The notes under the pieces: generated by a model
Told to the model about the DNA's origin: nothing
Database searches by the model: none
Seen by the model: only the letters and a program-made list of their open reading frames with translations
Shown: positions 1-34,639 of the stretch, piece after piece
Layout: each line of letters starts with the position of its first letter
Numbering within the stretch: position 1 is the stretch's first letter
Made by a program: the position numbers and the translations under genes
NCBI GenBank assembly: GCA_003131985.1
Contig: PKWH01000157.1
Location: 13,836 to 48,474, forward strand
DNA: 34,639 bases
Direction of reading: 5' to 3'
DNA from: Acidobacteriota bacterium
GTDB taxonomy: Bacteria; Acidobacteriota; Terriglobia; Acidiferrales; UBA7541

Positions 1-714
1 CACGATGTGACTGAATTGCGGCGGCTCGAACGTGTGCGCCAGGATTTTGTCGGAAATGTCTCGCATGAGTTCAAGACTCCCCTGACAGCCATTCAAGGTT
101 TTGCCGAGACATTATTGGCCGGAGCGATCGACGATCCTAAGAACAACCGCAGATTCCTGGAAATTATTCGCGACCACGCCGCACGGCTGGCTCGGGTAAC
201 GGATGATTTGCTGAAACTAGCTCGGATCGAGGCGGGAAAGCTCGAATTGGAGTTTTTCCCCGTCGGGATTCAGGAACTGATCGGAGGGTGCGCGGAGACC
301 ACGTTGTTGAAAGCCAGCCGCAAGCAAATTTCATTCAGCATGGAAGTTCCGTCTGGGCTTCCGGCTGTACGCGGCGACGCAAGTCTACTGCATGACGTAT
401 TGCAGAATTTGCTCGACAACGCCATTCAGTACACGCCCCGCGGCGGCCGTGTAGTTGTGGGAGCAGCCGCAGGTCCTCGCGAGGTAACCATTACGATCTC
501 GGATTCCGGAATTGGAATACCACTTGCCGACCAGGAACGGATTTTTGAGCGCTTCTACCGAGTGGACGCTGCGCGATCGCGCGAAGCCGGCGGCACCGGC
601 CTGGGACTATCCATTGCCAAGCACATCGTCGAAGCGCACGGTGGCCGCTTGTGGGTTGAAAGCGCCGTCGGCCAAGGATCGAAGTTCTCTTTTTCCATTC
701 CTCTTGCCGGCTAA
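1..714 (+). CDS. phoR: PhoR-like sensor histidine kinase, C-terminal part (5' truncated by window)
   Basis: HisKA motif NVSHEFKTPLTAIQGF, N-box LLDNAIQYTP, DSGIGIP, GGTGLGLSI; frame open from base 1; followed by phoU/pst genes. Confidence 0.85.
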   Translation, partial: HDVTELRRLERVRQDFVGNVSHEFKTPLTAIQGFAETLLAGAIDDPKNNRRFLEIIRDHAARLARVTDDLLKLARIEAGKLELEFFPVGIQELIGGCAETTLLKASRKQISFSMEVPSGLPAVRGDASLLHDVLQNLLDNAIQYTPRGGRVVVGAAAGPREVTITISDSGIGIPLADQERIFERFYRVDAARSREAGGTGLGLSIAKHIVEAHGGRLWVESAVGQGSKFSFSIPLAG

Positions 715-829
715 GCCTCGAGTTGTCTCATAGCATTCACCTGCCGTTAATTCGGTTGCAGTCTTTCCCTGCCATCCTGTACATGCAGACATTTAATTAC
801 ACACGGGTGATTTAGGCAGGAGGTGGCGA

Positions 830-1546
830 ATGGCGGCTACGAAAACCAGCACGGACGGAATCTTTCAAAGCGTTCTAGTGAACTACTTGGTATCACAGGC
901 GCGCACAGTGGAGGCCTCTGTGAACCGGGCTCTTTGGGCACTGTTGGAGCGCAATGAGCGGCTTGCCAGCGAGGTCTTTCTGAATGAGCCCCGTATCAAC
1001 GAAATGGAAATCGTGATTGACGAGCACGCCATCCGCATGTTGCGCCAGGGAAACCTGGCCGATACCGAAGTGCGGTTGATTGTCGCCACACTCAAAATTA
1101 ACAACGACCTTGAGCGCATGGGCGATCTCGCCGTAAACCTTAGCGAGCGCGCCATTTCACTGGCGGCGATGGGCGAAGTGCCTATTCCAGTTGAGCTTGA
1201 GCCGATGGCTACAGCGGTGCGGGCGATGGTCTCGAAATGCTTGGGCGGGTTGATCTACCAAAACGTGGAACTCGCAACCCAGGTGCTCGAAAGTGACGAC
1301 GTGGTCGATCAATACCGGGATCATCTTTTCGAGTCGCTGCTGTCCGGCATGACCCAGAACCCTTCTCTAGCGGCTCCGAATCTGCACTACGTGCTGGCCT
1401 CGCGCCACCTCGAACGGATTGCGGACCACGCTACAAATATCGCGGAGGATATCCTGTTCTGGGTTCGCGGGCTGGAAGTCCGTCACGGGCGCGCAAAACA
1501 AATCGAAATTTCGGCCGAGGACAGCCTAGCGGCAGGAACCTTGTAA
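830..1546 (+). CDS. phoU: PhoU-like phosphate signalling protein
   Basis: PhoU repeats with NNDLERMGDLAVN and RHLERIADHATNIAEDILF. Confidence 0.9.
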   Translation: MAATKTSTDGIFQSVLVNYLVSQARTVEASVNRALWALLERNERLASEVFLNEPRINEMEIVIDEHAIRMLRQGNLADTEVRLIVATLKINNDLERMGDLAVNLSERAISLAAMGEVPIPVELEPMATAVRAMVSKCLGGLIYQNVELATQVLESDDVVDQYRDHLFESLLSGMTQNPSLAAPNLHYVLASRHLERIADHATNIAEDILFWVRGLEVRHGRAKQIEISAEDSLAAGTL

Positions 1547-1685
1547 ACGGCTCGCTGGCACGCCGCTGCGGGATTCGATTCCGTCTTTATACAAGCTACT
1601 TAGATACGCTTTCCGAACCAGGCTGAAACCCGGACCCTGGCCGCCAAGCCGAAATGTCCCGCATTTTACCCCTCATTCTCGCCGA

Positions 1686-1714
1686 TGTAACATGGTTGTA
1701 ACAATTCTGACAAA
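1686..1714 (+). promoter_or_regulatory. Pho-box-like array of 7-bp direct repeats upstream of pstS
   Basis: TGTAACA-TGGT-TGTAACA-ATTC-TGACAAA: 7-bp repeats with 4-bp spacers (11-bp period), as in PhoB-type boxes. Confidence 0.65.
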
Positions 1715-1740
1715 AAATGGGAGAAGGAGAATTCGAGAAC

Positions 1741-2763
1741 ATGAAAAAGAGCCTGCTAGTTGTGTCGCTCGCGCTCGGTCTGGCAGCCATCACAGCAGCC
1801 CAGAATGGAACGGTGCTGCTAAATTCCGCTGGCGCCACTTTTCCCTATCCGATTTATTCCAAGTGGTTTGACGTTTATCACACCGCGCACCCGAACATTC
1901 AGATTAACTACCAATCCATCGGATCGGGCGGCGGGATACGTCAACTTCAAGCCGGCACCGTGGATTTCGGCGCTTCGGATGGACCCATGACGGACGAGCA
2001 GCTCTCGCAATCGAAGTTCAAGATACTGCATTTCCCAACCGTGCTCGGCGCGGTGGTGCCGACCTACAATATCGCGGGCGTGTCCGGAGAACTAAATTTC
2101 ACGCAGAAGGCATTAGCGGGAATTTATCTCGGAACGATCACCAAGTGGGACGATCCGGAAATCGCCAAAGCGAATGCGGGCGTGAAACTTCCGAATGCCG
2201 ATATCGTCGTAGTTCACCGTTCGGACGGTAGTGGAACGACTTACATCTGGACGGATTTTTTGGCCAAGGTCAGCGAGGATTGGAAGAAAAAAGTGGGGAA
2301 CGCCGCCACATCCGTCAATTGGCCGGCGGGGCTGGGCGGCAAAGGCAACGAGGGCGTGACCGGGCTGGTGAAGCAGACTCCCAACGCGATTGGCTACATC
2401 GAGTTGATCTACGCCGTGCAGAACAATATTCCATACGGAAAAGTTCAGAACGCAGCGGGAAACTTCGTGAAGGCGGATTTGGCAGGAGTGACGGCTGCAG
2501 CCGCCGCTGACGCCAAGAACATTCCGGACGACTTCCGCGTTTCGATCACAAACGCTCCGGGACCGAAGGTTTACCCCGTTTCGAGTTTCACGTGGCTGCT
2601 GATTCCCGCGCAAATTCAGGACGCAGCGAAGCGCGAAGCTATCAAGGGCTTTCTGAAATGGATGTTGGTAGAAGGTCAGAAGTACAATGAGGGCTTAACC
2701 TATGCCCAGCTACCCAAAGAGGTAATCGCGAGGGAGACGAAGGCGATTTCGCTGATTCAGTAA
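1741..2763 (+). CDS. pstS: Phosphate ABC transporter substrate-binding protein PstS
   Basis: Signal peptide MKKSLLVVSLALGLAAITAAQ; GATFPYPIYSKW, GSGGGIRQLQAGTVDFGASDGPM, HRSDGSGTTYIWTDFL. Confidence 0.95.
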   Translation: MKKSLLVVSLALGLAAITAAQNGTVLLNSAGATFPYPIYSKWFDVYHTAHPNIQINYQSIGSGGGIRQLQAGTVDFGASDGPMTDEQLSQSKFKILHFPTVLGAVVPTYNIAGVSGELNFTQKALAGIYLGTITKWDDPEIAKANAGVKLPNADIVVVHRSDGSGTTYIWTDFLAKVSEDWKKKVGNAATSVNWPAGLGGKGNEGVTGLVKQTPNAIGYIELIYAVQNNIPYGKVQNAAGNFVKADLAGVTAAAAADAKNIPDDFRVSITNAPGPKVYPVSSFTWLLIPAQIQDAAKREAIKGFLKWMLVEGQKYNEGLTYAQLPKEVIARETKAISLIQ

Positions 2764-2764
2764 A

Positions 2765-3763
2765 ATGTCCGCTGCCGCTACAACTATCGCGCACGAAGTT
2801 CCGCCGCAAGCGGGACCTCGCGCGTTTCTTCGCCGACTGCGAGGCGGTGACGAAATCGCTCATCTGATTACCCTCACCTTTTCAGCCCTTATCCTCCTCA
2901 TCACCTCCATGCTGGTGTACGAGCTCTGGGCGAATTCACATCTTTCCCGGGCAAAATTCGGATGGATGTTTTTCTGGACCAGGGTGTGGGATCCGAACTT
3001 TGACAACTTTGGTGCCGCACCCTTCATCTATGGCACGCTGGTTACGTCGGCAGTGGCGCTCTGCCTCGCGGTTCCGCTGGGTCTTGCGAGCGCAATTTTT
3101 CTCTCCGAGCTCGCGCCGCGCAAGGTCAGCGACGTCATCTCGTTTTTGATTGATTTGCTGGCGGCCGTCCCCAGCGTGATCTACGGCCTGCTGGGAATTT
3201 TTATTGTCGTGCCAGTGATGCGCACGACGATAGGTCCGGCCCTGATTCACACGCTGGGTAATGTTCCCTACATCGGGGCGCTATTCCACGGACCCAATTA
3301 CGGAGTCGGCTTTCTAACTGCTGGGATCGTTCTGGCGATTATGGTCGTGCCGTTCATTATTTCTGTTTCGCGGGAAGTTCTGTTGACGGTGCCGCGCGAG
3401 CAGCGCGAAGCGGCGCTGGCGATGGGCGCAACGCGATGGGAGTCCACCTGGAAGGTAGTGGTCCCGTGGGCTCGCACCGGCATCATGGGCTCTGTGTTCC
3501 TTGCACTAGCCCGCGCGCTGGGTGAAACGATGGCCGTCACCATGGTCATAGGCAATGCGCCGACGATCGCAGCTTCGCTGCTTTCCCCCGGCGATACCAT
3601 CGCTTCCACCATCGCGAGCCAGTTTACCGAGGCGACTGGAGACTTGTATCTGAGCTCACTGATTGAGCTGGGATTAGTGCTTTTCCTCATCACCTTTATT
3701 CTGAATGGTCTGGCCCGGATTTTGATTGTCGCCACCGGACGCGGAGGAGGCCGGCCCGCATGA
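2765..3763 (+). CDS. pstC: Phosphate ABC transporter permease PstC
   Basis: Permease EAA-like motif REQREAALAMGATRWESTWKVVVPWARTGI; position in pst operon. Confidence 0.93.
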   Translation: MSAAATTIAHEVPPQAGPRAFLRRLRGGDEIAHLITLTFSALILLITSMLVYELWANSHLSRAKFGWMFFWTRVWDPNFDNFGAAPFIYGTLVTSAVALCLAVPLGLASAIFLSELAPRKVSDVISFLIDLLAAVPSVIYGLLGIFIVVPVMRTTIGPALIHTLGNVPYIGALFHGPNYGVGFLTAGIVLAIMVVPFIISVSREVLLTVPREQREAALAMGATRWESTWKVVVPWARTGIMGSVFLALARALGETMAVTMVIGNAPTIAASLLSPGDTIASTIASQFTEATGDLYLSSLIELGLVLFLITFILNGLARILIVATGRGGGRPA

Positions 3764-4614
3764 GCAATGTGCGTATTATCTGGCGAAAGTCATTGAATTT
3801 CGTGATGCTGAGCTTGACCGGGATAGCCGCGCTTGGAGTCGTTTCGATTCTGTTCTTTATCCTCGGATACTTGATCTGGAACGGCGGCAAATCGCTGAAT
3901 TGGAATTTTTTTACGCAGCTCCCGAAGCCTGTGGGTGAAACAGGCGGGGGAATGGCCAACGCCATTGTGGGCAGCCTGAAGCTGCTGATGTTGGCAGCTT
4001 TGATGGGCTTGCCGGTAGGATTGCTTACCGGCGTGTATCTTGCAGAGTTTGGCGGCAAAACGTTTTCGTTTGTCATACGCTACACGACGGATTTGCTGAA
4101 CGGCGTGCCGTCCATCGTTATAGGCATTTTCGCTTACTCGCTGGTGGTGCTGCCGGTGAAACATTTCTCCGCGCTGGCCGGCGGGGTAGCACTGGGAATA
4201 ATGGTGATCCCGATTACGGTGCGCAGCACGGAGGAGTTTCTGAGGTCGGTGCCTGGAAGCCTGCGCGAAGGCGCAATGGCGCTCGGAGCCAGTAAGTGGA
4301 AGACTATCGTTACCGTCGTGCTGCCCGCCGCAAGCGGCGGCATATTAACCGGGATGCTGCTGGCGCTCGCGCGCGTTGCCGGGGAAACTGCGCCGCTGCT
4401 CTTTACCGCCTTCGGCAACCGCTTTTGGAGCCCGGGTTTCGAACAGCCAACCGCTTCGCTTCCGGTAATGATATATACATATGCGATCGCGCCGTATGAT
4501 GATTGGCACCGGCAGGCGTGGGCCGCGGGGCTGGTATTGTTGGGCTTGGTGCTGGTTGCAAATCTAGGTGCCCGTCTTCTACTGAACCGCGGCAGCGCGG
4601 TCAGGAGCACGTGA
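3760..4614 (+). CDS. pstA: Phosphate ABC transporter permease PstA
   Basis: [31 protein letters not shown]; 4-nt overlap with pstC. Confidence 0.93.
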
Positions 4615-4615
4615 T

Positions 4616-5455
4616 ATGCCGTCGATTTCTCAAAGCAGCAATGCCACCGCCGCAAGACTCGCTCCACAAGTGCGTATGAACGAACCTCGCTCGATGGCTG
4701 CAGAAAAGGAGGCGCCGGTGCGCTTTCAGATCTCCGACCTGAATTTTTTTTACGGTCCCAAGCAGGCCATCTTTGGACTGAACCTCAAGATTCCGAAGAA
4801 TAAAGTGACCGCCTTAATCGGTCCTTCCGGGTGCGGCAAGTCGACATTCCTGCGTACTTTGAACCGCATGAACGAAATCATCCGGAACACGCGCGTGGAA
4901 GGCGAAATATTGCTCGATGGCCAAGAGATACATTCGATGGACGTAGTGAGCCTGCGGCGGCTCGTCGGAATGGTGTTTCAACGGCCAAACCCCTTTCCGA
5001 AATCGATTTTTGAAAACGTGGCCTACGGACTTCGCATCAATGGTTATAAGGGTCGGCTCGACGACCTGGTGGAAAGCAGCCTGCACCGCGCGGCACTTTG
5101 GGATGAAGTGAAGGATTACCTTCACAAGTCGGCTTTCGCACTATCGGGCGGGCAGCAGCAGCGGCTGTGTATTGCGCGCGCCCTGGCCGTGAATCCTGAA
5201 GTGCTTCTACTCGACGAGCCTTGCTCCGCGCTCGATCCTGTGACCACGGCTAAGATTGAAGAATTACTGTTTCATCTAAAAGATAGTTGCACGATGGCAA
5301 TCGTGACTCACAACATGCAGCAGGCCGCCCGCGCCAGCGATTTCACAGCTTTCATGCTGGACGGCAAACTCATCGAACACAGTGAGACATCTAAACTATT
5401 CACCACACCTGCCGATCCGCGTACAGAGGCCTACATTACGGGCCGCTTCGGATAA
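4616..5455 (+). CDS. pstB: Phosphate ABC transporter ATP-binding protein PstB
   Basis: Walker [20 protein letters not shown], signature [16 protein letters not shown], Walker [14 protein letters not shown]; ~30 aa N-terminal extension. Confidence 0.95.
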
Positions 5456-5510
5456 AGCGGGCAGCTTAACGGGGATTTGGCGCTGCAACAACGGAAAGAT
5501 ATGAGGAGAC

Positions 5511-6176
5511 ATGGAACGACATTTTGAACGCGACCTTGAGGAACTGAAGCAGCGATTGCTCTGGATGGGAAGCCTCGCCGAGCGAGCCGTCCATCAGGCC
5601 ATCCACGCTGTGTTGGATGCGGAAGAGCATCTCGCCGAAACTGTTTTGATTGAAGAAGACGCAATCAACGAGATTCAGATTGAAATCGACGACCGCGTGC
5701 TGCGCTTGCTGGCCCTGCAGCAGCCCATGGCCGCCGACTTGCGATTCTTGCTTGCGGTTTCACGTATCAACGGAGACCTGGAGCGTATCGGAGACCAGGC
5801 GGTGAATATCGCGCAATCGGCGACGCGTATTATGCGCCATCCGCAGGTTAAGCCCTACGTTGATTTGCCGCGGATGAGCGAGCTAGCCGAAGGGATGGTC
5901 CGCGATAGTTTGAATGCCCTGGTGCGAGGGGATATCGAACTCGCTCATAGCGTGCTGCAGCGAGACGATCAAGTGGATCGCTTGCGCGATCAGCTCTTCC
6001 GGGAGCTGCTAACCTATATGATGGAAAACTCTGCGGTGGTGTTCTCCGCCTTCGAACTTGTTCTGGTGGCGAAGAACATCGAACGCATCGGGGACCACGC
6101 TACAAACATCGCCGAAGACGTGATTTACTTCGTCGCTGGCCGCGACGTGCGCCACCCGGCCCTCGACCGCCGTTAA
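5511..6176 (+). CDS. phoU: PhoU (second paralog)
   Basis: MERHFERDLEELKQRLLWMGSLAERAVHQA; GDLERIGDQAVNIA and KNIERIGDHATNIAEDVIY. Confidence 0.92.
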   Translation: MERHFERDLEELKQRLLWMGSLAERAVHQAIHAVLDAEEHLAETVLIEEDAINEIQIEIDDRVLRLLALQQPMAADLRFLLAVSRINGDLERIGDQAVNIAQSATRIMRHPQVKPYVDLPRMSELAEGMVRDSLNALVRGDIELAHSVLQRDDQVDRLRDQLFRELLTYMMENSAVVFSAFELVLVAKNIERIGDHATNIAEDVIYFVAGRDVRHPALDRR

Positions 6177-6262
6177 GCCTGTGTGCGCCGCCCGCACGCC
6201 AAGGCTTGGACGCAGTGCTTCCTCTGATAAATGATGGGCAGGCGAACCCAGCGGGAAAAGGG

Positions 6263-6598
6263 TTAGATGCGAGTAAGGGCGGTGGCTTCGTCTTCGGCGA
6301 GGTCGAGAATCGTGTCGAGCCGGACCATTTTCAACAGCATTACCACCCGCTTACTCGGCGCGAAGTACGTGCATTTTCCACCGGCGCGCTTCAGCGTGGT
6401 GAACGCGCGAACAAGCGCCCCGATCCCCGAACTATCGAGCTCCGTAACGCCGGCAAGATTTACCGCTACGTGCGTGGATCCCGCTTCAATGAGCTGCTGA
6501 ATCTGATTGCGAAAAGATTCCTCAGCGTCGCCCAACTTCAGCGGCCCGTCGAGATCTACAATGGTGGCCCGGCCAGCCTTGCGGATGCCAATGTTCAC
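6263..6598 (-). CDS. STAS-domain anti-sigma factor antagonist
   Basis: GTG start gives VNIGIRKAGRATIVDLDGPL...; phospho-site motif VTELDSSGIGALVRAFTTLKRAGG. Confidence 0.8.
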   Translation of the reverse strand: MNIGIRKAGRATIVDLDGPLKLGDAEESFRNQIQQLIEAGSTHVAVNLAGVTELDSSGIGALVRAFTTLKRAGGKCTYFAPSKRVVMLLKMVRLDTILDLAEDEATALTRI

Positions 6599-6813
6599 AT
6601 GTGCCTCACAGCGCCTTGCAAAGCTATCTGAATTATATCCGGCAATCAAGGGCTTGCAAAAAACTTCTAGTAAATATGGCTGACACCAAAAGCAGTCTTC
6701 CTTGACGCATATCCATTGCATTTGTTAGGCTCTGGCCCACTGTCTCTTCGTTGCGTGCGGGGTGTTTTACTCGCAATGGGAGAGTAAGAGCATCTCCTAC
6801 CGTTGGGAGAGTA

Positions 6814-9240
6814 ATGGAAACATCTTCCGCGCTTTTCGAACTCGCGAGCGTATCCTTAGCGTGCCGCGATCAAGATACCCTGCTGAAGACCTTCGCCGCA
6901 CGAGTGGGTACCACACTCGGAGCGCGCGCTGTCCTTGTTTGGACCAGCAACGGAACAGCTGAGGAGCTCATATGCCGCATGCGCTGGACCGAGCCGGGCG
7001 AACGTCTGCATCCCACGGAACTACCTGTCTCCGGAGGAACGCTCGCAATATTGTACCGATCGGCTGCCACTAGGCGCTTGCCCGCGCGTGAAATCGTAGT
7101 AGAAGACCTCGAACATCTCGATGAATTCAGCCGCACGCGCGTGAAATCTGCGCTGTATTCGTCTCTGCCGGGAGCGCAAAGGCCGGAAGGCGTAGTCGAG
7201 GTTCTCAACAAGCGGGCCGGAGACTTTACCGCCGAAGACGCTCACTTTCTGGAGGAAGCATGCGTGCTGGCGGGCCGCGCTCTGACCAATCTGGGCGCGA
7301 TTGAACAGGAACGCCAGTCCCAACTGGCCACACTCGAACGCTTGACCGCGCTATACGATCTGGGCCAGACGTTCACGTCAACTCTCGAATTGGAAGAACT
7401 CCTCCCTATCGTGGCGGGTAAAATCCGCGACATTTTAGGCGCTGGCGCCTGCAACCTATGGCTCGCTTCGCCTGACGGCCAAGAACTCAATCTTGCAAAG
7501 CAGATCGGCGATGACCCTACGATCGAAGAGGATGCCACCGCCTCATTGAGTGAAGGTTTGCTGGCCGAAGTTGCGCAGCAAGCAAACCCGAAGTTGGTCG
7601 AAGACCCGAGCGAGGAAGCCGGACTCGCCGCGCGTGTTGAAGCTGGAGGAGATTTCGAGATTCAGTCCTGGATGGCAGCGCCGCTTCGAAAAGACGACGA
7701 GGTTTTAGGCGTCGTCGAGATAATTAACAAGACGGACGGCACGCTGTTCAATGAAGACGATTTGTTTTTCCTCTCCAGTATCAGCGAACAGGCCGCGGTG
7801 GCCCTGCACAACGCAAACCTGCTGGAATCGGAGCGAAAGGTTCACGCCCTTGATGCTCTGTTGAAAATTTCGCAAGAAATTACGTCCACTCTGGATCTCG
7901 ATCACGTCTTGACTACGGTGGTGGCGCAGTCCGCGTCGGTCGTGCCGTTTGAGACTTGCGTCATTGGATTCTACGACCGCGGGCGCTTCGTCCTGGGCGC
8001 CGTCTCTGGAGAAACGGAAGTTCCGAAGACGCGGGAAATGAGCGAGCTGCGCGAACGCATGGAGTGGGTGGCCGAGCAGGAAAGTCCCGTTTCGGCGAAT
8101 TTGCATGAAGATGGCTGGCAAGCCGAGCCGGAAGAAGCCCGCGCGCAGATTGTCTCGTACCTGGAAACCTACGGGCATCAAGGCTTTTACGGCCTACCTT
8201 TGCGCGACGATCAAGGGACGCTCGGAGCGATGATTCTTCTAAGCAAGGAAGCCGATTTTCTTTCGGAAAGCCATTTGGAAACCCTAGCCATCCTGGCCAG
8301 TCAGACCACTGTCGCCATCCGCAACGCGCAGCTTTATCAGCAAGTGCCGCTCGCAAATATCCTGCAGCCGTTCGCCCAGAGAAAGAAAAAGTTCCTGGCG
8401 GCTGTGCCGCAGAGCCGCATGATGGAATATGCGCAACGCGCCGGGGTTGTGGCCCTGTTCCTGACGATTATCCCCTGGCCTTTGCGCGTCGGCACGGACG
8501 CCACGGTGGTTCCGTTCGAGCGCCGCATGGTGAGCGCAATCGAGGGCGGAGTGGTGAAACAAGTCTTCGTGCGCGAAGGCGATTTGGTGAAGCCAGGGCA
8601 GCTGCTTGCGCAACTTGACGACAGCGAGGATCGCATCAAGCTGATCGAAGCGGACGCGGCGTTGTCTCAGGTGCGGCGTGAATTAGCCGAAGCCGAATTT
8701 CGGAACGACCCCGCTGCAGCAGGCCAGGCCCAGATACGCTCCCAGCTATATTCCTCTGAAGTCGCGCTGGAGCAGCAGCGTATCAATGACGCGCGCCTGA
8801 CCTCGCCGATTGCCGGCATCGTAATCACTCCGAAGGTGGAAGAAAAATCCGGGTCCATGATTAAATCCGGAGACAGTTTCTGCGAAGTAGTGTCTCAGGA
8901 CCGCCTGGCCGCGGAAATGAGCGTCCCTGAAACGGATCTCGTGCTCGTAAATTCCGGAGAAAACGTGTCTCTGAAGTTAAACGCCTTCCCCACGACGACG
9001 TTCGAGGGAACTGTGGATCGCATCGGCGCACAGACTCGGATCGACTCTGGCGACCAATATTTTCTGGTGCGAGCGATATTCGAAAATGCGGGAGGAAAGG
9101 CTCGCAATGGAATGGTCGGGCGAGCGAGAATTCGATCGCGCGGTGGATGGTTCGAAAGCGGATGGTACCCGATAGGGTACGTTATCCTGCGCTCGCCGTT
9201 CAGGTGGGTTTGGCAGAAGGTATGGCCCTGGGTGCCGTGA
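6814..9240 (+). CDS. Multi-GAF protein fused to a transmembrane HlyD-type adaptor
   Basis: ORF 6751..9240, preferred start METSSALF with SD GGGAGAG; three GAF-like repeats (e.g. SWMAAPLRKDDEVLGVVEIINK), one TM (VVALFLTIIPWPL), then barrel-sandwich (GGVVKQVFVREGDLVKPGQLLAQLDDSE ... RLTSPIAGIVITPKVEEKSG). Confidence 0.8.
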   Translation: METSSALFELASVSLACRDQDTLLKTFAARVGTTLGARAVLVWTSNGTAEELICRMRWTEPGERLHPTELPVSGGTLAILYRSAATRRLPAREIVVEDLEHLDEFSRTRVKSALYSSLPGAQRPEGVVEVLNKRAGDFTAEDAHFLEEACVLAGRALTNLGAIEQERQSQLATLERLTALYDLGQTFTSTLELEELLPIVAGKIRDILGAGACNLWLASPDGQELNLAKQIGDDPTIEEDATASLSEGLLAEVAQQANPKLVEDPSEEAGLAARVEAGGDFEIQSWMAAPLRKDDEVLGVVEIINKTDGTLFNEDDLFFLSSISEQAAVALHNANLLESERKVHALDALLKISQEITSTLDLDHVLTTVVAQSASVVPFETCVIGFYDRGRFVLGAVSGETEVPKTREMSELRERMEWVAEQESPVSANLHEDGWQAEPEEARAQIVSYLETYGHQGFYGLPLRDDQGTLGAMILLSKEADFLSESHLETLAILASQTTVAIRNAQLYQQVPLANILQPFAQRKKKFLAAVPQSRMMEYAQRAGVVALFLTIIPWPLRVGTDATVVPFERRMVSAIEGGVVKQVFVREGDLVKPGQLLAQLDDSEDRIKLIEADAALSQVRRELAEAEFRNDPAAAGQAQIRSQLYSSEVALEQQRINDARLTSPIAGIVITPKVEEKSGSMIKSGDSFCEVVSQDRLAAEMSVPETDLVLVNSGENVSLKLNAFPTTTFEGTVDRIGAQTRIDSGDQYFLVRAIFENAGGKARNGMVGRARIRSRGGWFESGWYPIGYVILRSPFRWVWQKVWPWVP

Positions 9241-9259
9241 AGAAAGAGGAATCTTTAAT

Positions 9260-10192
9260 ATGAAACGCGCCACTTTGATCTTAATAATCGCCGCGATGGC
9301 GATTGCCGGAAATGGCTGCGACAAGTCGTCGGTGGCGTCCAGCCCCAAGGATGCGCCGCTACAACCATCCAACACGATTCCATCTCAGGCTCCTGCGCCG
9401 ACCGCTGCTACCTCAAAAGGGCCTGAAACGGGCGATATTCTAAGCGTGCTCACAGTAGAACATCAGGTCGATCTCTCCTCGCAAAGCGATGGCACAGTTA
9501 CATCCCTAACCAAAGACCAAGGTAGTGTGGTCAAAACAGGTGAGATTCTTGGGCAGCTTGACGATCGAACTCTGCAACAGGAACTCATCAAGGCGCGCGA
9601 CGATCTGAAGGTGACTCAGAACAACTTGCAGTACAAAGCAGCGGAACTGAAGGCTAAGGGCGCAGCTTACCGGCGTCAGCAGCTGCTGCGGGAAGCAGGA
9701 CTGTCGAGCCAGGCTGATCTCGAAGCCGCGGAATTCGAAGCAAAAGGCGCTGAGTACGACATGCACGCATATGAGGCTTTGGTGGAAAGCGGTCAAGCCG
9801 AGGTCCACCGTCTCGAAATTGAGATTGACCAGACGATCTTGCGCGCTCCGTTTTCGGGCGTCGTAGTGCGGCGGTACGTTCGAGAAGGGCAAGCCATCGT
9901 CAAGGGCGACAAGTGTTTTCGGGTGAGTCAGCTCTATCCGCTGCAGGTCCAGTTTCAAATTTCTGAATTGGCAAGCCCGCGCCCGGCAGTCGGCGCGCCA
10001 GTTAACTTGATTCTTTTGGGCGGTTCCAATCGGTCGCTGAACGCGAAAGTGGTGAAGGTGAGCCCTACCGTGGATCCGTCCAGCGATAGTTACGATGTGG
10101 TGGCCCAGCTCACTGGTTCGGGGATTTCCGATCTGCGCCCGGGAATGGCTGTGCGGGTCGGATGGCCCGGCACATCGCAACCGAAGCCGTAG
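9260..10192 (+). CDS. HlyD/RND-type membrane fusion protein, putative lipoprotein
   Basis: N-terminus MKRATLILIIAAMAIAGNGC; DGTVTSLTKDQGSVVKTGEILGQLDD and ILRAPFSGVVVRRYVREGQAI; 19-nt gap to upstream gene. Confidence 0.85.
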   Translation: MKRATLILIIAAMAIAGNGCDKSSVASSPKDAPLQPSNTIPSQAPAPTAATSKGPETGDILSVLTVEHQVDLSSQSDGTVTSLTKDQGSVVKTGEILGQLDDRTLQQELIKARDDLKVTQNNLQYKAAELKAKGAAYRRQQLLREAGLSSQADLEAAEFEAKGAEYDMHAYEALVESGQAEVHRLEIEIDQTILRAPFSGVVVRRYVREGQAIVKGDKCFRVSQLYPLQVQFQISELASPRPAVGAPVNLILLGGSNRSLNAKVVKVSPTVDPSSDSYDVVAQLTGSGISDLRPGMAVRVGWPGTSQPKP

Positions 10193-10204
10193 AGGATCTC
10201 GACT

Positions 10205-12352
10205 ATGCGTTTCGGTCCCACCAGTCTTCAAGTCTCCAGCCTACTTGCAAAAGGCCTCAAGCGCCCCAAACTCCGCACGGATCTGCGCATCAGCGAACAA
10301 ACGGTTGCCGGCGAAATCAGTTACGTTGTCAAAAACCGTGAGACGAATTCCTACAACCGGTATGGAGCCACCGAATATCAGCTGCTATCACTTTGCGACG
10401 GAACTCGTACGGCCGCTGAGATCGCACAGGTCATGTCTGAAAAGGATCCCGATTTAACGACGAGCGAGGCCGATGTGCTCGACTTCATGGACTCGGTGGA
10501 ACCCACCATGTGGGAGCGATCAATCGGAGAAAAAAACCTAGCCGTGCTCGAGCGCATTCGCGACGAGCGGAAAGGCCGGGTCGAGCAATCGAGTGTGCTC
10601 TACATCAGCTTTAAAGCCTGGGACCCGGACAAGACACTCACCAAATTGGATCGCTACCTCGGATGGATGTTCACCAAGGGCTTTGTCATCTTTTCTTTGT
10701 TCATATTTGTCGTAGCCGTTTATCTGCTTGCCGGCGATTGGACGCGCGTGCAGCAGGATACTTCGGCCTTGTATAGTTTTGCGGGTAAAAGCGCCTACGA
10801 CATCTGGATCTTTTGGATCCTCCTCCTGGGTCTGGGCGCCATACACGAATTTGGCCACGGGCTCACTTGTAAACATTTTGGCGGTGAAGTCCATCAGATG
10901 GGTTTTTTGCTTATCTATTTCACTCCTGCATTTTTTACCGATACCACGGACATTCTTCTGTTCCAGACCGGAACTCCGCGTCAGTGGGTCATCTTCGCGG
11001 GCATTTGGATTGAACTGGTGATCTGCGGCCTGTCTGCGTTGGTCTGGCATTTCACCGCGCCAGGCTCCCTGACGAACGACTTTTTTTACAAAATGATGCT
11101 GCTGAGCGGGATTCAGGGCGCGCTCGTGAACCTGAACCCGCTCATCAAAGCCGACGGCTACTATGCGCTGTCGCAATTCCTCAAAATCGATAACCTGCGC
11201 GAAGAGTCTTTCGGCTACCTGCGAGCCTGGACGGAAAAATATATTCTTCGGCACGACATAGATTTGCCGCCCTCCAGCAAGCGCCAGCGCCGTGTTTTTT
11301 TCCTGTTCGGAGTCTTGGCCATTATCTACAGCGCGTCGCTTCTGATTATTATGCTTTTGTTTGTTAAGAACATACTCGTAAGCCAAATGGGCAACGAATG
11401 GGGCTATCTCGCAACCCTCGGCGTCATTTATTTCTTTGCCAGGAATAGTATTCGAAAAGGATTGCCTTTAGCTCGGGCTTGGATACGGGACAAGAGGGGA
11501 AAATATATGGCCTGGAAAATGACGCGTGCACAGCAGGTCGGCGCACTGGGATTGATTCTCCTGTTTCTGTTGCCTCCGTTTTCGTCCAAGGTCACCACCG
11601 ATCTGGTGCTGGAGCCCGGTAAAGACGCACGGGTTCGGGCCGTGGTGAACGGCAGAATTCAAAAAGTGTTTGTTCACGAGGGGGACGAAGTAAAAGCAGG
11701 CCAAATGTTGGCCGTTTTGGAAAATCCCGACATAAGCGCTGATGCACAATCGCTCACGCAACAGTTAGCGCTCGCCAGCAGTAAGGTTCGCAATAATCAG
11801 GATCGCTCGGACTTTAGCCAAGCGGCGCAGGTGGTTCGTGACCGCGACCGGCTCGAACAGGAGTTGTCTGAGGCGCAGAAGAGAGTGCAAGACCTCGAAA
11901 TTCGGGCTCCCATGGACGGTATCGTTGTCACTTCCAACGTGGACCAGGAAGCTGGCCAATATTTCTCGGCAGGAGACGAGTTTGCCCGGCTGGTGGATCG
12001 AACCACCATGAAGGCGCGTATTCTTGTGCAGGACCGCGAGCTTCCGGACGTTCAACCCGGCGCTCCTGCAAAGGTGAAGGTGCTCCCATTTCCGTACAGA
12101 ACTTACTCGGGCCACGTCGACAAAATACTTCCGGCTGCGGCGCTGGATCATCCAGTCGCTCAGACTGAAGAGCTGGAGCGTCTAGGGCAGGAATTGGCGA
12201 ATTTCGTGGCGGTTGAGATGGAGATCCCAAACCCTGATGGGTCGCTGCGGGAAGGCATGACCGGCAAGGCAAAGATTTCTGGCGCCAGGCATTCCTTAGC
12301 CTGGGAGGCCGGGCAAGGGGCATGGCGCTGGGTGCGTTCGCAGTTTTGGTAA
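10205..12352 (+). CDS. Three-part protein: PqqD-like N-terminal domain, M50 (site-2-protease-like) membrane metalloprotease, C-terminal HlyD barrel
   Basis: PqqD-like YQLLSLCDGTRTAAEIAQVMSEKDPDLTTSEADVLDFMDSV; zinc motif AIHEFGHGLTCKHFGGEV and second-half NLNPLIKADGYYALSQFL; HlyD GRIQKVFVHEGDEVKAGQMLAVLENPD. Confidence 0.85.
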   Translation: MRFGPTSLQVSSLLAKGLKRPKLRTDLRISEQTVAGEISYVVKNRETNSYNRYGATEYQLLSLCDGTRTAAEIAQVMSEKDPDLTTSEADVLDFMDSVEPTMWERSIGEKNLAVLERIRDERKGRVEQSSVLYISFKAWDPDKTLTKLDRYLGWMFTKGFVIFSLFIFVVAVYLLAGDWTRVQQDTSALYSFAGKSAYDIWIFWILLLGLGAIHEFGHGLTCKHFGGEVHQMGFLLIYFTPAFFTDTTDILLFQTGTPRQWVIFAGIWIELVICGLSALVWHFTAPGSLTNDFFYKMMLLSGIQGALVNLNPLIKADGYYALSQFLKIDNLREESFGYLRAWTEKYILRHDIDLPPSSKRQRRVFFLFGVLAIIYSASLLIIMLLFVKNILVSQMGNEWGYLATLGVIYFFARNSIRKGLPLARAWIRDKRGKYMAWKMTRAQQVGALGLILLFLLPPFSSKVTTDLVLEPGKDARVRAVVNGRIQKVFVHEGDEVKAGQMLAVLENPDISADAQSLTQQLALASSKVRNNQDRSDFSQAAQVVRDRDRLEQELSEAQKRVQDLEIRAPMDGIVVTSNVDQEAGQYFSAGDEFARLVDRTTMKARILVQDRELPDVQPGAPAKVKVLPFPYRTYSGHVDKILPAAALDHPVAQTEELERLGQELANFVAVEMEIPNPDGSLREGMTGKAKISGARHSLAWEAGQGAWRWVRSQFW

Positions 12353-12393
12353 GAGACTAGGCCTGTTGGCGCAGCCCGGAACCCCAGCCACCA

Positions 12394-12429
12394 CAAAAAA
12401 AGGGCTGCCGTTCCTGGGACGGCAGCCCT
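12394..12429 (-). terminator. Rho-independent terminator of micropeptide gene 1
   Basis: 10-bp perfect stem AGGGCTGCCG/CGGCAGCCCT (12401-12410/12420-12429); read on minus it is followed by a T-run. Confidence 0.8.
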
Positions 12430-12490
12430 TGGTAGTGCAACTGCTAACTCTGCTTGGGCGCAAAGCCCAATTGTTACTGGTCTAAGCCAA

Positions 12491-12574
12491 TTAGCCGCGG
12501 GCTGGTCCGTGAACGGTCAGCGGCTTCACAGATCCCAGCTTCTTTCCCTTTTTCACTGTCTTTGCTTTTGCCAT
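12491..12574 (-). CDS. Lys-rich micropeptide 1 (27 aa) MAKAKTVKKGKKLGSVKPLTVHGPARG, putative precursor/secreted peptide
   Basis: Manual translation; SD AAGGAG upstream; sigma-54 promoter match and terminator in the expected places; paralog at 12987-13061. Confidence 0.8.
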   Translation of the reverse strand: MAKAKTVKKGKKLGSVKPLTVHGPARG

Positions 12575-12628
12575 GGTCTTGAGTCTCCTTAAGATTTTTT
12601 GTTTTCTTGCTGCCTGCACTGCTGCTAG

Positions 12629-12644
12629 TGCAATCGGCGCGCCA
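12629..12644 (-). promoter_or_regulatory. Sigma-54 (-24/-12) promoter of micropeptide gene 1
   Basis: Minus strand TGGCGCGCCGATTGCA fits TGGCRCG-N4-TTGCA with GG-N10-GC spacing; about 55 nt upstream of the ATG. Confidence 0.8.
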
Positions 12645-12890
12645 AACTGTCAACCGGCCCACGTGAGAAGCTGTACTTGATTTGAAAGCACTTATCGACG
12701 GCACGAAGCAGCGCGCGAATGGCCTCGATACCAAATGTGTTTAATTTTTGAGTTCGAGTTGAATAATTCAATATGCAGGCGAGGCCTTAAGATCCTCATC
12801 GCGATTGCAGAGCCGGAAGAGCAATGTCGGAAGAAGATGGATGCGGATCTGAACTGCTGGGACGAACTGGGGCGAGGTTGCTCCGGCAAA

Positions 12891-12920
12891 AAGAAAAGCT
12901 GCCAGCCTTTCGGTGGCAGC
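12891..12920 (-). terminator. Rho-independent terminator of micropeptide gene 2
   Basis: Stem GCTGCCA/TGGCAGC (12898-12904/12914-12920), followed on minus by TTTTCTTTTT. Confidence 0.75.
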
Positions 12921-12986
12921 CCGCTAGTTCCGTATCAGCTATCTATCGGTGCGCAGTCGAACCGCTGCACCTGTGACGCGAAACGC

Positions 12987-13061
12987 TTAATTGCCCCCCC
13001 ATCGGATTAGGGGCTTGGTTTTTTCCAGCTTCTTTGCCTTCTTCAAGGTTTTCTTTGCCAT
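12987..13061 (-). CDS. Lys-rich micropeptide 2 (24 aa) MAKKTLKKAKKLEKTKPLIRWGGN
   Basis: Manual translation; SD GGAGGA; N-terminal 18 residues align with micropeptide 1; own promoter and terminator. Confidence 0.8.
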   Translation of the reverse strand: MAKKTLKKAKKLEKTKPLIRWGGN

Positions 13062-13113
13062 GACACTTCCTCCGCGTTTGGGGTACAGCTCACGCTGGCC
13101 ACACCTTGCTCTG

Positions 13114-13129
13114 TGCAAAACCGGTTCCA
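13114..13129 (-). promoter_or_regulatory. Sigma-54 (-24/-12) promoter of micropeptide gene 2
   Basis: Minus strand TGGAACCGGTTTTGCA: TGGaAC-N5-TTGCA with GG-N10-GC spacing; about 52 nt upstream of the ATG. Confidence 0.72.
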
Positions 13130-13266
13130 ATGTCGAAGGGAAACGCTCCGAAACTAAAGTACTGAAGGAAAACAGGTTAGAGTGTTTAGGCCGTTTTCTC
13201 TCGTCGATGGAGCGCAGAATTCTGTTGAAATTCTCACCGCGACGATTAAAAAGTCACCCGAAAAAC

Positions 13267-14655
13267 CTACAGGTTATACTTACGACATAAGTAGTTCAAC
13301 CGGTTCCGGTCCACTCCCAGCAATCGCGCGGCATCCGCTTTTCCTTCTTTAGCCTGCTCTAGAGCTTCCTGAACCCAGCGACGCTCGAAAGTCTCCATTT
13401 CCTTGGCCAAATTGATCCCGCCCGAAGGTAGCCGGAACCGGTTCCGAGAATCGCGCCCGGAAGCTTGCACAATTTCGCCCGGGAGGTCCTTCAAAGAGAT
13501 CACTTCGCCGTCCGTCATTACCACGAGTCTTTGAATTGCGTTCTGGAGTTCCCTGACGTTGCCAGGCCAGGGATAGCGCTTCAGCGCTAACATGGCATCG
13601 TCGGCTATTCGTTTAGGAGGAAAGCTGTTGGCAGCGCAATAAACGCTGACGAAGTAATCCGTTAGCACGGGTATATCTTCTATCCTCTCGCGCAGCGACG
13701 GAACGAAAATGGGCACCACATGAATCCGGTAGTAGAGGTCCTCGCGAAACCGTTCTTCGCGAACCATTTCCTCCAGATCTTCGTTCGTCGCGCTAATCAG
13801 CCGAAAATCTATGCGGATAGGCTTTTTGCCACCTAGCCGCGTGAATGAACGATCCTCTAGAACGCGCAGGAGTTTGCTCTGGAGCGCGGGCGTGAGCGTC
13901 GCAATTTCATCCAGGAAAAGCGTCCCTTGATGCGCCATTTCAACTCGGCCTTCCTTCATGGCTGTTGCGCCGGTAAAGGCTCCCTTCTCATAACCAAATA
14001 ACTCCGCTTCCATTAAGCCCTCGGGAAGAGCGGCACAATTCACGCTGACGAATGCGCGGTTTCGTCGAGGGCTCTGTTCGTGAAGCGCTCGCGCCACCAA
14101 TTCCTTACCCACCCCGCTCTCTCCCCGGATGATAACGTTCGTGGTCGCCCGGGCCATTCGTTTTATGGAATCGAACACGTGGTTCATGGCGTCTGTCGAG
14201 CCGATCAAATCGCCATGCGTACTCTTGCGGCTTATCTCCTGGCGGAGAATTCGATTTTCGCGCTGGATGTGTAATTTCTCAACGGCGCGCTCAAGCAGAT
14301 GTCGAAGAACGTCCGTATCAATAGGCTTGATGAAGTAGTCGTAAGAGCCTGCATCGATTACTTTCAAGGCGGTGGCTTTTGTTTCGTCAGAGCTAAGCAC
14401 GATTACGAGCGTGTCAATTTCACTTCCTACCAGGCGGGCAAGCAGTTCGGCGCATTCGCGGACGCCTCCGTCACCGAGCGGGAGGCCCAGTAGCAGGACG
14501 TCGAGCGCCGACCCCTGGAGGAGGCTGTAGGCCGCTGCCATATCCTCGCCTTCGAAGACTTCGAACTCCGATCGCAGAGCGGACGCAATCTTCGAGCGAA
14601 GGCTGTGGTCATCGTCAACAATGGCTACTTTGGGTTTAGTCGCTACGGGAGTGAT
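13267..14655 (-). CDS. NtrC-family sigma-54-dependent activator with degenerate receiver domain
   Basis: GESGVGKELVARAL, GAFTGA, FLDEI, R-finger region and Fis HTH ADAARLLGVDRNRLNYLCRKY; in-frame receiver N-terminus KPKVAIVDDDHSLRSKIASAL lies upstream of the tracked start; 5' end uncertain (no ATG/GTG/TTG). Confidence 0.85.
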   Translation of the reverse strand: MTPVATKPKVAIVDDDHSLRSKIASALRSEFEVFEGEDMAAAYSLLQGSALDVLLLGLPLGDGGVRECAELLARLVGSEIDTLVIVLSSDETKATALKVIDAGSYDYFIKPIDTDVLRHLLERAVEKLHIQRENRILRQEISRKSTHGDLIGSTDAMNHVFDSIKRMARATTNVIIRGESGVGKELVARALHEQSPRRNRAFVSVNCAALPEGLMEAELFGYEKGAFTGATAMKEGRVEMAHQGTLFLDEIATLTPALQSKLLRVLEDRSFTRLGGKKPIRIDFRLISATNEDLEEMVREERFREDLYYRIHVVPIFVPSLRERIEDIPVLTDYFVSVYCAANSFPPKRIADDAMLALKRYPWPGNVRELQNAIQRLVVMTDGEVISLKDLPGEIVQASGRDSRNRFRLPSGGINLAKEMETFERRWVQEALEQAKEGKADAARLLGVDRNRLNYLCRKYNL

Positions 14656-14737
14656 AGAGGTCTCCGGCGGGGACTAGCACAGACTAAGCATGCACCACGC
14701 ATCCCGCGTCGCGCCGATTCTAGGTGTCAAAGCGCCT

Positions 14738-14754
14738 CACTGTCAACGACAGTG
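14738..14754. repeat. Perfect inverted repeat upstream of the sigma-54 activator gene
   Basis: CACTGTC-AAC-GACAGTG; no T-run after it on minus, so operator more likely than terminator. Confidence 0.5.
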
Positions 14755-14800
14755 CGTGGGCGAGTCCGGAAGCCCCAAGACCTAGCCTCTTTCCGGTAAC

Positions 14801-15826
14801 TCAGCGCGAAATTTTACGCGGAGGCAGGTACTTTTTGTCAATCTTCGCAATTACAACGTAGTTCGGATCGACCATTTCTGCCAGGTGAATCGTGGCAACT
14901 TTCGAGAGCAACTCGTACGCATCAAGCTCGGACAAACCGTAATCCTGATGAATCCAGCCGATAAGTTGTGCAAACGCGATGCGCAACGAATCGTCAAGCG
15001 GACGGTAGATGCCGACGGCCATGATTTCATCCTTATTTTCGAAGCGCGGCCAATCAATTTTCTGTCCCTTGATTACGCGAACGCGCAAGCGGACACGCAG
15101 CGGAACCTCGATCGCTGTCCCGGCAATTTCGCCGTCACCCATGGCCGCGTGTCCGTCGCCCATATAAAGCAGCGCCCCCGGCACATTGACGGGTAAATAC
15201 AGCGTATTTCCAACGCTCGCTTCCGAGGAGTCCATGTTGCCTCCGAATTCAGCCGGAACCACCGAGCTGCGGGCTTCACCATCCGAGGGCGCCACGCCAA
15301 TGCATCCCAGGAACGGATGCAGCGGGATTTTCACCGAGAAGCTCGAATCATGCGCCTGAAAAGTCGCGGTGTTGTCGTCAGGATGAATCGGATACAGCCA
15401 TATGCGCTCGGGCAGAGGAGCCTGAATCATCGGTGTGTAGTTTGTCGAGTTAAGCGCGCCGAAGCCCGGAGCAAACGCACCGACTCCCTGTCTCGAGTTC
15501 ACTTCCAACGCCATGAAGTCGATGGCGATCGTGTCACCCGGTTCAGCGCCTTCTATAAAGAAAGGACCGGTGAGCGGGTTGTCGCCTTTCACCAGCGCCA
15601 GCGTATCGCCCGGTTTTTGAATGGCGTCGCCGAATGCGTCGAGCGTATTCGTCTCGAGAACATCTCCCGGCGCGAGCCGTGCCACAGGTGGCGCTAGGCC
15701 GTAAACGTATTTAACCGTCTCGAGTGTCGCGTGATATTTCACAACGTCCGGCGCCTTACCCTGCGCTTGCGCCAAAGACAGGCAAAGCAAAATGCCGGTA
15801 CAGATGATAAGCGCTCGCAGCCTCAT
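14801..15826 (-). CDS. Secreted acetamidase/formamidase family protein
   Basis: Signal peptide MRLRALIICTGILLCLSLAQAQ; GPFFIEGAEPGDTIAIDF, HPFLGCIGVAPSDGEARSSVVPAEFGGNMD, GDGHAAMGDGEIAGTAIE. Confidence 0.88.
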   Translation of the reverse strand: MRLRALIICTGILLCLSLAQAQGKAPDVVKYHATLETVKYVYGLAPPVARLAPGDVLETNTLDAFGDAIQKPGDTLALVKGDNPLTGPFFIEGAEPGDTIAIDFMALEVNSRQGVGAFAPGFGALNSTNYTPMIQAPLPERIWLYPIHPDDNTATFQAHDSSFSVKIPLHPFLGCIGVAPSDGEARSSVVPAEFGGNMDSSEASVGNTLYLPVNVPGALLYMGDGHAAMGDGEIAGTAIEVPLRVRLRVRVIKGQKIDWPRFENKDEIMAVGIYRPLDDSLRIAFAQLIGWIHQDYGLSELDAYELLSKVATIHLAEMVDPNYVVIAKIDKKYLPPRKISR

Positions 15827-15960
15827 CGGAACCCCCTAGCCAGTGCCTCGCGATTCTAGAACAAATTGTTCGCCCCACTCCGCACAATTGTGAATGCCTC
15901 CCGGCAATGCGATGATGGCATTAGCGTATCCCGCGGACGTAAATCGGGGACCCGAAGTAA

Positions 15961-16458
15961 ATGTTGAAAAAGCGTCTAACGCACATCCTGATCCACGATT
16001 CTTTTCGAGTAGGCATCACCCTGAAAGGAATCGACGGATTGCTGGAAGCCATCGGCGGCGTGCTGTTGTGGTTTAAAGTCAACTCGTTGAACGCTTGGTT
16101 GCAGGCGTTGTGCGAGCATGAACTCGCCCGGGATAAGCACGATATTATTTTCCGCCACATAAGCGCTGCTTCACAAAAATTGGCCAGCGGAAGCCCCATG
16201 TTCGCTTCGCTCTATCTCCTCTCACACGGGCTAGTTAAGGTTGTGCTGGTAGTCTGCCTCTGGGCCAATAGGCTTTGGGCTTATCCGCTGACGATTGCCG
16301 TATTCGGCGCCTTTATGGTCTACCAAGTTTACAGATTCACTCATACACATTCCTGGGCGCTCATTATTCTCACTCTTTTCGACGGCCTGCTGATATTCCT
16401 TACCTGGAAAGAATATCAGGACCAGAAAGCTCTGAAGGCGAAGCAGGAAAAACGCTGA
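15961..16458 (+). CDS. DUF2127-like integral membrane protein
   Basis: LTHILIHDSFRVGITLKGIDGLLEAIGGVLL and LLSHGLVKVVLVVCLW, typical of DUF2127. Confidence 0.7.
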   Translation: MLKKRLTHILIHDSFRVGITLKGIDGLLEAIGGVLLWFKVNSLNAWLQALCEHELARDKHDIIFRHISAASQKLASGSPMFASLYLLSHGLVKVVLVVCLWANRLWAYPLTIAVFGAFMVYQVYRFTHTHSWALIILTLFDGLLIFLTWKEYQDQKALKAKQEKR

Positions 16459-16571
16459 CCGCTCGGCCTTCCTTATGCAGTTTGCTCTTCCGCTTTTTTC
16501 AAGCAGCGAAAAAAACAAACGCACTCGCGGCGTATGGCCTTGCACCGCCTTTTCGTGTAGATTTTCGTATC

Positions 16572-17471
16572 GTGCCCACACCGCTCAAATTCAACGTTGC
16601 TCTGGTGCAGATGGCCGTCAGCGCCAAGGCCGCCGAAAACCTCGCGCGCGCCACATCTCGCATTGAAGAAGCCGCGCGCTCGGGCGCCCAGGTGGTCTGC
16701 CTCCCGGAACTTTTTCGCTCGCAATACTTCTGCCAGCGCGAAGACACCGCGAATTTTGAATTGGCGGAGGCCGTACCAGGGCCAACCACCGAAACGTTAG
16801 GGCGCGTGGCGCAAAAAACAAAAACTGTCATAGTCGCTCCGCTTTTCGAACGCCGAGCGCCCGGCATTTATCACAACAGCGCTGCGATCATTGACGCCGA
16901 TGGCCGCATCGCGGGTGTCTACCGCAAGATGCACATTCCCGACGACCCCGCTTATTACGAGAAGTTTTACTTCACGCCCGGAGATTTGGGCTTTCGCGCC
17001 TTTTCCACCAGCGCCGGCAAAATCGCTACGCTAATCTGCTGGGATCAGTGGTATCCGGAGGGAGCGCGCCTCGCTGCGCTCAATGGCGCATGCATCCTTT
17101 TCTATCCCACCGCGATCGGTTGGCATCCCAGCGAAAAAGCATCCAACGGCGAAGCGCAGCGTGATTCCTGGCGAACGATCCAGCGCAGCCATGCCATCGC
17201 CAACGGCCTCTACGTTGCGGCCGTCAATCGCGTGGGACACGAAACTCCCGCAGAAGGCGGAGCCGGCCTCGAATTCTGGGGCAGCTCATTCCTTTGCGAT
17301 CCCCAGGGAGTCGTCATCGCGGAAGCTTCCACCGACCGCGAAGAAATCTTGTACGGCGAAGTGGATCTCGCGCATCTGGAAGACGTTCGCCGCAATTGGC
17401 CCTTCTTGCGCGACCGCAGAATCGATGCCTACTCCGGCCTCGAACAACGTTTTCTTGACGAAAAGCCTTGA
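16572..17471 (+). CDS. aguB: N-carbamoylputrescine amidase
   Basis: GTG start; nitrilase fold catalytic set VCLPELF, YRKMHIPDDPAYYEKFYFTPGD, LICWDQWYPE. Confidence 0.9.
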   Translation: MPTPLKFNVALVQMAVSAKAAENLARATSRIEEAARSGAQVVCLPELFRSQYFCQREDTANFELAEAVPGPTTETLGRVAQKTKTVIVAPLFERRAPGIYHNSAAIIDADGRIAGVYRKMHIPDDPAYYEKFYFTPGDLGFRAFSTSAGKIATLICWDQWYPEGARLAALNGACILFYPTAIGWHPSEKASNGEAQRDSWRTIQRSHAIANGLYVAAVNRVGHETPAEGGAGLEFWGSSFLCDPQGVVIAEASTDREEILYGEVDLAHLEDVRRNWPFLRDRRIDAYSGLEQRFLDEKP

Positions 17472-18568
17472 AGCCACCTCGCCGCATCGCCCGCTCCACC
17501 GAAGAAAATACCCCGGCGTCGCTTGGCTACCGCATGCCCGCCGAATGGGAACCTCACGAAGCTACATGGATCGGCTGGCCTCATAACGAAACTGACTGGC
17601 CCGGAAAGATTGCCCCCATCCACTGGGTTTATGGCGAGATCGTCCGCAAAATTGCTCCAGGCGAACTCGTTCGCATCCTGGTGAACTCAACCGCACACGA
17701 AGCGCAAGCGCGCAAAGTTTTGAAGAGTGCGGGCGTCAGCTTGGGCAGAGTGCAGTTTCTGCGATTCCCCACGAATAGAGGATGGACGCGCGATTTCGGC
17801 CCCATCTTCGTCAAACGCGCAAAGCCCCGCCCGGAAGTTGCCATCGCGCGGTTCCGCTTCAACGCCTGGGCGCGCTATCCTGACTGGAAAAAAGACGATG
17901 CGATTCCAGCACAAGCCGCGCGCCGGTTGAAAATGAAAATGTTCCGCGCACATCTCGGCGAACGTGGCGTGGTTCTCGAAGGCGGAAGCATCGACGTGAA
18001 CGGTTCCGGCACGCTGCTCACCACCGAAGAGTGCCTTCTCGATCAAAAACGCCAGGTCCGAAATCCCGGTTTCGATCGTAACCAGACCGAACTCGCGCTG
18101 CGGGAATATCTCGGCGTAAAAAATATTATATGGCTCGGCAAAGGAATCGCCGGCGACGACACGCACGGCCACGTCGATGATTTGTGCCGCTTTGTGAATC
18201 GAAGCACGGTCGTCCTTTGCCGCGAGAAAAATCCCCACGAGAAGAACTACCGCCCGCTCGAAGAAAATTGGGAACGCCTGCGCGGCGCAAAGCTGGAAGA
18301 CGGAAGCAGAATACACGCCATCGCGCTTCCGATGCCGTCACCTCTCTTTTTCAGCGGCGTGCGCCTCCCCGCCAGCTACGCGAACTTCTACATCTCGAAT
18401 TCTGCCGTGCTAGTACCCACTTTCGACGATGCCAACGACCGCGTAGCCCTCGGCATCATCAGCGATTTATTCCCCGCACGCTCCGTAGTCGGAATCCATT
18501 CCGTCGATTTAGTCTGGGGATTCGGCACCATCCACTGCCTAACGCAACAGCAGCCCGCTCACGCGTAA
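17468..18568 (+). CDS. aguA: Agmatine deiminase
   Basis: MPAEWEPHEATWIGWPHNETDWPGK, TNRGWTRDFGPIF, GDDTHGHVDDLCRFV, GFGTIHCLTQQQP; overlaps aguB by 4 nt (TTG start). Confidence 0.92.
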   Translation: MKPPRRIARSTEENTPASLGYRMPAEWEPHEATWIGWPHNETDWPGKIAPIHWVYGEIVRKIAPGELVRILVNSTAHEAQARKVLKSAGVSLGRVQFLRFPTNRGWTRDFGPIFVKRAKPRPEVAIARFRFNAWARYPDWKKDDAIPAQAARRLKMKMFRAHLGERGVVLEGGSIDVNGSGTLLTTEECLLDQKRQVRNPGFDRNQTELALREYLGVKNIIWLGKGIAGDDTHGHVDDLCRFVNRSTVVLCREKNPHEKNYRPLEENWERLRGAKLEDGSRIHAIALPMPSPLFFSGVRLPASYANFYISNSAVLVPTFDDANDRVALGIISDLFPARSVVGIHSVDLVWGFGTIHCLTQQQPAHA

Positions 18569-18679
18569 ATTCGATCTAATTCGTTTGGTCCTCGGGGTTG
18601 GGAAGAAAGACAAAAGAAGATCGCCGGTCGGTATACAAAGTTCTCAGCGCGGGAACCCTCTAAGTATTAATCTTATAGG

Positions 18680-19156
18680 ATGAAAAAATCACGCCCGCGA
18701 AAAAAATCAGCCGAGACGGATGCAGCTGAAGACGAAACCTGCCTCTTCTGCAAAATCGTTTCGCGCGAACTCGAAGCCAAAATTATTTTCGAAGACGAAA
18801 TCTCCATGGCCTTCCTCGACGTTCGCCCGCTTTTCCCCGGCCACGTCTTGCTGATTCCGAAAGCGCACTACCCCACTTTGACGGATCTCCCCGCCGAACT
18901 GGTCGGACCGTTTTTCTCCAACGCTCAGATGCTTGCCCGCAAAGTGCAGGAGGCCGTGAAAGCTGAAGGCACCTTCGTCGCCATGAACAACGTCGTCAGC
19001 CAGAGCGTGCCGCATCTTCACGTCCACATCGTTCCCCGCAAACGCAGCGACGGTCTTCGCGGCTTCTTCTGGCCCCGCCGCCCCTACCAAGAAGGCGAAA
19101 TGCTCGCCCTCCACGAAGCGTTGCGTTCCGGGATCACCACAAGCGAAGACCGGTAA
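18680..19156 (+). CDS. HIT family protein
   Basis: CLFCKIVSRELEAKIIFEDE and HLHVHIVPR. Confidence 0.92.
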   Translation: MKKSRPRKKSAETDAAEDETCLFCKIVSRELEAKIIFEDEISMAFLDVRPLFPGHVLLIPKAHYPTLTDLPAELVGPFFSNAQMLARKVQEAVKAEGTFVAMNNVVSQSVPHLHVHIVPRKRSDGLRGFFWPRRPYQEGEMLALHEALRSGITTSEDR

Positions 19157-19362
19157 CCGCCGTTCAGCCGACTCAGTCCGTAACCGCGTCCACCCCACTT
19201 CCTTCGAGAGATACGAGCCCTTCATACCCCGAAGGGTTCGTTACCCGCACAGTTCAAGGGATCGAAGTAGTGAACCGTTGGCGTGGTACTATCTGCCCGG
19301 CTGTCGTGTCACACAACATTATCAAGGCCGAAAGGCCCTCGCCTGTCGGAGGGTTGTGTAGG

Positions 19363-19390
19363 TTGACTTGGGAATGATTCTTGTTATGCT
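19363..19390 (+). promoter_or_regulatory. Sigma-70-type promoter of the fluoride operon
   Basis: TTGACT-N16-TATGCT immediately upstream of the riboswitch. Confidence 0.55.
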
Positions 19391-19398
19391 AATCAAAG

Positions 19399-19458
19399 AG
19401 GGGAAGGAGTTCGCCCTTAACCGCTGTCCCTTCAATGCCGGGACAGATGATGACTCCT
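19399..19458 (+). ncRNA. Fluoride riboswitch (crcB motif)
   Basis: GGGGAAGGAGTTCGCCCTTAACCGCTGTCCC...GGGACAGATGATGACTCCTGAC matches the crcB motif layout (GGAGUUCGCC ... GAUGACUCCU); GGAGT/ACTCC and CTGTCCC/GGGACAG stems; upstream of a CrcB operon. Confidence 0.88.
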
Positions 19459-19529
19459 GACAAGGATCCTTGTCGCGGAGCCATGTCCCCGGCAACGATT
19501 CCACAACAGAGATAGAAGCGAGGGCTGAC

Positions 19530-20729
19530 ATGCAGAATGTCTGGGCACTAGCTTCCTTGTGGGTCGGACTAGCGCTCGTCGCTACCCTCTTGGCGATCTG
19601 GTTCAAGATTTCCACCGCACTAACGGAAATCGTCGTCGGGACCGTCGCTCAATTGTTCATCGGTGCCCTAGTCGGCACGGCCGGACTGGGTGCGAAGTCC
19701 GAGTGGATCACGTTTCTTGCGGGAACGGGAGCCATCGTTCTGACATTTCTAGCCGGGGCGGAGCTCGATCCCGTGATTTTTCGCACGAAGTGGAAAGAAG
19801 CGATGGTGGTCGGACTCGTTGGATTCTTCGGACCGTTCTTCGGCTGTACTGCAATTGCGCATTTCGTTCTGCACTGGACGACAAAATCGAGTTGGTTGGC
19901 TGGTGTGGCGCTCTCCACAACCTCTGTGGCAGTCGTTTACGCGGTGATGTTAGAACTCGGACTTAACAAGACGGACTTCGGAAAAGCCATTCTCGCGGCC
20001 TGCTTCGTCAACGATTTAGGTACAGTCATCGCATTAGGACTTATATTTTCACCGTTTACGATTCGCACGCTCGTCTTCCTGGTGGTGAGCATACTTGTTT
20101 TCTTTGTTCTGCCTTTCATCACGCCCAAGTTCTTTCAGCATTACGGCGGGCGTGTCTCCGAGCTTGAAGCGAAATACATCCTCTTCCTGCTATTCGCGAT
20201 GGGCGGCTTGGCGGTTTGGGCCGGCAGCGAGGCGGTATTGCCTGCTTACGTGATCGGAATGGTCCTGGCCGGCACGGTCGGAAAGGACCACATCCTCATT
20301 CGGCGTCTTCGGACACTTACTTTCGGTCTGCTGACTCCATTTTATTTCATCCGAGCCGGATCATTCGTATCGATTCCTGTTCTGATCGCCGCGCCGCTCG
20401 TGTTCGCGATTCTCTTCGCCTCCAAAATGATATCTAAGATTGCAGGTCTGCTTCCGACTGTTAAAGCATTCAAGTATCAGCGCGAGGAAGGTCTTTATTA
20501 CACATTGATGATGTCAACCGGTCTGACTTTTGGCACCATCTCAGCACTCTTCGGTCTCGGCCACGGAATTATTGATCAAGCGCAGTATTCGCATCTTGTC
20601 GCCACGGTGATCGCGAGCGCCGTCATTCCAACAATGTTCGCTAACGCATGGTTTATGCCACGGCATCTTCTGCCAAGATCGGAAAAGGACGAACAGGTGA
20701 AGGAAGCAAGCGCCGTGCCCACGGCTTGA
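19530..20729 (+). CDS. Kef-type cation/proton antiporter
   Basis: Multi-TM CPA2-like protein (TEIVVGTVAQLFIGALVGTAGLG, ELGLNKTDFGKAILAACFVNDLGTVIALGLIF); SD GAGGG before MQNVW. Confidence 0.85.
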   Translation: MQNVWALASLWVGLALVATLLAIWFKISTALTEIVVGTVAQLFIGALVGTAGLGAKSEWITFLAGTGAIVLTFLAGAELDPVIFRTKWKEAMVVGLVGFFGPFFGCTAIAHFVLHWTTKSSWLAGVALSTTSVAVVYAVMLELGLNKTDFGKAILAACFVNDLGTVIALGLIFSPFTIRTLVFLVVSILVFFVLPFITPKFFQHYGGRVSELEAKYILFLLFAMGGLAVWAGSEAVLPAYVIGMVLAGTVGKDHILIRRLRTLTFGLLTPFYFIRAGSFVSIPVLIAAPLVFAILFASKMISKIAGLLPTVKAFKYQREEGLYYTLMMSTGLTFGTISALFGLGHGIIDQAQYSHLVATVIASAVIPTMFANAWFMPRHLLPRSEKDEQVKEASAVPTA

Positions 20730-20761
20730 GGATATGTGAGGGAGAGAATAGGCTCATTCAT

Positions 20762-21139
20762 ATGACCAAATACTTGATGGTGGCAATTGGCGGAGCTCTA
20801 GGATCCGTTTTGCGTTTTTGGGTGGGAACCCATGTGAGCAATCGGTTCGGCACCCGTTTTCTGGCGGGCACGTTCGTCATCAACATGACAGCGTGCTTTC
20901 TGATTGGTTTCATCGTCACACTTCTGGCGGCAAAGACGAACTGGAGCCCGAATTGGAGATATCTGATTCCGATCGGGTTTATCGGTGGTTACAGCACGTT
21001 TTCCACATTCGAGTATGAAACCTTTCGCGTCTTCCAGGAGGGCGAACTTCTCATTGCCGGTTTAAACGTGGTCCTCAGCATCGTTGTAGGTTTCGTCTCA
21101 GTTTGGTTGGGTGTGATTACCGGGAGGACAATCGCATGA
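20762..21139 (+). CDS. crcB: Fluoride channel CrcB/Fluc
   Basis: MVAIGGALGSVLRFWVG, GTFVINMTACFLIGF, GGYSTFSTFEYE. Confidence 0.95.
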   Translation: MTKYLMVAIGGALGSVLRFWVGTHVSNRFGTRFLAGTFVINMTACFLIGFIVTLLAAKTNWSPNWRYLIPIGFIGGYSTFSTFEYETFRVFQEGELLIAGLNVVLSIVVGFVSVWLGVITGRTIA

Positions 21140-21252
21140 AAGTGAGATCTTCTTCTTGAATCATGTGAAAGACGCGGATCTGGCGGTGGTGTACTGGGCC
21201 ATGCTGCCGAGTTTCTAGTCGCCCAAAGAGGGATTCTGGATTAGGAGGAGAC

Positions 21253-21987
21253 ATGCTCAAAGCCGGACCAGCCAAGAAGGTCACTATATATGTTGGCGAA
21301 GACCATCAATACCACGGGCAGTCAGATTATTCGGCAATTCTCGACTTTCTGTTCTATCGCGGCGTCTCAGGGGCAAATGTGATGCGTGGCGTCGCAGGGT
21401 TCGGGGCCGATCATCACATGCATACAACACGGATCGTGGTGCTCACGGAAAACCTGCCCATGAAAATAGAATTTATCGAATCGGCGGAAAAAGTCGAGGA
21501 ACTACTGCCAAAGTTGCATGAAATGGTTGGCACGGGATTGATAGAAATCCAAGATACGACTGTAGTGAAGCCGTCCGAAGCGTCCAATAAGAGAGAAACA
21601 CAGGTTTCGACTCCGTCGCTTAGACGCGAAGGAAGGGCCAAGCTGATGCGGATTTTCGTGGGCGAGAACGACAAATGGCACGATAAGCCTTTGCACAAGG
21701 CTTTGATCGAGAGCATGCGCGCCAACGATATTGCTGGAGTGACGGTCTACCAAGGAGTTTTGGGCTACGGTGCGAACAGGCGTATTCACAAAGAGACAGC
21801 GCTAAACCTCTCGCACGACCGGCCGATGATGCTATCGGTGGTGGACAGTGAAGAAAAACTTCGAGCGTATTTCCCGATTCTGGACAGCATGGTTCAGCAA
21901 GGCCTTGTCGTCCTGTCCGACGTTGACATCATCAAATACACGCATAACTACCAAGAGGAAGAGAGAAGGAAGGAGGCACGGCAATGA
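21253..21987 (+). CDS. Tandem DUF190 (PII-like) protein
   Basis: Two repeats: KVTIYVGEDHQYHGQSDYSAILDFLFYRGVSGANVMRGVAGFGADHHMHT and LMRIFVGENDKWHDKPLHKALIESMRANDIAGVTVYQGVLGYGANRRIH. Confidence 0.88.
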   Translation: MLKAGPAKKVTIYVGEDHQYHGQSDYSAILDFLFYRGVSGANVMRGVAGFGADHHMHTTRIVVLTENLPMKIEFIESAEKVEELLPKLHEMVGTGLIEIQDTTVVKPSEASNKRETQVSTPSLRREGRAKLMRIFVGENDKWHDKPLHKALIESMRANDIAGVTVYQGVLGYGANRRIHKETALNLSHDRPMMLSVVDSEEKLRAYFPILDSMVQQGLVVLSDVDIIKYTHNYQEEERRKEARQ

Positions 21988-22331
21988 AGCTCGCGGGTAA
22001 AGCCAAAATGCTGCGCATTCATTTCGGCGAGGACGACAAGTGGAAAGACAAACCACTTTACCGTGCCATTGTCGAGAAATGCCGGGAACTAGACATCGCC
22101 GGTGCTACGGTGTTCCGAGGCATCGAAGGGTATGGCGCCAGTACACTGATTCACCGTACCCATCTACTGTCGTTCTCTTCGGACGCCCCAATTATGGTCA
22201 GCGTGATCGATTCCGAGGACAAGATACAAGCCCTGATTCCATTTCTAGACCAGATGGTGGATGAGGGCTTAATTGCTATGTCGGAAGTCGAAGTCATCAA
22301 GTACGTGCATCAAGATGGTGCACGCTCGTAA
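21984..22331 (+). CDS. DUF190 (PII-like) protein
   Basis: MLRIHFGEDDKWKDKPLYRAIVEKCRELDIAGATVFRGIEGYGAS; ATGA overlap with upstream gene. Confidence 0.9.
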   Translation: MKLAGKAKMLRIHFGEDDKWKDKPLYRAIVEKCRELDIAGATVFRGIEGYGASTLIHRTHLLSFSSDAPIMVSVIDSEDKIQALIPFLDQMVDEGLIAMSEVEVIKYVHQDGARS

Positions 22332-22774
22332 TCCGTTGACGGTTGCGACATGGACGTTACTTCGGGGCTGCAAAGTCGGAATCGAGGGCGGCATGAGAAC
22401 ACCTTGCTCATCGCTGGGAATCTGAGTCTACAGGCCTACTGGTGATACCCAGTCTGTCCTCCAACCGCGGAGCATCGCCTGAGCGGACTAGCTTTACAGA
22501 AAACCAATTAACCTAATGCCCCGCAGTATGAACCGGAATGACGACGCGAGCAGCAGTCATCATCGTGGTTCTACACGCGAGTGGTGCCGTTCACTCTAAC
22601 CATTCGCCGACTCACCTCGCGGGTTCTGGCTTGCGCGTCCGCCCTCGTCGTCGCTCTTTCGTGGTTGGCGACACAACCCACTCCGCCAGACCAATTTTCC
22701 CGAGTAATTTCAACACATTGACGCGCCTCTGCGACTTTGCTATGTTCGCGCATGAAGTTTTTTGGAGGCTGCCA

Positions 22775-23389
22775 GTGAAGCGTCGCACGATCCGCACCTC
22801 AGCAGGGTCGCGAAATAGCCACAAGCTACTGAAAAGGAAGACGTTAAAGGCATCCTCGAAGAAGAGCGCTCTGCCCCCCGATCCCGACGCGCCCGCCAAG
22901 CAGGCGCAAATGAAGTTTTACGAGGAAGCATTGAAGTTTTTCCAGCAGCAGAAGTTCGCCCGCGCCAAGCAATCGCTTGAGCGCGTTTTGGAAGGTCCCA
23001 GCAAAGAACTCGGCGACCGCGCGCAAGTTCACCTTCGTATTTGCGAACAGCGAATCACGCGTCCGCCAGTTCCGGCGGTGAAATCCGCCGAAGAACATTA
23101 CACGCAAGGGATCGCGTTGATGAATCTTGGCCGCTGGGACGAAGCTCGCGAGCATCTCGACCGCGCGCGCAAAGCCGCGCCGAAAGCTGACCACATCGTT
23201 TACGCCATGGCCGCGCTCGATTGTCTGACTGGCGAGGCGGAATCCGCGATGCAAAATTTGAAAGTCGCAATTCAATTGCGTCCCGAGAATCGTTACCACG
23301 CACGCAACGACGAAGATTTTTCTTTCTTGCAGGAAGACCCACGCTTCACCGAGTTGCTCTACCCGGAGCGAGACGGCTCTGCAAACTAA
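22775..23389 (+). CDS. TPR-type protein
   Basis: GTG start after GGAGG; TPR-like FYEEALKFFQQQKFARAKQSLERVL and HYTQGIALMNLGRWDEAREHLDRARKAAP. Confidence 0.7.
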   Translation: MKRRTIRTSAGSRNSHKLLKRKTLKASSKKSALPPDPDAPAKQAQMKFYEEALKFFQQQKFARAKQSLERVLEGPSKELGDRAQVHLRICEQRITRPPVPAVKSAEEHYTQGIALMNLGRWDEAREHLDRARKAAPKADHIVYAMAALDCLTGEAESAMQNLKVAIQLRPENRYHARNDEDFSFLQEDPRFTELLYPERDGSAN

Positions 23390-23404
23390 TCCTCCGCGAT
23401 TCCC

Positions 23405-24427
23405 GTGAAAAAATCTTCGCAGCAGCGTTCCCGGCCCGTTCGCATTGTCGCTCTCGGAGGAGGCACCGGCCTCTCCACCGTTCTCCGCGGACTGAAAGAA
23501 TATGTCGCCTCACCAAAAAAAGAAAAAGAACGCCGGCCGATCGCGGACCTCGCCGCGGTAGTCACAGTCACCGATGACGGCGGCAGTTCCGGCCGCTTAC
23601 GCCGTGAATACCGTGTTCTCCCTCCTGGAGACATACGCAACTGCATGGTAGCCCTTTCGAAAGACGAGCACCTCCTCGGAAAACTTTTTCAGTATCGATT
23701 TCCCGCCGGACGCGGTCTCGCCGGGCACAGTTTTGGAAATCTTTTTCTCACCGCGCTGACAAACGTTACCGGAGATTTCCCGGAAGCCGTGCGCGTGTCG
23801 GCGCAAGTCCTGGCCATTCGCGGACGGATTTTCCCCTCCACGGCGCAGAACGTGACCCTGGTAGCGGAGCTGGAGGATGGAACCGTGGTTCACGGCGAGA
23901 CGAATATTTCGCACTCGCGAAAACCCATTCGCAAAATCCGGTTGGTGCCCCGCCGCGTTCGCGCGCTTCCAGAAGTTTTGGAAGCAATCCGCTCTGCCGA
24001 TTTGATTTTGGTGGGACCGGGCTCGCTCTACACCAGCATTATTCCAAACCTCTTGATCGATAAGGTTGTGCAAGCAATCAAGCGCTCGCGTGCAACGTGC
24101 GTGTACATCGCTAACCTGATGACACAGCCGGGCGAAACGCAGAATTACTCCGTCGCCGATCACGTCCGCGCAATTTACGATCATACGCGCGAGGGTCTTT
24201 TCGATTTTGTGGTGATCAATCGCTCACGCGTTCCTGCGAAAGAGCTGCGGCGCTATCGCACGCAGAACGCCGAGCCGGTGGATCCGTCGTTTGCTGAACT
24301 GAAGCGCATGGGATTGGCTTACGTTACGGGCGACCTCTTACAGCACCGCGGAGTTGTTCGGCACGATCAGAAGCGGCTGACCCGGCTTTTGTTGGATGAG
24401 TTCGTAAAGCGCGGCCCGAGTTATTGA
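23405..24427 (+). CDS. yvcK: YvcK/CofD-like gluconeogenesis factor
   Basis: VRIVALGGGTGLSTVLRGLK, VTVTDDGGSSGRLRREY, LPPGDIRNCMVAL, GPGSLYTSIIPNLL. Confidence 0.93.
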   Translation: MKKSSQQRSRPVRIVALGGGTGLSTVLRGLKEYVASPKKEKERRPIADLAAVVTVTDDGGSSGRLRREYRVLPPGDIRNCMVALSKDEHLLGKLFQYRFPAGRGLAGHSFGNLFLTALTNVTGDFPEAVRVSAQVLAIRGRIFPSTAQNVTLVAELEDGTVVHGETNISHSRKPIRKIRLVPRRVRALPEVLEAIRSADLILVGPGSLYTSIIPNLLIDKVVQAIKRSRATCVYIANLMTQPGETQNYSVADHVRAIYDHTREGLFDFVVINRSRVPAKELRRYRTQNAEPVDPSFAELKRMGLAYVTGDLLQHRGVVRHDQKRLTRLLLDEFVKRGPSY

Positions 24428-24609
24428 GCGGGCTCAGCAATCGGGCGCGGAACCCAAAATCGTAAATGCTTTTCTTGCACCTGTTTGCCGGTGTTCGTAT
24501 ACTGACCGCCGCTATGCCCAAGGCGTTGAGATGCGGAGCGAGGATTGCCAGCCGTTAGTCGAGGGCTTTAATAAAACTTCATAGTCTTTGAGCGATTCTG
24601 GAGGTTGTC

Positions 24610-25878
24610 ATGGCAGGGGTTACGCAGGACGAACTGAATGTATATAAATCAGCGGAGGCGCGTTTTGAAATTGCCGCGCAGAAATTAGGATTGGAAGAGG
24701 GCCTTTATCGTTACCTGAAACATCCCAGCAAAGAAATTACGGTATATATCCCGGTGCCGCTCGACACCGGCCGATTGGAAGTGTTCGTCGGCTATCGCGT
24801 CCTGCACTCGACGATTCGTGGTCCGGGTAAGGGCGGTATTCGGTTCGCGCCGGACGTTTCTATTGATGAAGTCCGCGCACTGGCTGCGTGGATGACGTGG
24901 AAGTGCGCGGTGGTAAATATTCCGTTCGGCGGCGCGAAGGGCGGAGTGATTTGCGATCCCAGCAAGCTTTCGAAAACCGAACTCGAACGGATCACGCGAC
25001 GTTACACGGCCGAATTGAGCGAATGGTTTGGGCCCGAGCGCGATGTTCCGGCGCCGGATATCGGCACGAATGAGCAGACCATGGCATGGGTTATGGATAC
25101 CTACGCCATGCACGTGCGGCAAGCGACCACGGCGGTCGTCACCGGGAAACCGCTCGAGCTGGGCGGCTCGCAGGGGCGAAAAGAAGCGACGGGACGTGGC
25201 CTGATGATTTGCTGCAACAATGCGCTCACGAAACTCAAGATGAAGCGCGAAGGTTGCCGCGTGATCATTCAGGGCTTCGGCAATGTTGGCTCGCAGGCCG
25301 CGATACTAATGCACGAAGCGGGCTACAAAATCATAGGTATTGCGGATATTCACGGCGGACTCTATAACGAAAAGGGATTCGACATCCCGAAAGTGCTGGA
25401 CTGGGTCTATGGCCAGCGCAAAGCTTTGCCGGAATTTCCAGACGGCGGAGACAAGATGACCGCGCAGGAAGTCCTATTTCATCCGTGCGACATTCTGGTG
25501 CCAGCCGCCACTGAGAACCAGATCACCAGTCAAAATGCCGGCCGCGTGGATTGCAAAATTCTTTGCGAAGGCGCGAACGGACCCACCACTTCGCACGCGG
25601 ACTCCATCATCGAGAACAAAGGAATTTTTATCGTTCCGGACATTCTCGGAAATGCCGGCGGCGTGACCGTCAGCTATTTTGAATGGGTGCAGGACCGCCA
25701 GGGCTTCTTCTGGCGCGAGAATGAAGTGAATGAACGGTTGCAGGATGTGATGGACCACAGCTTTGAACAAGTGCTTCACTACGCCGAGACACACGGCGTG
25801 AATAATCGTATCGCTGCCTACATAGTGGCGATCGATCGAGTAGCTCGGGCGCTCAGGCTCCGCGGAATTTACGCGTAA
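24610..25878 (+). CDS. gdhA: Glu/Leu/Phe/Val dehydrogenase (glutamate dehydrogenase)
   Basis: [64 protein letters not shown]. Confidence 0.95.
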
Positions 25879-25911
25879 AGTCGTGGTCGGAATTTTGGCG
25901 GGGAGGAAACT

Positions 25912-26715
25912 ATGTACCCTGATTCGATTTCGCCCGGAGCATTGAAGACGGAAGATGAGCACCGCCGGGATATTTGCGCCGTCGGCCGGTGGATTCACGA
26001 TCGTAGTTACGTTGCTTCCACTGATGGAAATATTTCCCTGCGTTTAGACCCTCAGCACATCCTCACTTCGCCTACAGGAATCTGCAAAGGGATGATGACG
26101 CCCGACGATCTGGTGGTCACCGATCTCGAAGGCCACAAAGTGAGTGGGCGCCGGAACCCCTCGTCTGAGTTAGGGATGCACCTTCTAATTTACCGTCGGC
26201 GTCCGGAGATAAATGCGGTATGCCATGCGCATCCCCCTGTCGCAACGGGCTATGCTGCGGCGGGAATACCGTTGAACAAGGCGCTGCTTTGCGAATTGGT
26301 GCTCTCGCTGGGCTGCGTTCCGGTGGCGAGGTACGGCACGCCGGGCACATCGGAGTTGGTGGAAGCCGTCGAGCCGCTAGTGGAGGGCTATGACGCGATC
26401 CTCTTGGCGAATCACGGCGTGGTTACGTACGGGCAAGACCTATTGAAGGCCTTTTTCCGAATGGAGACCACCGAGCATTTCGCCCGCGTTGCGCTGGTGA
26501 CGCAAATGCTAGGCAAGCAGGTATTGTTGTCAGATTGCGACGTGGAGAAATTGTTCGCGGCGCGCGCCCGCTACGGCCTGCAAACCTCTTCGAATTTGGG
26601 GCCGGTTTCGCCGGTGACTTCGGAAACCTGTGAGACCGAGCGTATTAATTTGACCCGGCGCGAATTGGAATCGCTGGTGGACGAAGCGGTGAAGCAAGAT
26701 CGTTCGCGGCGGTAG
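25912..26715 (+). CDS. Class II aldolase/adducin family protein
   Basis: STDGNISLRL, SSELGMHLLIYRRRPEINAVCHAHPPVATGYA, ILLANHGVVTYG. Confidence 0.9.
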   Translation: MYPDSISPGALKTEDEHRRDICAVGRWIHDRSYVASTDGNISLRLDPQHILTSPTGICKGMMTPDDLVVTDLEGHKVSGRRNPSSELGMHLLIYRRRPEINAVCHAHPPVATGYAAAGIPLNKALLCELVLSLGCVPVARYGTPGTSELVEAVEPLVEGYDAILLANHGVVTYGQDLLKAFFRMETTEHFARVALVTQMLGKQVLLSDCDVEKLFAARARYGLQTSSNLGPVSPVTSETCETERINLTRRELESLVDEAVKQDRSRR

Positions 26716-26770
26716 CGTTGCGATTCAAATCTTTCACGGAAGCCTAATACTCCCCAAAACTCTCATCTGC

Positions 26771-26811
26771 AAAAAATAGCGGGCAGCAACCGTCTGGCGA
26801 TCGCTGCCCGC
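26771..26811 (-). terminator. Rho-independent terminator of the 26825-27193 gene
   Basis: GCGGGCAGC/GCTGCCCGC stem with A-run on plus, i.e. T-run on minus. Confidence 0.75.
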
Positions 26812-26824
26812 AAGCCTTTATTCG

Positions 26825-27193
26825 TTACTGTGTGATTTCGACGTACTTCATCTTGCCGCTGAAATGTATCTCTTTAATCTGATTGCCATCCACAACGACC
26901 GCGGTGGATTGTGCCTTAGCGCTCTCATCCTTCCACTGGACGGAAGCTTCGGCGATAACTTTCCCATTCTTTAAAAACTTTGCGTGCGTGTCATTGGCAG
27001 TCACCGAATATTCTCCAGGTTTCAGGTCTGTGCCGCCCAATGTAGCCGGGCTCAGCAGTCTCAGATCCGTCTTCACAATCGGAGTGACGGTTGATTTAGC
27101 GTCCTTCGCCGCAGTCGCGTGAGAAGCGATCGATAGCGCGAGGGCCAGTGCTGCAAGGATTGTTAACAGTCCATTCATTTTGCTACGCGACAT
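26825..27193 (-). CDS. Small secreted protein of unknown function
   Basis: Signal peptide MNGLLTILAALALALSIASHATAA; SD AGGAGG; downstream terminator. Confidence 0.7.
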   Translation of the reverse strand: MSRSKMNGLLTILAALALALSIASHATAAKDAKSTVTPIVKTDLRLLSPATLGGTDLKPGEYSVTANDTHAKFLKNGKVIAEASVQWKDESAKAQSTAVVVDGNQIKEIHFSGKMKYVEITQ

Positions 27194-27703
27194 TTTAGTT
27201 CCTCCTTAGATCAAACTGAAATTCTCATTCGCCCCTTGCACCCGCTTAGACGCAGCGGTAATCGCGTTGAAAGCAGGGATAGCAGGAAATCAGAAAATTA
27301 TTTGCATGTTAGTTACGCCCAGCTATTTGCGCTTCGAAAACGAACACTGCATTTCCCTAAACCGAACAACTGCGGTTGCAAATCGTTGCAGGAATACAAC
27401 TGTATGAATATTCGTACGCGATGATGGTGTGCAATTGTTTCAGACTAAGATCGATGAGCAGAGGAGGGGCATTCCCGAGTTAGTTCGTGGAGAATTAGAA
27501 ATGACCGAAACCAAGGGTGTCGTAGTTGTTCGTGTAGGAAAATGCGCTGCGCTCAGACCTTAGCGAGCCACGAGCGCACGAGAGAAATGGCGCATCGATC
27601 GCTAGGTATGATACGGAGCCTGATGGCATTTGGTTCCCTGAAATGCGGCCGGCGAGTCAGGCACTACAAACGCGGCTGTATATCGTGGCCAGGTTTGTTG
27701 CGG

Positions 27704-28354
27704 CTAGATTCTTCCGGCGCTGAGCGAACGGGGTCGCTTGGATTTGCCATTTTTCAGTTTACTCTCGTCGCGCCAGCCCCCCAGTGTGAGCGCGACGGAC
27801 ATGCACGCTTCGCGCAATTCATCCGCGCGAACGCGGTTGAGCATGGCGCGGGCCACGACCATACCCCCCACGCACAAGGCAGCAGTTGCTTGGGCTCTGG
27901 CACGGCGAGGCCGGCCGTTCTCGATCGAGCTGCGTTCCAAGACGCTGACCATTGCCTCGAACACAGTTTCGAACGCGCGCTTTACAGGCGCGTTACTGCG
28001 CGAGACGTCCGTCGGCAACGCGACCATAGGACATGAGTTCTCCACATCCTCGAAGTGCTGTCGCGACAAATAGGCGCGGACGACTTGCGGACCTAGATTC
28101 GCGGATGACAGATCCACCTCGACGCCTTCCCAGCAACTCTTCCAATTTGGATCGGTAAAGAAGCACCCCAATACCTCAGTGTACAGCTCGCTCTTGCTCT
28201 TGAAATAGCTGTAGAAGCCGCCGTGTGTGAGGCCCGCTCCGGCCATGATCTGAGCGATGGAGACATTATCAAAGCCGTCTCGATTGAAGAGCCGACGCGC
28301 GCTCTGAATGATTTTCCCTTTTACCTCGGTACGGTGGCCGGCGGCGTAAGGCAT
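27704..28354 (-). CDS. TetR-family regulator
   Basis: GKIIQSARRLFNRDGFDNVSIAQIMAGAGLTHGGFYSYFKSKSELY. Confidence 0.92.
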   Translation of the reverse strand: MPYAAGHRTEVKGKIIQSARRLFNRDGFDNVSIAQIMAGAGLTHGGFYSYFKSKSELYTEVLGCFFTDPNWKSCWEGVEVDLSSANLGPQVVRAYLSRQHFEDVENSCPMVALPTDVSRSNAPVKRAFETVFEAMVSVLERSSIENGRPRRARAQATAALCVGGMVVARAMLNRVRADELREACMSVALTLGGWRDESKLKNGKSKRPRSLSAGRI

Positions 28355-28411
28355 AAGTCCTCCTGCTTTAGGCGGGTACAGTATGTTTCGAAGGGCATTT
28401 TACCTTCCAGG

Positions 28412-28435
28412 AAAATATGATCTTGAACATATTTT
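28412..28435. promoter_or_regulatory. Perfect inverted repeat in TetR/SRPBCC divergent region, candidate operator
   Basis: AAAATATG-N8-CATATTTT. Confidence 0.65.
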
Positions 28436-28484
28436 AGGTTCGTGTTGTCATGCACGGCAGTAGAAAATAAAAGTCCGGAGGGGA

Positions 28485-29039
28485 ATGATGAGCGAGAGAA
28501 CGAGTCTGAGCACGCTATCCCATGCGACGACACGACGGCAGATGATCGCCGGTGTTGCCGTTGCATTTGGCAGTCTGGCGGCGGGTCACCACCTTTGGGG
28601 AAAAACTCAGCAACAGACCATGAAGGAAACGCCCAGCACTGCGGCAAACGCGAAGCGAACTTCGTTGCATTTGGAGTTCGATTATAAAGCGAGCCCTCAG
28701 CGCATTTATGAGGCGCTCCTGGATTCAAAGCAGTTCGCTGCTTTCTCCGGCATGCCGGCTGAGATCGACTCTAAAGCGGGTGGCGCTTTTTCGATGTTCG
28801 GCGGAATGATCGTGGGAAGAAACGTCGAACTGATTCCGAACCAGCGAATCGTGCAGGCGTGGCGCCCCACGCATTGGGATCCTGGAGTGTATTCAATTGT
28901 AAGGTTCGAGCTGAAAGCACAGGGTGCCGAGACGATGCTCGTTCTGGATCACACGGGTTTTCCGGAAGGCGAGTTCGACGGGCTCGAATCGGGCTGGCAC
29001 AATCATTATGGGGAGCCGCTAAAGAAATTCCTCGTCTAG
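28485..29039 (+). CDS. SRPBCC/AHSA1-like protein with Tat-like N-terminus
   Basis: TTRRQMIAGVAVAFGSLAAG then LHLEFDYKASPQRIYEALLDSKQFAAFSGMPAEIDSKAGGAFSMFGG. Confidence 0.8.
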   Translation: MMSERTSLSTLSHATTRRQMIAGVAVAFGSLAAGHHLWGKTQQQTMKETPSTAANAKRTSLHLEFDYKASPQRIYEALLDSKQFAAFSGMPAEIDSKAGGAFSMFGGMIVGRNVELIPNQRIVQAWRPTHWDPGVYSIVRFELKAQGAETMLVLDHTGFPEGEFDGLESGWHNHYGEPLKKFLV

Positions 29040-29091
29040 CCCTACCGGGTTCCGTTGACACTCCAGCGGCGCTAATCAATAATCGCTGACT

Positions 29092-29718
29092 ATGATTGGA
29101 TCACTGCGCGGGAAGCTGATCGAGAAGCGGCCCAACCTGGTGCTAATTGACGTGGGCGGAGTGGGCTATCAAGTGGTGGTTCCTCTTTCGACGTTTGCCA
29201 GCCTGGGCGCGCTGCACAGCGAATCGACACTGCTGATTTACACGCACGTCCGCGAGGACCAGCTTGCACTGTACGGATTTTTTACTGCGCGTGAAAAGCA
29301 CTGCTTCGAGCTTTTAATTTCGGCTTCCGGCGTGGGACCATCGCTCGCTTTGAAAATTCTTTCGGGCATGAGCCTGGAAGAACTGATTCCGGCGATTCGC
29401 AAAGGAGATTTGGCGCAACTCGTGCGTATTCCCGGAGTAGGGCGCAAAACGGCGGAGCGCATGGTAGTGGAATTAAGAGATAAACTGGCTGTGGTGGATG
29501 TGCCGCAAGCCGGGAAGCCCACGACGCGTTCACAGCTTGAATCGGATGTTGCTTCGGCGCTGGTGAATCTCGGATACGATGCGCGGTCGGTGGACAGCGC
29601 GGTTGAAAAGTCCGGCGTGAAGGCGGGGGGCGATTTTGAGGAAGTGCTGCGCGCTGCGCTTCAGATTCTAGGCGGCGCGTCGATGAAGAAGACGGCTCGC
29701 GCCGGACGCGAGGAATAA
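29092..29718 (+). CDS. ruvA: Holliday junction helicase subunit RuvA
   Basis: MIGSLRGKLIEKRPNLVLIDVGGVGYQV, GVGPSLALKILS, IPGVGRKTAERMVVEL. Confidence 0.95.
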   Translation: MIGSLRGKLIEKRPNLVLIDVGGVGYQVVVPLSTFASLGALHSESTLLIYTHVREDQLALYGFFTAREKHCFELLISASGVGPSLALKILSGMSLEELIPAIRKGDLAQLVRIPGVGRKTAERMVVELRDKLAVVDVPQAGKPTTRSQLESDVASALVNLGYDARSVDSAVEKSGVKAGGDFEEVLRAALQILGGASMKKTARAGREE

Positions 29719-29773
29719 TTGAACCTTTTTGCGGAAGGGCGCACGCTGCAACGCCGGTAATTACGAGGACCAG

Positions 29774-30814
29774 TTGGCAGAGAAAATAACGGACGGACGG
29801 AGCCGGATTATTTCAGGCAAGGCGCTGGATGAAGACGCGCGCATTGACGCGAGCGTGCGGCCGAAGCGCATGGAAGATTTTATCGGCCAGTCGCGGGTGA
29901 AGGAAAACCTGAAGATAGCGGTGGACGCAGCCAGGAACCGAGGCGAAGCGTTGGATCACGTTTTGCTCTACGGCCCGCCGGGACTGGGAAAAACTACACT
30001 CGCGCAGATTCTCGCAAATGAGATGGGCTCGGCCATCAAAATAACTTCTGGGCCGCTGCTGGAGAAAAAAGGCGATGTTACAGCGGTGCTTACTTCGCTC
30101 GACCCACGAGATTTCTTTTTCCTGGACGAAATTCACCGGCTACAGCCTTCGCTGGAGGAGATCCTGTATCCGGCGATGGAAGACTTTCGTGTGGACTTGA
30201 TCATAGGCCAGGGGCCCGGGGCGCGAGTGCATCCCTATCAGTTAAATCAGTTCACGCTGATCGGAGCGACTACGCGAGCGGGATTGATTATGGCCCCGCT
30301 GCGGTCGCGATTCGGGATCGTTCACCGGCTGGAGTTTTATTCGCCGGAAGATGTGCTGCAGATCGTCCGGCGCTCGGCAAAAATTCTGGGAATCACGATG
30401 GATGAAGCGGGTGCTGGAGAGATTGCGCGGCGCAGCCGCGGGACGCCACGCGTGGCAAACCGCTTGCTGCGGCGAGTCCGCGATTTTGCGGAAGTCCGCG
30501 CCAAGGGCCAAATCAATATCACGGTGGCGCGCGACGCGCTTGCGATGCTGGGCGTAGACGAACACGGGCTGGACGAAGTGGACCGCAATTTATTGCTGAC
30601 CATTATTCAGAAATATTCCGGCGGGCCGGTCGGGCTGAATACGATTGCAGCTTCATTGAGCGAAGAAGAAGACGCTATCGAGGAAATTTACGAGCCTTAC
30701 CTGATGCAACTGGGCCTGCTCGACCGCACGCAGCGAGGGCGCGTGGCGACTGCGCTGGCCTACAAACACTTCGGTATGGACGAGCCTCGCCGCCAACCCG
30801 GACTTTTCAGCTAA
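29774..30814 (+). CDS. ruvB: Holliday junction helicase subunit RuvB
   Basis: RPKRMEDFIGQSRVKENLKI, LLYGPPGLGKTTLAQILANEMG, FLDEIHRL; TTG start preferred (MAEKITDGRSRII). Confidence 0.95.
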   Translation: MAEKITDGRSRIISGKALDEDARIDASVRPKRMEDFIGQSRVKENLKIAVDAARNRGEALDHVLLYGPPGLGKTTLAQILANEMGSAIKITSGPLLEKKGDVTAVLTSLDPRDFFFLDEIHRLQPSLEEILYPAMEDFRVDLIIGQGPGARVHPYQLNQFTLIGATTRAGLIMAPLRSRFGIVHRLEFYSPEDVLQIVRRSAKILGITMDEAGAGEIARRSRGTPRVANRLLRRVRDFAEVRAKGQINITVARDALAMLGVDEHGLDEVDRNLLLTIIQKYSGGPVGLNTIAASLSEEEDAIEEIYEPYLMQLGLLDRTQRGRVATALAYKHFGMDEPRRQPGLFS

Positions 30815-30867
30815 ACGGCAGATTCCGTAACGCCAACGTTCTCGGTTATCATCACTTTCCTGACGCC

Positions 30868-31365
30868 ATGGCAACAATCTATCTATCGCTGGGTTCGAAC
30901 AAAGGAGACCGCGAGAAATATATTGCGCGGGCGATCGAAGCTCTTGGTGCGTGCGGGGTGCGAGTCACGCGGAGGTCATCCCTATACGAAACCGAGCCGG
31001 TGGAGACAAGTTCGAAAAGCTGGTTTTTGAATTGCGTGGTGGAAGCGCAAACAGATCTTTTGCCGCCGCAATTGATGCACAGGCTGCTGGATATCGAGCG
31101 CGCACTGGGACGGCGAAGGCGCGTGCCACTGGGCCCGCGTTTCATCGACATAGATATTTTATTCTACGAGGATCGCGTGGTGAGTTCGGAGCAACTTGAG
31201 ATTCCGCATCCTCGTATGGCTGAAAGGCGATTCGTGCTTGTTCCATTCGCCGAGATAGCTCCCGATGTGCGGCATCCTGTTTTCAGGAAGACAATTGTGG
31301 AATTGCTGGAGGAGACGCCGGACCGGAGCGAAGTTCGCCTGTATCAGAGTAAATCGACGGAGTAA
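30868..31365 (+). CDS. folK: HPPK (2-amino-4-hydroxy-6-hydroxymethyldihydropteridine diphosphokinase)
   Basis: YLSLGSNKGDREKYI, SLYETEPVE, FLNCVVEAQT, GPRFIDIDILFYED, IPHPRMAERRFVLVPFAEIAP. Confidence 0.95.
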   Translation: MATIYLSLGSNKGDREKYIARAIEALGACGVRVTRRSSLYETEPVETSSKSWFLNCVVEAQTDLLPPQLMHRLLDIERALGRRRRVPLGPRFIDIDILFYEDRVVSSEQLEIPHPRMAERRFVLVPFAEIAPDVRHPVFRKTIVELLEETPDRSEVRLYQSKSTE

Positions 31366-31389
31366 CAGCATTATTGGGCGCGCTCGCGG

Positions 31390-32022
31390 CTATCCAAGAT
31401 GCTGGCGGTCATGCAATTCTTTTTCGCGCTTCTTGCGGTCTTCTTCTTCCTGTTTCTCGAATTCGACCAACTCTTCTTCCGACATTTGATAATCCTCGCG
31501 CGATGCGAACATTGTTCCCCGGCGGCTATCCCGCGAATCGCTGATTTTGCGCCGGCGCTTTTTGAGGGCGGAAAAATCTCCCATGCTACGGATAGGTTCA
31601 GCGAGCGCGCCGGACTCGACCAGCAGTTCGCTCACTTTTTCCAGGAAATCGTGGAGGTGATAGGGCTTAAGCGAGTAGGGAAGGCCCTCCTGCTCGAGGA
31701 TGGGCTGCGCGTGTTTCGCGGCGAGCAATGGAACTAGAAAGAGCACGCGTATGCGTTTCGGTGGAGCTTCATTTTCGGCTTGTGGCGCGGGATATGACTC
31801 GGTTTGGGCAAGTTCCTTCAGGATGGAGAAAAGTGGGCCACGAACGTCAGTAAGAGCGATGTTGACGATAACGAGATTCCACTCGCCGCTGGCCAATTCG
31901 GCCATGGCTTGCGAAGCGAGAGGCGCTAACCGGACACGCCAACCCTCGGAATCGAGGACGCTTTTAAGCGCTCGCTGGCTGACTACGTCGTCGTCGATGA
32001 TTAGGATTCCGACTTCTGCCAC
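31390..32022 (-). CDS. Response-regulator-like protein with degenerate receiver
   Basis: ILIIDDDVVSQRALKSVLDSEGWRVRLA receiver start; NLVIVNIALTDVRG has Asn at the expected phospho-acceptor; charged C-terminal tail. Confidence 0.75.
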   Translation of the reverse strand: MAEVGILIIDDDVVSQRALKSVLDSEGWRVRLAPLASQAMAELASGEWNLVIVNIALTDVRGPLFSILKELAQTESYPAPQAENEAPPKRIRVLFLVPLLAAKHAQPILEQEGLPYSLKPYHLHDFLEKVSELLVESGALAEPIRSMGDFSALKKRRRKISDSRDSRRGTMFASREDYQMSEEELVEFEKQEEEDRKKREKELHDRQHLG

Positions 32023-32124
32023 GTGGGTCTCCGGGGAAATGCAACTCCAGTATAGCGGGAGCTCGTTTGCGCCCGGCTCTGCTCAAGTGCAGGGTTTCCA
32101 GGGTGGCCTTGACTCGTTGAACAG

Positions 32125-32179
32125 GCGAATAGAAAGCGAAGAATAGTTCTTGACAAAGCGAACAAAAAGCGAATAAGAT
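32125..32179 (+). promoter_or_regulatory. Promoter with 11-bp-phased GCGAA repeats
   Basis: GCGAA at 32125, 32136, 32158, 32169; TTGACA (32150) -N18- TAAGAT (32174). Confidence 0.6.
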
Positions 32180-32203
32180 GCAACACGTGACGGCGAGGCT
32201 CCA

Positions 32204-33370
32204 ATGGCCACTTCTCCCATATTCCGAGCAAAACCAGCGATGCTACGGCGTCGACGGGAAGGCTCGGAGCAGACCAGTCTCACCCTTTTCCCCACAGCCG
32301 CTCGCCACGGCACCTGTGAGCAACCGAGCGACGCTTCCGCGCCCCCGGAGCCGATTCCGACAGAGTCGGGATCACCGCTCCGAACGAAGCCCGCTACGGA
32401 ACTGGTCGGCATTGCACGCCTCGCCGCTTCCTCCCTCCGCGCTGAAGCCAAGCGCGGGACGGAGTACTTTCTTCTTCCCGTACGATCAATCCTGAACTAC
32501 TGCGATTCGGAGAGGGTGCCCTTTCGGTGGACGGTGAATCCCTATCGCGGCTGCGAATTCGGCTGCAAGTATTGCTACGCACGGTACACGCACGAATACA
32601 TGGATCTCGATGGCGGCGAATTCGAATCGAAAATTTACGTGAAAAAAGACGCCGGTGCGCTAGTCGATCGCGATCTGTCCACGGAGAAAGTCTGGGGAGA
32701 ACATATTGCGATTGGAACAGCCACCGACCCGTACCAACCGGCGGAACGGGAGTTCGGAGCAACGCGCGCGATACTGGAAAAAATGGTGCTGCGCGAAGGG
32801 CTGAGCCTTTCGATCACGACGAAATCGGATCAAGTAGTTCGCGATATCGATTTGCTGCGGCGCGTCGCGGAACGATCGTCCATCACGGTGAACCTGAGTA
32901 TCACGACCTTGCGTGTTCGGCTCGCGCGGATCCTAGAGCCTCGCGCTCCGCGGCCGGATCTTCGTTTGGAAGCCATTCGCAAACTGCGCGAGGCTGGAAT
33001 CTCAGCGGGTGTGCTGGCGATGCCGATTCTGCCGGGGATAACAGACGGTGAAGAAGATCTGGAAGCGCTGGCCCGTGGCGCGCGGGATGCGGGTGCGCAA
33101 TGGCTTGCGGGAAGAGTGCTTTTCCTCATGCCGGCATCGTTGAAGCAGTTCATGCCGTTTCTGGATAAGAAGTTTCCAAAACTCTCGCAACAATATCGGG
33201 CGTGGTACGGGCGCTATGGGAGCGTGCCGGAGACGTACGGTAAGGAGATCAGTGCACGCGTCGAGGGACTGCGCCGTAAGTATGGGCTTGGCCTGCGCAC
33301 ACGCACAGATGAGTCGCGGGCTTGGAAGTCGCCGCAGATGCAACTCGTTTGGCAAGGAGGAGGAGCTTAA
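32204..33370 (+). CDS. Radical SAM protein of SPL-like/PA0069-Rv2578c type
   Basis: VNPYRGCEFGCKYCYARYTHEYM cluster motif, GTATDPYQPAERE, ITTKSDQVVRDIDLL. Confidence 0.88.
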   Translation: MATSPIFRAKPAMLRRRREGSEQTSLTLFPTAARHGTCEQPSDASAPPEPIPTESGSPLRTKPATELVGIARLAASSLRAEAKRGTEYFLLPVRSILNYCDSERVPFRWTVNPYRGCEFGCKYCYARYTHEYMDLDGGEFESKIYVKKDAGALVDRDLSTEKVWGEHIAIGTATDPYQPAEREFGATRAILEKMVLREGLSLSITTKSDQVVRDIDLLRRVAERSSITVNLSITTLRVRLARILEPRAPRPDLRLEAIRKLREAGISAGVLAMPILPGITDGEEDLEALARGARDAGAQWLAGRVLFLMPASLKQFMPFLDKKFPKLSQQYRAWYGRYGSVPETYGKEISARVEGLRRKYGLGLRTRTDESRAWKSPQMQLVWQGGGA

Positions 33371-33978
33371 TGCCCCGAGCGAAATCAAGGAAACGGGCTG
33401 GTCGCCGCGGGAAAGTCGCGCGGCAGATGGAACTGCAAGTTGCTAGTTTGCCTGCAGAGATAAAGCATGTGCGAGGCGTGAAGCTGAAACACGTATCCGC
33501 GTTCACTATGCTTGTCTCCGTGATATGTTTAAGCGCATTTTTGGCCGGTCGCGTGGACGTGTCTGCGGCGAGGTCCGTGAGAAGCGATGCGAAGGAGCAC
33601 CCGATGTTCTTAGGCTTGCGAACCGCTGTGTATGACGCGCCGGATATTGCGAAAGCAAAAGCTTGGTACAGCAAAGTGCTAGGCGAACAGCCCTATTTCG
33701 ATCAGCCTTTCTACGTTGGCTTCAACGTAGGCGGATATGAGTTGGGGATTCTTCCTGTGAAGGATGCGGCTGCGAAGCGCGCTCGGGCGGGCGTCGCCTA
33801 CTGGGGGGTGGAGGACGCACAGGCTGCTTACAAACGCCTAGTGGATATGGGAGCGTCGCCGCTTGAAGAAATCCAGGATGTAGGCGGAGGAATTCTGATC
33901 GGCGCGGTGCGGGATCCGTTTGGCAACGTTCTGGGCATCATCCAGAACCCTAACTTTAAGCCAGGCGAAGCGAAGTAG
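33370..33978 (+). CDS. VOC/glyoxalase-fold protein with 78-aa basic + TM N-terminal extension (alternative start 33604)
   Basis: VOC motif YDAPDIAKAKAWYSKVLGEQPYFDQPFY and VRDPFGNVLGIIQNPNF; both starts have strong SD sequences. Confidence 0.75.
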   Translation: MPRAKSRKRAGRRGKVARQMELQVASLPAEIKHVRGVKLKHVSAFTMLVSVICLSAFLAGRVDVSAARSVRSDAKEHPMFLGLRTAVYDAPDIAKAKAWYSKVLGEQPYFDQPFYVGFNVGGYELGILPVKDAAAKRARAGVAYWGVEDAQAAYKRLVDMGASPLEEIQDVGGGILIGAVRDPFGNVLGIIQNPNFKPGEAK

Positions 33979-34006
33979 CTTGCGCTAGCGAAAACCGAAA
34001 GAAGAG

Positions 34007-34639
34007 CTATGCGTTGGCGCTCTGAGGAGCGTGCAGCTTCTCAACCGCGGCGATGTGTTGAAGGATCATTTCGATTACGTACTCATCTCCAAATTTCGAG
34101 TTAATCATCACGTTGTAGAGCGCCCGGCAGGGCCACTCCGATCCGAAGTAGTGGCGTATGAACGAGGCGCGCTCGGCATCTATTTCGGAAACCAGTTGGG
34201 CAGCTTCCTTTTCGGTTTTCCCGATTGATTTTATGCGGAGAATTTTTTCCTCCCGCGAGGCGTAGACGAAGACGTGGAAGGCGTCCGGATGGTCTCGTAA
34301 AATGAAAGGGGCGCCGCGCCCTACGATGACGCAATTCCCCCGAGAAGCGACATCCTCCACAACCTTACGCAGCAGATCGACCATCTGATCGGTATCAAAC
34401 CCGGAGGCCGAGCCTTCTACCGGGAGCGCTCTTTCATAGCTTCCACGAGCGAAAACTTTGAACAGGCGGTAAACCAAAGGATCCACGCGTTCGTCGCACC
34501 GCCTCGCCGCCTTAGGATCGACCTTTGCGATGCGGGCAATTTCCGCGGTGAGTTCCTCGTCCCAGAGCTTCCAGCCTAGCTCTTCGGCCAGCCGGCGGGC
34601 GATAAGCGCACCACCGCTGCCGTATTCGCGCTCGACTGT
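34007..34639 (-). CDS. Cytidylate kinase-like protein (5' end beyond window)
   Basis: Frame stays open to window end (VEREYGSGGALIARRLAEELGWKLWDEEL); NCVIVGRGAPFILRDHPDAFHVFVYAS. Confidence 0.8.
   Translation of the reverse strand, partial: TVEREYGSGGALIARRLAEELGWKLWDEELTAEIARIAKVDPKAARRCDERVDPLVYRLFKVFARGSYERALPVEGSASGFDTDQMVDLLRKVVEDVASRGNCVIVGRGAPFILRDHPDAFHVFVYASREEKILRIKSIGKTEKEAAQLVSEIDAERASFIRHYFGSEWPCRALYNVMINSKFGDEYVIEMILQHIAAVEKLHAPQSANA

Follow-up and report, generated by a model that had tools for sequence, protein, structure and literature searches.

A sigma-54-controlled family of putative precursor peptides beside an RRE-M50-HlyD machine in Acidobacteriota

Introduction

Acidobacteriota are an abundant, poorly understood soil phylum. 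The window, a stretch of 34,639 nucleotides from one genome of this phylum, contains two very short reading frames placed between two convergent blocks of genes: a sigma-54 activator on one side, and genes for a GAF-HlyD, an HlyD and an M50-HlyD protein on the other. Are these frames genes and, if so, what might their products have to do with the proteins encoded around them? A preliminary description, made from the DNA alone, had taken them for paralogous micropeptides with a conserved N-terminus and a divergent C-terminus, a 'leader/core-like' arrangement. We followed this up by comparison with relatives across the phylum; all evidence reported here is comparative, and several of the genomes used are incomplete MAGs.

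The two micropeptide genes

Both frames lie exactly where the preliminary description had placed them, at 12491-12574 (gene 1) and 12987-13061 (gene 2) on the minus strand. Gene 1 encodes MAKAKTVKKGKKLGSVKPLTVHGPARG, which divides into MAKAKTVKKGKKLGSVKPL and the tail TVHGPARG; gene 2 encodes MAKKTLKKAKKLEKTKPLIRWGGN, which divides into MAKKTLKKAKKLEKTKPL and IRWGGN. Each has a Shine-Dalgarno sequence (AAGGAG at 12585-12590 and GGAGGAAG at 13066-13073) and is followed by a terminator-like hairpin with a T-run (12400-12430 and 12893-12920). Upstream of each stands a sigma-54 -24/-12 box (TTGGCGCGCCGATTGCA at 12629-12645; TTGGAACCGGTTTTGCA at 13114-13130) and, farther upstream, a presumed activator-binding site, a dyad in the case of gene 1 (TTGAATTATTCAAC, 12758-12771) and a version with one degenerate half in the case of gene 2 (TGAGAATTTCAAC, 13224-13236). 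All of these elements are on the minus strand, and judged by its sequence each gene looks like a full transcription unit, running from presumed activator site through sigma-54 box, Shine-Dalgarno sequence, ATG and stop codon to hairpin and T-run.

The lysine-rich N-terminus of the micropeptides conforms to MAKKxLKKxKKLxxxKPL. Homologues of gene 1 occur at loci L075, L079, L080, L082 and L097, and those of gene 2 at L080, L082, L004, L074 and L077. Codon comparison with 7 and 9 homologues, respectively, gave pN/pS values of 0.13 and 0.11 for the leader, taken as the first 19 or 18 codons, against 1.08 and 0.93 for the tail, with pS about 0.6, i.e. synonymous change near saturation. The frame, whose loss in relatives would have refuted the preliminary description, is kept. 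By this codon evidence purifying selection on the N-terminal half is strong and the tail is free, so that a constrained leader is joined to an unconstrained core-like end; the proposed contrast between the two ends is thus borne out, and the pair satisfies the RiPP precursor criterion of a short ribosomal peptide whose leader is conserved and whose core varies.

Neither window peptide, nor the KPL-kind relatives that were tested, matched a Pfam or NCBIfam family above its cut-off, and NCBIfam yielded no match for either window peptide even at E≤10. A 25-row profile search detected six copies in the window's genome (assembly of 3.95 Mb, 77% complete). At least four further copies are spread over three contigs besides that of the window: L004 has MAKKILKKAKKLEATKPLTTFVR, L012 has the tandem pair MAKKLKKSKKLEATKPLTVARLQFGVGRP and MATKKLKQPKKLEPTKPLRRK, and L013 has a looser copy. 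In relatives the profile matched as many as eight times in a single genome; the dispersed copies have no conserved neighbours. Motif matches in two genomes (G024 and G036, KKLYETKPL) were discarded because they fell within a long protein.

Promoters and regulon

A Shine-Dalgarno-like core was present in 54 of 54 collected members, compared with 17% of ATGs; it had served as a filter for part of this set. A sigma-54 box at -115 to -35 was found in 41/54 members vs 2.1% of random positions (four of the 54 had themselves been found via the box), and members that lack a box often stood second in a tandem. The dyad GTTGA-N5-TCAAC, situated roughly 90-120 nt upstream of the -24/-12 box and often double with copies about 20 nt apart, occurred in 28/54 members vs 1.2% of random positions, and also stands upstream of the dispersed copies. 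The window's genome encodes sigma-54 itself (RpoN; PF04552, E=1e-57).

We also searched for the combined regulatory pattern TTGA-N5-TCA-N90-120-TTGG-N9-TGC. It gave four matches, representing three promoters, in the window's genome, all of them 5' of micropeptides, while its reversed control gave none there. In relatives it led to four members missed by the protein motif (L120, L122, L123, L132). Genomes that lack the system also yielded dyad plus box, about once each; the pattern is therefore unspecific outside these genomes, and supports a regulon but cannot by itself define one. Together, the profile copies in the genome, the difference in pN/pS between leader and tail and the frequency of the sigma-54 box indicate, on sequence grounds, that both micropeptide genes are real and not chance ORFs.

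The sigma-54 activator

The activator is encoded at 13267-14655 on the minus strand and retains GAFTGA. With RpoN in the genome and a -24/-12 box before both window genes, the criteria for a sigma-54-dependent unit with its AAA+ activator are met. That this protein binds the sites upstream of the micropeptide genes is inferred from co-occurrence, without binding data.

The activator has several features of its own. No ATG, GTG or TTG start would preserve its whole receiver domain, and its start was inferred at ATC (14655-14653). An ATC at this position with a purine-rich Shine-Dalgarno sequence upstream recurs in 9/9 near relatives (the window, L079, L080, L082, L085, L090, L097, L219 and L236), and farther relatives have ATG (L223, L226) or TTG (L231) at the same place; the start is probably a conserved, non-canonical AUC. 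In the genus, the phosphate-accepting Asp of the receiver domain is replaced by Gly or Ala (LLGLPL, LLAMPI vs LLDLLL in NtrC1), so that, as far as sequence can tell, the protein is probably switched on otherwise than by ordinary phosphorylation; the L224 activator keeps the Asp. An ORF carrying the motif HDIKN recurs near the activator at three distant loci (L164, L171, L175; e.g. L164:1867-2634); it resembles a histidine kinase and might be the activator's partner.

The adjacent machine and its distribution

The gene adjoining the pair, at 10205-12352 on the plus strand, encodes a 715-aa fusion of a PqqD-like RRE, an M50 membrane metalloprotease and an HlyD adaptor (M50-HlyD). On the same strand lie an HlyD/RND-type periplasmic adaptor, assigned by domain matches (9260-10192), and a conserved partner, a GAF and HlyD adaptor fusion (GAF-HlyD; 6751-9240). 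Among eight M50-HlyD homologues HEFGH is invariant, and NPLIKADGYY is kept except for one I/V change. Over its first ~100 residues M50-HlyD matches PqqD, but only weakly (PF05402, E=0.005, below cut-off). An AlphaFold model of this domain, built from 24 homologues (pLDDT 79), has as its best PDB matches PqqD (5sxy), leader-bound lasso RREs (5v1u, 5v1v, 6jx3) and an RRE-bearing sactisynthase (5wgg), with Foldseek probabilities of 0.95-1.0 and E values of 0.009 and above. We take the criterion of an RRE encoded nearby to be met, with the RRE fold resting on a predicted model. The position of the RRE-M50-HlyD gene beside the pair gives the preliminary 'leader/core' reading, already supported by the selection data, a mechanistic footing.

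The layout, with peptides between the two blocks and on the activator's strand, recurs in the genus and, beyond it, in further genera, families and classes of Acidobacteriota, at 28-58% M50-HlyD identity. Wherever the interval between machine and activator was complete, every locus examined (28-91% M50-HlyD identity) contained at least one peptide gene with a Shine-Dalgarno sequence. M50-HlyD was found in 11 of the 20 genomes searched in the genus; the peptide profile matched in 10 of these 11 and in none of the nine without M50-HlyD (one-sided Fisher, 6e-5, uncorrected for relatedness), and inspection of the eleventh machine-bearing genome (G010) revealed a variant peptide at the locus (L142). 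Two genomes of genus g5 (G112, G125), both incomplete assemblies, have peptides with no M50-HlyD match listed, and a third incomplete assembly (G018, L264), in which the machine was not found, has MAKPKSKQLASKKLGRVVPLKKK, a peptide-like ORF, in the vicinity of a SET gene. Named M50-HlyD records came from Acidobacteria MAGs and one Candidatus Acidiferrales MAG; a plasmid search, the only test outside Acidobacteriota, gave 23-26% identity among the matches listed, in Proteobacteria.

Across 27 loci only the machine genes and the activator recur widely, and neither an ABC transporter nor any other energised transporter is a conserved part of the locus. Seen separately, a STAS-domain (anti-sigma-antagonist-like) gene, at 6263-6721 on the minus strand of the window, recurs next to GAF-HlyD throughout the phylum, mostly in divergent orientation (L163, L164, L166, L219, L223 and others); its role in the machine is unknown.

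Repeat-type relatives

Leucine recurs every six residues in the micropeptides (MAKKTL KKAKKL EKTKPL). This register is prolonged in longer members (KKGKKL GAVKPL MKVNAL MKINPL TRLN in L097; AKTL KGVSSL RGVSTL RGINTL in L227), and the leader, itself built on it, becomes long tandem repeats in other clades, with repeat tails of 70-110 residues. There, distant relatives have a K-rich leader followed by Leu-anchored tandem units of 5-7 residues, such as TLQRG (L224), SLQRA (L225), ALQRT (L230), HLSKQI/SLSKQA (L172), KLAPN (L169) and SALASK (L175), and mostly lie 3' of a sigma-54-like box at the same spot of the locus. Because micropeptides and repeat-type relatives share the Leu register, the window peptides look, at the level of sequence, like the short end of a continuum; position and register suggest a common ancestor of the two types, which is not proven. 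Some distant counterparts match the pentapeptide-repeat families PF13599 and PF00805 weakly (E 7e-6 to 0.04); none does so at gathering score, and the counterparts differ in having a Lys-rich leader and a unit of 5, 6 or 7 residues.

Other peptides in the interval vary further. At L171, L174, L175 and, more loosely, L164, the repeats or tail follow a leader of another kind, IKLTxxQRxQIKxATGxDxSEVR, which gives the machine a second type of leader in some classes. Four different micropeptides stand in tandem between M50-HlyD and the activator at L232:8175-9864. The tails of L092:4113, L084:8570 and L081:6514 resemble fragments of Hcp, the type VI tube protein, e.g. ISITKMADKASPNLS and EIVITKPTDVTSPR; full-length Hcp fusions at these loci were rejected, as the matches were weak (E 0.005-0.013) and no Hcp continued downstream in any frame. 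A relative in L091 looks frameshifted.

SET-domain genes

No tailoring enzyme is conserved phylum-wide (27 loci). A SET-domain gene (PF00856, E=1e-11) directly adjoins the peptide gene in some relatives, and the best PDB matches of its product are histone H3K4 methyltransferases; the SET gene of L080 lies at 8409-8861. Of 20 SET loci in 61 genomes, nine had a sigma-54-boxed K-rich peptide within the ~3-kb locus, compared with 0/77 control loci of similar size; the nine include some discovery cases, and two describe one place. Four new peptides (L275, L276, L277, L279) were reached through the SET gene. We infer that, in some relatives, the SET enzyme probably methylates the peptide's lysines. 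A search of the genome to which the window belongs yielded no SET homologue, and methylation therefore cannot be general.

Comparison with known systems

In daptide biosynthesis, the RRE-dependent M50 peptidase MpaP strips the leader from the precursor MpaA (PMC10036551). The window system is similar in setting leader-bearing precursors beside an RRE-M50 intramembrane peptidase (PMC10036551), and the best NCBIfam match of its M50 part is NF041824 (E=4e-52). The daptide criterion of an RRE-containing M50 peptidase is thus met, although the score of 177.6 bits falls below the cut-off of 300. The HlyD fusion and sigma-54 control, however, belong to the window system, no aminotransferase, oxidative decarboxylase (decarboxylating dehydrogenase), methyltransferase or DUF-RRE is conserved at these loci, and the window peptides end in N and G, not in Thr; nor do the listed KPL members end in Thr. 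Epipeptides likewise combine a small precursor with an M50 protease, EpeP/YydH, which is thought to cut and export EpeX/YydF (PMC10885120, PMC7614699). In contrast, neither an EpeE-type radical SAM epimerase nor an EpeAB ABC transporter is conserved at our loci, the window M50 reaches 42.4 bits on NF058609 (cut-off 225), and neither window peptide matches a YydF/EpeX model. Both identities were rejected, their defining tests having failed. The N-terminal domain of M50-HlyD shares its modelled fold with PqqD and lasso-peptide B1 RREs, and differs from them in forming one protein with a membrane protease and an adaptor. By analogy, the machine may correspond to the part of M50-dependent RiPP systems that removes the leader and exports the product, a function that remains inferred.

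Discussion

On the genes, the selection on their leaders, their promoters, the co-occurrence of machine and peptides and the RRE fold of the model, all of which were observed, we would build the following scheme. The two genes would encode precursor peptides, and the dedicated activator (13267-14655) would switch on both the pair and the dispersed copies through the GTTGA-N5-TCAAC dyad upstream of the -24/-12 promoter. The lysine-rich N-terminus would be a recognition leader bound by the RRE of M50-HlyD, the intramembrane M50 protease would cut the peptide, and the variable tail would leave the cell via the envelope assembly of M50-HlyD, HlyD and GAF-HlyD; in some relatives, the SET-domain lysine methyltransferase beside the peptide probably would methylate the lysines first. 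That KPL peptides are substrates of RRE-M50-HlyD is an inference by analogy with the RRE-dependent M50 proteases of daptides and with EpeP. Leader binding, cleavage and export are likewise inferred, as is any role of the product, be it signal, antimicrobial or surface peptide. In the absence of expression, binding or peptide data, we hold this scheme to be probable, no more.

Its most serious competitor is that the peptides are never exported, acting instead as cationic intracellular effectors on nucleic acid, the ribosome or the membrane in the manner of histone tails, while the neighbouring HlyD and M50 genes respond to the same stress and make no use of them. A net charge of +8 in 24-27 residues, dispersed copies without conserved neighbours and SET genes like those of histone H3K4 methyltransferases next to some copies would all fit. 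Yet an effector of this kind leaves the patchy co-occurrence with the machine (10/11 vs 0/9 in one genus), the constant interval position across the phylum, the RRE-like domain of the neighbouring protein and the freely diverging tail to be explained, and we regard it as unlikely.

A role for the machine without cargo status for the peptides seems less likely again: the leader could be a mere handle by which the peptides inhibit or activate an M50-HlyD/GAF-HlyD pump that transports something else. Two of the three machine proteins do resemble efflux adaptors (RND_mfp), GAF domains suggest ligand sensing, and the tails are short and unlike one another. Dispersed copies are many, however, and differ in their tails; these, like the long repeat tails of other clades, look like cargo rather than a regulator. 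The short transcripts predicted to end in a hairpin and T-run could also belong to a sigma-54-dependent small RNA with a secondary ORF, or to an attenuator leader peptide. We give this hardly any credence and set both versions aside for reasons of selection and layout: selection acts on the protein while synonymous sites are near saturation, the Shine-Dalgarno-like core is universal among members (within the limits of its use as a filter), and no gene follows on that strand in the window, the next one being convergent.

We therefore return to precursor peptides exported by the machine. The family of sigma-54-controlled precursor peptides and its dedicated RRE-M50-HlyD machine appear real, coherent and apparently undescribed; no description of them was found in the literature, in a search limited to open-licence papers. 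The widest form of this reading, in which exported peptides throughout Acidobacteriota share one sigma-54 switch, one RRE-protease-adaptor machine, many dispersed precursors and a short Leu-anchored repeat product, SET-methylated in some lineages, is only a tentative possibility.

With this finding, an unstudied envelope machine of three genes, found across Acidobacteriota, acquires a predicted substrate and a predicted switch. The finding also describes a regulon of genes of 20-45 residues, under common length cut-offs, that can be recovered from its promoter. To our knowledge, a SET-tailored ribosomal peptide would be the first of its kind, and if the SET link is true, a eukaryote-style lysine methyltransferase would enter bacterial peptide maturation.

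Follow-up and report, generated by a model that had tools for sequence, protein, structure and literature searches.

Two sites on the minus strand, at 12629-12644 and 13114-13129 of the window (the whole 34,639-nucleotide stretch of Acidobacteriota DNA analysed here), are almost certainly sigma-54 promoters, as judged from sequence comparison, each serving a micropeptide gene of its own (pep1 and pep2). For the locus as a whole, the best reading, which we consider probable, is that sigma-54 and an enhancer-binding activator control RiPP-like micropeptides, which would be recognised, cleaved and exported by an adjoining module centred on an RRE-M50-HlyD protein.

The host assembly comprises 3.95 Mb at 77% completeness, and the named genomes closest to it are Acidobacteria MAGs recovered from environmental metagenomes, palsa among them. 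Both micropeptide genes lie on the minus strand between a convergent plus-strand operon (6751-12352) and the minus-strand gene of a sigma-54 activator, with the following features:

6751-9240, plus strand: triple GAF-HlyD fusion protein of up to 829 aa, whose true start may be downstream of 6751
9260-10192, plus strand: HlyD/RND-type periplasmic adaptor, 310 aa
10205-12352, plus strand: RRE-M50-HlyD protein, 715 aa, with a predicted N-terminal RRE fold, an M50 metalloprotease and a C-terminal HlyD/barrel-sandwich domain
12400-12430, minus strand: intrinsic terminator of pep1, 12-bp stem and T run (-23.8 kcal/mol, z -5.2)
12491-12574, minus strand: pep1 micropeptide gene, MAKAKTVKKGKKLGSVKPLTVHGPARG, 27 aa, with a conserved N-terminus
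12585-12590, minus strand: Shine-Dalgarno sequence of pep1, AAGGAG
12629-12644, minus strand: sigma-54 promoter of pep1, TGGCGCGCCGATTGCA, with the -24 GG and -12 GC
12759-12771, unstranded: predicted activator site of pep1, the palindrome TTGAATTATTCAA, located 114 nt ahead of the -24 element and also conserved at the related loci L038, L039 and L045
12893-12911, minus strand: terminator-like hairpin 3' of pep2, weaker (z -2.2)
12987-13061, minus strand: pep2 micropeptide gene, MAKKTLKKAKKLEKTKPLIRWGGN, 24 aa, fitting the family consensus
13068-13073, minus strand: Shine-Dalgarno sequence of pep2, GGAGGA
13114-13129, minus strand: sigma-54 promoter of pep2, TGGAACCGGTTTTGCA, with 2 mismatches to the consensus
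13224-13238, unstranded: probable weaker activator site of pep2, GTTGAAATTCTCACC (minus strand GTGAGAATTTCAA), 2 mismatches, 95 nt before the -24 element
13267-14655, minus strand: sigma-54 enhancer-binding protein with a receiver-like domain, an AAA+ domain with GAFTGA and a Fis-type HTH

Upstream of the exporter operon the window also carries phosphate uptake genes (1717-6176, plus strand: PstS-like, two permease-like ORFs, an ABC ATPase and PhoU-like), and PstS/PhoU-like genes precede the operon in L055, L056 and L059 as well, for which function and mere synteny are both possible.

Promoters, activator sites and the activator

An earlier, sequence-only reading of this DNA had placed the two promoters at precisely these positions, and the GG-N10-GC spacing it gave them is exact in both. 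Against the published consensus TGGCACG-N4-TTGCW (PMC3844500), the pep1 site is a full match and the pep2 site a near-full one (10 of 12 positions), just as had been read. The distances from the end of the site to the ATG, proposed as 52-55 nt, measure 54 nt for pep1 and 52 nt for pep2, and with transcription predicted to start at ~12618 and ~13103, the leaders come to about 42-44 nt, close to the ~40 nt anticipated. The same reading held the doubled layout to be unlikely by chance. This holds for the position of the sites and their recurrence in relatives, whereas the consensus match itself is not rare in the genome: TGGCRCGN4TTGCW occurs 6 times in the assembly against 4 for a reversed control, so that a match alone is not significant; the other five full-consensus matches lie mostly within long open frames, and the window alone holds 12 GG-N10-GC sites scoring at least 0.88. 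Consensus strength by itself was accordingly rejected as evidence.

Recurrence was assessed on peptide relatives gathered by their amino-acid motif only; a few of the searched contigs had been fetched through the activator-site search, and still none of the 32 distinct genes was picked on its promoter. A GG-N10-GC site (score at least 0.76) ending 43-64 nt before the ATG precedes 26 of these 32, against a background of 2.9% at random positions and 3.5% at the starts of ORFs of at least 100 aa; for sites scoring at least 0.9 the background is 0.08%. The remaining six have no recognisable sigma-54 site, one of them bordering an assembly gap. Three of the 32 are paralogues on other contigs of the host genome (C191, and C293 twice), where sites and spacing recur as they do in orthologues across the family; the genome-wide check for further copies in front of similar micropeptides, suggested by the earlier reading, thus did find them. 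In a wider set of 47 genes, chosen partly on the promoter, the first T of the -12 TGC is invariant, though only GC was required. Moreover, in an alignment of four species the region upstream of pep1 is conserved in islands, namely the -24/-12 element, the Shine-Dalgarno-bearing leader and the far-upstream palindrome, with diverged DNA between them, and the pep2 orthologue in L039 has the promoter TGGCACTCCTTTTGCC at 47 nt.

Further upstream lie the putative activator sites. When the 250 nt ahead of the -24 element were examined for 51 peptide genes, 22 showed TTGAA-N3-TTCAA with at most one mismatch, compared with 1.5% of shuffles, and all 22 sites lie 95-118 nt from the -24 element, with a chance of ~4e-21 if the genes were independent, which orthologues are not. 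Their distances group at 95-99, 107-108 and 114-118, with steps of about one helical turn. A periodicity test is significant, but it fits best at periods of 9-10, so that helical phasing can fairly be read from the sequence data, not proved by them. Sigma-54 upstream activator sites usually stand ~70-150 bp upstream (PMC3844500). The pep1 palindrome is one of only four exact copies of TTGAANNNTTCAA in the 3.95 Mb assembly, and the weaker pep2 site is conserved in L039 and L018. Used alone as a genome-wide finder, exact TTGAANNNTTCAA was only partly specific and was set aside in that role, for which adding the promoter pattern helped: the composite palindrome-N92-120-TGGN9TGC occurs at three places in the host genome (pep1, the C191 peptide and one other) and nowhere in the reversed control. 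Exact palindromes also revealed new peptide genes in another genome, G069, on contigs C11 (two, divergent) and C27, while most other fetched ones had no such peptide gene nearby. Many genomes of the genus contain the exact palindrome TTGAATCCTTCAA/TTGAAGGATTCAA, mostly as a single copy and away from known micropeptides, as seen in the whole genomes G000 (the host), G063-G066, G069, G074 and G076.

The adjoining gene does encode a sigma-54 activator, as had been proposed, with a GYEKGAFTGA loop and a Fis-type HTH. The host also encodes rpoN (contig C102, E 2.5e-114, above the family cut-off), which is found in 19 of 20 genomes of the genus, the host included. Paralogues, orthologues, the conserved block, the clustered activator sites, rpoN and the GAFTGA activator all support the earlier sigma-54 interpretation. 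The probable start of the activator is an ATC codon at 14653-14655 (462 aa), not the ATG at 14541 (424 aa): the frame is open up to the ATC, CGGAGA precedes it, and the same codon is ATC in all seven relatives checked (L040, L043, L045, L046, L047, L097 and L099), more distant relatives having ATG, TTG or GTG there. A conserved rare start codon has a parallel in infC. The receiver domain (~14460-14655, minus strand) retains the acidic pocket VDDD, the phospho-acceptor Asp being Gly or Ala in the host genus and present in several distant relatives (e.g., L107, L109 and L110); the substitution suggests phosphorylation-independent control of the activator.

Micropeptides, the proposed exporter module and SET-domain neighbours

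The micropeptides share the consensus MAxKxLKKxKKLxxTKPL, with an N-terminal half also rendered MAKKxLKKxKKLExTKPL, which is conserved and lysine-rich, followed by a variable C-terminal tail; across family members the genes encode 21-50 aa. On comparison they appear to be real coding genes. Over the first 18 codons, pep1 differs from its closest orthologues in L038 and L039 by synonymous changes only, its tail varies among relatives yet stays in frame, and the nonapeptide KKLEATKPL is encoded by eight different DNA sequences that vary at eight third, two first and no second codon positions. Because a terminator-like hairpin follows each peptide gene, pep1 and pep2 are most likely single-gene transcription units. 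None of the peptides searched against Pfam and NCBIfam gave a meaningful match, only spurious collagen-like matches to repeats. A strict KKL[DE]..TKPL DNA pattern, applied phylum-wide, gave only three matches outside the host genome and no clear family members, so that the peptide sequence appears to be specific to the family, and the RRE-M50-HlyD module is not.

This module, [GAF-HlyD, HlyD, M50-HlyD] with peptides and activator, keeps its order and orientation within the family, with one to four peptides detected per locus and an own promoter for most. The central protein has intact protease motifs (HEFGH and NLNPLIKADGYY). Its residues 1-119, modelled from six sequences (mean pLDDT 75) and compared with the PDB by Foldseek, best match TbiB1 with leader, lasso B1 with leader and CteB, with probabilities of 0.97-1.00 for the best of each and modest E-values from 0.013; as modelled, the N-terminus thus resembles leader-binding RiPP recognition elements. 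From the RRE-like fold, the intact protease and the HlyD part, we infer a protein able to bind a leader, cleave within the membrane and span the periplasm. Within the genus, such peptides are found in 11 of 11 genomes with full-length M50-HlyD and in at most one of nine without it. Relatives of M50-HlyD at E<1e-40 occur in 58 of 396 Acidobacteriota genomes, and at distant loci the gap between M50-HlyD and the activator, read at nine of them, holds one small ORF with a sigma-54-like site 28-73 nt upstream in eight (L271, L273-L275 and L277-L280, the exception being L282). Five of these eight share a start of the form ~xIQKKSL or a variant, and repeats in tandem, for instance (NKLAP)n, (NSPLS)n or (STNLAK)n, are present in most, which, on the sequences, is the architecture of a leader plus a variable core. 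An (M)xIQKKSL-like start followed by repeats, among them (NKLAP)n, (NSPLS)n, (LGK)n and (KMH)n, each with a sigma-54-like site, was seen in the gaps of L273, L274, L275, L278 and L279 and in L088-L092.

Near M50-HlyD in one genus there is also a second conserved small protein, MDILICLWLLAL...DTCGFC..., with a hydrophobic start and a Cys pair, whose genes have GG-N10-GC 60-61 nt before the ATG:

L105, 4552, minus strand: second small protein
L106, 13103, minus strand: second small protein
L107, 12197, minus strand: second small protein
L109, 9503, plus strand: second small protein

In relatives, a further kind of gene accompanies the peptides. The family has few small SET-domain proteins bearing NHSCxPN and post-SET motifs (17 strong matches in 89 genomes). 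For ten of the 17 genes, a micropeptide gene carrying a sigma-54-like site lies no more than ~1 kb away, and an eleventh adjoins a lysine-rich peptide lacking such a site. At about five known peptide genes per genome, we estimate the chance of such proximity at well below 1% per SET gene. SET genes adjoining sigma-54-driven lysine-rich micropeptides were noted in L160 (1417-1899, minus strand), L163, L172, L174, L175, L177, L178, L156 and L161. The proteins match Pfam SET (E 1.3e-19) and carry NHSCxPN and the post-SET cysteine motif. The window's two closest relatives, with a 91% identical M50-HlyD, carry the SET gene within the module, immediately following pep1; in the window, only the terminator occupies the corresponding 138 bp, and the 77% complete host genome yielded no SET gene. 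SET genes outside the family belong mostly to other subfamilies and have no K-rich peptide gene nearby, so that on present data the link is confined to the family. The position of a SET lysine methyltransferase beside lysine-rich peptides suggests peptide methylation in these relatives, the window itself not being covered.

Weighing the readings

Putting these observations together, sigma-54 RNA polymerase would read each micropeptide gene from its own -24/-12 promoter, through a leader of ~42 nt to the terminator-like hairpin, and the activator would bind TTGAA-N3-TTCAA some 95-118 bp upstream of the -24 element, turning on pep1, pep2 and the dispersed paralogues together. The N-terminal half of the peptide would serve as a leader bound by the RRE at the front of M50-HlyD, the M50 intramembrane metalloprotease would trim the peptide, and its passage across the envelope would fall to the HlyD parts together with the GAF-HlyD and HlyD proteins. 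Before these steps, the peptide is probably modified by the SET-domain lysine methyltransferase in some relatives. That the micropeptides are the substrates exported by this module we regard as fairly probable, from the conserved neighbourhood and the domain content; for the dispersed paralogues, which do not adjoin exporter genes, export is assumed. The peptides are short, with a conserved putative leader and a variable core, and an RRE-containing protein lies nearby (with modest Foldseek E-values), as is looked for in RiPPs; neither an ABC or RND pump nor a classical RiPP tailoring enzyme was seen in the window's module. The most natural guess is that the released peptide is a signalling or cationic antagonistic peptide. 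Only tentatively, and at less than an even chance, would we see here an undescribed Acidobacteriota peptide class, comprising sigma-54/enhancer-regulated, lysine-rich or repeat micropeptides with a leader read by RRE-M50-HlyD, partly N-methylated on lysine by a dedicated SET enzyme.

It is hardly credible that the -24/-12 matches are fortuitous and another promoter is used. Consensus matches alone are common in the host genome, as such an explanation would have it, but the position of the sites, their recurrence in paralogues, their conservation and the clustering of activator sites all speak against it, and the sole sigma-70-like match is weak and on the opposite strand. Could the products instead be sigma-54-driven sRNAs, terminated transcripts of ~190 nt acting as RNA with incidental ORFs? 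Such short, single-gene terminated units, with predicted transcripts of about 220 nt or less, do have the layout known for the sigma-54-dependent sRNAs glmY and glmZ, both listed among sigma-54 targets (PMC3844500). What is conserved, however, is the amino-acid sequence and not the RNA, as the eight encodings of one nonapeptide with mostly third-position changes and the purely synonymous differences from the closest orthologues indicate; a Shine-Dalgarno sequence and an ATG stand consistently at fixed places, there is no Rfam match, and the leaders show no unusual folding, which makes this explanation very improbable.

An intracellular role has more in its favour and is still unlikely. The peptides could bind nucleic acids or membranes, or regulate the activator, the proximity to RRE-M50-HlyD then reflecting shared regulation; their high positive charge, a composition like that of histone tails and the neighbouring SET genes fit nucleic-acid binding, no obvious signal peptide is present, and several copies lie away from the exporter. 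Against this stands the strict neighbourhood with a protein that bears a leader-binding fold and an M50 protease, and the fact that in other families the peptides in this gap are repeat peptides that look unrelated and have a conserved start of their own, which is what a module handling varied cores would lead one to expect.

If the export reading is true, an uncharacterised RRE-M50-HlyD exporter gains a substrate, and a phylum-wide peptide-export system would exist in soil bacteria that are abundant and about whose specialised metabolism little is known. Small bacterial SET-domain methyltransferases would likewise gain a proposed role, with an enzyme of the histone-methyltransferase type serving as a bacterial peptide-tailoring enzyme. 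Genes of only 21-50 aa are routinely missed, and promoter and activator site together act as a finder by which new micropeptide genes were located without their sequence.

Relation to known systems

The regulatory part resembles NtrC-type sigma-54 systems in its GG-N10-GC, invariant TGC, dedicated GAFTGA activator and palindromic upstream sites at the usual range, and differs from them in that the targets are dispersed single-gene micropeptide units and the REC phospho-acceptor is Gly or Ala in the genus. The closest named relative of the activator is PrsR, the PEP-CTERM response regulator (TIGR02915), which it matches at 401.7 bits, below the cut-off of 502.6, and unlike those of PrsR its targets are not PEP-CTERM proteins; in PADLOC only its AAA+ part was matched, to RtcR-like models.

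We take the peptides of the window to be unlike daptide precursors. The M50-HlyD protein is homologous to the daptide intramembrane metalloprotease family (NF041824) in its N-terminal and protease regions (177.6 bits), but falls below the cut-off of 300, is fused to HlyD and has no daptide tailoring genes seen adjacent. To the M50 RiPP-associated protease of epipeptides, YydH/LiaK (NF058609), its similarity is weak (42 bits, under the cut-off of 225), and no epipeptide radical-SAM gene was seen in the module. As in NHLP/NHLM bacteriocin export (TIGR03794) and other HlyD-type exporters, an HlyD-type adaptor stands beside small peptide genes; unlike in NHLP/NHLM, the scores are 21.9-29.2 bits against a cut-off of 156.2 and the module has no peptidase-ABC transporter.

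No curated model of a named peptide system matched above its cut-off. In the literature we found nothing on sigma-54 with RiPPs or micropeptides and M50/HlyD, nor on SET with RiPPs in such a system, both being weak negatives, as most subscription journals lie outside the coverage. The nearest published idea comes from Myxococcus xanthus (PMC7910581), where sigma-54 and an enhancer-binding protein likewise govern specialised-metabolite genes, in that case for polyketides and non-ribosomal peptides and not for RiPP-like micropeptides. Each component is of a known kind (sigma-54 promoters, RREs, M50 RiPP proteases, HlyD exporters); the way they are combined at this locus and the peptide families appear to be new, with a fair chance that they represent a new RiPP class.
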